From Streptomyces sp. NBC_01304 (GTDB lineage: Bacteria; Actinomycetota; Actinomycetes; Streptomycetales; Streptomycetaceae): a stretch of DNA of 45,582 nt. Below are positions 1 to 45,582 of the stretch, in pieces (the stretch's first letter is position 1; each line of letters begins with the position of its first letter). Location: NCBI RefSeq assembly GCF_035975855.1, contig NZ_CP109058.1, positions 1-45,582 of the forward strand, in the 5' to 3' direction. The notes below the pieces were generated by a model, which was not told the DNA's origin, searched no databases, and saw only the letters and a list, made by a program, of their open reading frames with translations. The position numbers and the translations under genes were made by a program.

Positions 1-1
1 C

Positions 2-190
2 CTGGCCATCACCATCCCGCTACGGGTCACCACCGGGGACGTCATCGCCCGCGCGCAGGCCGACTTCGCGCTACGCGTGCCGCAGGCCGACGCCGCCGCC
101 ATGCTCCGCAGCCGCCTCAAGTTCAAGGGGCACGCCGGATGGAGCCACCTGATCACCGACGCATTCGACGACGAGGAGACCCGCCCATGA
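2..190 (+). CDS. 3' end of an unidentified gene (truncated by window start)
   Basis: An open frame enters from the left edge and ends at a TGA at 188-190, giving 62 residues that end in an acidic DDEETRP tail. The stop overlaps the ATG at 187 of the next gene (ATGA), so the two are translationally coupled. The visible part has no motif I recognise. Its position just upstream of a two-helix VirB2-like gene would fit a conjugation protein, but that is context only. Codon use matches the neighbours. Confidence 0.6.
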   Translation: MAITIPLRVTTGDVIARAQADFALRVPQADAAAMLRSRLKFKGHAGWSHLITDAFDDEETRP

Positions 191-468
191 CCACCCTGCA
201 GACATTCACGGCCGCGCTCCGCCAGCTTGCCGAGGACTACCCCACCGACCCCGAGGGCACGGCTACCGTGACCATCACGGTCACCGACCCGGCGACCGGC
301 GAGACCCACCAGCTCGACATCCAGCCCGGCCAACTCGACGCCGTCACCGACGCGGTGAGGGGCCAGCTGGACACCTTCCGCAACGCGCACCCTGACCAGA
401 GCGGCCAGTGCGGACACTGCGGAGGAACCGGGCACGCACGCACCCACGGGGAAGGGGCAGCCGCATGA
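187..468 (+). CDS. small protein with C-terminal CxxC-GGTGH zinc-like motif
   Basis: 93 aa. The ATG at 187 overlaps the previous stop and is preferred to the in-frame ATG at 139, which would lie inside the upstream gene. The N-terminal two thirds look like one small alpha/beta domain (TATVTITVTDPATGE). The C-terminus carries CGHCGGTGH, resembling half of a DnaJ-type zinc module, so a single metal-binding knuckle is possible. The stop (466-468) overlaps the ATG of the next gene. Function not recognised; the context is a conjugation operon. Confidence 0.7.
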   Translation: MTTLQTFTAALRQLAEDYPTDPEGTATVTITVTDPATGETHQLDIQPGQLDAVTDAVRGQLDTFRNAHPDQSGQCGHCGGTGHARTHGEGAAA

Positions 469-773
469 TCCTCGCGGCGGAAGAAGGCGACATCACGACG
501 ATCATCGGGGGCATCGCCCCCGACTGGGGCCCGTTCGGGACCCTCGGGACCGAGGCCCGCGTGATGATCGAGGTAGTGATGGCCATCGCCATCCTGCTCT
601 GCCTCGGCATCGCCATCTGGGGAGCCGCGAAACAACGGATTGGCGCGACCGCCCTGCGCGACACCTTCAGCGCCGAGCAGGGCAAGGGCCTGATCGTCGC
701 CGGACTGACCGGCGTGTTCATCATCGGCTCGCTCGGCACCGTCTTCACCATCGTCTACGGCATGGCCGTCTGA
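465..773 (+). CDS. two-helix small membrane protein, VirB2/TrbC-like candidate
   Basis: 102 aa, starting at the ATG at 465 inside an ATGA overlap. Two clear hydrophobic segments are visible: about residues 30-50 (VVMAIAILLCLGIAIWGA) and 72-98 (GLIVAGLTGVFIIGSLGTVF), joined by a short basic loop. This size and topology match VirB2/TrbC-type pilins and the small two-helix proteins found beside actinobacterial type IV secretion genes. No signal peptidase site is obvious. The pilin assignment is inference from topology and from the nearby relaxase and coupling-protein genes. Confidence 0.6.
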   Translation: MILAAEEGDITTIIGGIAPDWGPFGTLGTEARVMIEVVMAIAILLCLGIAIWGAAKQRIGATALRDTFSAEQGKGLIVAGLTGVFIIGSLGTVFTIVYGMAV

Positions 774-796
774 CCGGGCGCCGGGAGGAGACCGAC

Positions 797-1282
797 ATGG
801 CGCCCGCCCCCGTCCCGTGGGACGAACTGGCCGCCCACACGCCGACCGTGAAGCGCTACCGGGCCAAGGTGTACGAGCGCGGCCCCGATGAGTGCTGGTA
901 CTGGCTCAGCGCGATCAGCAGCAGCGGCCACGGCAAGATCAAGGCCGGACCCGCCTCCCGCACCGTCACCTCGCACCGCCTCGGCTACGCCATCGAGCAC
1001 GGCGCCCTCCAGCGTGCGGACGATGTCGTCCGCCACACCTGCGATGAATCGTCCTGCCACAACCCGAGCCACTGGATCGCCGGCGCCCGGGTCGACAACA
1101 TCCGCGACTACTACCGCCGCCTGCACCGGACCGAGCACGCCCTCAGCGACGTACGCCTCGCAGACGGACGCGCCGTCGCCATACGCGAAGCGATCCTCAC
1201 CGCCCAGAAGACCGGCGCCGACGTCGAGGCCGCCATCGCCGCAGCCATCGCAGAGGGTTACCCCCAGGGCACCCTCTTCTGA
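797..1282 (+). CDS. HNH endonuclease-like protein
   Basis: 161 aa with a strong ribosome-binding site (GGGAGGAG) just before the ATG. The core follows the pattern of phage/plasmid HNH proteins: DECWYWL at 31-37, a histidine in the strand near residue 60 (VTSHRLGYA), then RHTCDESSCHNPSHWI at 79-94, which supplies the His, the paired Cys and the Asn-Pro-x-His, followed by ARVDNIRDYYRR. Such proteins nick or cut DNA and often move as homing-type passengers. The C-terminal 50 residues form a helical tail (AVAIREAILTAQKTGADVEAAIAAAIAEG) that could bind DNA. Confidence 0.75.
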   Translation: MAPAPVPWDELAAHTPTVKRYRAKVYERGPDECWYWLSAISSSGHGKIKAGPASRTVTSHRLGYAIEHGALQRADDVVRHTCDESSCHNPSHWIAGARVDNIRDYYRRLHRTEHALSDVRLADGRAVAIREAILTAQKTGADVEAAIAAAIAEGYPQGTLF

Positions 1283-1284
1283 CC

Positions 1285-1300
1285 CACCCCGGGTAACAGT
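1285..1300 (+). repeat. direct repeat, left copy (16 bp)
   Basis: CACCCCGGGTAACAGT occurs here, just after the HNH gene stop, and again exactly at 2384-2399. The two copies bracket the metalloprotease gene and its three palindromes (start-to-start 1,099 bp). This looks like the border of a small inserted cassette, or paired protein sites. Confidence 0.6.
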
Positions 1301-1324
1301 TGACGCCGCCGCCCGAAGATCAAA

Positions 1325-1340
1325 CCCCATGCACATGGGG
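1325..1340. repeat. palindrome copy 1, CCCCATGCACATGGGG
   Basis: A 7-bp-arm dyad around a 2-nt centre, 15 nt before the ATG of the metalloprotease gene, where it could act as an operator or mRNA hairpin over the leader. Identical in sequence to copy 2. Confidence 0.7.
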
Positions 1341-1355
1341 AGAAGGAGCGAGAGC

Positions 1356-2255
1356 ATGGCCGACCCGAAGACCGACCCGGGCCGCGAGGGCACCCGGCTG
1401 ATCTCTGTGCTGGAGAAGTGCTGGACCGCGATCCAGCGCCACCACCCCGATCTCCCTCCGGTGCTGTTCATCACCGGAACCGGAATCCCGAAGCGGCAGA
1501 CCGAGAAGCCCCGCACGTCGACCGGCGCACCCCGCCGCCGAGAGCTTGTCACCCGCGGGCACCACTGGGCCGACCGGTGGGCCGTGGCCGAGCGGGAGCA
1601 GCGTCTGGCGGAGCTGTTCGTGGCGGGCGAGACCGTCCGGGACGGAGGCGCCGAAGTCCTCAAGACCCTGCTACACGAGGCCGCCCACGCGCTCGCCCAT
1701 GTTCGAGGCATCCAGGACACCTCCCGGGGCGATCACCGGTGGCACCGCAAGGAGTTCGCGACACTGGCCCGGGAGACCGGGCTGGAACCACCGAGGAAGT
1801 CGGAGAAGCCGTTGGGTTTCTCCAATGCCGTGCTCACCGCCGCGACCTGCAAGAAGTACGCAGCGATCATCCGGCAGATCGACGGAGCCGCCCTTCCCGG
1901 CCTCGGCAGTGGCGACCAGGAGGACGCCGTCGAGGAGCCGCCGGCCCCGCCGGAGCCCGGCTCGACCAACGGCAAGCGGGTCAAGGTGGTGTGCGGATGC
2001 AAGAGAGGACTCCCCGTCACACCCAAGATCCTGGCGGAGGGGCCGATCATCTGCGGCCTGTGCGAGACCCCGTTCGCGGTGCCCGGCGAGGCCGACCAGG
2101 AGGACGCCGCCACGACCGAGACGAGCGACGATCCGGAACCCGAGCCGACCGCCGCCGAGCCCGCCGCCGTACTCCCCGAACCCCGCTCGGCCGAGCCGGA
2201 CGAGCCGGACGAGCCGGACGAGGCCGGGGTTTCCCCCATGCACATGGGGCATTGA
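1356..2255 (+). CDS. SprT-like zinc metalloprotease-domain protein
   Basis: 299 aa. The ATG at 1356 follows a GAAGGAG ribosome-binding site. The metalloprotease signature HEAAHALAHVRG lies at 107-118, and RWHRKEF (128-134) could give the third metal ligand, as in SprT-like proteins. Residues 190-230 contain a second metal-type module (CGCKRG, then ICGLCETPF). The C-terminus is a low-complexity acidic tail with EPDEPDEPDE, and the last codons read MHMGH because palindrome copy 2 lies inside the reading frame. SprT-like proteases cut DNA-bound proteins; a role in handling relaxase- or protein-linked DNA is inference. The gene is bracketed by the direct repeat at 1285 and 2384. Confidence 0.75.
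   Translation: MADPKTDPGREGTRLISVLEKCWTAIQRHHPDLPPVLFITGTGIPKRQTEKPRTSTGAPRRRELVTRGHHWADRWAVAEREQRLAELFVAGETVRDGGAEVLKTLLHEAAHALAHVRGIQDTSRGDHRWHRKEFATLARETGLEPPRKSEKPLGFSNAVLTAATCKKYAAIIRQIDGAALPGLGSGDQEDAVEEPPAPPEPGSTNGKRVKVVCGCKRGLPVTPKILAEGPIICGLCETPFAVPGEADQEDAATTETSDDPEPEPTAAEPAAVLPEPRSAEPDEPDEPDEAGVSPMHMGH
2234..2249. repeat. palindrome copy 2, CCCCATGCACATGGGG
   Basis: Exact copy of the element at 1325, overlapping the last codons of the metalloprotease gene and encoding its terminal PMHMG residues. It is preceded by a T-containing run, as is copy 3. Confidence 0.7.
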
Positions 2256-2313
2256 CCCACCCAAACCGGCCCGCGCGAGCGCGGCCCCCGGGGCCGCCGT
2301 ACGCGCAGGTTTT

Positions 2314-2329
2314 CCCCATGTGCATGGGG
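2314..2329. repeat. palindrome copy 3, CCCCATGTGCATGGGG
   Basis: Reverse-complement orientation of copies 1 and 2 (the central two bases are swapped), preceded by TTT. It lies 80 bp after copy 2 in noncoding DNA. Confidence 0.7.
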
Positions 2330-2383
2330 CGCCGGACCGCGCCGGCGCGCGAAGGGCGCGGCGAAATCGGCCGCCGCGAAAAT

Positions 2384-2399
2384 CACCCCGGGTAACAGT
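2384..2399 (+). repeat. direct repeat, right copy (16 bp)
   Basis: Second exact copy of CACCCCGGGTAACAGT, next to the terminator at 2401. The flanking bases differ from those of the left copy, so the repeat ends here. Confidence 0.6.
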
Positions 2400-2400
2400 C

Positions 2401-2432
2401 GAGGCCCGACCACATGATCGTGGTCGGGCCTC
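2401..2432 (+). terminator. strong hairpin, likely terminator of the 1-2255 operon
   Basis: A perfect 13-bp stem (GAGGCCCGACCAC pairing with GTGGTCGGGCCTC) around a 6-nt loop. There is no long T run, as is usual for Streptomyces terminators. Confidence 0.75.
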
Positions 2433-2743
2433 CCGTACGTCTCTGGCGAGCCTAGCGGCCACGCGCGGCACCGTCGAGCACCCGTCCTTGCGAGAGGCGC
2501 TCACGCCGTCCTCTCGCGCTCTCCAGGCCCGACTCACAGCCAAGGCCGACACCTACCGCACGCCACCAACATCACCCGCATCAGACCGCACCACATCACA
2601 CGCATCGCACCAGCTCAAGCCACAACCAAAACCCATCTCTCACCTCTCGATTCGCCCCTACTACAACCCTCAATACAAAACACACCTAGGCATTCCTAAT
2701 TTGTCGGTGTCGCTGCGCGTGCTTCTGCCGTATCCTCGTGATC
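2433..2743. other. G-poor gene-free region before the relaxase; candidate oriT and promoter
   Basis: About 310 bp without a plausible gene. From about 2550 to 2700 the + strand is strikingly poor in G and rich in A and C, unlike anything else in the window. It holds a near-exact direct repeat CATCACCCGCATC (2570-2582) and CATCACACGCATC (2594-2606). TATCCT at 2731-2736 lies 7 nt before the ATG at 2744 and could be a -10 box for a leaderless message. A position right upstream of a MobF relaxase is typical for oriT; the nick site itself cannot be read off. Confidence 0.4.
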
Positions 2744-5700
2744 ATGTTGCGCTTCACGAGGATCACCGGTGGAGAGGCAGGATTGTCTTACCTGCTCTCC
2801 GGCGGCGGGTGTGAAGGCGGACATCAGCAGGAGGCCGAGGCCACGCTCAGCGGGCCGGAGGCGTACTACGCGAAGGGTGTGGAGCAAGGCGCTCCGGTTG
2901 CCACCTGGCTCGGTGCTGGCGTCAAGAACTTCGGCCTCACGGAAGGCACCGGAGCTACTGAGCGTGACATTCGCGCAATCTTCGGACAGCACGCGCACCC
3001 CGAGCAATACCGGGCCGCGATCTCCACCGCGAAGGCCCAGATCGACGCCGAAGGGCTCACCGGCAAGGCCGCAGAGAAGGTCATGGCCGACGCCGAGGCG
3101 TCCGCCCGACTCGGCCGGAAGGCGTACACGTACCGGACCGTCGAGGAGAGGACCGAGGCCCGGCTCGCGAAGGAACCGCATGCGGAGCCGGAGCGGATCG
3201 CGGAGATCCGGAGGGAGGAGAGGGCAAAGGGTCAGAACGCTCCGGCGATGTACTTCGACGCTACGTTCTCCGCCCAGAAGTCGATCTCCGTTCTCCACAC
3301 GGCGCTCCAGGCCGCGGGCCGTCACGAGGAAGCGGCCAAGGTCCTGGCCGGCCATCACGAGGGCATCAAGGCCGCGACCGAGTACCTGCAGAAGGAAGCC
3401 GGCTACGGCCGCATCGGGTACCACGGGCAGGCCAAGGGCGACCGTCCGAGCACCGGCCGGTACGTCGACGGGCACGAGTGGACCGCCGCCGTCTTCGATC
3501 ACCAGGTGAGCCGAGCTGGCGATCCTCAGATGCACTCCCATGTGGCACTTCTCAACAAAATCAAGGTCACCGACGAGTACGGCCAAGAGCACTGGGTGAG
3601 CCTCGACAGCCGGGCCCTGAACAAGGCCAGGGCGGCCGCCTCGGCGATCTACGAGCGCACGATGGAGCAGGCCATCGAGCGGGACACAGACGTCGTGTTT
3701 GAGACCCGGCCGGACGGCAAGTCCCGTGAGATCAAGGGCATGGCCCCGGAGTTGCTCGACGCCATGTCCGAGCGGAAGTTCGAGGTCGATGACCGGTACC
3801 AGGAACTGTTGGAGAACTACCGTCAGGACCACGGCCGCGAGCCCTCCGAGCTGATGAAGACCAGGCTCAAGGAGGTCGCTACCTTGAGCACGCGAGACCC
3901 GAAGCGGAATGAGCACCAGAGCCCGGAGGCGCGCATCGAGCGGGCCGAGCGGCTCGCCGCCGAGGTCGTTGACGGGGGCCTGGCGGCCGTGCTCGACAAG
4001 GCGGAGGCGGCCGGTCTGGAGATCCGGCTCGCCGAGTCGGGCGAGGTCGATTGGGACCGCGAGAAGGTCATCGGGGAGGCTCTGGAGACGCTGCAGACCA
4101 AGCGCTCGACGTGGGACAGGTCAGCGCTGATCCAGCAGTTGAACACCACGTTGGGTGACCAACTCCCCAGGGACATTCCGCTCGCGCCGCTCGCCAACGA
4201 GTTGGCGGACGAGGCCCTCAGGTCCGGCCGGTACGGCGTGGTGCAGACCGCCGGCCTCAGCATCATCGAGGACGCGCCGTCCCGGATCAGGGAGAGCGAC
4301 GGCCGGTCCGTGTTCGGCCCCGGCCAGTTGGGCGCCGAGAAATTCGCGTTGGAGGAGCACCTCTCCAAGGAGGACCGGGTCGCCTCCCGTGCCCGCCAGA
4401 CCGGCGCCCCGTGCCTGTCCCAGCAGGTCATCGACGAAGTGGTCCGGGAGTCCGGCGTCACCGCCGACCAGGCCGACGTGGTGCGCGGAGTGCTGGGTGA
4501 CAGCAAGAAGGTCAGCGTCATCGAGGGCCCGGCCGGCGCCGGAAAGTCGTTCGCCACGGGTGTCATCGCCAAGGCGTGGGAGCAGCACACGGGAGGCCGT
4601 GTCATCGGGCTTGGCCCCAGTGCCGTCGCCGCCGAAGTCCTTGGCGAGGAGGGGATCGAAATCCGGGCCAACACCGCGAAGTTCCTCGACCTTGCCCGCG
4701 GCCGGGGCAGCGCCGAGGACATCGCGAAGCTCACGCTGCGCGCCGGGGACCTGGTCATGCTCGACGAAGCGGCCATGACGTCCACCGACCACATGAGCCG
4801 GATCTCCCAGATGGCCGAGGACGCCGGGGCCAAGCTGGTGACGATCGGCGACCAGGAGCAGCAGCAGAGCCCCGAGGCCGGCGGACTCTTCCGGCAGATG
4901 GTCGAGGACGGGCCGCACTACTCGCTGAACACGGTGCGCCGCTTCAAGAACGAGGACGGCACGGTCCGCGAGTGGGAGGCCAAGGCCAGTCTCGCCCTAC
5001 GCAAGGGCGATGCCCGTGCGCTGGAGGAGTACGACCGCCACGGCCTCATCCAGGGCGGCACGTTGGAGCAGATGAAGGGCGCGGTCGTCCAGGCGTATCT
5101 CGCCGACACGCTCGCCGGACGCGAGTCCGTCGTCATCACGGTGACCAACGCCCGCGCGACGGAGCTGTCCCGGGAGATCCGTGGACGACTCGTCGAGTAC
5201 GGGTTCGTCCAGGAGCACGGCGCCGACCTGGTGGACGACAACAGGGCCGGGGTCGGGGACCTGATCCAGGCCCGCAACAACGATCCGAAGCTCAAGGACA
5301 GCGACGGGATGCTCGTCTTGAACCGGCGCGTCTACCGGGTCACCGGCATTGGGGACGAAGGGCAGTTGAGCGCCCGCCGGGTCGCTGGCCGCAACGACGA
5401 CGGCACCGAGCGTCTGGCCGGGGCGGTGAGCCTGCCCAAGTCGTACGTGAAGGAGCACGTCACGCTCGCCTACGCGGGCACTTCGCACGCGGTGCAGGGC
5501 CGCACGGTCGGGCACGGCGGGTACACGCTCGCCGAGGAGGGGATGACGCGGCAGCAGGTCTATCCCTCGCTGACCCGTGCCATCCGCGTCAACCGGATCA
5601 TGGCCGTGTCAGAGGTCCCGGCCGACGAGCACCGGATCGAAGGACTCAGCCGGGACCCGCTGGGTCTGATCCAGGGTGCGCTGAGCCGTGACGGAGGCGA

Positions 5701-7822
5701 ACTGGCCGCGCTGCAGGAGCTGCGGGAGTCGCAGGACTGGGCGGAGTCGATCCCAGCCCTTGAGCCGAAGTGGCGCGACTACGTCAACGGCCACAACCGC
5801 GAGCGGTTCGAGGGACAGCTGCGCCAGCTCCTCTCCTCCGAGCAGTTCGCCGAGCTGCAGACTCAGGACCCCAGCACCGTCTACCGGGCGCTGCGCGAGG
5901 CCGAGCTTGCCGGGCACGACGGGCAGCGTGTGCTGAACGACGCCATCAAGTCTGCGTCGATGACCAGCCCGGAGCCGGAGAACGTCGCCAAGTTGGTCAA
6001 CTGGCGTATCGCGCGGGAGATGGAGAACCGACAGCCCGAGGGCCCCGCCGCCGGGCACAGCTGGACCGACCGGACACCGGAGATCCCCGGCATCGAGGGC
6101 CGGGTCGCCCGCGAGCTGGCCGCGGCCATGGACGAGCGGCGCGACGTGCTGGGCGAGCGACTGACGGACGAGCCCCCGGAGTGGGCGGTCCGCCACATCG
6201 GTCCGGTGCCCGAGGACACGCTGGAGCGGGCCGAATGGGCCCGCCGCGCGGGCACTGTTGAGGGCTACCGCGAGCTGTACGGCATCGACGCACCCAACAC
6301 CGCGATCGGCCGTCTGCCCGCGAAGGGCGCCATCGAGCAGCGCGCCGCGTGGGAGGCTGCGCACGTCGCCCTCGGCCGCACCGAGGGTAACGACACCCTG
6401 ATCAGGACGAACGACGCCACGCTGCGGGAGATGGTCGCCCGCTACGAGCGGGAGACCTCGTGGGCGCCGGCGCACGTGGGCGAGGAGCTGTCTGAGGCAC
6501 GCCAGGCCGAGCGGCGGTACGAGGAGAAGGCGATCCTCACGCAGGCCGAGGCCGACCAGGCGACCGACCCCGAGCGGCGGGCCGAACTCGAGGAAGAGGC
6601 CCGCGGCTACGAGGACCTGGTCAGCAACTTCCACCAGCGCGTCGAGGTGCTGGAGCAGATCGACGAGGCCCGCGGCGAGTGGTACGAGGAGACTGCCCCG
6701 GCCAGGGAGGCCGCCGAGGCTGCCCGCACCGAGCTGGAGCGCCGTGGCCTCGACGACCAGGCCCAGGCCGTGCAGGCCGCCGACGAGCGGGACCAGAACC
6801 TCGACGAGGAGCGTGTCGTCGAGCCGGAGTACGACCTCGACCAGGCCCCGGACATCGACTGGGAGATCGAGGGCGCGACCCTCGACCAGGCGCCCGAGGT
6901 GCGCGACGAGGCCGAGCTGACCCCGCTGTCGCAGGCCGAGCAGGAGGAGCTGCAGCAGGCGCTCGCGGCGTACGAGCAGCAGCACCGCGCCCCCCAGGCG
7001 GCCGAGCGGGACATCGACTGGGACGTCGAGGGCACGACCCTCGACCAGGCGCCCGAGGTCGACCACGACGGCATCGAGCAGCAGCTGGCCGAGCAGGACG
7101 AGCAGCAGTGGATCGAGTCCGAACTGGACGCCGAAGCTGCCTCGTACCACGCGGACCGGCAGGCCGAGGCCGAGCAGGCTCCGGAGATCGACTGGGCCAT
7201 CGAGGGTGAGACCTGGCGAGTCGACCCGGACGCCGAGCAGGACGTCGAGGCCGAGCTGGAGCCGGAGCACGGCATCGAGCCGACCGCCGAAGCGGACACG
7301 TACGTCTACGAGCCCAACCCCGAGCTGGACGCCGCGATCGAGGCGTACGCACAGCAGTTGCGGGAGAAGACCACGGCCGCTAACGAGGCCGAGCCGGAGT
7401 ACGACCTCGACCAGGCCCCGGACATCGACTGGGAGATCGAGGGCGTCACGCACGCACAGCGCCCGGAACAGCTGGACGCCGAGCAGGAGCGGGCGCCCGA
7501 AGCATCCACGCCCACCCCCGAGGACGAGTACCGCGAGCTCTACGAGCAGCAGGCGGCACAGCAGGTCAGGGCTGGTACGGACCTTGAGGCCCCGGCCGCC
7601 GAGCAGCTTCCGGGCCAGCTGGCAGATCTGCAGGCCGACTTGGAGCAGGCGCACGGGGCGCTCGCGGAGATTGCCGCCCGACGGGCCGAGCGCGAGCAAG
7701 CGGCCGAGACCGAGCGTGCCGAACAGATCGAGGTCAGCCGCCGCACCCGCGAGGCCGAGGTCCAGGCAGTACCGGAGATCGACCAGGGCGGGCCGACCAT
7801 GAGCTACGGATCGCAGGGGTGA
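2744..7822 (+). CDS. MobF-family conjugative relaxase-helicase (TrwC/TraA-like)
   Basis: 1,692 aa from the ATG at 2744 (a GTG at 2738 is possible). The N-terminus (MLRFTRITGG) has candidate catalytic tyrosines at 16 and 41-42 and the three-histidine metal site, H253 followed by MHSH with H264 and H266, after FDATFSAQKSISVLH. The SF1 helicase half has Walker A GPAGAGKS (595-602), Walker B LVMLDEAAM (670-678), a GDQEQQQSPEAGG motif and a late AGTSHAVQGRT motif. The protein would nick oriT, stay bound to the 5' end and unwind the plasmid for transfer through the coupling protein at 9107. The last 400 residues are acidic and Gln/Glu-rich with four copies of an APxIDWxIEG-like motif, an unusual extension. 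Confidence 0.93.
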   Translation: MLRFTRITGGEAGLSYLLSGGGCEGGHQQEAEATLSGPEAYYAKGVEQGAPVATWLGAGVKNFGLTEGTGATERDIRAIFGQHAHPEQYRAAISTAKAQIDAEGLTGKAAEKVMADAEASARLGRKAYTYRTVEERTEARLAKEPHAEPERIAEIRREERAKGQNAPAMYFDATFSAQKSISVLHTALQAAGRHEEAAKVLAGHHEGIKAATEYLQKEAGYGRIGYHGQAKGDRPSTGRYVDGHEWTAAVFDHQVSRAGDPQMHSHVALLNKIKVTDEYGQEHWVSLDSRALNKARAAASAIYERTMEQAIERDTDVVFETRPDGKSREIKGMAPELLDAMSERKFEVDDRYQELLENYRQDHGREPSELMKTRLKEVATLSTRDPKRNEHQSPEARIERAERLAAEVVDGGLAAVLDKAEAAGLEIRLAESGEVDWDREKVIGEALETLQTKRSTWDRSALIQQLNTTLGDQLPRDIPLAPLANELADEALRSGRYGVVQTAGLSIIEDAPSRIRESDGRSVFGPGQLGAEKFALEEHLSKEDRVASRARQTGAPCLSQQVIDEVVRESGVTADQADVVRGVLGDSKKVSVIEGPAGAGKSFATGVIAKAWEQHTGGRVIGLGPSAVAAEVLGEEGIEIRANTAKFLDLARGRGSAEDIAKLTLRAGDLVMLDEAAMTSTDHMSRISQMAEDAGAKLVTIGDQEQQQSPEAGGLFRQMVEDGPHYSLNTVRRFKNEDGTVREWEAKASLALRKGDARALEEYDRHGLIQGGTLEQMKGAVVQAYLADTLAGRESVVITVTNARATELSREIRGRLVEYGFVQEHGADLVDDNRAGVGDLIQARNNDPKLKDSDGMLVLNRRVYRVTGIGDEGQLSARRVAGRNDDGTERLAGAVSLPKSYVKEHVTLAYAGTSHAVQGRTVGHGGYTLAEEGMTRQQVYPSLTRAIRVNRIMAVSEVPADEHRIEGLSRDPLGLIQGALSRDGGELAALQELRESQDWAESIPALEPKWRDYVNGHNRERFEGQLRQLLSSEQFAELQTQDPSTVYRALREAELAGHDGQRVLNDAIKSASMTSPEPENVAKLVNWRIAREMENRQPEGPAAGHSWTDRTPEIPGIEGRVARELAAAMDERRDVLGERLTDEPPEWAVRHIGPVPEDTLERAEWARRAGTVEGYRELYGIDAPNTAIGRLPAKGAIEQRAAWEAAHVALGRTEGNDTLIRTNDATLREMVARYERETSWAPAHVGEELSEARQAERRYEEKAILTQAEADQATDPERRAELEEEARGYEDLVSNFHQRVEVLEQIDEARGEWYEETAPAREAAEAARTELERRGLDDQAQAVQAADERDQNLDEERVVEPEYDLDQAPDIDWEIEGATLDQAPEVRDEAELTPLSQAEQEELQQALAAYEQQHRAPQAAERDIDWDVEGTTLDQAPEVDHDGIEQQLAEQDEQQWIESELDAEAASYHADRQAEAEQAPEIDWAIEGETWRVDPDAEQDVEAELEPEHGIEPTAEADTYVYEPNPELDAAIEAYAQQLREKTTAANEAEPEYDLDQAPDIDWEIEGVTHAQRPEQLDAEQERAPEASTPTPEDEYRELYEQQAAQQVRAGTDLEAPAAEQLPGQLADLQADLEQAHGALAEIAARRAEREQAAETERAEQIEVSRRTREAEVQAVPEIDQGGPTMSYGSQG
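6820..6875 (+). repeat. 56-nt exact direct repeat inside the relaxase gene, copy 1
   Basis: Identical to 7390-7445 and encodes EPEYDLDQAPDIDWEIEG. It keeps the reading frame, so the C-terminal repeat region has recently expanded or been homogenised. Confidence 0.85.
7390..7445 (+). repeat. 56-nt exact direct repeat inside the relaxase gene, copy 2
   Basis: Second exact copy, 570 bp (190 codons) after the first. Recombination between the copies would delete 190 residues in frame. Confidence 0.85.
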
Positions 7823-7887
7823 TCGCGTGTCCTGGCCTGCTGTCGGTGCTTGCCCCTACGCTCAACCGATGACAGGGAGGTGAGGCC

Positions 7888-8265
7888 GTGAGCGCCCAAC
7901 CAGAGTGGACGCCACCGGAGTTGCGGCCGCAGCAGGAACTCCTCGCGATGATCGAGTACGTCACCGAGAACGGGTACAGCAGCAACCCGTACGACGGGTA
8001 CGACAAGGGGCTCCTGGCCGCGCTCCGCTGGGCCGCCGGCATCACCAGCACTCCGCCGGTCAGTGACGCTCCCCTCGATCGCCCTGTGACCGGCACCGAT
8101 GCCAAGCGGGAGCAGTACCAGGCGTACGAGGCCATGAGCGGATTGGCCGAGCCCAAGCTCCGGGCCGTCGCCCAGGACAAGGGCCACGGATACGTGACAG
8201 GGGTGGAGAACACCCTGGCGTGGGCGGTCGGCGGAGACGCCCTTTGGATGCCAGGGCAGTCCTAG
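7888..8265 (+). CDS. hypothetical protein downstream of the relaxase
   Basis: 125 aa. The GTG start at 7888 sits 7 nt after a GGGAGG ribosome-binding site. The protein is soluble-looking and helical, with a Tyr/Asn-rich patch (ENGYSSNPYDGYDKG, about 30-45) and no recognisable catalytic motif. It follows the relaxase by 65 nt, so it is probably co-transcribed with it, and is closed off by the terminator at 8291. Function not recognised. Confidence 0.7.
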   Translation: MSAQPEWTPPELRPQQELLAMIEYVTENGYSSNPYDGYDKGLLAALRWAAGITSTPPVSDAPLDRPVTGTDAKREQYQAYEAMSGLAEPKLRAVAQDKGHGYVTGVENTLAWAVGGDALWMPGQS

Positions 8266-8290
8266 CCGCAAGGCACAGTCGGCAGCACGA

Positions 8291-8321
8291 AGCCCCCAGC
8301 GCAAGGAAGGCGCTGGGGGCT
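8291..8321. terminator. bidirectional terminator between convergent genes
   Basis: A perfect 12-bp stem AGCCCCCAGCGC / GCGCTGGGGGCT around AAGGAAG, followed by TTT. It lies between the stop at 8265 (+) and the stop at 8337 (-) and can serve both. Confidence 0.85.
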
Positions 8322-8336
8322 TTCGGCTGTCCGGGG

Positions 8337-9107
8337 TCAGCTCGTGGCTTCCACCGGGCCGGGAGGCGGTGCTGACGGACGCCATTCGAGGTCCCTGGCG
8401 ATGACCTCGCTGAGTGCTGCATCATCTTCCACGGCCATTGGCTGGAGGATGGCCTCCTTGTGTCCGTTCTTCTTGGCGCAGTCAGACAGGGCCGCAGCGA
8501 GGCGTCGGCGGACGCCGGGCGCGTACCGGTCATGCCAGTCCCCCACTTTGGAGGGGGTGCCGTAACGGGTGGTGAAGAGCCGCTCGTATTCCTGGCAGAG
8601 CCAGGACAGTTCCTCTACCGCCTCCTGGTGCAAGTACCAGCACGGGGGGATGAGCGGCAGTGGTGTCTGTCCTCCCTTGGTGCTGGATGGGTTGATGCCG
8701 GAGGTATGGCCGACCCACCCGTACCGCCCGGCGAGGACGTTCCGGACCCAGTCCGTCAGCGTCTTCCAGGCGTTGCCAGCCTCTTCCTGGTTCATGGTGG
8801 CCCAGTCCCACACCATGACCTTCTCCTCGGACTGAGAGGCCAGAGCCGTCAGGTCCTGCCGTAGTTGCGCGACTTGGCCGGTCAGCGAGGTGAGCGCGGA
8901 GCGCAGCGGAACGATGGCCCCGATGTCGACCTGCAGCGTCGAGGTACGGCTCTCCAGCTCGTCGAGGGCGACCTGGAGCGGATCGAGAGAAGTGACCCGT
9001 GTGCGCAGGGTTCCGGTCTCGGCATCGAGACGCTCGACTGCGGAACTCAGCTTGCCGAGATCCGTGGCCAGGGCAAGGATCTGCCGGGCGAGGCCCTCGG
9101 CCGCCAT
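8337..9107 (-). CDS. coiled-coil protein with DUF4913-like C-terminal half
   Basis: 256 aa. The first 95 residues form heptad-rich helices (LATDLGKLSSAVERLDAETGTLRTRV). The second half has conserved-looking tryptophans and a pattern WYLHQEAVEELSWLCQEYERLF...VGDWHDRYAPGVRRRL...C that resembles the DUF4913 family of actinobacterial plasmids. The ATG shares one base with the stop of the coupling protein (TGATG), so the two genes are translationally coupled and the product may assist or regulate the coupling protein. The family name is a by-eye match. Confidence 0.65.
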   Translation of the reverse strand: MAAEGLARQILALATDLGKLSSAVERLDAETGTLRTRVTSLDPLQVALDELESRTSTLQVDIGAIVPLRSALTSLTGQVAQLRQDLTALASQSEEKVMVWDWATMNQEEAGNAWKTLTDWVRNVLAGRYGWVGHTSGINPSSTKGGQTPLPLIPPCWYLHQEAVEELSWLCQEYERLFTTRYGTPSKVGDWHDRYAPGVRRRLAAALSDCAKKNGHKEAILQPMAVEDDAALSEVIARDLEWRPSAPPPGPVEATS

Positions 9108-10813
9108 CAGACATCCTCCTTGTCCAGCATGACCGTGGTGGCCCCGCGGGGGCCCGGCACACGCGCCCGGGTGACCTGCGTCTTGCCCGACCGGATGGCC
9201 TTAACGTCCCGGCGCTTGTACAGCGGTCGAAGTGCAGTGATGACCGGGGAAGCACCAGGGAAGAACACCAAGAGGCGGCGCCTGGGTAGCTTTCGGATCT
9301 GCGACGCAGTCATGACGGGCTTCTCCACGTCAGACGTCGAGGTGGTTACCTTGCCGTCCTGGGCCCGGGAGTGGGTGGTACGGGTCTTGGTGTAGGTGTC
9401 GCACAGCTCCGACAGTTCCTTGAGGACCCTGGTGTCGACGATGCCGCGCAGGACCACCAGGATGTTGACGGCTCCCCAGATGACCTCTCCCTTTGCATCG
9501 CCCCATCGAGACCTGAGCTGGGCCTTGGACTGCACTGCGGCCACGAGCGTGATGCCCTTGCCGCCGGAGTCGGGCATCCACAGGTCCAGGGGGACGGGCA
9601 CGATGGTGGCCACCTCGTCCAACGCCATCAGCAGGGGCGGATCCATCCGACCGCCCACCCGGTTGCCCAGGCGGATGGCCGCGCGCCGCAGGAAGTCGAG
9701 GAACAGCACGTACAGCGGAGCGATGGCGCTGCCCGGCTCGTCCGCGCCGATCATGTAGAGGGTGCCGCGGTTGAGGAGGAACTTCTCCGGGTCGAAGTCT
9801 TCTCCCGGGCCCGGGGCCACAGTTCGGGCGACGTGCGGGTTGGACATCCACCCCAGCGCACTGCTGAGGGTGGTCCAAATGCCGTCGCCCGTGCCCTCGA
9901 CCACGTTCTGACGGGCCCGGAGCAGATTGATCCAGTCCTGGTCAGCGCCATGCCGCATCAGCAGTTGAATGGCGTCGTCGTTGTCCCGGGCGTGGGTCCA
10001 CCGGTAGACGTCCACCATGGTCAGCTTTCCGAGCGCGGCCGCGTTGAGGAATCTGGCCAAGACCTCCGCCGCGGTGTCCTTGAAGAACTGGTCGATGCCG
10101 GCGCCGGGGTCCTTGCGGGCGCCGTACAGCAGGTAGGCGGCCCGTTGGAGGGCGACGTCACGGTCTTGGCAGCCGATCACCGGGTTCCACTTGAAGGTGG
10201 AGATGTCGGAGGAGTCGAGCCGCTGGGGGTCCCACACCCAGACCGGGCCGACGAGTTGGCGCAGGTCCTTGGTGTTGAGGTGGTCCTTGACCTTGGACGA
10301 GGTGTGTACCACCGCGCCGGGAAACTCGTAGATCAGTGTGTCCAGGAAGAGGGACTTGCCCTGTCGGGGCGGGCCGAGGACGAGCATGTTGTCCTCGGGG
10401 GTGGCGTAGATGCTGGTCGGCCAACCGTGCCGGGTCTTTCCCAGCGGGAGCGCGTACTCGGTGACCGGGGTCTCCTTCTCCCTGCCGATGAGGGACGGGC
10501 GGGTCTGGTCAATCATCTCGCGGGCGTGCTTCTCGCCCATGACCTCTCGGATCTCCCCCCGAGTGGCCATCCCCGGGCGCGGCATCACGGTGCCCCACAG
10601 CCAGGCCAGGCCGGCGGTGATGCCCAGCAGGATGAACACCGCGATGACCACCAGGGCGATGCCCGCGGGGGTCTGGATGAACTCCCCCAGGTCCTGCAGG
10701 TTCTCGATGAGGGCGGGCGCTTCAGTTCCCGGGGCCGGCGCAGGGGTCTCCGCTCCGGTGATCCCCCCAGAGGACGCGAGGACCGCGTCCGTAATCTGTG
10801 TCGTACGGGACAT
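9107..10813 (-). CDS. VirD4/TraD-type conjugative coupling ATPase
   Basis: 568 aa. The ATG at 10813 (MSRTTQ) has GGAGG five bases upstream; the earlier ATG at 10825 overlaps that ribosome-binding site. One transmembrane segment (PAGIALVVIAVFILLGITAGLAWLWG, about 49-74) is followed by Walker A GPPRQGKS (147-154) and Walker B LLMALDEV (394-401), the layout of type IV coupling proteins. It would sit in the membrane and pump relaxase-bound DNA into the recipient. It is the middle gene of a - strand operon (13349 to 8337) opposite the relaxase operon, which is typical for this class of element. Confidence 0.9.
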   Translation of the reverse strand: MSRTTQITDAVLASSGGITGAETPAPAPGTEAPALIENLQDLGEFIQTPAGIALVVIAVFILLGITAGLAWLWGTVMPRPGMATRGEIREVMGEKHAREMIDQTRPSLIGREKETPVTEYALPLGKTRHGWPTSIYATPEDNMLVLGPPRQGKSLFLDTLIYEFPGAVVHTSSKVKDHLNTKDLRQLVGPVWVWDPQRLDSSDISTFKWNPVIGCQDRDVALQRAAYLLYGARKDPGAGIDQFFKDTAAEVLARFLNAAALGKLTMVDVYRWTHARDNDDAIQLLMRHGADQDWINLLRARQNVVEGTGDGIWTTLSSALGWMSNPHVARTVAPGPGEDFDPEKFLLNRGTLYMIGADEPGSAIAPLYVLFLDFLRRAAIRLGNRVGGRMDPPLLMALDEVATIVPVPLDLWMPDSGGKGITLVAAVQSKAQLRSRWGDAKGEVIWGAVNILVVLRGIVDTRVLKELSELCDTYTKTRTTHSRAQDGKVTTSTSDVEKPVMTASQIRKLPRRRLLVFFPGASPVITALRPLYKRRDVKAIRSGKTQVTRARVPGPRGATTVMLDKEDV

Positions 10814-11156
10814 TGAGACCTCCATCTCGTGTCGCGTAGCCCCCGGGTCCGGCGCTGCTATCGCCCCCCGGGGGCGCTTTCAGTCGAACCGGCGAACTGC
10901 GTTCTGATCACCGTACGACCGCCTACTGACAATCTGGCCAGCAATTTTGTGTGCTCTCGCCCCTTGGGAGAGATACGCCCACTAAGTGCGGGTGGATCCC
11001 TCCGTGCGGGACGTTCGGGCCTGCCGCTCGGCAGCGCCGGCCCTGTGAAGCCCTTGATCGGAATACTCCGGCAACGGGCCTGTCGATAAGATCCGCCCAC
11101 CGCCTGACGGGCTGCCACTTCCGAGCGGACCCGCCCAGCGGGCAACAGACCGGCCG
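10814..11156. other. gene-free gap inside the transfer operon; possible promoter for the coupling protein
   Basis: About 340 bp with no plausible gene. Reading on the - strand, TTGTCA (10932-10927) and TGATCA (10910-10905) with a 16-bp spacer could be a promoter about 90 bp upstream of the coupling-protein start. A C6G5 palindrome (10863-10875) lies nearer the gene. Neither is certain. Confidence 0.3.
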
Positions 11157-13349
11157 TCAGACCGGCTGACGCTGCCCGTTGATCGGCCGGGGGTGCGCGG
11201 CATCCTCGACCCGCTCGTGACCGTCCGCGCGGCCTTCGCTCGGCACCTGTCGCGCGCCGCGCGGCAGCGCGTGGCTGTCTGCCGAGCGCTCGGATGCGCC
11301 ACTCCCCTGCCGCGCGCCGCCGTTGGCGATCATCCCGGCCCGGACCTTGCCGAAGTCCAACAGCCAGTTGCGGGCGTTGCCCTCGCTCACCTCGTACACG
11401 GTCGCCAGCTCCGAGGCGGTCGGGAGCTCCCGGCCCTCCCGCACAGCCGCGATGTACTCCTCCCAACCGGCCTGCTTCGCCGGGCTCCGGAAGGCCGGCG
11501 CCGCCGCAAGGGCCGCCGCCTCGGTCTCCCCGCCGAGCCGTTCGGCCAGCTGCGGCCGCAGGGACTCCAGCAGGGCCTGCGCCTCGGCCGCCTCGGCCTG
11601 CGTGCGGGCCGCCTCCTCGACCGCCAGGCGCTGCTTGTCCTCTGCCTGACTCCGCAGCTCAGCAGCCCTTTCGGCCGCCGCCTTGTGCTCGCCGTACAGA
11701 CGCTGTGCGTCGGCCAGGGCCGCCTGCAGGCGCTGCACCTTCTCGGCGACCTGGCGGGCCTCATCCTCGGAGTCGCGGACCGCATCCTTAGCTGACGTCC
11801 GGTCGTTGAGGAGGCGCTGGAGTTCCTCGCGGATCTTGGCCGCCTCGGCCGCGGCCCGGTTGCGCTGAGAGGTCTCGTCGGCGATCTGCCCCTGCACCCT
11901 GGCGAGTTCACCGGCGGCCGCGGAGAGCTTGTTCTGCTCCGCCTCGGCCCGCTCCGCGAGCTTGGCGACATTCCGAGAGTCTTCGGTCATTTCGGATTCC
12001 GCGCGCCGCCGCGCAGCTTCCGCGCGCTCCCGAGCAGTCTCCGCGCGGGCCGCCTCGGCCTTCGCCGCAGCCGTCTCCTCGGCCGCCTTCTGCAGTGCCG
12101 CCTCAGCTTCCTTCCGCGCGGCTTCCGCTGCACTCCGCTCCTCGACTGCCGCGCGCATCGCCTCTTCCGCGCGCTGCCGAGCAGCCTCGGCCTCGGCCGC
12201 CAGTTCTGCCGCGCGCTCCGCCTCGGCTTCCAATTCCGCCGCGCGCTCCGCGTTCTCAATCCGCGCGGCGGAGGGCAGGATCGCGACCTCCTCCATCAAC
12301 TGCGTGACCGCCGGGGTGTCGGAGGTGTCGACCGTGGCGACGTCGTCCACGCGGGTCCAGCCCGCCAGGCCGCGCAGTACGGCGAGGGCCTGGCTGGAAT
12401 CCACGGCAAAGTCGCTGCGGTCCATGGCCCGGGTGGCCTTCCTGCGGGCCTTCTCCAGTTCGGTCACGGCCGCAGACAGGTCACGCCGCTTGGCCTGCTT
12501 GGCCTCGATCAGCTTGGCGTGACGTTCCAGGAGCGTGCGCAGCCGGAACAGCCGGCGGGACGCCTTCTTCGCGAGCGCGGCCCGGATGATCTGCCCGTTC
12601 TTCGTGGACGGGTCGAGGTCCAGGCCCGCGAACAGCGCGGCCCAGCCCTTCTCCCAGAGCATCGAGGCGAGCTTGACCGGGCCGGCCTTCTCGTCGGCCA
12701 CCACCTCGGTGCCGCGCATCCGGGCCCGGAACTCGAGCTCGATGACCCAGGCCGCCGTCACCGGCATGACCGCGAGGAACGGGGCCGCGGTCGCACTCGG
12801 CGCGTGAATCCAGTTCGCGGCCGCCGAGACGAGGACCAGGCCCCAGGCCGTGTTGTGCATGAGCCGCAGCTGGCTCGTCCACCCGAGCTTGGGGTTCGCC
12901 CGCTTGTAGAGCAGGGTGAACAGCGTCAGCTCGGTCAGGTCGAACATCGCCAGGAAGCCGATCGCGAACAACTCCGGCAACTTGGCCTGTTCGGTGGCGA
13001 AACCCCACATGCCGTACAGCGAGACGGACATGCCGCCCAGGGCCATGACGATCAGCCGCAGGCCCAAGCCTTCCTTCTCCGGGGCCTCCAGGCCCTCGGC
13101 CTTGGCCTTGTCCTGCTCGGCCTGGCGGCGCTTGCGGGTCCGCTCGGACGCCCGCCACAGCCCGCGGCCGGTCACGTATGTCATGCCGAGCAGCACCAGG
13201 AGTACGGCGCCGGCGGTGGCGACGAGAACCCATGCGGGGGTGTTGGACACGATGGTGTCAACGGTGGACGACCAGTCAAAGTCCTGACTGGTTCCCGCCG
13301 CCTGTGACCAGGACGGATGTGTTTCGCCCGTAGTCTGGAGCAGACGCAT
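11157..13349 (-). CDS. DUF2637/SpdB-like membrane protein with long coiled coil and C-terminal HTH
   Basis: 730 aa. The ATG is preceded by GGAGG. Residues 38-60 form one membrane segment; three more hydrophobic segments follow (about 98-120, 130-150, 168-205), matching the DUF2637 domain common in Streptomyces plasmid spread/transfer proteins. Residues about 290-620 are an Ala/Glu/Arg-rich coiled coil. Near 650-680, PTASELATVYEVSEGNARNWLLDFG looks like a helix-turn-helix. The arrangement suggests a membrane-anchored, DNA-contacting partner of the coupling protein; this is inference. It is the first large gene of the - strand transfer operon. Confidence 0.8.
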   Translation of the reverse strand: MRLLQTTGETHPSWSQAAGTSQDFDWSSTVDTIVSNTPAWVLVATAGAVLLVLLGMTYVTGRGLWRASERTRKRRQAEQDKAKAEGLEAPEKEGLGLRLIVMALGGMSVSLYGMWGFATEQAKLPELFAIGFLAMFDLTELTLFTLLYKRANPKLGWTSQLRLMHNTAWGLVLVSAAANWIHAPSATAAPFLAVMPVTAAWVIELEFRARMRGTEVVADEKAGPVKLASMLWEKGWAALFAGLDLDPSTKNGQIIRAALAKKASRRLFRLRTLLERHAKLIEAKQAKRRDLSAAVTELEKARRKATRAMDRSDFAVDSSQALAVLRGLAGWTRVDDVATVDTSDTPAVTQLMEEVAILPSAARIENAERAAELEAEAERAAELAAEAEAARQRAEEAMRAAVEERSAAEAARKEAEAALQKAAEETAAAKAEAARAETARERAEAARRRAESEMTEDSRNVAKLAERAEAEQNKLSAAAGELARVQGQIADETSQRNRAAAEAAKIREELQRLLNDRTSAKDAVRDSEDEARQVAEKVQRLQAALADAQRLYGEHKAAAERAAELRSQAEDKQRLAVEEAARTQAEAAEAQALLESLRPQLAERLGGETEAAALAAAPAFRSPAKQAGWEEYIAAVREGRELPTASELATVYEVSEGNARNWLLDFGKVRAGMIANGGARQGSGASERSADSHALPRGARQVPSEGRADGHERVEDAAHPRPINGQRQPV

Positions 13350-13421
13350 GTAGACCTCCGTATCTCTGCGTCATATCGGCCTCGGCGGTGCCCAATTCAC
13401 CGCTGGGGCCGTCTTCTTTGA

Positions 13422-13643
13422 TCAGGTCTTGCGCTTGGTCAGGAACTCGTCGAGCGCCTCGTCGAGGAGGTCCTGCAGGTTCACGTCGTGCTCGGCTGCG
13501 TACCGCTTCATTCGCCGGCGGACTGACGCTCGGACCCGGCCGCTGATGAGGACCCTGTCCTCTGTCTCTGATGCCGATTTCTCCTGCTCATCGGGCACTA
13601 CGCCTCTCCTCGTCGGTGGTGGTTCCAGTACTTGGAGCCCCAT
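13422..13643 (-). CDS. ribbon-helix-helix (CopG/ParG-like) regulator
   Basis: 73 aa with a GGGAGG ribosome-binding site. After a flexible start, residues 32-73 read LISGRVRASVRRRMKRYAAEHDVNLQDLLDEALDEFLTKR, the strand-helix-helix pattern of RHH DNA-binding dimers. It lies 72 bp upstream of the DUF2637 gene in the same direction and 39 bp downstream of a 38-bp dyad (13682), so self-regulation and control of both divergent operons through that dyad is the simplest reading. Confidence 0.8.
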   Translation of the reverse strand: MGLQVLEPPPTRRGVVPDEQEKSASETEDRVLISGRVRASVRRRMKRYAAEHDVNLQDLLDEALDEFLTKRKT

Positions 13644-13681
13644 CTTTCCCTCCCGTCGTCGGCCTGCCCCACGAGCGTACA

Positions 13682-13719
13682 GTCAACAAGTTAGGTTGTC
13701 ATCAACCTAGCTTGTTGAC
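13682..13719. promoter_or_regulatory. large operator-like dyad between divergent operons
   Basis: 17-bp arms (GTCAACAAGTTAGGTTG and CAACCTAGCTTGTTGAC) with a single mismatch around TCAT, in an unusually AT-rich spot. The right arm ends in TTGACA (13715-13720), a -35-like box pointing toward the 13856 operon, and the left arm gives TTGACT on the other strand. A repressor bound here would block both directions; the RHH gene beside it is the obvious candidate. Confidence 0.75.
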
Positions 13720-13751
13720 AATATAGCTTTCGTGAGGCTTACTGGAATGAC

Positions 13752-13785
13752 GAGAGGGGCCGGGGTACCAGCCCCAGCCCCTCTC
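13752..13785 (+). promoter_or_regulatory. leader hairpin upstream of the 13856 operon
   Basis: GAGAGGGGC (13752-13760) pairs with GCCCCTCTC (13777-13785), placing a stable stem in the untranslated leader about 70 nt before the first gene. It could be an attenuator or simply mRNA structure. Confidence 0.4.
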
Positions 13786-13855
13786 CGACCGGCCGGAGTA
13801 CCAGCTCCAAACCGGTCACGGACACCCCTGCCGTTCAGACCGAGAGGGATCTCCA

Positions 13856-14098
13856 ATGCGCCATCTTCCCAGGCACAACCACGTCCTGACCACGCAGCTC
13901 ACCGACGACGCCGCGCCCGAGTGCTGTGGCGGATTCAAGGCCGTGAAGATCCGCGTGGGCGGCCGCCTGGTCACCATCCACTGCTCGGAGTGTGTCCCCT
14001 CCCCCGGGACCGCCAGCGTCATCGACGACGTCCACGAGGAGGACGAGGCCGAGGGCTACGAGACCGAGGACCAGTACGCCGGGGCGGTGGCCCGATGA
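13856..14098 (+). CDS. small cysteine-containing protein, first gene of coupled operon
   Basis: 80 aa from the ATG at 13856 (GAGAGGG upstream). It has CCGGFKAVKIRVGGRLVTIHCSECVP, a CC...CxxC arrangement suggesting a small zinc-binding fold, and an acidic tail. Its TGA overlaps the ATG of the next gene, starting a chain of ten genes linked by stop-start overlaps. Function not recognised. Confidence 0.7.
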   Translation: MRHLPRHNHVLTTQLTDDAAPECCGGFKAVKIRVGGRLVTIHCSECVPSPGTASVIDDVHEEDEAEGYETEDQYAGAVAR

Positions 14099-14265
14099 GC
14101 GACACCGTCAAGCAACTGCTCGCCGAGGCGGCCGAGGAGTACCGGCGCCACCAGAGCCCCGAGGTCCAGGCTGAGGTGAAGGCGCAGTCCGCGCTCGCCC
14201 GTGCCCACGGCAACGAGGCTGGCACCTCGTGGGGCAGTCGGAATCAGGGCGGTGCCGCGCGATGA
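14095..14265 (+). CDS. 56-aa helical protein
   Basis: Starts at the ATG in an ATGA overlap (14095) and ends in an ATGA overlap with the next gene. Sequence MSDTVKQLLAEAAEEYRRHQSPEVQAEVKAQSALARAHG: charged, helical, no motif. The longer open frame upstream (from 13732) is not used because it runs through the leader and the previous gene. Confidence 0.6.
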   Translation: MSDTVKQLLAEAAEEYRRHQSPEVQAEVKAQSALARAHGNEAGTSWGSRNQGGAAR

Positions 14266-14456
14266 GCGACTCACCCACCCTGCGCACCATGGCGAACGCG
14301 CTTGCCGAGGTGGCCAACGAGCGGGCCCGGATGGTCGCGAAGTTGGCCGACAGCGGATACAGCGAGGCCCAGATCACGGCCGCACTCGCCGTCGACGAGG
14401 CGACCGTTAGCCGTCTTGTCGAGGCCCTCCGTGCGCGGACGGAGGACGGGCAGTGA
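14262..14456 (+). CDS. 64-aa HTH-like protein
   Basis: ATG at 14262 (ATGA overlap). Two helices and then YSEAQITAALAVDEATVSRLVEALRAR, which has the spacing of a helix-turn-helix of the sigma-region-4/resolvase type. It may bind DNA and regulate the operon. It ends in a GTGA overlap with the next gene. Confidence 0.65.
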   Translation: MSDSPTLRTMANALAEVANERARMVAKLADSGYSEAQITAALAVDEATVSRLVEALRARTEDGQ

Positions 14457-14821
14457 TCCATCCCATCAGGGCCACACGCGCCGCCATCCAGCGGGTCCGC
14501 GCCGCATACGAACGAGCCCTCGGCATCGCCTACTTGGTCGGCGACGTGTGGATCGCCCTGCGGGTCCGGCGCCTACGCAAGGCCCGCACGGCAGAACTGG
14601 CGGGGGCCGAGCGGACCGCGGTGTTCGCCGCTATCCGTAAGGGCTGCCCCCACACCCCGACGTGCCCGCCGGCCTCCGGCCCGGATCGGGCCAAGGCCGC
14701 CGAGGTCTACGCCGACAAGGCGTTCACGTACCTGTGCAACGGGCTCGTGCTGAACATCCAGCCCCCGGACTCCCTGTCCGGTTTCGACGCAACCATGCCC
14801 GCGAAGGAGGCAACCCGATGA
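14453..14821 (+). CDS. hypothetical protein, 122 aa
   Basis: GTG start at 14453 overlapping the previous stop. The N-terminal 50 residues are basic and helical (RATRAAIQRVRAAYERALGIAYLVGDVW), followed by CPHTPTC and a Tyr-rich helix. No family recognised. Coupled on both sides (GTGA, ATGA), so it belongs to the same message as its neighbours. Confidence 0.6.
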   Translation: MIHPIRATRAAIQRVRAAYERALGIAYLVGDVWIALRVRRLRKARTAELAGAERTAVFAAIRKGCPHTPTCPPASGPDRAKAAEVYADKAFTYLCNGLVLNIQPPDSLSGFDATMPAKEATR

Positions 14822-15123
14822 CGCACGACGACAAGGTCCAGGCAACCGCAGTCATTGCCCTGCTCGCAGCGCTCCTCGGCACCCTGTGGGGCCTGCAGAG
14901 CGGGTACAGCGCCGAGACCACCGTGCTGGCCGCTGCGCTGGCCTACGGGCTGGCCCTGTCCCTCACCGGCACGATGCAGGCGCCGCTCGACGCCGTGGTG
15001 ATCACCAGCATCAAGTACGCCGTGCTCACCGGAGCGTTCGCCTTGTGGGTCCTTGGAGCGGGGCTCTACGCCGGGTGGCAGCTCGTCCGCGGCCGGACTG
15101 AGACGACGGGGGCGTTCGCATGA
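14818..15123 (+). CDS. small integral membrane protein (three helices)
   Basis: 101 aa from the ATG at 14818. Three hydrophobic segments are visible at about 8-26, 33-50 and 62-88, with short loops and a basic C-terminal end, so an inner-membrane protein. No catalytic motif. Coupled by ATGA overlaps to both neighbours; the operon holds at least one more membrane protein (15625). Confidence 0.65.
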   Translation: MTHDDKVQATAVIALLAALLGTLWGLQSGYSAETTVLAAALAYGLALSLTGTMQAPLDAVVITSIKYAVLTGAFALWVLGAGLYAGWQLVRGRTETTGAFA

Positions 15124-15467
15124 TGAGGCTCGCCGAACTCCTCGGCAGCGAGGCCGCCGCCGCGATCTGGACGAATTCCCAGGTCCACCGGCTCGTGGTC
15201 TGGCGACGCCTCGACCCCAACACCGCGCTCGATGTGGTCGAGAAGGCCGTCGCCGAGCACGACCCGGCGATCCTCGCCGAGCCCGGCCAGGTGTGGACCC
15301 GCCGCCCGGAGGCCGACCCCGGGCTCCCCGACGTGCTGCTCCTGACGCACTGGCTCGGCCTCGACCGCGAGCACCTGGTCGCCGAGGACGGAGGCCGCAC
15401 CGGCACCGGCGTGATCTGTCTCGCCGACCTGCGGGCGTACGAACTCGACTACTGGCGGGCGCCGTGA
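15120..15467 (+). CDS. hypothetical protein, 115 aa
   Basis: ATG at 15120 in an ATGA overlap. It looks like a compact soluble domain (MMRLAELLGSEAAAAIWTNSQVHRLVVWRRLDP...). No motif recognised. The stop overlaps a GTG that starts a 54-aa protein. Confidence 0.6.
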   Translation: MMRLAELLGSEAAAAIWTNSQVHRLVVWRRLDPNTALDVVEKAVAEHDPAILAEPGQVWTRRPEADPGLPDVLLLTHWLGLDREHLVAEDGGRTGTGVICLADLRAYELDYWRAP

Positions 15468-15628
15468 CACCGCGCCGGCCGCCCGTGGTCGAGCCGGTCC
15501 CCGGCCAACTGGACCTGTTCGCCGACGAGGCCAAGCCTGCCCCCACCGTGGCGCCGACCGTCGAGCGCTGCCCCGACTGCACCCGGCTCACCACGTATTG
15601 CCGATGCCAGACCCAGGAGAGAGCGTGA
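15464..15628 (+). CDS. 54-aa zinc-knuckle-like protein
   Basis: GTG start at 15464 overlapping the previous stop. After a Pro-rich start with QLDLF (a possible sliding-clamp-type binding peptide), it ends CPDCTRLTTYCRC, a compact CxxC...CxC zinc knuckle. The next gene starts in a GTGA overlap at its end. Confidence 0.55.
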   Translation: MTPRRPPVVEPVPGQLDLFADEAKPAPTVAPTVERCPDCTRLTTYCRCQTQERA

Positions 15629-16305
15629 CCTCCCCCGACCAGCTGCCCAGTTGGTACAGCCAACACCTGCCCGCCCCGGCGCCGCAGGCCCACCACACCG
15701 GGCTCAGCCTCCTGATCACCTACTCCGGGCGCGTGGTGCCGATCATCACCACCTCAACCGCCCTGGCGCTCGCCCGGATATGGCACGAGCAGGGCGCCGC
15801 CCACAGCATCGGCGACATGACGCTGATGATCGCCTTGGCTCTCGGATCGTTCGGCGCCGCGTGCGTCTCCGCCATCCACCCGCACGGCGATCACGTCACC
15901 ACCGCCGTGGGGTTCACCGCGTGCGGGGCGTTCGCCCTGGCAGCGCCCGTGGCCTACACCGAGTCGTGGGCCCTGTCCGGGCTGCTGTGGCTCGTCGCCA
16001 CGGTACTGGTGTACGCCACCTCGGCCCGGCACTGGCGGGCCGCCAGGAAGGCCCGCGAGGCCCGTGAACACGAACTTGCCCTCGCCCGGCTCGCCAGCGC
16101 CACCACCGTGGCGACCGCCACCCTCACCCGCGACACCCAGGCCCAGGCCCTGGCGTACGCACTGACCCTGACCCGCGCCGTCGAGCAGCGCGTCCAGCTC
16201 GACCCGACCACGTACGACCCGGCCGCACTCCAGCGCGCCGGACTGCCCCAACTCCCAGGCCACGGCACCGACCTCGACAAGGAGCATCGACACCATGACC
16301 GTTGA
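15625..16305 (+). CDS. multi-pass membrane protein with C-terminal helical tail
   Basis: 226 aa from the GTG at 15625, with an AGGAGAG ribosome-binding site. About four hydrophobic segments lie between residues 30 and 135 (SLLITYSGRVVPIITTSTALAL; MTLMIALALGSFGAACVSAI; TTAVGFTACGAFALAAPVAY; ALSGLLWLVATVLVYAT), then a basic amphipathic helix (RHWRAARKAREAREHELALARLA). The topology resembles SpdB-type plasmid spread proteins, but no signature confirms that. It overlaps the next gene by 11 nt. Confidence 0.65.
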   Translation: MTSPDQLPSWYSQHLPAPAPQAHHTGLSLLITYSGRVVPIITTSTALALARIWHEQGAAHSIGDMTLMIALALGSFGAACVSAIHPHGDHVTTAVGFTACGAFALAAPVAYTESWALSGLLWLVATVLVYATSARHWRAARKAREAREHELALARLASATTVATATLTRDTQAQALAYALTLTRAVEQRVQLDPTTYDPAALQRAGLPQLPGHGTDLDKEHRHHDR

Positions 16306-17128
16306 CCCATGGAGCACCGGCTTAACGCCGCACATCCCTGAGCCCGAACCCCTCAGCGAGTACGAGCAGGCACTGGAAGACGCCGGATACGGCGAGAGCG
16401 CCCGCGTCACGTTCTTCCTCGAGCGCGGCGGAGAGAGCCACGAGTACCTCACGTGCGTGTGGGAGGAGGAGATCCTCCCGGCAGCCGAGGCCGCCGGCCG
16501 CATCCCGCCCCGCCCCGTCACCGAGCCCGAGTTGGCCGACACCGTCCGCCATTGGGCCGAGAGCGTCGCGTACCGCGAGTTCTGCGACGCCCACCCCGAC
16601 TACAGCCCTTTCGCCCGCGAGCTGACCCCGAGCGAAAAGGTCCAGCTCGACGGGCGGACCGAGGATCTCGTACTCCTCCGAGGCGAGGACCTGGCGGAGT
16701 TCCTGCGGACCAACCCCCGGCCCCGCTGGATCAAAGACAACCCCGAAGCCATCGCCGCGGCAGCCGAGTTCGAGCGTCAGGTGCGTGCCCTGCTCGCCCA
16801 CGGGCCGACCGTGGTCGTCATCTGCGGCAGCACCCGGTTCATGGACGAGATGACCGAGGCCAACCGGCAGGAGACCGCCCGCGGCCGCATCGTGCTCGCC
16901 CCCGGCTGCAACCTCAAAGATTCGCACCCGCTGTGGGACGCCCCGGCGGCCGCCGAGGCCCTCAAGCCGCGACTCGACGCCCTGCACCGGGCCAAGATCC
17001 GGGCTGCCGACGAGGTGCTCGTCGTCGGCGACTACATCGGCGACAGCACCCGCGCAGAGATCACCTACGCCCGCCATCTCGACAAGCCCGTCCGCTTCAC
17101 CCACCCCGAGATCGAGGAGACCGCGTGA
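16295..17128 (+). CDS. nucleoside 2-deoxyribosyltransferase-like protein
   Basis: 277 aa. The last 120 residues have the Rossmann-like pattern of this superfamily: VVVICGSTRFMDEMTEANRQ near 168, then GRIVLAPG, a helix with LDALHRAKI, and ADEVLVVGDYIGDSTRAEITYARHLDKPVRF, where the aspartate and the glutamate of STRAEI sit at active-site-like positions. Such enzymes remove or swap nucleobases; in mobile elements they can feed nucleotide salvage or act on small signals. The N-terminal 150 residues are acidic and unassigned. It overlaps both neighbours. Confidence 0.75.
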   Translation: MTVDPWSTGLTPHIPEPEPLSEYEQALEDAGYGESARVTFFLERGGESHEYLTCVWEEEILPAAEAAGRIPPRPVTEPELADTVRHWAESVAYREFCDAHPDYSPFARELTPSEKVQLDGRTEDLVLLRGEDLAEFLRTNPRPRWIKDNPEAIAAAAEFERQVRALLAHGPTVVVICGSTRFMDEMTEANRQETARGRIVLAPGCNLKDSHPLWDAPAAAEALKPRLDALHRAKIRAADEVLVVGDYIGDSTRAEITYARHLDKPVRFTHPEIEETA

Positions 17129-17745
17129 CCACCGCCGAGAACACCGAGATCCGTCCCGTGGAGCTCGACGGGATCACCGGACTTGAGGACGACGCCGCCG
17201 GCACCCGGCACTACCACGCGTCGATGGCCCGCTGGCAGGACGCCAATCCGGACGCGGACGATGCCGCCTACCGCGAGGAGGCCCTCCGCCTGATCGGCCT
17301 GAACGACGTGCTCAGGCGGTACAACACCCTGCGGTACCGGCTCGTCGAGGAGGAGGTTGCCCGCGCACTCCGTGACGAGGCCCTGCAGCTCGTCGAGACC
17401 CTGTGGCAGCTCCTCGGCGACCGCAACGCCACCGGCAGCTGGCTGCACACCCACCAGGCGTACATGCGGGCCCTCGACGACGTACGGATCACCGTCGACA
17501 TGTGGCGCGAGCGCGCAGTCGAAGCGGCGAAGGTGGTGTTCATCGCGGACGGCACCCCCTACCGGGAGGAGGCGCATCGCCGCATCCTCGACGCCGGCCA
17601 CCCGGACATCCAGCCGCGGACCGGCGACCCGGCCACCGAGACCGAGCAGCTGCTCGCCAACCACGAGCAGGCCGCCGAGCACCGCGACCGCCTACTCGCC
17701 AAGACCCTCGACCGGGCGGCCCCGCCCGTCCCGACTACCCTCTGA
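17125..17745 (+). CDS. hypothetical helical protein, 206 aa
   Basis: GTG start at 17125 in a GTGA overlap. Mostly helical and charged (LRYRLVEEEVARALRDEALQLVETLWQLLGDR; TVDMWRERAVEAAKVVFIADG). No family recognised. It is the last of the ten overlapping genes; the next gene follows after 21 nt with its own ribosome-binding site. Confidence 0.65.
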   Translation: MTTAENTEIRPVELDGITGLEDDAAGTRHYHASMARWQDANPDADDAAYREEALRLIGLNDVLRRYNTLRYRLVEEEVARALRDEALQLVETLWQLLGDRNATGSWLHTHQAYMRALDDVRITVDMWRERAVEAAKVVFIADGTPYREEAHRRILDAGHPDIQPRTGDPATETEQLLANHEQAAEHRDRLLAKTLDRAAPPVPTTL

Positions 17746-17766
17746 ATCCCGGACAGGGAGGATCAC

Positions 17767-18096
17767 GTGAGCTTGACCGGCGCCGACCAGCAGACCTACA
17801 ACGACATGCGAAGTGCACTGGATCTACTCGCCGGAGAGCAGATCCAGCAGCTCAGCGACGCGTTCCTGCAGCACGTGCTGACGACCGCACCCTCCGGCCT
17901 GCGGGGCGATGCCATGGAGTGGGGCTGGGATGACACCGAGGTTCGCCAGCAACTCGCCCGGCACGTCTCCCAGATACTCCTCGGCCGACGTTGGCCGAAG
18001 CCCGGAGAGGGCATCGAGCTGGAGTCCTTCATCGGTGGCCTCATGACCGCACACCAAGACTGGTGCACCAGGCGGTCCCCCACCACCGATTCCTGA
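17767..18096 (+). CDS. hypothetical protein, 109 aa
   Basis: GTG start at 17767 with a clear AGGGAGG at 17755-17761. A helical N-terminus is followed by WGWDDTEVRQQLARHVSQILLGRRWPKPGEG. No known motif. It closes the + strand operon before the terminator at 18188. Confidence 0.65.
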   Translation: MSLTGADQQTYNDMRSALDLLAGEQIQQLSDAFLQHVLTTAPSGLRGDAMEWGWDDTEVRQQLARHVSQILLGRRWPKPGEGIELESFIGGLMTAHQDWCTRRSPTTDS

Positions 18097-18187
18097 CCGC
18101 CAAAGCACGAAGCGCCCACCCGAGCTGCTGCTCCGGGGAGGGGGTCGGGCCCTTCAGCCGGCCTCGGCCAGCTGGCAGCCGCCGAAT

Positions 18188-18232
18188 GCGAAGCGCCCGC
18201 GCCCGGAGACGTCCCGGGGGCGGGCGCTTCGC
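18188..18232 (+). terminator. operon terminator
   Basis: A perfect 13-bp stem GCGAAGCGCCCGC / GCGGGCGCTTCGC around a GC-rich loop with further internal pairing, about 90 nt after the 18096 stop. Confidence 0.8.
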
Positions 18233-18344
18233 TGTATCCCGGCTTGTCAATGGGCGAGTACCGCCACCACCCCCGTGGAGCCCCGCCAGTGTGTCCAGGC
18301 ATGGCAGCATCGTCTCGCCAGCAACACACGCCCAGCCGAGAGAG

Positions 18345-18995
18345 ATGCCCGCCGTGCTAATCGCCAACATCAGCCCACGCAGCATGGGCAAGACCACGGA
18401 CACGGGCATGATGGCCCACGCCCTTCACGAAATCGGATACACGGTGAGGGCCTGGGACGCTGACGAGTCCGAGCACCTCAGTCAGTGGAACGAGGCCGCC
18501 GGCGGATTTCCCTTCCCTGTGGAGAAGAACGCCACCGCGACGTTCGCCACCGACGTCGAGCCGCTCAGGGACGGCATCGACCTCGTCGACGTCGGCCACA
18601 CAGAGAACCACCCGCACCTGGCCGACAGCGTGTTGAAGATCGCAGACCTGGCGATCGTGCACATGGAGCCGTCGATGGCGGACTGGCAGCGCGTGACCAT
18701 GCCGCGTACGTCCACGCCGGTGGCCGACATGGTGGCCCGCTCGGCGTACGTCCGCCCGGACCGTAAAGCCCCGCCTGTGTGGGTTCTCCTGAACCGCGTA
18801 CGGACCGGAGTCCGTTCTGCCAAGGACATCCGCGACATGCTCCGGGACGCCGAGTGGAACGTGTTCACGGTCATGATCCCGGTACTTGACGACCTCAAGC
18901 AGGCGACTGCGTTCAGCGTGGAACGCGCCGCCTCTGGCCCGTTCGGTGAACTGGTCACGGAGATGGAGACGAAGGGACTCATCAAGCGTGGCTAA
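18345..18995 (+). CDS. parA: ParA-like partition ATPase with divergent P-loop
   Basis: 216 aa from the ATG at 18345. The start IANISPRSMGKTTDTGMMAHALHEIGYTVRAWDADES matches the ParA/MinD P-loop and the following switch (AWDADES). The usual KGGxGKT signature is PRSMGKT here, so the signature lysine is missing. VDVGHTENHP (about 85-94) replaces the usual DTPP Walker B region. ParA proteins move plasmid copies over the nucleoid with a ParB bound at a centromere. It overlaps its partner by 8 nt. A related CobQ/CbiA-type ATPase with another task is possible. Confidence 0.75.
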   Translation: MPAVLIANISPRSMGKTTDTGMMAHALHEIGYTVRAWDADESEHLSQWNEAAGGFPFPVEKNATATFATDVEPLRDGIDLVDVGHTENHPHLADSVLKIADLAIVHMEPSMADWQRVTMPRTSTPVADMVARSAYVRPDRKAPPVWVLLNRVRTGVRSAKDIRDMLRDAEWNVFTVMIPVLDDLKQATAFSVERAASGPFGELVTEMETKGLIKRG

Positions 18996-19953
18996 GCGCA
19001 AGGATCTGCGAGCAGGTGCGGCAGCCACCGCCGCCGCGACGAACCCCACCGAGTCGCCCTCCACGCCAGGGGGGACCACTGTGGTCGTGGCCGAGCCGGA
19101 GAACCCGCGACTGCGCGATCAGCCGTTCACGCTCGCCCACTGGGCCGTCTCCCTGCCCGAGCGGGACGTGAGCGCGGAAGAGGCTCACGGCCCTCTCAAC
19201 GCAGAAGAACAGCGTCAGCTGGACGAATGCCACCGGGCCATCGACAACGCCCGCACCGGGCAGTGGATGCTGGGGATGTCGCTGGAAATTGTGCGGCGCC
19301 GACGCCTGCACCGGGGCGATGGCACCCGTACGTGGGTGCAGTACCTGGCGGCCGAGCATGACGGCATGACCGAGCGTGAGGCCCGGCGGCTGCAGGAAGA
19401 GTGGCGGTTGGCCAAGACGGTTCAGGACGCGCTGGGCAAGCCGGCCCCGGCCTCTCACGTCCGGGCGATGCTCGACTACGCCAGCAGCACCTCCGACCAA
19501 CAGGCCGCAGCCGATTACGTGGCCCTGAAGAACGCTTTCGACTCCGGAAAGCTGCGCCTGGCGGCGCACCAGATCACCGCCCGTGCCAGCAAGGCCATAG
19601 AGCTGGCAGCAGAGGCTGACCCCCAGGAGCGCAGCCGCGCCGTTGTCACCCACTGGCAGGCCCTTCAGGCACCTAGGCCGACTATCCCTGCACCCGCGAA
19701 GGCCCCGGGGAGCCCCCAGGCCGATGCGCCGCGCAAGGAGGTAACCGACCCGCTCGTGGGGGCCGTTAAGGCCGCAGAGCAGGCGCTGAAGCGGCTGGAC
19801 GATGTTCTCTTGGACGAGGGCGCCGCACTGCGGCGATCCGCCGTTGACGCCGAGCACCTACAAAAGCGCCTACGGAAGGTGGGCCGCATCCTAACGAAGG
19901 TCACTGTCCCCGCGGACGACGTAATCGACGCGGAGATCGTCGAAGAGATGTAG
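18988..19953 (+). CDS. ParB-like DNA-binding partner of ParA
   Basis: 321 aa from the GTG at 18988, inside the end of parA. The central segment NARTGQWMLGMSLEIVRRRRLHRGDGTRTWVQYL...MTEREARRLQEEWRLA (about 90-145) matches a helix-turn-helix type often seen in plasmid partition and KorB-like proteins. The N-terminus is a disordered Ala/Pro/Thr tail and the C-terminus ends DDVIDAEIVEEM. The overlapping layout with parA is typical for a partition operon. It lacks a visible ParB nuclease-fold (CTP-binding GERR) box, so it is not a canonical chromosomal ParB. Confidence 0.7.
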   Translation: MAKRKDLRAGAAATAAATNPTESPSTPGGTTVVVAEPENPRLRDQPFTLAHWAVSLPERDVSAEEAHGPLNAEEQRQLDECHRAIDNARTGQWMLGMSLEIVRRRRLHRGDGTRTWVQYLAAEHDGMTEREARRLQEEWRLAKTVQDALGKPAPASHVRAMLDYASSTSDQQAAADYVALKNAFDSGKLRLAAHQITARASKAIELAAEADPQERSRAVVTHWQALQAPRPTIPAPAKAPGSPQADAPRKEVTDPLVGAVKAAEQALKRLDDVLLDEGAALRRSAVDAEHLQKRLRKVGRILTKVTVPADDVIDAEIVEEM

Positions 19954-19957
19954 AGGA

Positions 19958-20011
19958 GCTTGTGGTTGAGGGGAACCCGGCAAAATTGCCGGGTTCCCCT
20001 CAACCACAAGC
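19958..20011. terminator. 54-bp near-perfect palindrome between convergent genes
   Basis: Two 26-bp arms with no mismatch (left arm begins GCTTGTGGTTGAGG, right arm ends CCTCAACCACAAGC) around AA. It lies 5 nt after the parB-like stop and 50 nt from the end of the convergent STAND gene, so it most likely ends both transcripts. The length and perfection are exceptional and could also mark a protein site such as a centromere or resolution site. Confidence 0.75.
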
Positions 20012-20060
20012 CCAGGGGCATCGTCCCGCGCGCTGGACAGCCCTATCCCCCAGGACTTCA

Positions 20061-22778
20061 TCAGGCCGTGCGCAGGTACTCGCGGCGGGCGACGACCAGG
20101 CCCCGCCACCGCTCCCGAGTTGTCTGCGCGCCGTCGAGCCATTGCGGGGGCGTGTGCCCGTCAGGGAGCGCCCAGCCGGCCATGAAACAGGTGATGTCGA
20201 CGTAATACGCGAAGTCCCCGCCCTGAGTCAGGTCGCGCAGCCGGACGATCGTGGCGCCGAGCGCGTCCTGGTCATCGAGGACGGCCTGATGGAAGGCGGC
20301 AGCGAGTTCGAGGGTGGGAGCTGTAGAGGTGAGGCCCGCGATGTCGATCTCGGTGCGCAGGGTACGGACATGGTCGTCGACGATGGGATGTCCGGCGTTC
20401 CGGATAAGGGCGGCGATGGCCGCGTTGATGCTGGTGGCGCGCAGCGTGAGGCCGGTCAGGAGGTGCGCGGCGAGGTCGAGTTCGTCGTCGGCCTGCTGGG
20501 GGTCGACGAAGGCTGTGGCCAGGGCCCGCAGGGCCTGATTGTGTGCGGCCTCGCCGGATTTCGCATGCTGCTCGGCTTCCAGCCGCCCGGCCAGATAGGC
20601 ATCGGCGGCGCGGGCCGGCTCTCCCTGTAGCCACCACAGATCCCCGAGCACGCGCTGGTGACGTCCTTCCCAGCCCAACTGCTGCGCGGCGGCGTATGCG
20701 GCGGGGAAGTCACCGGCAAGGCGGGCGGCCTGGGCGAGGCCGCGCCGGGCGGCGGGGGCCAGGCGGCCGCCCCCGTCGGCGACCTGCTGGTAGCCGCGGA
20801 GCGAGTTGCCACTCTCGCCGATATCGCGCTGCGCCTTGGCCTGGTAGTAGATGGCCATCTCGCGCAGGCCGGCGGGCAGATGGCCCGTCTCGATGACCTG
20901 CTGCAGGCGGGCCACGGTGCGGGCACGGTGCTCGTGCTGACGGCGAGCGAGCGTACTGAGCAGCTCCACCAGGGCCCCGGCCGCACTGGTGAGATCTTCG
21001 TCTGTGGCGTTCGGATCGCGGGTGGGCGGCAGGAGCGGCTCCCACACCGAGTCCGACACGTAGTCCCAGGCCGCCTCCTCGAGCCAGCCGAGGGCGAGAC
21101 CGAACTCAGCGGCGACAGCGAGGCCCTGGCGCAGGCAGCCGACCAGTAGCAGCCGGTCCCGCCCAGAGCGTCGGCCGTACTGGGCGCCGAGTGCGGCGAG
21201 GACGCGTTCGGCGGCGCGGCGCCAGTCGCCGGGTGTCCACCGGTCGTCGGTGTGGTCGTCCGCACTGCGCAGCGTGGAGCTGATCAGTGCGTGCACGTGG
21301 TAGGGCCAGATCCCGTACGGGTGCTCGCGGACGAAGGGACGCTCGATCAGCCGCGCGGCCGGCGCCTCACGCTCCAGGCCCGCGGCCCGGGTGGCGAGCT
21401 CCAGGTCGAAGGCGTCCAGGAGGCTCACCGCGCGCAGGATGTCCCGCTCGTCGGGGGTGAGGTCCTGCAGGGTGCGGGAGATCAACGCACCGAAGTCATG
21501 GTCGAAATCGGGCGGGACGGGGGTGCGTCCGCTGCGCCGGATCTCCAGGAGCCTCATCACGGAGAGATCCAAGTACAGGGGCAGGCCGTGCGAGCGGGTC
21601 GTGATGACCGACCGGATGCTTGGGCTGATCAGCGGCTGGCCGTTGTGGGTGAGGCGTCGGGCGAGGTAGTCGTCGCAGTCCCGTTGGCTGAAGTCGCCGA
21701 TCAGCATCTGCCGTGACGGGCCGGGCCCGGCCTCGGGGGCGGTGCGGGCGTGCGGCACCCCGCTGAGCACCAGGCCGGGCCAGGCCGCCGGACCGGTGAA
21801 GTCCAGCTGCCCTAGGAGGGATTGGTCCGCCCACTGCAGCCTGTTGCGCCCCGAGACGATGAAGAACGCACCCGGCATCAGCCACATGATCCGCTGAACC
21901 AGCCGCTCTAGGTCCCGGTGGGTGCGGTCCCCGACGTCCTCCCAGGTGTCGAACAAAATGACCGGCACAATGCGCTGCTTGCCAGGCAGGCGGCTGAGCT
22001 CCCAGGCCAACAGGTGCGGATAGAACGACAGCGCCTCGACATCCGGCTCCGCCTCCAGCAGGTCGGCCAGCCGCGCGCAGCCGGCCAGGGCCCGCACCGT
22101 CTGCCGCCGCTCGCGCAGGGCCTGCACCAACGCCCCGGTGACCTGCCCGATCGCCGAGCCCACCGTGCCGGGCAGCAGCAGCGCCTGGGCGACGTCGGCC
22201 ATCGCGGATTGCATCTGCTGAGGCAGCGTCTGCCCGAACCGCCGGCCCAGCCCGCCCCGGCTCAGGTACTCCTCCAACGGCTCCCCGGGATGCTGGACTT
22301 CCCAGTAGCGGCGCAGCGCCACGTCGAACGCGGGCAGCGGGCGGCCGAGCTCGGCGAGCGCGAGCCGGATCGTCAAGATGATCTGCTCGAAGTCCGTGCC
22401 CGCCGAGCGGGACAGGTCGATCCGCACGGGCAGGATCCGCACCTGGGGCCAGCTCGGCGCCCCCCACTGGGCAGGCCGCTGCTCGGAGTGCGCGAGCGAC
22501 GCCTCCAGCTTCCGGGACAGGCTGGTCTTGCCGATCCCGCCGATCCCGTAGAACACCGCCACGTTGTCCCGCGGCGCCTCGAAATCCTCGACGCTGAAGC
22601 CTGGCAGGGAGATGCGCTGCAGGTGCTCGCCGAGCGCGCCAGTGACCATCGCCCACTGCGCCTGCCGGTTGGTGAAGACCTCCTGCGCCACCATCGACGG
22701 GTCGTTCGAGCTGAACAGTGCCCTCAGATCCCGCCCCGCCACCAGGCCCCCCGACTGATCAAGTTGTGGTGCGCCCAT
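20061..22778 (-). CDS. STAND-type (NACHT/NB-ARC-like) ATPase with C-terminal helical repeats
   Basis: 905 aa with a GGGAGA ribosome-binding site. Walker A GIGGIGKT (78-85) and Walker B VILFDTWED (273-281) are clear; VSGRNRLQW follows like a sensor motif, and about 400-520 fits a winged-helix segment (DLTPDERDILRAVSLLDAFDLELA). The second half is Ala/Leu-rich TPR-like helices. STAND proteins are switch ATPases whose repeats sense a ligand, in bacteria often phage components, and trigger an effector. No catalytic effector domain is visible in the short N-terminus, so the effector may be separate, or the protein may be a regulator. It stands alone between the parAB terminator and a divergent small gene. 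Confidence 0.8.
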   Translation of the reverse strand: MGAPQLDQSGGLVAGRDLRALFSSNDPSMVAQEVFTNRQAQWAMVTGALGEHLQRISLPGFSVEDFEAPRDNVAVFYGIGGIGKTSLSRKLEASLAHSEQRPAQWGAPSWPQVRILPVRIDLSRSAGTDFEQIILTIRLALAELGRPLPAFDVALRRYWEVQHPGEPLEEYLSRGGLGRRFGQTLPQQMQSAMADVAQALLLPGTVGSAIGQVTGALVQALRERRQTVRALAGCARLADLLEAEPDVEALSFYPHLLAWELSRLPGKQRIVPVILFDTWEDVGDRTHRDLERLVQRIMWLMPGAFFIVSGRNRLQWADQSLLGQLDFTGPAAWPGLVLSGVPHARTAPEAGPGPSRQMLIGDFSQRDCDDYLARRLTHNGQPLISPSIRSVITTRSHGLPLYLDLSVMRLLEIRRSGRTPVPPDFDHDFGALISRTLQDLTPDERDILRAVSLLDAFDLELATRAAGLEREAPAARLIERPFVREHPYGIWPYHVHALISSTLRSADDHTDDRWTPGDWRRAAERVLAALGAQYGRRSGRDRLLLVGCLRQGLAVAAEFGLALGWLEEAAWDYVSDSVWEPLLPPTRDPNATDEDLTSAAGALVELLSTLARRQHEHRARTVARLQQVIETGHLPAGLREMAIYYQAKAQRDIGESGNSLRGYQQVADGGGRLAPAARRGLAQAARLAGDFPAAYAAAQQLGWEGRHQRVLGDLWWLQGEPARAADAYLAGRLEAEQHAKSGEAAHNQALRALATAFVDPQQADDELDLAAHLLTGLTLRATSINAAIAALIRNAGHPIVDDHVRTLRTEIDIAGLTSTAPTLELAAAFHQAVLDDQDALGATIVRLRDLTQGGDFAYYVDITCFMAGWALPDGHTPPQWLDGAQTTRERWRGLVVARREYLRTA

Positions 22779-22917
22779 GCTCTCCCATCCGTCCGCCGCG
22801 AGCTACCGGCCTGGGTCTTCTGGGACGACAGCGACTTGAACGCACCGCAGCCGTGGCCCGGTTCGGCCCCTTGGGACAATGACCCGATTCGCCCGAACCA
22901 TGAAGAGGATCAGCCCC

Positions 22918-23214
22918 ATGCCCGCAGATGACAGCGGCCGCTTTGCCCGTCCCGACGAACCCGACGATGTCCCCCAGCGGGCCGCCGTCGACCTGGCCAC
23001 CGCCGAGGCCGCCCTGCTCCAGGTCCGCAACTGGACCCAGCAGCAGATCATGGCCGCGCGCCAGGGCGACAGCAGCCGCCTGGCCGAACTCCAGGCGCAG
23101 TACGCCGCGATCGTGGCCGACCACGAGGCGCTGGACGACAGCGACGATGACGACGAAGTCGCTGCCATCGGCGCCCGCTACACGGCACGGGCCAAGGAAC
23201 TCGGCCTGCAGTAG
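22918..23214 (+). CDS. 98-aa acidic helical protein divergent from the STAND gene
   Basis: The ATG at 22918 has GAGGA about 8 nt upstream; earlier in-frame ATGs at 22900 and 22879 are possible. Sequence features are AAVDLATAEAALLQVRNWTQQQIMAARQGDSSRLAELQAQYAAIVADHEALDDSDDDDE: an amphipathic helix pair and an acidic patch. No family recognised. It shares a roughly 140-bp intergenic region with the STAND gene, so the two may be regulated together. Confidence 0.6.
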   Translation: MPADDSGRFARPDEPDDVPQRAAVDLATAEAALLQVRNWTQQQIMAARQGDSSRLAELQAQYAAIVADHEALDDSDDDDEVAAIGARYTARAKELGLQ

Positions 23215-23220
23215 CCCGTA

Positions 23221-23253
23221 CCGGCCCTGGGCGACGTGGCTGCCCGGGGCCGG
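23221..23253. terminator. bidirectional terminator
   Basis: CCGGCCCTGGGC (23221-23232) pairs with GCCCGGGGCCGG (23242-23253), with one mismatch, between the convergent stops at 23214 and 23265. Confidence 0.65.
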
Positions 23254-23264
23254 CGCCGCTCCGG

Positions 23265-25109
23265 TCAGACTGCTGCTCGCACCAGTTCCGGCACGGGTTC
23301 CTGGGCGGGCAGGGGCAGATGCCCAGGGTCGCTTGCAGGGCTGGTGAGCCGGGGTGGCTGGAGTCCGAGCGGCATCAGGGGGCGGGCGAGCGCGGTGATC
23401 TCGGCGAGCTCGTCGCGGTACTGCGGAAGCACCGCATGCAGCCACCCCTGCAGCGTGAGGAACTGCCGCGCCTCCTGCTCCGTGTACGGCCGCAGCCGCT
23501 CGGCGGTGAGCACCGGCAGCGCACGCGGCGCAAGACCAAACTCCCCGCCGGAGACGCGCTGGTTGTGGAACAGGGCGTGCCCATCGCGCCGCATGACGAG
23601 CACGGAGGAGATCGCCGGATCCGCCTCGGCGATCCGGGCACAGTCTGCGACAGCCTTGAAGGACTGGTCGTGACCGGCCCGGGTGGTGAACCGGGCAGGC
23701 AGCCCGTCGCCATGCAGGCGGGCGTAGCGGTGGGCGGCGCCCTGACGGGAGTCGGCCTCCCGCACCCCGAGCAACACCAGCTCGTTTCGGTAGCCAGCCG
23801 CGTGGTTGCGGCGCGCACGCTCCAGGAAGCCGCCCACGTCACCCGGCGCGATCTCGATGACCATGTCCCCGCGCCGCAGGCGCACATACTCCTCGGCCTG
23901 CTCGATCCACGCCCGGTAATCAGCCCGCACGGTGGCCCCGGCGATCCGGGGGTCGCAGTTCAAAAGCTTGATGTAGTCCGGGTGGTGGCCCTTGAAGTTC
24001 TCCCCGCTGATCCGAACGGGCCGCCGGTGCCGCAGCGCCCGCCGGATCATCTTGGTCGCCAAGGTCTTCCCCGACCCGGGCTGCGCCATCACGAACGTGG
24101 CGACCGGCTGCTCCTGCGCTACGACGCGGCTCAGATATTGAGGCACGATCATTTCGTCGAAGATCCACCGGTGCTCGCCCGCGGACAGTCGGTGGTAGTC
24201 GACCCCGGGCGGGGCAGACCTCACCTGCGCGACACGGCGCACCGGCTCGGCCAGTGCTGCAGCCCGCTCCAGGCCACCGGCTACGGCAAGACGCCGCTCC
24301 GGCGCGATCACCGCAGGATGCAACTGCTGCTCGGTGCTCGCCAGTTCCCGGCGGAAGCACGAGGTCTCCGGCGCTGTCCACGGCCGGGCCCGCTCCGCCA
24401 TCAGCGTCCGGTCGGCGCCCACCGGTCGCCGCCAGGAGCCGGCGGCTGGCAGTTCGTTGTCGTACAGCACTGTCATGTCCCGCCGGATCACCATCATCCG
24501 GTCGGCCAGCCGCTCGGCCTCAATGACCGCAAGCGCCGGCACCAGGCCGCGCGTGCACCGGTCGTGGTTGTCGACGGAGACGTACCGGCCGGCCCCGGTC
24601 TCGCGGACCTGCGTCAGGTAGCGGTCCAGGGCGCTCAGCTGTGTCACGGCCTCCGCGGCCGCCAGGACCACCACCTCGACACGGAAGCCGGAATCGCGGA
24701 AGGCACGGGCTGCGGCAGGGGCCGCTGCCGGGTCGGGGGTTTCCAGCACTGCATCAAAACGCCGGGCGCGTACGTGCTCCTCAACTTCGGCCTGCCACCG
24801 CAGGACGTCCGACCGCACCCGCACCCCGGCCGTGCGGTCATCGCTCCGCAGGAGTCCGGCATACCGGGGGTGCGCAGCCTTGTAGACGTCGCGGTCGATC
24901 AACACCGCGCCGCCCCGTTGGTCGAGAACCGCCTTCAACAGGGTGCAGAGCGTGGACTTACCGCTGCCCGGCGGCCCGGCGACCAACACCACCACGGGCT
25001 GCTCCTGGGCGACGGCATTGGTCGTCCACGCCGGGAGGATCACGTTGGCGAGGATGTCCTGGTGCTGGCCATCCGGGAGCGTCACCGGCTCTACGTCATG
25101 TTCCCTCAC
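23265..25109 (-). CDS. tandem zeta-toxin-like kinase
   Basis: 614 aa made of two zeta/PezT-like halves. The first has Walker A GPPGSGKS (45-52) and IDRDVYKAAHP (71-81), matching the catalytic aspartate region of zeta toxins, then LRWQAEVEEHVRARRFDAVLE. The second has AQPGSGKT (342-349) but ISGENFKGHHPDY (367-379), where the usual acidic positions are changed. Zeta toxins phosphorylate UDP-N-acetylglucosamine-type sugars or related small molecules and stop cell-wall synthesis. The gene overlaps an upstream XRE gene by 4 nt, the arrangement of an addiction or defence module. The second half may be regulatory or have another substrate. Confidence 0.85.
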   Translation of the reverse strand: MREHDVEPVTLPDGQHQDILANVILPAWTTNAVAQEQPVVVLVAGPPGSGKSTLCTLLKAVLDQRGGAVLIDRDVYKAAHPRYAGLLRSDDRTAGVRVRSDVLRWQAEVEEHVRARRFDAVLETPDPAAAPAAARAFRDSGFRVEVVVLAAAEAVTQLSALDRYLTQVRETGAGRYVSVDNHDRCTRGLVPALAVIEAERLADRMMVIRRDMTVLYDNELPAAGSWRRPVGADRTLMAERARPWTAPETSCFRRELASTEQQLHPAVIAPERRLAVAGGLERAAALAEPVRRVAQVRSAPPGVDYHRLSAGEHRWIFDEMIVPQYLSRVVAQEQPVATFVMAQPGSGKTLATKMIRRALRHRRPVRISGENFKGHHPDYIKLLNCDPRIAGATVRADYRAWIEQAEEYVRLRRGDMVIEIAPGDVGGFLERARRNHAAGYRNELVLLGVREADSRQGAAHRYARLHGDGLPARFTTRAGHDQSFKAVADCARIAEADPAISSVLVMRRDGHALFHNQRVSGGEFGLAPRALPVLTAERLRPYTEQEARQFLTLQGWLHAVLPQYRDELAEITALARPLMPLGLQPPRLTSPASDPGHLPLPAQEPVPELVRAAV

Positions 25110-25387
25110 CGGGCTGCGCCCTCCGCTCCAGCATCGCGGCCAGCGCGAGGGGCCAGCGTAATGATCAGGTCCGAGTCCAAGGCCCGGGCGAGCCGTACGA
25201 GAACGGGCAGCGTGGGAACGACACCGCCTACTTCGAGACGAGAGAGTTGCGGCTGCGTCATCCTCGCCCGCTCAGCCAGTTGGACCTGCGTCATGCGCAA
25301 CTCGGTGCGGCGGGCATGCACCAGCTCGCCCACCTCCTCGGCGAGATGGACTTCGTCGCGAACTCCGTTGTTTTGACTCTCTGGCAT
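25106..25387 (-). CDS. XRE-family regulator, likely antitoxin of the zeta module
   Basis: 93 aa. The helix-turn-helix is RTELRMTQVQLAERARMTQPQLSRLEVGG (about 27-55), followed by VVPTLPVLVRLARALDSDLIITLAPR, the standard XRE shape. Its stop overlaps the zeta-toxin ATG (ATGA). It probably represses its own promoter through the repeats at 25396-25419. Unlike classical epsilon antitoxins it is a DNA-binding protein, so whether it neutralises the toxin directly cannot be told from sequence. Confidence 0.85.
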   Translation of the reverse strand: MPESQNNGVRDEVHLAEEVGELVHARRTELRMTQVQLAERARMTQPQLSRLEVGGVVPTLPVLVRLARALDSDLIITLAPRAGRDAGAEGAAR

Positions 25388-25419
25388 ACCACTAACGGTA
25401 TATGCATTCTCCGGTATAT
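25384..25419 (-). promoter_or_regulatory. operator/promoter of the XRE-zeta operon
   Basis: CGGTATAT occurs twice (25396-25403 and 25412-25419), and GCATACC (25384-25390) mirrors GGTATATGC. On the - strand TATACC lies about 9 nt before the ATG, with no ribosome-binding site, so a leaderless or near-leaderless start is likely. Confidence 0.5.
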
Positions 25420-25499
25420 CGCAGGAGAATCCGAAGATCCGGCCCCGCTTCGAAGTCCGGGCACTCCGGCGAGCGGTGGAACCCGTCGGCTATGCCGAC

Positions 25500-25536
25500 T
25501 AACGGGTCCTTGGAGCGCAGCGGAGAGGACCCGTTA
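25500..25536. promoter_or_regulatory. hairpin at the edge of the repeat region
   Basis: An 11-bp perfect arm pair TAACGGGTCCT / AGGACCCGTTA around 15 nt. No gene ends here, so it may be a barrier or a protein site rather than a terminator. Confidence 0.5.
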
Positions 25537-25631
25537 TCAGGTTCCCTTATGCCCTTCGCCTTCTTGCCGCCGTCCTCGCTGGTCCACGGCTGGAGCGTCA
25601 GCGGAACGCCTGGAACATCAGGCGAAGCGGT

Positions 25632-25805
25632 CCGTACCCCTTGGACCCGTACCCCTCCCCTTCTTCCGCGCAGCGGGGGTACGGGTCGCGTCGGTTCGCC
25701 TGGTCATCGCGCCCTCTGGGGGTACGGCTGTTTTGCCGTCCGTGATACGGCCGTACCCCCGCACTGATCCGTCCTCGTGAGGCACGAACGAGGCGGGGGT
25801 ACGGG
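25632..25805. repeat. six copies of CCGTACCCC / GGGGTACGG
   Basis: Starts at about 25632, 25647, 25676, 25719, 25751 and 25796, in both orientations. The second, third and last copies extend to CCCGTACCCC. Confidence 0.75.
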
Positions 25806-25880
25806 TCTGCTCCTGGCTGGGCGCAGACCCGGTTCGTCTTGGTCGCCAGGGGGATGCGCGCATCGAGCTGCTGACAGCGT

Positions 25881-25901
25881 TGTACCACTTGAGGTGGTAC
25901 A
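25881..25901. repeat. TGTACCAC/GTGGTACA dyad A
   Basis: 8-bp arms around TTGAG. Same family and same 5-nt spacing as the dyad at 26253. Confidence 0.8.
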
Positions 25902-25911
25902 CCCCGAAAGG

Positions 25912-25937
25912 CCGCCTGACCTGCGCAAATGCCTGTA
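25912..25937 (+). repeat. 26-bp direct repeat, copy 1
   Basis: Begins CCGCCTGACCTGCGCAAA and ends CTGTA; three differences from copy 2 at 26155. Confidence 0.7.
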
Positions 25938-25961
25938 GTGCGAGGCTCTGCCCGCATCGGT

Positions 25962-25989
25962 GTACCACGTGGGATCACCGACGTGGTAC
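25962..25989. repeat. GTACCACGT/ACGTGGTAC dyad B
   Basis: 9-bp arms with a 10-nt spacer, one full helical turn different from the close-spaced dyads. Confidence 0.75.
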
Positions 25990-26154
25990 GGCGTTTTGCC
26001 TGGTCAGCCAGCGTTTTCCGGCGATGTACCGCGAGTACCACGTTCTTTCGAGCGTTTACATAGGGGACGCGTTCGGGGGAGATCTTGGGCGGCTCCAGCC
26101 CTATGTATCTAGGCTCTTTTCCCTGGTACAAGTGGTACAGGGGGTATATAAACA

Positions 26155-26204
26155 CCGCCTGACCTGGGCAAACACCTGTACCACGTAGAAATGCCACGTG
26201 GTAC
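26155..26204. repeat. 26-bp direct repeat copy 2 running into GTACCACGT/ACGTGGTAC dyad C
   Basis: Direct repeat 26155-26180 (begins CCGCCTGACCTGGGCAAA); dyad arms 26178-26186 and 26196-26204 with a 9-nt spacer. Confidence 0.75.
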
Positions 26205-26231
26205 ATCTTGCTCTTGAGTTCCCCGAATCAT

Positions 26232-26273
26232 GGCTCTGACCTGGGTAAACGATGTACCACGTCAAGTGGTACA
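26232..26273. repeat. diverged direct repeat copy 3 with TGTACCAC/GTGGTACA dyad D
   Basis: CTGACCTGGGTAAAC is followed by the dyad 26253-26273 around GTCAA. The direct repeat again runs straight into a GTACCAC arm, as in copy 2. Confidence 0.7.
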
Positions 26274-26493
26274 CGCTCGGTTGTCCCTAGGGGGTATGCG
26301 GGCCGTTGCCGCAGATCAGCAGAGTGGCCCTGTACCGCAGTTGGGAGCCGCCGCTCGCCGCGAAGGGCGCCAGGAAGGCCCCTGATCGCCCCGGAGATCG
26401 CCGCACAGGGCGGCCGGGCCCCCGTTCCTCCGCCGATCCCGTGCCGGGCCATCTGGGCGCCGTACGGGCGATGTTGTCCTCGGCGGGCATGAG

Positions 26494-26534
26494 GGAGCCC
26501 CCAGCCGGTCGGGTGGACTGCAGCTGGGGGCTCC
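26494..26534 (-). terminator. terminator of the 27281-26582 operon
   Basis: A 12-bp perfect stem GGAGCCCCCAGC / GCTGGGGGCTCC, 48 nt beyond the last stop codon of the - strand genes. Confidence 0.75.
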
Positions 26535-26581
26535 GTACGCCCGAGCTCACGGGGGAGAGCAGCGGGCGCGCTTGCGGGGTG

Positions 26582-26794
26582 TTACACGGGCCGCTCGACG
26601 TCGAGTTCGGCCCAGGCGAGGACCCGGAGGGTCGCGCCGTCCGTGAAGCGGATGATGAGGGTCAGGTCCCCTATGGCCGAGCGGCCCGAGGAGGGCGTGC
26701 CCTCGACGGTGCGCTCGCTCCCGTCGGCCAGGCGCACGATGTCGCCGCCGCGGACCGTCACGGCGGCGCGAGGGGAGCCGGTCACTGCCTTCAC
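26582..26794 (-). CDS. 70-aa small beta-rich protein
   Basis: GTG start at 26794 overlapping the previous stop (GTGA). Sequence with GGDIVRLADGSERTVEGT...LTLIIRFTDGATLRVLAWAELDVERPV reads as a small all-beta barrel, similar in flavour to SH3-like domains. Last gene of a three-gene coupled operon. Function not recognised. Confidence 0.65.
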   Translation of the reverse strand: MKAVTGSPRAAVTVRGGDIVRLADGSERTVEGTPSSGRSAIGDLTLIIRFTDGATLRVLAWAELDVERPV

Positions 26795-27051
26795 CGGGTC
26801 GCGACCCGCAGGCCGGGCACCGCGTCCGCGGCCGCGTTGATGACCTCGGCCAGCATCGTGGCCGTACCCGCGTTGCAGCCGCCCAGCTCGACGAAGGCGT
26901 TGCCGGCGACGGGCTCGCTCGCGCGCAGGGAGGGGATGGTGACCCCGACCCGGGCCAGGGCCTCGATGAGGCCGGCGGCCGCGGCCTGCCCGGCCCGTAC
27001 GGCCGCAAGGTATTCCTGGTGCCGTGCCCGTTGCTCGGCTTTGGTCGTCAT
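26791..27051 (-). CDS. 86-aa helical protein
   Basis: ATG at 27051 in an ATGA overlap with the gene before it. MTTKAEQRARHQEYLAAVRAGQAAAAGLIEALARVGVTIPSLRASEPVAG...AFVELGGCNAGTATMLAEVINAAADAVPGLR. The C-terminal half resembles a small alpha/beta fold; no motif. Middle gene of the operon. Confidence 0.65.
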   Translation of the reverse strand: MTTKAEQRARHQEYLAAVRAGQAAAAGLIEALARVGVTIPSLRASEPVAGNAFVELGGCNAGTATMLAEVINAAADAVPGLRVATR

Positions 27052-27281
27052 GTGGTCGTCGCCGCCTTCGTGTTGAGGAGATCCCAGGGCAGCTCCCACT
27101 CACGGGCGCCGCGTCCGTCGACTCGGCGCAGGAACGCCGTCCGGCCGGTTTCCTGCCCGGAGGTGCGGTCGTAGTGGATGAGCACCGCCACGATGTGCCA
27201 CCGGTCGTCACCGCGCAGGAAGACCGCCCGCTGGTGCTGCTCGGGGAGGTCGTCCTGGCCCAGGTACTCGAACTGCGGCAT
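27048..27281 (-). CDS. 77-aa protein, first gene of the small operon
   Basis: The ATG at 27281 has no ribosome-binding site; TACGGT lies 6 nt upstream, the pattern of a leaderless start. Sequence is MPQFEYLGQDDLPEQHQRAVFLRGDDRWHIVAVLIHYDRTSGQE: a compact alpha/beta protein with many aromatic residues. Coupled to the next gene. Function not recognised. Confidence 0.65.
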   Translation of the reverse strand: MPQFEYLGQDDLPEQHQRAVFLRGDDRWHIVAVLIHYDRTSGQETGRTAFLRRVDGRGAREWELPWDLLNTKAATTT

Positions 27282-27314
27282 GGCTCGACCGTAGGGCGGG
27301 TTGACCAGGCGTCA

Positions 27315-27358
27315 GGGGACACCGTGTCCCTCCATGTCGAGGGGGACACGGTGTCCCT
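27315..27358. promoter_or_regulatory. paired GGGACAC-GTGTCCC palindromes between genes
   Basis: A 15-bp palindrome at 27316-27330 and its inverted twin at 27343-27357 also pair with each other, giving a cruciform. They lie between the stop at 27380 and the start at 27281 on the - strand, so they could terminate the upstream gene, act as an operator for the downstream operon, or both. Confidence 0.6.
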
Positions 27359-27379
27359 GTTGCTGTGCTGAGGCGCAGG

Positions 27380-28609
27380 TCAGGCCGCTACGCCGACGTC
27401 TTCGGCGAGCTGGCGGGCGGTGTAGGAGAGCGCACCGGTCGCCGTGCGCTGCAGGTCCGCCGCGAGGGCACGGCCTGACGGTACGTACCGCACCGCCTCG
27501 GGCGAGGTCTCGTACGCGAGGCGCAGGTACTGCAGGGCGGCCGCGGGCTCCCGGCGGACGTGCTCGTTCTTCGCCGCGTCGAGGTAGAGCCGCGAGCGCC
27601 GCTCGACGGAGGGGATCGAGGCAGGGTCCGTGTCCGCGAGTTGCTGCAGCGCGATGCCCGGGGTCCGCAGGTCGGCCCCGATCGTCACCGCGTGCACGGC
27701 GACGTTGCCTGCGCCGAACATCGTCCAGGGGTGCGCGTAGGAGGGCCCGAGGTTCTTCGCCGTCCGGTCGGCCTCCCCGTGCCAGCGCCAAGCGTCGCCG
27801 TCCCGGGCATCCTGCGCCGCGGTGACCGCCGCATGCAGGCACAGCGAGCCGAACATGCCGCGCAGCCGGTCCGAGCCGCCCTCGAGTTGGGGCCGCAGGG
27901 TGTCGGCCGCGTCCGCGACCATGACGAGGGCCTCCTCCGTGTGGCCGGCCACCCGCAGCCCGTTGCCGACGATCCAGGCTGCCGAGGCGAGCGCGATCGG
28001 GTCATCGGCCTGCTCGGCCGCCATCCGGGCACGGTCGACGATCACCCAGTACAGCTCCGACTCGACGGTGTGCGCGGCGTACTGCTGCGCGAGCGCGTAC
28101 GTCTCGCTCAGCACCACCGAGGCCCGGCGCTTCTCGCTCCCATGTGCCGCGCGGACCGTGGCGTGTCCCGCCGAGATCAGCCCCGGCAGCACCGCGGCGA
28201 CCGCTGTGCGCTGGCCGCGGACTTGATGCCAGATGTCCCATGCCTGCCGGACCCGTCCGGCCAGGTGTCCGACGTCCTCCGGGGTGCCGGCGGCCGCGAA
28301 CAGTGGCGCGTGGATCGCGGCGCGCAGCGCGGGCACGCCGGGGTGCGAGACCTTGCCGCCGTCGTTGATGGGCACCGATACGTCGTGGTCGCCGGTCAGG
28401 TCGCTGATGTCCTGGCAGCCGAGCACACGGCCGAGCTTCACGATCATCGCGAGGTTGCGGATCTGACGCTCGCTCCGCTCGACCTTCTTGACCCAGTCCT
28501 CACTGCGGCCGACGAGGCCGCCCAGGGCGGAACGGGTCAGCTGGCGGCGTTCCCTGCGGCTGCGCAGGAGTTCGCCGTCCACGGTCATCTGCACTGTCTC
28601 GTCAGGCAT
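27380..28609 (-). CDS. XRE-type regulator with C-terminal TPR-like sensor
   Basis: 409 aa from the ATG at 28609 (GAGGGGG upstream). The N-terminal helix-turn-helix is ELLRSRRERRQLTRSALGGLVGRSEDWVKKVERSERQIRN (about 13-52), followed by LGRVLGCQDISDLTGD. Residues 90-409 are Ala-rich helices with TPR character (ALAQQYAAHTVESELYWVIVDRARMAAEQADDPIALASAAWIVGNGLRVAGHTEEALVM). Such proteins are common in Streptomyces, where the C-terminal repeats sense a ligand. Target genes unknown; the neighbouring small operon is a candidate. Confidence 0.8.
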   Translation of the reverse strand: MPDETVQMTVDGELLRSRRERRQLTRSALGGLVGRSEDWVKKVERSERQIRNLAMIVKLGRVLGCQDISDLTGDHDVSVPINDGGKVSHPGVPALRAAIHAPLFAAAGTPEDVGHLAGRVRQAWDIWHQVRGQRTAVAAVLPGLISAGHATVRAAHGSEKRRASVVLSETYALAQQYAAHTVESELYWVIVDRARMAAEQADDPIALASAAWIVGNGLRVAGHTEEALVMVADAADTLRPQLEGGSDRLRGMFGSLCLHAAVTAAQDARDGDAWRWHGEADRTAKNLGPSYAHPWTMFGAGNVAVHAVTIGADLRTPGIALQQLADTDPASIPSVERRSRLYLDAAKNEHVRREPAAALQYLRLAYETSPEAVRYVPSGRALAADLQRTATGALSYTARQLAEDVGVAA

Positions 28610-28744
28610 TTGGGCCCCCTCGGCAGGGTTGTACCCCCAGCGTAGTGACGTCCACCAGGCCGCGGCTCCCGATCCGTCCCGATGCAGCCGCATGAGGGGC
28701 GGACAGCGGTCTCCCCGGGAGAATCCGCCCGCGCTCCGGGGTCA

Positions 28745-28990
28745 TCAACCACGACCGCTCCACCTCCTCGACCACCACCGGACATCGAGGCGATGCTCCA
28801 CCGCGTCGAGGAGCGCGGGGGTGAGCTTCTCGCCGGCGATGTACCCCGCGCCGCCCAGGGCCACGAACATCAGCAGTTCCAGAGGCAGGCCGACCCCGCG
28901 GAAGGCACCCATGCCGAAGCCGATGGCTATCAGCGCGAGCACCGGGCCTACGACGAAGGGGAGCCACCGCAACTCTCGTTTCAGTTCCAT
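28745..28990 (-). CDS. 81-aa two-helix membrane protein
   Basis: MELKRELRWLPFVVGPVLALIAIGFGMGAFRGVGLPLELLMFVALGGAGYIAGEKLTPALLDAVEHRLDV shows two membrane helices (about 10-30 and 36-54) and a basic C-terminus with the sequence RWWSRRW. There is no strong ribosome-binding site, so the start is uncertain. Function not recognised. Confidence 0.55.
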   Translation of the reverse strand: MELKRELRWLPFVVGPVLALIAIGFGMGAFRGVGLPLELLMFVALGGAGYIAGEKLTPALLDAVEHRLDVRWWSRRWSGRG

Positions 28991-29063
28991 GCCCGCAGCA
29001 TGTGCCCAAACGCCTGTGGATAGATTTCTGCGAGCAGTTGACCAGCATCAACCACCAGATTTA

Positions 29064-29079
29064 CCCCATGTGCATGGAG
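29064..29079. repeat. palindrome copy 4, CCCCATGTGCATGGAG (one mismatch)
   Basis: A near copy of the elements at 1325, 2234 and 2314, about 27 kb away, again preceded by a T-containing stretch (TTTA). Confidence 0.6.
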
Positions 29080-29116
29080 TTTTGGGAGGCGCTCGCGACC
29101 TATGCGAGGGCTCCGC

Positions 29117-29159
29117 CCCCACACCCCCGGCCCTCTCTCAGAGGGGCAGGGGTGTGGGG
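29117..29159. terminator. strong hairpin
   Basis: CCCCACACCCC (29117-29127) pairs with GGGGTGTGGGG (29149-29159), with more GC pairing inside. No known gene ends right before it on the + strand, so it may insulate the following gene. Confidence 0.55.
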
Positions 29160-29466
29160 CGATCTTGCGGTGAGTGGGTGGTGGGGGAGTGGACGGGACG
29201 CAGCGCGGCCCCCTCCTCAACCGGGCCCCAAAGGGGAGTACAGCCCGCGCCAGGCCGCAAGGCCGGGCCGCTTCGCGGTCGGCTACGCCGAGCCTTGCAC
29301 CCCGACACGGCCCGCACTCAACGCGAGCGCCGCCCGATCGAGGAGGGACCCACCCCGCTCAGCAAGTCCCGTGCGGCGAGCGCCGCCAGGGCGAAGGACG
29401 CGCAGGCCAGGGGACCGCTCGCCGAAGTCGGCGAGCCGTGTCGGAGGCAGCGGATACGGTGCGTAG

Positions 29467-30660
29467 GTGCAGATCAACGGGGCGGAAGGACAACGACCGG
29501 GGACCGCACTGCTCTTGGCAGGCGCCCCCGCGGGCAAGGGCGCGCTCGTCGACGCGAACAGCGTGATCCCCACGCTGGCCGCCGTGGCGCCGGCCGCGTG
29601 GACCGGGACGGCGGCGACCACGATGATCGAGCTTGTCGATCCCGTCGAGCCGCAGGCCGTCCTGACCCGCATCCGGGGCGCCGCGCTCGTCGAGGGCCCG
29701 CTCACGATCGTGCTCGTCGGCCAGCTGCACCTCGACCGCAAGCAGCACGCCCTGCATGTCGCGCTTGCCCGCACCACTCCCTCGACGATGCGCTACACGG
29801 CCCTGCCATGGGCTTGGCTCACCGGCGAGTTGCAGCAGCGTGCCCCTGGCACCACCACGCTCTACGCCGACCTGGTGGCCGATCCCGAGGCATGGCAGCT
29901 ACTCGACCAGGAGCCGCTCACCATCCCCCAGGGCGCCCGTGCGTACGGCGTCATCGCCCCGCCCCCGCCGCGCCGGCGGATCGTCAAACCCCGCTACACC
30001 TACGCCCTGGCCCAGATACTCCGCTCCGGCTACCAGACCGGCCCCGACCAGCTGCACCTCGAAGTCCTGCACCGGGCCGCCGTCCCCGACGAGGCGCTCG
30101 TCCTCGGCCCGCGCCCCGCACCCACCGCCGCTGTGCCGCCCGCGAATCCGGCCCTGGCCCCAGCCCGCCCGGTACTGCCAGCCCAGGCGCAGCGGCCCGC
30201 CAGCGGCGTTCCCGCGGCCGCGGCCGACGAGGAGCTGCACGAGCAGATCGCCGCCGCCTCGAAGGCCGGCGACCACCAGCTCGCCGACGAACTGGCCGTC
30301 GCCGCCGAGCAGCGCGCGGCCCGGACCTTCGGCCCCAACTCCTTCGCCACCATCCACTGGACCGAGGTCCGGGCGTTCGTTGCCTCGGTCGCCCAGGACC
30401 CGGCCGCCAGCTGCCAGTTGTGGCTCACCGCCGCGGAGACCCGGCTCGACACCCTGCAGCAGGCCACCGACGCCCACGACGTCGAGTCCGCCGTCGACCG
30501 CGCCCACCACCAGTGGCTGCAGCTCCGGGACCCGGTAGCCGCCCGCGCTTACGCGCCCCGGCTCGTCGCGCTGCGCCGCCGGGTGCCGGGCCGTCAACGT
30601 GGCGCCCTCGAATCCATCCAGAAGATGCTGGAGCGCCTGAACAGCCTGCCCACGCGCTGA
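29467..30660 (+). CDS. possible degenerate caspase-like domain with C-terminal TPR-like repeats
   Basis: 397 aa from the GTG at 29467, with TACGGT 6 nt upstream. The first 150 residues alternate strands and helices (GTALLLAGAP; DANSVIPTLAAVAPAAW; TMIELVDPVEPQAVLTRIRGAALVEGPLTIVLVGQLHLD; ALPWAWLTGELQQRAPGTTTLYADLVA) in an order like the caspase p20 fold, but with no Cys-His catalytic pair. A Pro/Ala linker (about 215-245) leads to a helical end with FGPNSFATIHWTEVRAF...LWLTAAETRL, which looks like TPRs. If right, it would be a pseudo-enzyme scaffold. The fold call is inference. Confidence 0.5.
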   Translation: MQINGAEGQRPGTALLLAGAPAGKGALVDANSVIPTLAAVAPAAWTGTAATTMIELVDPVEPQAVLTRIRGAALVEGPLTIVLVGQLHLDRKQHALHVALARTTPSTMRYTALPWAWLTGELQQRAPGTTTLYADLVADPEAWQLLDQEPLTIPQGARAYGVIAPPPPRRRIVKPRYTYALAQILRSGYQTGPDQLHLEVLHRAAVPDEALVLGPRPAPTAAVPPANPALAPARPVLPAQAQRPASGVPAAAADEELHEQIAAASKAGDHQLADELAVAAEQRAARTFGPNSFATIHWTEVRAFVASVAQDPAASCQLWLTAAETRLDTLQQATDAHDVESAVDRAHHQWLQLRDPVAARAYAPRLVALRRRVPGRQRGALESIQKMLERLNSLPTR

Positions 30661-30766
30661 CCCTGACGGAACATCACGGGCATTTCACACGCACCCCACG
30701 AAAAAGCTCGAGACACGCCCCGCCTCCGTAGTAAATGTGCGGCCGATCTATGGAAAGATCACGGTC

Positions 30767-31048
30767 ATGGCAGAACGACGACTAGCACCAGGCCCCGTGC
30801 GCGGTAAGGCACAGGGTGGCCGTCGTATCTCCTACGATCCGTCCTCCGGCCGTAACTGGCAGACCGGCGTGGTACTCGTCCCTGATGCCGCAGTAAAGGG
30901 CATCAGGGCCGCCGAGCTCACCGGGCTGTCATTCGCCGGGCTGGTCAACGAGTTGATCAGGCGGATGGACGTGGACGAGGACGGGCGCCCCGTGTGGGCG
31001 GCCGAGCTGGAGTCCGACGAGCAGGGCGAACTACCGATGACCGGCTAG
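30767..31048 (+). CDS. 93-aa RHH-like small protein
   Basis: ATG at 30767 with GGAAAGATC upstream. The centre GRNWQTGVVLVPDAAVKGIRAAELTGLSFAGLVNELIRRMDV has a strand-helix-helix pattern typical of ribbon-helix-helix proteins; the tail is acidic. It may bind the nearby hairpin-rich region or regulate itself. An ATG at 30737 in frame is less likely, as the region before 30767 is AT-richer leader. Confidence 0.6.
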   Translation: MAERRLAPGPVRGKAQGGRRISYDPSSGRNWQTGVVLVPDAAVKGIRAAELTGLSFAGLVNELIRRMDVDEDGRPVWAAELESDEQGELPMTG

Positions 31049-31073
31049 GTCGTTGTGCCGGAAACGCCAAAAA

Positions 31074-31097
31074 GCCCCGGTATATCCCAACCGGGGC
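31074..31097 (+). terminator. terminator after the 30767 gene
   Basis: A 7-bp stem GCCCCGG / CCGGGGC around 10 nt, preceded by AAAA. Confidence 0.7.
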
Positions 31098-31127
31098 GGC
31101 CGTCTTCCGACGAACGAGGGGGTCAAA

Positions 31128-31143
31128 GGCACTCCCCAGTGCC
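31128..31143. repeat. hairpin GGCACT-CCCC-AGTGCC
   Basis: A 6-bp stem with a CCCC loop, sharing the core ACTCCCCAGT with the hairpin at 31204. Two different stems with one loop suggest selection on the loop. Confidence 0.5.
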
Positions 31144-31203
31144 AGAAACCCCAGATCTAGTGCTTAGATGATCACCACAACACAACATGTAGTGCCGAGT
31201 TGA

Positions 31204-31223
31204 GACTGACTCCCCAGTCGGTC
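31204..31223. repeat. hairpin GACTGACT-CCCC-AGTCGGTC
   Basis: An 8-bp stem with one mismatch and the same CCCC loop as 31128. Confidence 0.5.
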
Positions 31224-32093
31224 CCTTCTCACTCCCCACCACATCAGCCAAGACCCGAGACCGCGCGATCCGGAGGCAACCGGTTCACGCACTCACCACG
31301 GAGGTGATGCAGCAGAAAACCCCACCAAGACAAAAACCCCAGCTCAGAGGCCATTTCTGGCTTCCGGAGGCCCCGGCACTTGGCCGGTGGGTCCCCTTTT
31401 TGTTGGCTTTTTTGATCCCAGAGGAGCACGCCCATCGTAGCGGACAGCTGCGAGGGCGGACAGCCGTACCCAACTGCCGGTGTGTCCTGCGAGTTGGGCC
31501 CGCACAGTCCGTCACCAGCCCATTCCCCTCGGCATCAGCATGCCCAGGGCGCCCCTGCCCGGGGCCCTCCGTCCTGCACGCGTACGTACGTCGCTGCAGG
31601 ACGCGCCCCGCCATGGCCGACGGGGAAGGCGACATGCCTGGAGGGAGTCAGCCCCTATCCCGGGGGGTTCCACGACAGTGGAGCGTCGTCTGGGAGCAGA
31701 TCATGAAACTGACCCGAGGCCCGAGCTTGGCGAGCTGGGGAGCCCGGAGTAGCCCGCGGTAGACACCGGTCCGCGTTACCAAGTCCGACCCCGGCCCTTG
31801 AGAAGCCACCGGGAGAGTAAGGCAGAGGCAGCTCACCCCGTCCCCTGATGGGAGGGAGAGCGCTGTAGACGCTAAATGGGCGAATGGAGCAGGCAGCCAA
31901 GGCCGGCCTTGCCATGCGCGTGAGCGTAGGGCGAACAAGGTGGACCCCAGCCGGTGCCCCTCGCAGAGGGGGGCGGAGCGCGACCCCCAGAGCTGTTTGC
32001 ATATCCCGGTCCCAAGGCGCGAGTAATCCCCGCAGCCTGGTCTGAGTCTCCATACCGTGTACGGGCGTACCGGAGTACGTGATCAGATCCCCT

Positions 32094-32144
32094 CCTCGTG
32101 AGACGGCAGAAACCCCAAGGGGATATCTCTGTCGTTTCACGAGG
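32094..32144. repeat. long imperfect hairpin
   Basis: Arms CCTCGTGAGACGGCAGA and TCTGTCGTTTCACGAGG match at 15 of 17 positions, with an inner CCCC-AA-GGGG. The mismatches are of a kind that keep partial pairing, hinting at an RNA structure. Confidence 0.6.
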
Positions 32145-32291
32145 GGGGGGGTCACCGTTCCACCCGCTCGGGGCACCCGGAGCGGAGCGGAGGGTGCGCG
32201 GGTGGATAAGAGAACAGCCGAGCGCTTGCGCTCGTCCTTTACGCACCGGGCCGCAGGCCCGAAAAAGGGTGTCGCGAAGCGTCCTTATTTG

Positions 32292-32370
32292 CGCAGGAGG
32301 GCCCGATCCGGGCCCGACCCACTCAGCTGCAGGCATAAGACGAGAGAGGCCCGGATCGGGCCCTCCTGCG
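32292..32370. repeat. 23-bp perfect inverted repeat with 33-nt spacer
   Basis: Left arm 32292-32314 begins CGCAGGAGGGCCCGATC; the right arm 32348-32370 is its exact complement. The spacer is AT-richer. It resembles a recombination or regulator site more than a normal terminator. Confidence 0.7.
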
Positions 32371-32511
32371 TGTTCTGCCTGAGCGCAGCGAAGTCCATTG
32401 CCGCTCGTACAGACGTTCCCCTATCGGTCAGACGGGCAACAACCTTGGCCACCCCGAAACCTCAGCCGCACCACAGGACTTGAGACCTCCGACCACTTCA
32501 GGGTGACCAGG

Positions 32512-33306
32512 ATGGACATGGGTACGGTGAGCCGGAGAGAGGCCCAGGTCATCCGGGCCATGGGGAGGGAGCTGGCTGTGGCGCTGGCCGTGCAGATGAG
32601 CCCGGAGGTCGAGGAGGCCCTCGGCCCGGAGATGGCGGCCCAGGCCCGTGCGACGACCGGAGGCCAGTGCGCCGAGTGCCGCGAACCGCTCGGCGCCGGA
32701 CCGGCCAACGTGGTGCTCGGCCTGAACGGCGAAGGCGCCGGCGGTATCTGGCTGTTCGCGCACGAGACGTGTGCGCCGTCGAGGATCGTGCCGCTGACCG
32801 CCGAGCAGACCGCCGCCTTGGTCCAGCCCGAGGACGGATACACCATGCTCATGACCGCGCACGTCGTCGAGGACCAGGCGGTGCTCGTCGCCGAGCTGGC
32901 ACTGACCCCGTACGTCAACGCCGGCGGGCGCGGCTCCGAGGTCCGCAGCGTGTTCATGCAGGTGCTGCTGCAGCACGGATTGCACCTGGTCACGGGCCCG
33001 TTGGACGCTCCGCCGTTGGGGGAGTGGGTCGCGGTGATCCAGCCGCGCGGGCGCGACCTGCAGCTCACCGTCCTGACGCCGGAGGCGAAGCAGTTCTTCC
33101 ACGGCACCCTGGCGAAGCCGCCGACCGGATGGGTCAGGAAGGTGCTGGCCCAGCGGCAGGTGCTGCTGCTCGGGGGCGACGTGGGAATGTCCCGCGACAC
33201 CGGTCTGCAGGAGGGACGCGAGGTCCTGGCCGCCGCGGCCAGTGCGGGCCAGCTGGCCGGCGCCCGCATCAGGTGCGGCCGCCCTTCGGACTACGGGCTG
33301 ACCTGA
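32512..33306 (+). CDS. protein with CxxC...HxxC zinc-like motif
   Basis: 264 aa from the ATG at 32512; a GTG at 32503 or ATG at 32518 are alternatives. After a helical start (RREAQVIRAMGRELAVALAVQM), CAECREPL (about 54) and FAHETC (about 84) form a four-ligand zinc site. The rest is a beta-rich domain (VVEDQAVLVAELALTPYVNAGG; EWVAVIQPRGRDLQLTVLTPEAKQFF). No family recognised. It is the first gene after the hairpin-rich region and lies near type IV secretion-type genes. Confidence 0.7.
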   Translation: MDMGTVSRREAQVIRAMGRELAVALAVQMSPEVEEALGPEMAAQARATTGGQCAECREPLGAGPANVVLGLNGEGAGGIWLFAHETCAPSRIVPLTAEQTAALVQPEDGYTMLMTAHVVEDQAVLVAELALTPYVNAGGRGSEVRSVFMQVLLQHGLHLVTGPLDAPPLGEWVAVIQPRGRDLQLTVLTPEAKQFFHGTLAKPPTGWVRKVLAQRQVLLLGGDVGMSRDTGLQEGREVLAAAASAGQLAGARIRCGRPSDYGLT

Positions 33307-33369
33307 CCAACTGGCCCCCTGGGCAAGGGCGGTAGCGTGAGACAGGACATCGGAGAAGGGGGCGGCACG

Positions 33370-33459
33370 GTGAGCATCAAGGGCAAGCTGTACCTGTTGA
33401 TCGCGATCATCGTGATCGGAGTGCTGATCGGGCTGGACGGCCCCTCGCCCAGCCCGTGA
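33370..33459 (+). CDS. 29-aa single-span membrane peptide
   Basis: GTG start at 33370 with AAGGGGG about 8 nt upstream. The product is a basic start (SIKGK), one hydrophobic helix LYLLIAIIVIGVLIGL and a short Pro/Ser tail. It ends 2 nt before the end of the convergent TrbL-like gene. Such tiny membrane peptides are often missed; this one has a good start signal. Confidence 0.5.
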   Translation: MSIKGKLYLLIAIIVIGVLIGLDGPSPSP

Positions 33460-33461
33460 CG

Positions 33462-34763
33462 TCAGCGCCGACCTGACGAGTCGCCAGTCCCGCGGTCGCC
33501 CTGACGCGGCACATCCGGCCGAGGCGCCCGCGGCGCGGGCATACGCCCGTTGTCCGAACCCGTGGGTCGCGACGCGTGCGCACTCATCCCGCCACTGGCC
33601 GACGATGAAGACGAGGTTCCCACCGATGCGGACGCGGCCGCCGGGCGAGATGCCGCATCCCGTGTCGCGTGCGTGCTGATGCCCTGCCGGACGCCCTGAG
33701 CCGGCCGCATCACGGCCGCCCTGCTCTGCTGACTGGCAGGGTCGTAGCTCTCCCTGCGCATCTTCACGATGTCGTCGCCCATCCCCGGGATCAACGAGAA
33801 CAACATCGCGCTCGCGATGATCGAGATGATGATGATGGACAGCCCGGACACGACCGAGGCGAAGTTGCTGTCCGGCTTGTTGCCCCCGGCAAGCGCGCCA
33901 GCCAGGCTCATGACGATCACGATGATGGGTTTGACCAGGATGATCGCGCTCATCAGGCCGACCCATCGGCGGACCCGGCTCCACAGTTCCTTGTCGACCA
34001 GGCCCGAGTAGACGATCGTGCCCAGGATGCCCCCGACGTACAGCAGGGCCGCCCGCACCGCCAGTTCGAGCAGGACCACCCCGGCGGCCGCCATCGACAC
34101 CAGGCCGAGGACGATGGAGCCGATCGGCCCGGCATCTCCCGGATCATCGGCAATGGATCGCAACGCCTTGGCGAACTGGTCGAAGAAGCCCGCGGTCGCT
34201 TCGCCACCGGAGAGCGCCGTGGTGAGTCCGTCGACCGCCGAGACCACGGTGTACAGGATCAGCGGCGTGAACGCCGAGGCCAGCACCGTGAGCCACAGCA
34301 GGCCGATCGCCTCACCGATCGCCGTGGTCAGCGGCACGCCCCGGATCGCCCTCTTCGCCACCGCCCACAGCCACAACAACATCGTCAGGAAGGTCGAGGC
34401 GGCGAAGACCACCGCATAGCTGGTGAGGAACCCTGAGTTGGTGAAATCGACATCGCCGGTCTTTTCCACCGCGTTCGAGAGCCGATCCACTACCCAGGCC
34501 GAGAACTTCGCGATGCCCTGCCCCAGCGACTGCAGCGGATCGAGGGGGTTCTGCACATCGTCCGGAATCCCCGGCGCATCCTCGATCCCTGAGCGGCCCT
34601 CCCGGCAATACTTCTCGGCCGGCCCCCCGAAATCACACGGGTCGTTCGAAGCCTCCGGCGACGGCTCCGGATCGGCGAACGCCAGCTGCGCCGTGACAAG
34701 CACCGTCACGGCGGCACCCACGGCGACAGCGGCCCCCCTGGTGATCGCGGAACGCGCGGACAC
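33462..34763 (-). CDS. TrbL/VirB6-like multi-pass conjugation protein
   Basis: 433 aa from the GTG at 34763 with a GGGGGG-type ribosome-binding site; the upstream in-frame ATG (34841) would add a non-hydrophobic stretch before the signal. A signal peptide-like start (ITRGAAVAVGAAVTVLVTAQLAFADPEP) precedes a periplasmic segment with paired cysteines, then about six membrane helices between 120 and 350. The tail is Ser/Arg/Pro-rich and disordered. This is the shape of TrbL/VirB6 inner-membrane channel proteins of type IV secretion systems. Confidence 0.75.
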   Translation of the reverse strand: MSARSAITRGAAVAVGAAVTVLVTAQLAFADPEPSPEASNDPCDFGGPAEKYCREGRSGIEDAPGIPDDVQNPLDPLQSLGQGIAKFSAWVVDRLSNAVEKTGDVDFTNSGFLTSYAVVFAASTFLTMLLWLWAVAKRAIRGVPLTTAIGEAIGLLWLTVLASAFTPLILYTVVSAVDGLTTALSGGEATAGFFDQFAKALRSIADDPGDAGPIGSIVLGLVSMAAAGVVLLELAVRAALLYVGGILGTIVYSGLVDKELWSRVRRWVGLMSAIILVKPIIVIVMSLAGALAGGNKPDSNFASVVSGLSIIIISIIASAMLFSLIPGMGDDIVKMRRESYDPASQQSRAAVMRPAQGVRQGISTHATRDAASRPAAASASVGTSSSSSASGGMSAHASRPTGSDNGRMPAPRAPRPDVPRQGDRGTGDSSGRR

Positions 34764-34898
34764 ATCAACCCCCCAGGCAGACAACGGATTACGAGGGTCC
34801 CACGCGATAGCTGGACAGTGCACCCGGGTGCCAAAGAACATCCGTCGCAGCTACGGTCATCGGCGACGCTGATCACTGCAGTGGAGGGGGCTCGCAGG

Positions 34899-35495
34899 AT
34901 GACCACCAGCACCAAGGGCGACCGGGGCAAGAAGACGAGGCGCCCGATAGCCCAGTCCCGCCAGGGGAACCGGCGGGTCATGATCACGATAGTGGTGGCG
35001 ACTGTCCTGATCGCGGCCATCGCCTACACCAACCGCGACAGCGACGAACCACCGCACCGCCAGGCAGACAAGCACAGCCGCCAGGGCGCCATGGACGCCG
35101 CCGAGCACGTGGCCATCTCGATCGGATCGGAGAAGATGTTCGACGCCGCGGAACGGGCCGACATCGTGCAGTCCATTGCCCACCCCGACGCCCGGGACCG
35201 GCTGACCAAGAATCCGGCCGCCGGATACGACTACCTGGCCAAGAAGTTGGGGCTGGACGAGCAGGGCAAGCCCCCGAAGGGGCAGCGGCTCGTCTCCGAG
35301 ACCATCCCCCTCGACGTCGAGGTGAACCGCTACACCCCGGCCGAGGCGACCGTCGACGTCTCCGCACGGGGCCGGTTTGGGATCGAGGGCTCCAAGGACT
35401 CCCCGATCAAGACCAGCACCTTCACGGTCACCGTCGAGCTGGCATGGAGCGACGCCGATGATCGCTGGTGGGCCACCGACTACGGCCAGGACTAG
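34899..35495 (+). CDS. bitopic VirB8/TcpC-like conjugation protein
   Basis: 198 aa from the ATG at 34899. A basic cytoplasmic start (about 1-27), one membrane helix VMITIVVATVLIAAIAY (28-44), then an extracytoplasmic domain that ends in beta-rich sequence (VEVNRYTPAEATVDVSARGRFGIEG...STFTVTVELAWSDADDRWWATDYGQD), typical of the NTF2-like fold of VirB8/TcpC. It is divergent from the TrbL-like gene across a 135-bp gap that probably holds both promoters. Confidence 0.7.
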   Translation: MTTSTKGDRGKKTRRPIAQSRQGNRRVMITIVVATVLIAAIAYTNRDSDEPPHRQADKHSRQGAMDAAEHVAISIGSEKMFDAAERADIVQSIAHPDARDRLTKNPAAGYDYLAKKLGLDEQGKPPKGQRLVSETIPLDVEVNRYTPAEATVDVSARGRFGIEGSKDSPIKTSTFTVTVELAWSDADDRWWATDYGQD

Positions 35496-35547
35496 GTCAC
35501 ACAGGGCCACCGTCGGCCCGGAAGCTGGGGGAGTCGGCGAGACTGGA

Positions 35548-36036
35548 GTGCCCGGCGGCGTGCCCGAAGCCGATGTTGCCGCCGCCGGGCAGGGCACTCT
35601 CCCCTATATAGAGGAGAAGTCGATCCGGCCCCGGCTCGTTGACCAGGCCATGGACGCGTTGCCCACCACCGCCGCGCCAGGTGTGGCCGAGCGGGCCGAG
35701 GCCCTGGCGGACGCCGCGTGCGAGCTGCACGACGCCGCCACCAGCCCGGACCGTTGGAGCGCGGCCGCCGTCGAGGACGCCGTCGAGTCGGTGGAGACCA
35801 CCCTGCTCGCCCTGCTCACGCTCCACCCCGGCGCCGCACTCGTCGGCCAGGCCGTGACCCAGCTCCGCGACGACCTCGGTCTCCCGCCGCGTGACGCCTC
35901 GAAGGCCGGCCCCGTGGCCGCCGAGGACCAGCTCACCGAGCCGACCCCGATCCGGGCCCGCCGCGAGCGCCGCGGTCTCGGCCCCGGCTTCCAGGGCGTA
36001 CGTATCCCCGGCACCCGCACAGGGTCCGGCCGGTAG
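35548..36036 (+). CDS. hypothetical helical protein, 162 aa
   Basis: The start is uncertain: GTG 35548, GTG 35560 and ATG 35650 are all in frame, none with ideal spacing. The middle is helical (RAEALADAACELHDAATSPDRWSAAAVEDAVESVETTLLALLTLHPGAALVGQAVTQLRDDLG), the end basic (RARRERRGLGPGFQGVRIPGTRTGSGR). Follows the VirB8-like gene closely, so likely in the same message. Function not recognised. Confidence 0.6.
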   Translation: MPGGVPEADVAAAGQGTLPYIEEKSIRPRLVDQAMDALPTTAAPGVAERAEALADAACELHDAATSPDRWSAAAVEDAVESVETTLLALLTLHPGAALVGQAVTQLRDDLGLPPRDASKAGPVAAEDQLTEPTPIRARRERRGLGPGFQGVRIPGTRTGSGR

Positions 36037-36081
36037 GCGAGAAGCACGCTCGACCAGGGCAGACGACAAAGGAGACAGCAG

Positions 36082-36300
36082 ATGGGCGGGCTGACCGTCG
36101 AGCAGGTGGAGACCCAGTTGCAGCAGATCAACGCCGAGGAGGAGGCCCTCGACCGCCGGGTTCGGGAGGGCACCCTCGCCTCTGGCGAGTACGTGCGCCG
36201 CGTGGCCGTGCTCGTCGAGCGCCTGGCCCAGCTGCACGCGCGGATCGTGGACCACGTCGTCAGCCGGACCACGATCCCCGACTTCCCTCCTACCGCCTGA
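36082..36300 (+). CDS. 72-aa coiled-coil protein
   Basis: Excellent start: AAAGGAGA about 6 nt before the ATG at 36082. MGGLTVEQVETQLQQINAEEEALDRRVREGTLASGEYVRRVAVLVERLAQLHARIVDHVV is two amphipathic helices, a likely small coiled-coil hairpin. The same frame stays open for 43 more codons after its TGA (see findings). Confidence 0.75.
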   Translation: MGGLTVEQVETQLQQINAEEEALDRRVREGTLASGEYVRRVAVLVERLAQLHARIVDHVVSRTTIPDFPPTA

Positions 36301-36508
36301 GCCGACCCGAGCAGCGAGACGTACGTCATCGAGGTGCTGCCCGAGGAGAGCGGCGGCCGCGGCAATTCCGTGGTGTACCGGCACAGCCAGGACATGAACG
36401 CCTGTCTCATCACCTGGCTCGCGGGGCCGTAGCCGTCGAACCTCTCGCGCGGGCGGTGTCTGGGCATTTGGGCCCGGCCGCATGGCGGGCGCCGCTAGCC
36501 TCCGGGCC

Positions 36509-36922
36509 ATGGAACGGATCTGGCACCCGATCAGCAAGCTCGAGTTCTTCGTCGACCACACTCGCGGCTGGCTCGCCGACTCCCGCGAAAGCCTCGCCAC
36601 CTACGAGGAGGCCCGCGACAAGCCGCACGTCCTCAGGGACGCCGATGTCGCCCGGATCAAGAAGGTGTTCACCGAACAGGACGAGTCCTTGACCCTGTTC
36701 GAGGAACAGGCCGCCAAGTGGCGCCAGCTCCCCGACCTCAGCCCGTCGCGGCGGGCAAAGCTGCAGCTGCTCGACGACCAGCTCGCCGAGCTGCGAGCGC
36801 TCCGCCTGCAGGTGCTCGCGCTCGCCGACGAGCTGGCGGCCGGCACCATCGACAAGGTGATGGCGATGTCCGACGAGGAGGTCGGCCTGGCCGCGCTGCT
36901 CGGTCATCTGCCCAGGCCCTGA
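36509..36922 (+). CDS. 137-aa helical protein with leaderless-type start
   Basis: The ATG at 36509 lies 7 nt after TAGCCT (36496-36501), with no ribosome-binding site. The protein is one long helical domain (KLEFFVDHTRGWLADSRESLATYEEARDKPHVLRDADVARIKKVFTEQDESLTLFEEQAAKWRQL...LQLLDDQLAELRALRLQVLALADELAAG), probably a helical bundle. Function not recognised. The next gene follows 2 nt after its stop. Confidence 0.7.
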   Translation: MERIWHPISKLEFFVDHTRGWLADSRESLATYEEARDKPHVLRDADVARIKKVFTEQDESLTLFEEQAAKWRQLPDLSPSRRAKLQLLDDQLAELRALRLQVLALADELAAGTIDKVMAMSDEEVGLAALLGHLPRP

Positions 36923-36924
36923 TC

Positions 36925-37122
36925 ATGGCCGTCTCGCCGAAGTGCGCCCGTTGCGGGCACAGCCGCCAACTGCACGACGATCCGGCCGCCGACCCCGGGC
37001 ACTGGCCCCCGCGGGGATGCCGGGCCCGGCGGGGGTGCGTGTGCTCGGCGTTCTACTCCGCCGATCAGTGGCGTGTGGTTGAGGACGCCGGACGCCGAGT
37101 GCTCCGCCCCGTCGAGCCGTGA
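36925..37122 (+). CDS. 65-aa zinc-binding-like protein
   Basis: ATG at 36925, 2 nt after the previous stop. CARCGHSRQLHDDPAADPGHWPPRGCRARRGCVCSAF has a CxxC pair, two histidines and a CxxxxCxC end, enough for one or two zinc sites. Small Streptomyces proteins with this CxxCGH...H..H pattern are common; role unknown. Confidence 0.65.
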   Translation: MAVSPKCARCGHSRQLHDDPAADPGHWPPRGCRARRGCVCSAFYSADQWRVVEDAGRRVLRPVEP

Positions 37123-37429
37123 CCGACAGCGGTGCAGTTTCGTTGGGCAGCGCGAGACCCGGTGCCGCGTGTTCAGCACGAAAGGGGTCTCCGGCCGGTG
37201 CCGAACCTCCCCCGCTGATGGCGGAGGGCGCCCGGACGACGACGTCGGCGATGGGCCCGGGACTTCAGAAGTCGACCTGAAGTCCCGGGCCCATCGTGCT
37301 GCCCGCCCCAAGGCGAACCCAGCCGGACCGCAGGTCCCTGCTCGGCGCTGTCGGGGAAGATCGCTCATCGCTGGTGTGCCGCTGCCGGGTCGGCCAGAAT
37401 GGCCCTCCGCCAGATCGGGAGGGGTGCGC
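37123..37429. other. 307-bp gap with a terminator
   Basis: Contains the hairpin at 37249-37296 and the start signal of the 37430 gene; no further gene seen. Confidence 0.5.
37249..37296 (+). terminator. perfect 19-bp stem terminator
   Basis: The left arm CGATGGGCCCGGGACTTCA (37249-37267) is the exact complement of 37278-37296, with a 10-nt loop. It closes the 36509-37122 pair. Confidence 0.8.
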
Positions 37430-37804
37430 ATGGCAGAGGTATGGATCTTCAGGCCGGAGCAGGGCAACAAGGGGAACTTGCCGCGGCGGTTGTTCCGCGC
37501 GGCCGACTTCAGCAGCATCTGGCTGGAGAGCAAGTACCAACTGCGGGCGGGTGTGATCGGTTCCCAGACGGAGGTGATCCTCGCTACGGACAGGGACGGG
37601 GTCGGGTTTCCCGAGCTGTTCGACTGGCAGTTGCTGGAACAGATCGACCGGTGCCGGGCCGACACCAGCGAGCCGTCCCTGATCCTGGTGGCCCAGTGGG
37701 CCGAGGTCGGGATGAGCTGGGTCCCCTACACCCGGGCCGGATACGAGGACCGGCTGCAGGAGCAGCGCGCCAAGGTGCTCGCCCAGCAGATCCAGCAGAC
37801 CTGA
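37430..37804 (+). CDS. hypothetical protein, 124 aa
   Basis: ATG at 37430 with GGGAGGGG 6-7 nt upstream. MAEVWIFRPEQGNKGNLPRRLFRAADFSSIWLESKYQLRAGVIGSQTEVILATDRDGVGFPELFDWQLLEQIDRC... is an alpha/beta protein with many aromatic residues. No family recognised. Followed by the terminator at 37911. Confidence 0.7.
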   Translation: MAEVWIFRPEQGNKGNLPRRLFRAADFSSIWLESKYQLRAGVIGSQTEVILATDRDGVGFPELFDWQLLEQIDRCRADTSEPSLILVAQWAEVGMSWVPYTRAGYEDRLQEQRAKVLAQQIQQT

Positions 37805-37910
37805 TCTCACCAGACCGTAGATGTATGGCTGCCGTGTCCCGAGCGGACCCGTGGCGTTAAAAGGATGAGTCCTCCGGGGCTCCAGGTAGATGGAAGTTGT
37901 TTTTCACCTG

Positions 37911-37948
37911 CGAGGCCCCGCCCGATCTCCGGATCGGGCGGGGCCTCG
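37911..37948 (+). terminator. 17-bp perfect stem terminator
   Basis: CGAGGCCCCGCCCGATC pairs with GATCGGGCGGGGCCTCG around a TCCG loop. Confidence 0.85.
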
Positions 37949-37980
37949 TGGTCGTTGCGCGGTCCGCCTCGCTGTGATCC

Positions 37981-38003
37981 CCGGATAGGCAACGGTTATC
38001 CGG
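37981..38003. promoter_or_regulatory. operator-like dyad CCGGATA-N9-TATCCGG
   Basis: 7-bp perfect arms directly upstream of the 38023 gene, in the position of an operator over its promoter. Confidence 0.5.
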
Positions 38004-38022
38004 AGTGCTGACATCTGCCACC

Positions 38023-38304
38023 ATGGACGCCATGGTGAACGAGACCACCCCGGGCCACGACGAGCGTCTGCGCGACCTCGAAGCGTCGGCGTTCCGCACC
38101 GGCCGCACCCTGGCCGAGCACAGCGAGCAGTTGGAGCGGATCAGCGATCAGCAGTCCACCGCGTTCGGGAACATCGACTCGCTCGCCAACGCCATCGGCG
38201 CACCGGGCGACCGGTCGATCACGGCCCGGCTCGACGGCATCGAGCGTCTGCTGATCGCCATGGCGCGGGCGCAGGGCATCGACCCCGACACGATCGACGA
38301 CTAA
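38023..38304 (+). CDS. 93-aa heptad-repeat protein
   Basis: ATG at 38023 chosen; GTG 38005 and ATG 38032 are also in frame. LRDLEASAFRTGRTLAEHSEQLERISDQQSTAFGNIDSLANAIGAPGDRSITARLDGIERLLIAMARAQGID has clear 3-4 hydrophobic spacing, so a coiled coil. It is followed by a short hairpin (38310-38326) and the recombinase dyad. Function not recognised. Confidence 0.65.
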   Translation: MDAMVNETTPGHDERLRDLEASAFRTGRTLAEHSEQLERISDQQSTAFGNIDSLANAIGAPGDRSITARLDGIERLLIAMARAQGIDPDTIDD

Positions 38305-38309
38305 CGGTT

Positions 38310-38326
38310 CCGAAATCCCGTTTCGG
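38310..38326 (+). terminator. small hairpin after the 38023 gene
   Basis: CCGAAA / TTTCGG around TCCCG. A weak stem; possible terminator. Confidence 0.4.
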
Positions 38327-38337
38327 GTCCTGGTTCG

Positions 38338-38365
38338 TGTCACAGTTATGCCCATAACTGTGACA
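38338..38365. promoter_or_regulatory. perfect 28-bp dyad upstream of the serine recombinase
   Basis: Arms TGTCACAGTTATG and CATAACTGTGACA (13 bp, no mismatch) around CC, 39 nt before the recombinase ATG and much richer in AT than the surroundings. The size and 2-bp centre fit a serine-recombinase crossover site (2-bp overlap), or an autoregulatory operator. Confidence 0.7.
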
Positions 38366-38404
38366 GTGCAGGTCAGAGCGTTTTAGTGCGTTGGAGGCGA
38401 TCAC

Positions 38405-39133
38405 ATGCGGCTCGCGGGGTACATCCGGGTCTCGACGGGCGGCCAGCTCGACGGATTCGGCCTTGAGGACCAGGAGCAGATCGTCCGCCGCTGGACGCGG
38501 GTCAACGGGCACCGGCTCGTGAAGCTGTTCGTCGAGAAGGCGGTGTCCGGCACGGTCGCCGGCGACGAGCGCCCCGAGCTGGCCGACGCCCTGTTGTGGA
38601 TCGAAGAGAAGAAGGTGCAGGGCATCGTCGCGCCGAACCTCGACCGGCTCGCCCGCGAGCTCGTCGTCCAGGAGGCTGCCCTGGCCCAGTGCTGGAAGCA
38701 CGGCGGCCGCGCCTACATGGCCGACCAGGGCGAGATCGTGCCCGACGACCCCGAGGACCCGATGCGCACCGCCATGCGCCAGATGATGGGCGTCTTCGCC
38801 CAGCTCGACCGCGGCATGACCGTGGCCAAGCTCCGCCGCGGCCGCCGCATCAAGGGGGAGAAGGGCCAGTACGCGTACGGAGCCCCTCCGTACGGATGGG
38901 CCGCACATAAGAAGGAGCTCACCGAGGAGGAGCTGGAGCAGGCCGGCCGCGCCCGCGCCCGCCAGCTCCGCGACGAGGACGAGCTGTCGTTCCGGGAGAT
39001 CTGTGCGGTGCTGGAGAGCGAGGGGCACCGGCCGAAGCGCGGCGAGCGGTGGCACCCGGAGACCGTTCGGCGGATGCTCGCCAACGACACGGGCAAGCCA
39101 CCGACCCTCCGCAAGCGCCCCGCCCGAGCATGA
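38405..39133 (+). CDS. serine site-specific recombinase (resolvase family)
   Basis: 242 aa, ATG with GGAGG 7 nt upstream. MRLAGYIRVST carries the catalytic serine (S10); FVEKAVSGT, RPELADALLWIEEKKVQGIVAPNLDRLAR and the helix from MGVFAQLDRGMTVAKLRRGRRIKGEKG complete the catalytic domain. A shortened recombinase/HTH part follows (ELSFREICAVLESEGHRPKRGERWHPETVRRMLAND). It probably resolves plasmid multimers or flips or integrates DNA at the nearby dyad (38338). Confidence 0.9.
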   Translation: MRLAGYIRVSTGGQLDGFGLEDQEQIVRRWTRVNGHRLVKLFVEKAVSGTVAGDERPELADALLWIEEKKVQGIVAPNLDRLARELVVQEAALAQCWKHGGRAYMADQGEIVPDDPEDPMRTAMRQMMGVFAQLDRGMTVAKLRRGRRIKGEKGQYAYGAPPYGWAAHKKELTEEELEQAGRARARQLRDEDELSFREICAVLESEGHRPKRGERWHPETVRRMLANDTGKPPTLRKRPARA

Positions 39134-39144
39134 TCCATCGTGAC

Positions 39145-39173
39145 GCGTAGGCGCCTCACGGTGACGCCTACCG
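39145..39173. terminator. terminator between convergent genes
   Basis: GTAGGCG (39147-39153) pairs with CGCCTAC (39165-39171); extra GC pairs flank it. It lies between the stops at 39133 (+) and 39193 (-). Confidence 0.6.
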
Positions 39174-39192
39174 CGACGCCCGTTCGGAAGCG

Positions 39193-39516
39193 TCACACGC
39201 CCTCGGCCAGGCGCTTCCGCAACCGCCACGCACGGGTACGGCATCGCTTCGAGCAGTACACCGAGTCAGACCGCTTGCGTACCGGGACGTGCTTCAGGCA
39301 CATCGGGCACCGGCCGAGGGTGTACGCACCGACCGCGCCCCGGCCGAGGGTCTCCAAGCTTTGGTGCACCGCCAGGGCGTAGACCGTGGCTTGGCGATGC
39401 GCCCGCCGCCAGCGCTTTGACCGGCACACGGTGTCGCAGAACCGGCGGTTCGGCCCCGCGTCCCGGGGCAACAGCCGACGGCACTCCGCGCAATAGCGGG
39501 ATGGCTTCCTGCTCAC
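39193..39516 (-). CDS. 107-aa protein with two FCS-like zinc fingers
   Basis: GTG start at 39516 chosen, as the protein pattern begins right after it; the open frame runs further upstream. CAEC...RRFCDTVCRSKRWRRAHR and then CPMC...VYCSKRCRTRAWRLRKR are two CxxC...FC-xxxC fingers followed by basic helices, so a likely DNA- or RNA-binding protein. Such proteins are frequent in actinophage and plasmid genomes. Confidence 0.65.
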   Translation of the reverse strand: MSRKPSRYCAECRRLLPRDAGPNRRFCDTVCRSKRWRRAHRQATVYALAVHQSLETLGRGAVGAYTLGRCPMCLKHVPVRKRSDSVYCSKRCRTRAWRLRKRLAEGV

Positions 39517-39587
39517 CCCACCAGCCTGGCCCTCGGACCAGCGCCAGCGGAAGGGCGCCCAGGAGCACAGGTGCGCGCCCCCGAGGG

Positions 39588-40046
39588 CTACGACAGGCCC
39601 AGTTCCTCGCGAGCCTGCAGGACGGACTCCCGCAGCTCCGAGCCCTCCGGCCCATCGCACAGCCAGCCATCCGCGACGAACTGACGGATCATCCGGCGCC
39701 GCCGCTCGGACCCAACCAGGCTCAGCGACAGGTGCAGCACGATCGTCACGCTCGGCTCGGGGTGGGCCTCCCACCAGGCAGGCACCTTCCCATCGCGCTC
39801 GGGGACCAGGCCGTGCTCGACGAAACGCACCGGCAGCTGCTCCCCGCCCGGCAACGGATACGGCAGGTCAGTCTCCGACTCGTGCGCGGCCAGCCGCAGC
39901 GACGAGGCCATGATGCGCTCGCCCACCGCAGGCACCGCCAGGGCCCTGTAGCCCTCGGACCGCTCGATGACGCCGAGGAAACCCTTGGAGGGCTCGCCCT
40001 CGAATGCCTGCTCGTAGAACTCGACACGCACACCAAGGTCGATCAT
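39588..40046 (-). CDS. hypothetical protein, 152 aa
   Basis: ATG at 40046 with CAGGAT 6 nt upstream and no ribosome-binding site (leaderless-type). MIDLGVRVEFYEQAFEGEPSKGFLGVIERSEGYRALAVPAVGERI...WWEAHPEPSVTIVLHLSLSLVGSERRRRMIRQFVADGWLC is a mixed alpha/beta domain. No family recognised. Confidence 0.65.
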   Translation of the reverse strand: MIDLGVRVEFYEQAFEGEPSKGFLGVIERSEGYRALAVPAVGERIMASSLRLAAHESETDLPYPLPGGEQLPVRFVEHGLVPERDGKVPAWWEAHPEPSVTIVLHLSLSLVGSERRRRMIRQFVADGWLCDGPEGSELRESVLQAREELGLS

Positions 40047-40100
40047 GCGGAGATCCTGGCACAACCGGCAGGCAAACAGGGGGCGTTGGACAGTTCCCGG

Positions 40101-40283
40101 CTACAGCTGCTTCCGCGGCGCTGGCGCAAGTTTCTCGCGGCAGCCGGCGCAGAGCGGGCCGCCGCCGCGGCCGTACTTCTGGGTGTACGCAGTGCACTGC
40201 GCGCAGCGGCCGACCTGGTCCACCGAGCAGTCGAGCATCGCGGCCGCCGCGTACGCGTCACGAGGTGCAGGGGGAGAGGCCAT
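40101..40283 (-). CDS. 60-aa small zinc-motif protein
   Basis: ATG at 40283 with TACGCT 6 nt upstream (leaderless-type). CAQCTAYTQKYGRGGGPLCAGC gives a CxxC...CxxC zinc knuckle after a helical start. Function unknown. Confidence 0.55.
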   Translation of the reverse strand: MASPPAPRDAYAAAAMLDCSVDQVGRCAQCTAYTQKYGRGGGPLCAGCREKLAPAPRKQL

Positions 40284-40325
40284 GGCCCGAGCGTACGAGC
40301 AGCCGACCCGCCCCGCGCGGCCGTC

Positions 40326-40676
40326 TCACCCTCGGTCCACGGTGACGCCGAGCTGCCGCTCGGGGGTGCACAGGGCGCAGGGCGCCAGTCGGGCCCGGGG
40401 CCCCGCCAGGGCCTCGATCGCATCCGCCGTTGATAGACGCTCGGTCCGCACGCCGCCCAGCGCGAAGCAGCCCGGATCGTGGAGCACCGAGGGCTGGTAG
40501 CCCTGCGGAGTCCGCCGGAGCTCCACCACCCATGTCACCTCGGGCGCCGCCGCAGCTGCGGCCGGACCGCCGCCGGTCAGGTCGGCGATCCGGGCGCGGA
40601 CCGCGTCTAGCTGCAGCTCCAGGTACCGCTCGACGACACGCAGCCGCTCTAGATCCGGCGGGAGATCATCACTCAC
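40326..40676 (-). CDS. hypothetical protein, 116 aa
   Basis: GTG at 40676 with TAGGCT 7 nt upstream (leaderless-type); the frame stays open beyond, but upstream sequence is low-complexity. The N-terminus is a helix (DLERLRVVERYLELQLDAVRARIADL), then an Ala-rich linker and VTWVVELRRTPQGYQPSVLHDPGCFALGG...RLAPCALCTPERQLG with a CxxC. Function not recognised. Confidence 0.6.
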   Translation of the reverse strand: MSDDLPPDLERLRVVERYLELQLDAVRARIADLTGGGPAAAAAAPEVTWVVELRRTPQGYQPSVLHDPGCFALGGVRTERLSTADAIEALAGPRARLAPCALCTPERQLGVTVDRG

Positions 40677-41283
40677 TCGACCGAGCCTAGGCGCCTCAGA
40701 CGAGGGCCGAAATCTGGAACCTGCGCAGGTCAGGCCCGCGACTGTTACCGGGCTGGGCGCCGTCGAGCGCGTGCGGCACGTCCATGGGGGCGCCACGGGT
40801 CCGTAATTCTCCGTGGCCACCGCCGTGTGCGGCCGCGGGCTCGGTGGGGGTGTGAAAGACGGCAGCGGCGGAGGGAGGGGGGTCGGTGGGGGACCGGTCG
40901 CCGTCTGCCGGGCCGGAGTTGGGCCGCTCGCCGTACTCCCGCCGTCGCGCATGACGGGCGCGTGAGGAGACCGCACCGCCGGCCGTGGCTGAGGGGGAGC
41001 TCCTGCTGCCGCGATGGGGTGGCGGCCGGTGGATCGCTCCGCGTCGGTGCGGGTCTCGCCGTGGCCGAGGAGCGTGTCGTCGATTGCTGGTTGAGCCGGG
41101 TGGGACCCACCGCCCACGGCCGTCACGGGGCAACACCCGAGCTCCGCAGGCCCGTTGAGGAACACCCCGGCAAGCCGCCCGCTCTAATTCATTACGTTGC
41201 ATTGCATCACCACAATGCATTGCATTGACGAAATGAAATGCAATGTGTTAGACTGAGGGCTCAGCCACAACAAAGGGGCGACG
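40677..41283. other. gene-free interval ending in a regulated promoter
   Basis: About 500 bp of GC-rich DNA (40690-41180) whose open frames translate to Pro/Arg-rich noise in every frame; I call nothing there. The last 100 bp are abruptly AT-rich and hold the promoter and repeats at 41198-41254. Confidence 0.5.
41198..41254 (+). promoter_or_regulatory. strong sigma-70-type promoter with repeated operator sites
   Basis: TTGACG (41225-41230) and TAGACT (41249-41254) with an 18-bp spacer form one of the best promoters in the window. TGCATTGCAT occurs at 41198-41207 and 41216-41225, exactly 18 bp apart, and an inverted ATGCAATG lies in the spacer near 41237. A repressor or activator binding these sites would control the 41284 operon. 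Confidence 0.75.
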
Positions 41284-42474
41284 ATGAGGTTGAAGGACGA
41301 GGGCCGGCACATCCCCCGCGGTGACGGCAGCCTGATGCGGCGGCCGAGGCTCGACGACGGGTGGGGCCCGGAGCGGGCCGCCCGGTACGCGCGCCGTCGC
41401 CGCTCGTACGTCGCCGCGTCTCGCCTGCAGCTCGACGCCCGCGGGGGCGCCGAGGTCCGGCTGGACTTCCCGCGCGCCGCCGCCGGGAAGGGCGCCGCCC
41501 GTGCCGAGGCTGCCCGCCGCATCGCCCGCGCTTACGGCGTCCAGGCCTGCGGCGTGCACCGCGAGGAGCTGGCGCTCGCCGCGCGCGGTGACGCCGAGGA
41601 CGTCGCCCGGTTCGTGGACGGACTCCCCCGCGTCCTCGATCACGCCGAGCAGTTGGCCAGTTGGGTGGCCCGCATGTACGGCAGCTGCGCCCGCCGGCCT
41701 AGGAACTCGCACCACTTCGATGCCCTCGGCGAGAGCGGCCGCAGGGCCGCCGCCCGCGCCTACCGGGCCACCGCGTTCCGCGTCATCGTCGACGTCCTGC
41801 TCGGCCCGGAGGGCATCGTCATGTCCGAGCTCGACGACGAACTGCCCTTGTGGGAGCAGGCCGAGACGCACGCCACGGTCATCGGCCAGTACGGATGGCT
41901 GGAGATCTGCGAGGCGTACGACCCGGCCGAGGCCTGGCAGCTACTCGACCAGGCCCGCCCGTTCGTCGCCCTGATCGAGCGCTGGCCGGTTGCCGATCCA
42001 CGCGGCGACCAGCTGGCCCTGTTCGAGGAGACCCCCGCCGCGGGTCCGGTCGTTGTGATCCCCTGCTCCGGCGCCAAGCTCGACCACGCGGCCGAGGCCG
42101 GGCAGCTCTACACCGGGAAGCTGCACCGGCAGGCCCGCAAGGCCGCCGACGCCGCCACCGCGGCCGGCGGCACGGTCCTGGTCCTCAGTGCCTTGCACGG
42201 CTTCCTGCCGTTGTCGCAGGTGATCGAGCCGTACGACCACCAGTGGGGACAGCCCGGAAGCATCACCGAGGACGAGCTGCGGGCCCAGGCCGTGGAGTTC
42301 GGTCTGGCGGCCGCCGAGGACGTCGTGCTGCTCACCCCGGGCAAGTACACGGCCCGCGCGGCCGCCGTGTGGCCGCACGCCCGAACCCCGCTCGCGCACC
42401 TCGGGATCGGCCGACAACTCGGCCGTCTGGCCGCCCTGCGGGCCCGTCCCGAGCAGTACACGACCGCCGCCTAG
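41284..42474 (+). CDS. protein with DUF6884/YaaA-like C-terminal domain
   Basis: 396 aa; AAAGGGG lies before the ATG. The C-terminal 140 residues read VVVIPCSGAKLDHAAEAGQLYTGKLHRQARKAADAA...GTVLVLSALHGFLPLSQVIEPYDHQWG, the CSGxK...LYTG...SALHGxL...PYD pattern of DUF6884, distantly like YaaA. The N-terminal 240 residues are helical and unassigned, with a Gln-Leu-Ala-Leu-Phe stretch (DQLALF) between the parts. DUF6884 proteins are common in phage and plasmid genomes and their activity is not established. First gene of the last operon. Confidence 0.75.
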   Translation: MRLKDEGRHIPRGDGSLMRRPRLDDGWGPERAARYARRRRSYVAASRLQLDARGGAEVRLDFPRAAAGKGAARAEAARRIARAYGVQACGVHREELALAARGDAEDVARFVDGLPRVLDHAEQLASWVARMYGSCARRPRNSHHFDALGESGRRAAARAYRATAFRVIVDVLLGPEGIVMSELDDELPLWEQAETHATVIGQYGWLEICEAYDPAEAWQLLDQARPFVALIERWPVADPRGDQLALFEETPAAGPVVVIPCSGAKLDHAAEAGQLYTGKLHRQARKAADAATAAGGTVLVLSALHGFLPLSQVIEPYDHQWGQPGSITEDELRAQAVEFGLAAAEDVVLLTPGKYTARAAAVWPHARTPLAHLGIGRQLGRLAALRARPEQYTTAA

Positions 42475-42493
42475 CCGACCGCCCCGACACCCC

Positions 42494-42526
42494 AAGGAGC
42501 AGCCCAGATGAGCGAGCAGCAGCCCG
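42494..42526 (+). repeat. duplicated translation start region, copy 1
   Basis: 33 nt covering the ribosome-binding site, ATG and first codons (MSEQQP) match 43225-43257 at 32 positions. Confidence 0.8.
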
Positions 42527-43224
42527 CCAGCGCGGACGACGACTTCGACTTCCTGCGGGATGTAGTCGGTGACGACCTGGTGGTCGACGGGGTCGTCTAC
42601 AACAGCGCCGAGTGGCAGCACGACGGAGAGGGCGGCGTCGAGCGCCGCACGGACGCCGCGACCGAGGGCCTTGACGAGGACGAGCCGGAGGCGACGCACA
42701 TCCTCTTCTGGCAGCCGTTGTGGGCAGGCGCCGAGTACGGCGCCTGGAGCGTTGTCACGGCCGAGGAGTGGGTGACCGGCTACGACGTCAACACCCCTGC
42801 CTTCGAGGCGCCGGCGACCGCCACCGTCGACGAGCTCGACCGGTGGGTCCGCAGCCAGCTCGACGGGCCCGTCACGTTCCTGCGGTCCGGCACGTACGAG
42901 GACGACAGCACCAGCGGCCCGGCCCCGATGCACGCCATGCACGCCCCCGACCACAACGACCTGACCGTCAGGGACGAGGCCGGCGACCCGCAGGCCGTAT
43001 GGCTCGTGACCCGAGCCGAGGACCCCGGCGCCATCCCCTGCCAGGACGAGACCACCGCCCGCGCGTACGCCGAGGCCCGCTACCTCGACGACGCGCACGC
43101 CGAGGACGCGGCGGCCGCCGCACTCAGCTGGAACGCTGACGACCTGCTCGACCACGGCCAGGACACTGGCTGGACCATCAGCGAGACCCGGATCATCACC
43201 TCCGCTGACCTCCCCAACCTGTAG
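42508..43224 (+). CDS. acidic hypothetical protein, 238 aa
   Basis: AAGGAGC is 7 nt before the ATG. The protein is very acidic (DDDFDFLRDVVGDDLVVDG; TEGLDEDEPEATHILFWQPLWAGAEYGAWSVVTAEEWV) with several aromatic residues in the middle and RIITSADLPNL at the end. It could mimic DNA charge like other acidic plasmid or phage proteins, but that is speculation. It shares its first residues and start region with the next gene. Confidence 0.7.
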   Translation: MSEQQPASADDDFDFLRDVVGDDLVVDGVVYNSAEWQHDGEGGVERRTDAATEGLDEDEPEATHILFWQPLWAGAEYGAWSVVTAEEWVTGYDVNTPAFEAPATATVDELDRWVRSQLDGPVTFLRSGTYEDDSTSGPAPMHAMHAPDHNDLTVRDEAGDPQAVWLVTRAEDPGAIPCQDETTARAYAEARYLDDAHAEDAAAAALSWNADDLLDHGQDTGWTISETRIITSADLPNL

Positions 43225-43257
43225 AAGGAGCACCCCAGATGAGCGAGCAGCAGCCCG
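43225..43257 (+). repeat. duplicated translation start region, copy 2
   Basis: Second copy of the ribosome-binding site plus MSEQQP codons; one mismatch to copy 1. Confidence 0.8.
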
Positions 43258-44420
43258 AGCCCACCGGCGAGGTCCAGGTCGAGGAGGCGGCGCGGTGCGC
43301 CTACCCGGAGTGCCAGGAGCGGCCGGTCCCCAAGGACCCGAACACGCCAGGCACCCCGCCGAAGTACTGCTCGAACCCCGAGCACAACGCCATGTCGGCC
43401 TACCGCGCCAAGCGCCGCAAGCCCGCCGGCCCCGCGGCGGCCGCCGCCGTCGAGGTGGACACCGACCGCCCCGTGACCGGCGCGGCCGCCACCGCCGTCC
43501 TGGTCCGCGAGTCAGTCCTCGCCGCCGTGAAGGAGTTGGGCAGCACGCTCCCGCGCTACGTCGAGCTCATGGAACAGGTCGCCGACCCGGACGCCGCCGA
43601 GGCCCAGGTCGCGGCCGCCGAGACCAAGGCCGAGGCCCGCATCGCCGAAGCGCAGCAGGAACTCATCTCCGAGCGCGGCCGCCGCGACACCGCCGAGAAG
43701 AAGGTCCAGGCCGCCAAGGACGAGGCCACCGCCGCCGAGGAAGCCGCCAACCAGGCGATCGACGAACTCGATGCCGCACGGGCCCAGTTCGAGGCGGAGA
43801 CCGCCCGCATCCGCCAGGAGGCTGCCGACCAGGTCTCGGCCACGCAGGAGGCCGCCGAGGCGGAGATCGCCCGCGTACGTACGGAGGCGGAGACCCAGGT
43901 GGCCGACGCCGAGCGCCGTGCCGCCGAGCAGGTCGAGGCCGCAGAGGAAGCCGCGGGCAAGGCCCAGCGGGACGCCCTGGCCCAGGTCGAGGCGATGAAG
44001 AAGACCGTCGAGGAGGAGCACGCAGCCGCCCGGACGATCGAGACCGAGTCACTGCAGTTGGTGAAGGCCGCCGAGGCCGAGGTGATCGAGGCCCGGGGCA
44101 GGGTCGAGGAGGCCCAGCTGGCAGCCCGCCAGACCGCCGCCGACGCGGCCACCAAGGTCGAGGCCGCCCAGCAGGTCGCGAAGGACCGGAGCGAGGAGAT
44201 CCAGCGGATGGCGGACGCCGCCACCACCCAGGCCGGTCGCATCACCACGCTGGAGAACGACATGAAGGACCTGTACGCCCAACTCCGCACGGCCGATGGC
44301 AAGGTGCACTCCGCCGAGCAGAAGGCCGGCGACCTCAAGCGCGAACTCGAGGAACAGATCCACACCCTGCGGGCCGAGCTGGACGCCACGAAGCGCAACG
44401 GGCGAGGTGAGGCCCGATGA
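43239..44420 (+). CDS. long coiled-coil protein with N-terminal zinc-like motif
   Basis: 393 aa. Residues 19-50 contain CAYPECQERPVPKDPNTPGTPPKYCSNPEHNAMSAYRAKRR, a CxxxC...CxxxxH metal site common in KfrA-like and plasmid coiled-coil proteins. Residues about 110-385 are an unbroken Ala/Glu/Gln coiled coil. This build (small DNA-binding head, long coil) is that of KfrA/SMC-like plasmid proteins that stabilise or organise DNA. It overlaps the next gene by 4 nt. Confidence 0.7.
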   Translation: MSEQQPEPTGEVQVEEAARCAYPECQERPVPKDPNTPGTPPKYCSNPEHNAMSAYRAKRRKPAGPAAAAAVEVDTDRPVTGAAATAVLVRESVLAAVKELGSTLPRYVELMEQVADPDAAEAQVAAAETKAEARIAEAQQELISERGRRDTAEKKVQAAKDEATAAEEAANQAIDELDAARAQFEAETARIRQEAADQVSATQEAAEAEIARVRTEAETQVADAERRAAEQVEAAEEAAGKAQRDALAQVEAMKKTVEEEHAAARTIETESLQLVKAAEAEVIEARGRVEEAQLAARQTAADAATKVEAAQQVAKDRSEEIQRMADAATTQAGRITTLENDMKDLYAQLRTADGKVHSAEQKAGDLKRELEEQIHTLRAELDATKRNGRGEAR

Positions 44421-44884
44421 CCACCACCGAGCCCAGGCCCGAGCAGACCGGGACCCAGGCCCAGATAGACACCGCCATCGCGACGTTACGCGGCGAGCTC
44501 GGACGCAGCGACAGCAAGGCATCGCTGCTACTGGCCCTGACCGGCGCCTCCCTCGCGGGTCTCGTGTCCGTCGCCGCCGGGGCCGACCTCCCCGCGGCCG
44601 CCGTGGCGACCGGCTCGATCGGAGCCGCCGCCCTGCTCGCCGCGACCGTGATCCTGCTGCTCGCGGTCCGGCCGAACCTGTCCGGCCCCGGATGGCCCCG
44701 CTGGCCCGAGACGCCCGACGAGCAGCTCCGCACCCAGCTTGCCGCCGGCACCCAGCTTGCCGAGGCGAAGGTCCTGTCGGCCATCGGCGCACGGAAGTTC
44801 CGCCGCATCCGATGGGCGGTCGACTGCATCCTCTCCGGACTGGGCTTCCTCGCCCTGGCCGCAGCCCTGTCCGTCGCTCTCTGA
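44417..44884 (+). CDS. Pycsar effector-like (PycTM) membrane protein
   Basis: 155 aa, starting in an ATGA overlap. The pattern SDSKASLLLALTGASLAGLVSV, a second membrane helix AAALLAATVILLLAVRPNL, then WPRWPETPDEQLRTQLAAGTQLAEAKVLSAIGARKFRRIRWAVDCILSGLGFLALAAALSVAL closely matches the transmembrane effectors of Pycsar anti-phage systems, which damage the membrane after binding cyclic UMP or CMP. No pyrimidine cyclase gene is visible in the window, so this is an orphan or has taken on another role. Confidence 0.75.
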   Translation: MTTTEPRPEQTGTQAQIDTAIATLRGELGRSDSKASLLLALTGASLAGLVSVAAGADLPAAAVATGSIGAAALLAATVILLLAVRPNLSGPGWPRWPETPDEQLRTQLAAGTQLAEAKVLSAIGARKFRRIRWAVDCILSGLGFLALAAALSVAL

Positions 44885-44894
44885 GGGGGAACCG

Positions 44895-45296
44895 ATGCCT
44901 GATCCGATCACCGGCGAGGGATTCGACGCGCCGAGCCCCGAGGTCGCGTACATGGGCGCCCCCGATCCGGTCGAGGAGTCCGCCCGCCTCATGCAGATGG
45001 CCAGCGAGATGACGACCGAGGCCGCGGCCGCCACCGCACGCGGCGAGACGTTCGAGCTCGACGAGGAGGTTGCCCGCCTCTACCTGCTCCGCCGCGCGGC
45101 TCTGGCCGACCGCCTCTCGCTCGCCCATCCCGACAACGGCCAGTTCGTCACCGACGCGGCCCGGCTCGCCCACGAACTGGCCGACCACGACCACGAGCAC
45201 CAGAGCCACGGCGGCCCGATCGGCCCTCGCGCGATCGAGTGGGACCCGAGCCACCGCCCGTACGTACGCCAGGAGTACGACCACTGGGGGTGGTGA
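44895..45296 (+). CDS. hypothetical protein, 133 aa
   Basis: ATG at 44895 with GAGGGG upstream, 10 nt after the PycTM-like stop. Helical (DPVEESARLMQMASEMTTEAAAATARGETFELDEEVARLYLLRRAALADRLSLAHPDNGQFVTDAARLAHELADHDHEHQSHGG), with a His/Asp-rich HDHEHQSH stretch that could bind metal. Same operon. Function not recognised. Confidence 0.65.
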   Translation: MPDPITGEGFDAPSPEVAYMGAPDPVEESARLMQMASEMTTEAAAATARGETFELDEEVARLYLLRRAALADRLSLAHPDNGQFVTDAARLAHELADHDHEHQSHGGPIGPRAIEWDPSHRPYVRQEYDHWGW

Positions 45297-45298
45297 CC

Positions 45299-45582
45299 AT
45301 GAAGGACGAGCACGCCGTCATCCTCGGTTTGGCCGCCGGGTTCGCCGGCCCCGTGGCCGTCGACCGGATCGGGTGGGGCCCCATCCTCGCGGTGCCCGGC
45401 GCCATCGTCGCCGGATGGCTCACGGTCGCCGCCACCGTGTTCCTGGTCCGCCGCCACCGCGTACGCCGCCGCCAGCGCGAGCAGGCAAGGGCCGTAGCGG
45501 ACTACCGCCGCCAGCTGGAGAAGGCCACCGATCTCGCGATCACCGCAGCGGTTCATGCCCAACTCGCGGAGCCCGTCACGGA
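45299..45582 (+). CDS. small membrane protein (runs off the window)
   Basis: ATG at 45299, 2 nt after the previous stop. At least 94 residues: HAVILGLAAGFAGPVAVDRIGWGPILAVPGAIVAGWLTVAATVFLVRRHRVRRRQREQARA has two membrane helices followed by a strongly basic helix. The 3' end is missing. Last visible gene of the 41284 operon. Confidence 0.65.
   Translation, partial: MKDEHAVILGLAAGFAGPVAVDRIGWGPILAVPGAIVAGWLTVAATVFLVRRHRVRRRQREQARAVADYRRQLEKATDLAITAAVHAQLAEPVT

Follow-up and report, generated by a model that had tools for sequence, protein, structure and literature searches.

A block of short repeats on a plasmid of Streptomyces sp. NBC_01304 consists of two modules, P1 and P2, each with its own homologs in a giant element that is also found in the chromosome of the same strain. 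We consider it about even odds (a probability of roughly 0.5) that the block is a cis-only capture of the origin (P2) and of a second site (P1) of this element, with both sites being served by the proteins of the helper.

The plasmid and its repeat block

The window, i.e. the whole stretch of DNA that was analysed, is one complete contig of 45,582 bp (C4; 70% GC) from an 11.0-Mb genome in four contigs. Its backbone is common to five named Streptomyces plasmids of 37.7-54.4 kb (the sister plasmids), and since, in addition, the gene order continues across the contig ends, as in CP107817, the contig is probably a complete circular plasmid. In a comparison of backbone families, for which the queries came from two sister plasmids only, every family that occurs in five or all six of the plasmids was, among the matches listed, also found in the window, and four backbone rows, including a 405-aa protein, were found in four sisters but are absent from the window. 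A 905-aa protein was discarded as a plasmid marker, since its matches extend to 59 of 295 genomes and include chromosome-sized contigs. Directly to the left of the block, a Zeta-toxin-type protein and an adjacent XRE regulator are encoded (window 23265-25387).

The three repeat families described in an earlier note on this DNA, namely CCGTACCCC/GGGGTACGG units, GTACCAC/GTGGTAC dyads and CTGACCTG-type direct repeats, are all present (Table 1). Apart from the six CCGTACCCC/GGGGTACGG units listed there, the contig has no exact ones, ten of the sixteen exact GTACCAC/GTGGTAC units of the contig lie within 25882-26272, and the direct repeats occur in three copies. The spacers of the GTACCAC dyads are 5, 14, 13 and 5 nt between the heptamers; if the longer arms GTACCACGT/ACGTGGTAC are taken instead, the second and third spacers are 10 and 9 nt, in agreement with the spacing of 5, 9 and 10 nt given before. 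The repeats are real and far above chance: the observed counts of 10, 6 and 3 (GTACCAC, CCGTACCCC and CTGACCTG) compare with means of 0.20, 0.035 and 0.013 and maxima of 3, 1 and 2, respectively, in 2000 dinucleotide-preserving shuffles of 25440-26310. The block had also been described as free of genes, and indeed no ORF between 25387 and 26791 passed a filter for codon-position GC, a crude test in a region where open frames do exist. Phage records gave no match to the block at E 1e-5, viral contigs gave none for two exact patterns, and Rfam gave none within 25380-26600 at E up to 1; four plasmid records matched the repeat block, all of them from Streptomyces.

The earlier note viewed the block as a candidate replication origin with iterons whose initiator may be a new type or lie elsewhere. 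That it is the plasmid's own origin, operated by an unrecognised plasmid-borne initiator, is improbable: the layout is iteron-like, and the native Rep of the plasmid family was not found among the candidate window proteins, but both arrays are absent from all five sisters with the same backbone, and a search for the primase that accompanies P2 elsewhere found nothing on the plasmid. As the earlier note had stated, no known initiator gene lies beside the block; among the 29 window ORFs first scanned against Pfam (9+10+10), no primase or initiator/Rep family scored above the cut-off, and there was a single sub-threshold DUF3987 match, in the zeta-type protein. Three proteins were considered in the search for the native Rep, none of them being identified as such: some homologs of a 730-aa protein are named DUF2637, one of 393 aa looks coiled-coil, and one of 397 aa has only a weak caspase-type match. 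The latter, a backbone protein (window 29467-30660) with tblastn matches in 5/5 sisters, has its weak, sub-threshold match to the EACC1-associated caspase family. The hairpin to the right of the block was considered as the mark of a native origin that had been swapped for the block; its region (26481-26568) matches CP107817, NZ_CP108355 and NZ_CP107781, but no iteron array was found beside the hairpin in these three. Since the five same-backbone sisters live without it, the block is probably an addition to the plasmid rather than the origin of the family, and the window plasmid may now depend on P2.

Table 1. Positions of the features discussed in the text (window coordinates; C1, chromosome of the same strain; F and R, forward and reverse units).
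Feature	Position	Strand	Basis or remark
MOBF/TrwC-type relaxase, plasmid's own (backbone)	2738..7822	+	Pfam TrwC; 66-69% identical in five sisters
XRE-type regulator left of block	25106..25387	-	Pfam HTH_3
Module P1, non-coding site (CCGTACCCC dyads)	25469..25838	+	About 92-93% to own C1:9249986-9250352(-)
Three-way-junction fold in P1	25476..25546	+	Closing stem 25476-25483/25540-25546, hairpin 25485-25499, covarying hairpin 25500-25536
Near-invariant CTTATGCCCTT (11 bases) at end of three-way junction	25546..25556	+	20/22 loci
CCGTACCCC unit 1	25632..25640	+	Exact-unit scan; 25632 F
P1 dyad A (units 25647 F, 25676 R)	25644..25687	.	97.3% of cells paired (helix 6)
P1 dyad B (units 25719 R, 25751 F)	25718..25760	.	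Only 78.4% of cells paired in homologs (helix 7)
Last CCGTACCCC unit (25796 R) and hairpin 25803-25830	25796..25830	.	Only 77.2% of cells paired in homologs (helix 8)
Module P2, iteron array (ten GTACCAC units and CTGACCTG repeats)	25845..26303	+	81% to own C1:9255867-9256351(+)
GTACCAC dyad 1	25882..25900	.	25882 F, 25894 R; same 12-base step in many homologs
CTGACCTG direct repeat 1	25916..25930	+	Repeat scan
GTACCAC dyad 2	25962..25989	.	25962 F, 25983 R
Degenerate unit GTACCGC (26026) and GTACCAC unit (26035)	26026..26041	+	Exact-unit scan and alignment
GTGGTAC unit beside AT-richer stretch (GGGGGTATATAAAC)	26132..26138	-	Exact-unit scan
CTGACCTG direct repeat 2	26159..26173	+	Repeat scan
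GTACCAC dyad 3	26178..26204	.	26178 F, 26198 R
CTGACCTG direct repeat 3	26236..26250	+	Repeat scan
GTACCAC dyad 4	26254..26272	.	26254 F, 26266 R
Terminator-like hairpin; backbone just right of block	26494..26534	.	Common to three sister plasmids

The giant element and the iteron array P2

According to alignments, the block is made up of two modules that meet at about 25838-25845 and that have separate homologs elsewhere. A 1,201-bp query of the block matches two places in the chromosome of the strain, with 25469-25835 at 93% and 25845-26303 at 81% identity, and there the copies of P1 and P2 lie 5.5 kb apart and in opposite orientation. A search of 392 Streptomyces genomes with the block gave matches in 13 at E up to 1e-20: eight, the strain itself included, carry P1 and P2 on one contig, about 5.4-5.6 kb apart and in opposite orientation, one (G320) carries them on two separate contigs, and four (G046, G150, G250 and G269) have P1 only. 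The tandem, same-strand arrangement was seen only in the window plasmid among the 392 genomes. At a laxer limit (E 1e-3, 295 genomes), P1 alone was matched in 20 genomes and P2 alone in nine, several of these matches being weak and short.

The gene order round the two sites of the element is ParM-like, parR-like, P1, Lsr2, RecJ-like, CAAX protease, a small gene, P2, primase-helicase, polymerase and SNF2 helicase, with P1 sitting between the parR-like and lsr2 genes. The primase-helicase has DUF5906 and Pox_D5 domains and matches PHROG primases as well as PDB 7ola/7om0 ‘DNA primase’ (E 2e-37), which we take to be a SaPI primase-helicase. A search of genome contigs for close relatives of this primase yielded 24 loci, two of them distant and 22 actinobacterial, the latter from seven genera (Streptomyces, Brevibacterium, Arthrobacter, Pseudarthrobacter, Kocuria, Promicromonospora and Nocardiopsis). 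In Streptomyces sp. NBC_01454 the same core lies within a circular plasmid of 639 kb that also encodes a VirD4-like protein and a MobL relaxase, and in several single-contig genomes it is chromosomal, so that we refer to it as a giant conjugative-type element. The 639-kb plasmid harbours Tn7-like genes in two sets (TnsA-like, integrase or Mu-type transposase and ATPase, one with TniQ; L040:28390-35031 and L001:193-3952, NZ_CP109461.1), which are inserted at about 1 kb from P1 and at about 1.5 kb from P2, and the chromosome of NBC_01304 has a reverse-transcriptase-like gene, judged by eye, between parR and P1. The neighbourhood of P1 and P2 in the element may be an insertion hot spot. Remnants of the element with ParM, parR, P1 and Lsr2, and with no P2 or primase found next to them in the stretch read, occur in two genomes (L066 and L067, in G269 and G250).

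P2-like DNA was found by blastn upstream of the primase in all 22 actinobacterial loci, and neither P1 nor P2 in the two distant ones; in eight of the 22 only 61-178 bp of P2 can be aligned, and one of these eight matches is on the opposite strand. Within 1 kb of the primase gene, 21 of the actinobacterial loci have three or more GTACCAC units, and in the remaining one the match is located 1.2 kb upstream. The steps of the array are similar between genera, and AT reaches 0.45-0.52 in 26100-26279 of the window, as compared with 0.30 for the contig. One distant relative of the primase (38%, from a Mageeibacillus MAG; L063) has seven CTGTTCCA units upstream of 5263, an analogous array with another motif. 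Because P2-like DNA precedes a D5/P4-type primase-helicase in 22/22 loci, P2 is probably the iteron origin of replication of the giant element. No initiator gene linked to the array was found among the 29 scanned ORFs of the window, and the primase search of the strain's own genome gave one match, which is chromosomal. The earlier proposal of an iteron origin with its initiator elsewhere is thus supported in part: it fits the P2 half of the block, whose homologs precede the primase-helicase gene, but the block is probably not the plasmid family's own origin, given the five sisters, and the CCGTACCCC half, P1, is a separate structured element and need not be a replication origin.

Changes private to the window affect one of 77 columns of the GTACCAC motifs of P2, but 45 of 255 other conserved columns (Fisher p 4.8e-5), and the single change in a motif column is the A to G of the GTACCGC unit at 26026. 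Other copies of the element show the same tendency, so that the test demonstrates constraint on the motif and not the replicon on which it acts, being compatible with selection in the plasmid as well as in an unsampled donor lineage.

Fold and possible role of P1

Homologs of P1 were found by blastn in 17 of the 22 primase-bearing actinobacterial loci. The motif CTTATGCCCTT, which is absent from the five sister plasmids, occurs once per locus and on the expected strand, except in L058, where it is missing, and in L042, whose stretch does not extend to the expected place of P1. In an alignment of 20 sequences, the closing stem of the junction pairs in 100% of cells, the hairpin in 98.3% and the first eight pairs of the covarying stem in 98.1%, five of these eight showing changes on both sides, while the inner four pairs reach 83.8%. 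Overall, 88.8% of cells pair versus 85.7 in shuffles, 13 pairs are changed on both sides versus a mean of 8.4 (2/500 shuffles as high), and 36 cells are so changed versus 13.3 (0/500 as high), the structure being that of the window's own fold and the relatedness of the sequences inflating the comparison with shuffles. Further pair types were not above the shuffles (34 versus 32.5; 145/500 as high), and sliding the partners by one to three columns gave 3-16 cells changed on both sides. The alignment omits partial copies of P1 (G150, G023, G250 and G269) and near-duplicate or similar loci (L041, L043, L044, L047, L050, L054 and L061).

By eye, the closing stem reads GGAACC/GGTTCC in most loci, GAAAGC/GCTTTC in Brevibacterium and TAAAGCTG/CAGCTTTA in Nocardiopsis, where the letters differ and both the pairing and CTTATGCCCTT are kept. 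The junction appears in the minimum-energy folds of L059 and L062; that of L060 lacks it despite the same stem letters. Since the stem letters vary with compensation and the fold is kept, the alignment suggests that P1 acts as single-stranded DNA or RNA. A constraint test like that for P2 was not significant for P1 (0/40 motif columns versus 7/92 others, p 0.1, with G150 left out).

In Arthrobacter and Kocuria, the unit of P1 is GTACACC, while that of P2 is still GTACCAC; because the P1 unit varies by genus and the P2 unit is constant, different proteins probably act on the two sites. The same difference weakens a model in which P1 and P2 are two sites of one initiator, for which the ori plus crr of phage P4 served as the two-site example. 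P1 could possibly be an oriT, a start site for the second strand (single-strand promoter) or an RNA. Of these, perhaps an oriT is to be preferred, in view of the layout (a junction followed by a motif), of the MobL relaxase and of the recurrence of P1 in plasmids with mobilization genes; that CTTATGCCCTT would be the nick site is a guess from its position beside the junction. A linkage with the relaxase gene was not seen in the one element examined, where mobL lies about 90 kb from P1 (NBC_01454). An oriT of the MOBQ type was rejected, as the full MOBQ oriT motif was not found in the window and four NBC_01454 stretches, with only a 9-base part at 28287 and 74128. TGTGGACAA/TGTGGATAA, sequences similar to a DnaA box, flank P1 in many copies of the element (A1 columns 34-44 and 687-700), and none is found in the window contig.

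A different role of P1, as the centromere (parC) of the element's ParM/ParR-like system, would turn the block into a borrowed origin with a borrowed partition site; it concerns P1 only and is compatible with the other readings. The parR-like gene and parM are about 1.3 kb away from P1 in a conserved gene order, and mimicry of parS is known in SGI1 (PMC10954446). We nevertheless regard this role as quite doubtful, given that degenerate repeats directly upstream of the parR-like gene, between this gene and P1, are the likelier parC, and that the compensated variation of the stem letters points to a single-stranded fold.

Possible capture from a helper and comparable systems

P1 and P2 are the only DNA common to the window and to 39 kb of the element in the strain's own chromosome plus four NBC_01454 stretches; 50 window ORFs gave no match in these. 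As in helper-site mimicry, the cis sites are present and the genes of the helper are absent in the stretches compared. P1 without the element was found on two further contigs, as a full copy with 95% identity to NBC_01454 (G046:C227) and as a broken one with an internal deletion (G150:C452), which retains a 168-bp core and a 43-bp piece and lacks CTTATGCCCTT. Both contigs belong to the super-family of the window plasmid, with relaxase identities of 34% (G046) and 69% (G150). Among related plasmids, both arrays are absent from the five sisters, and P1 alone recurs in two other members of the super-family. P1 outside the element thus fell into this super-family in 3/3 cases, a count without denominator. 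Neither of the two genomes has a ParM or a primase match, so that a helper is not found in every case.

Trees were built from 22 P1 and 21 P2 sequences, and in both the window groups with the element of its own chromosome (support 0.984 for P1 and 0.958 for P2), and the two orphan P1 copies fall elsewhere, the position of G046 being weakly supported. By plain identity, P1 is closest to the copy in the own chromosome (92%), while P2, at about 84.3-86.2% to the own element and up to 86.1% to others, is no closer to its own. Compared with the element, P1 is inverted relative to P2 in the window. This inversion, together with the existence of broken copies (the internal deletion in G150 and the remnants in G269 and G250 without P2 or primase in the stretch read), would fit a block that is debris of recombination with the giant element and has no present function. 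Such a relic is rather unlikely, however, as little is missing from either module and few motif columns have changed, the covarying stem of P1 is still paired in the window despite changes of letters on both sides, and P1 recurs in related plasmids.

The sites might instead act as a decoy or incompatibility device, with the plasmid titrating the element's initiator and the protein of the second site and thereby destabilising or excluding the giant element. The two genomes with orphan P1 lack ParM and primase matches, and parS mimics of SGI1 stabilise SGI1 and expel the IncC helper (PMC10954446). Yet plasmid and element coexist in the genome of NBC_01304, where the primase and ParM frames of the element are full-length, and since P1 and P2 are found in the element arrangement on one contig in only 8/392 genomes, absence elsewhere is to be expected; a decoy therefore seems unlikely to us.

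In the cis-only capture that we prefer, function is read from sequence and context. P2, consisting of the iteron array and an AT-richer stretch, would be a copy of the origin from which a giant element replicates with a D5/P4-type primase-helicase as initiator. P1 would be a copied second site with a three-way junction, CTTATGCCCTT and GTAC dyads, which most likely acts in the form of single-stranded DNA and perhaps as oriT. The plasmid carries no recognisable acting proteins, and a relative of the donor element resides in the same chromosome. Once made, the primase-helicase of the element would bind and open P2 on the plasmid, and the relaxosome or second-strand system of the element would use P1, so that the plasmid would benefit by being amplified or transferred along with the helper. 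More tentatively, and with somewhat less confidence than in the capture itself, plasmids of the super-family may in part be satellites of the giant element that repeatedly capture P1, and here also P2, without element genes, and that are amplified and moved by the helper.

Initiators of the D5/P4-alpha type with iteron origins are found in phage P4 and SaPI. As in these, the primase-helicase gene of the element stands beside an array of short repeats, both direct and inverted, that has an AT-richer stretch, but the array of the window is separated from the initiator gene, being on another replicon. SGI1, which carries parS mimics of IncC plasmids and has its own oriV and repA, is likewise a hitchhiker with a cis site of the helper and without the helper's proteins, and gains stability or displaces the helper (PMC10954446, PMC7433901). 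However, what is borrowed there is a partition site, whereas the window plasmid, a mobilizable-type plasmid in Actinobacteria, has a copy of an iteron origin without recognisable initiator and a structured second site. Staphylococcal plasmids with oriT mimics of the pWBG749 family, moved in trans with the specificity residing in short sites for an accessory protein, also carry only the cis site of a conjugative plasmid (PMC8136818); by contrast, a MOBF relaxase is encoded by the window plasmid itself, and P1, a candidate oriT, adjoins an array of origin type. The relaxase of NBC_01454 is of the MobL type, as is that of pLS20, whose oriT is of similar length (362 bp) and has inverted repeats, but the distance of P1 from mobL differs, the published nick sequence is unlike CTTATGCCCTT, and P1 is a candidate oriT only (PMC5313138, PMC5675868). 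The published Aux1-bound fragment of the pLS20 oriT contains TGGTACCACG, which includes GTACCAC, possibly by chance (PMC5675868).

Borrowing of a helper's transfer origin or centromere is thus already known, while a plasmid with a helper's replication origin and without recognisable initiator was not among the matches listed in open-licence literature, searched in part with very strict terms. If the capture is true, it would explain gene-free iteron blocks without a neighbouring Rep and predict a helper element for them, and the extent to which plasmids exploit each other could be tested directly. P1 also deserves attention on its own, as its fold and 11-base motif are kept across several actinobacterial genera while the stem letters change. 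Taken together, the two modules would represent origin-of-replication mimicry between plasmid-type elements and a new family of conserved single-stranded DNA or RNA elements.
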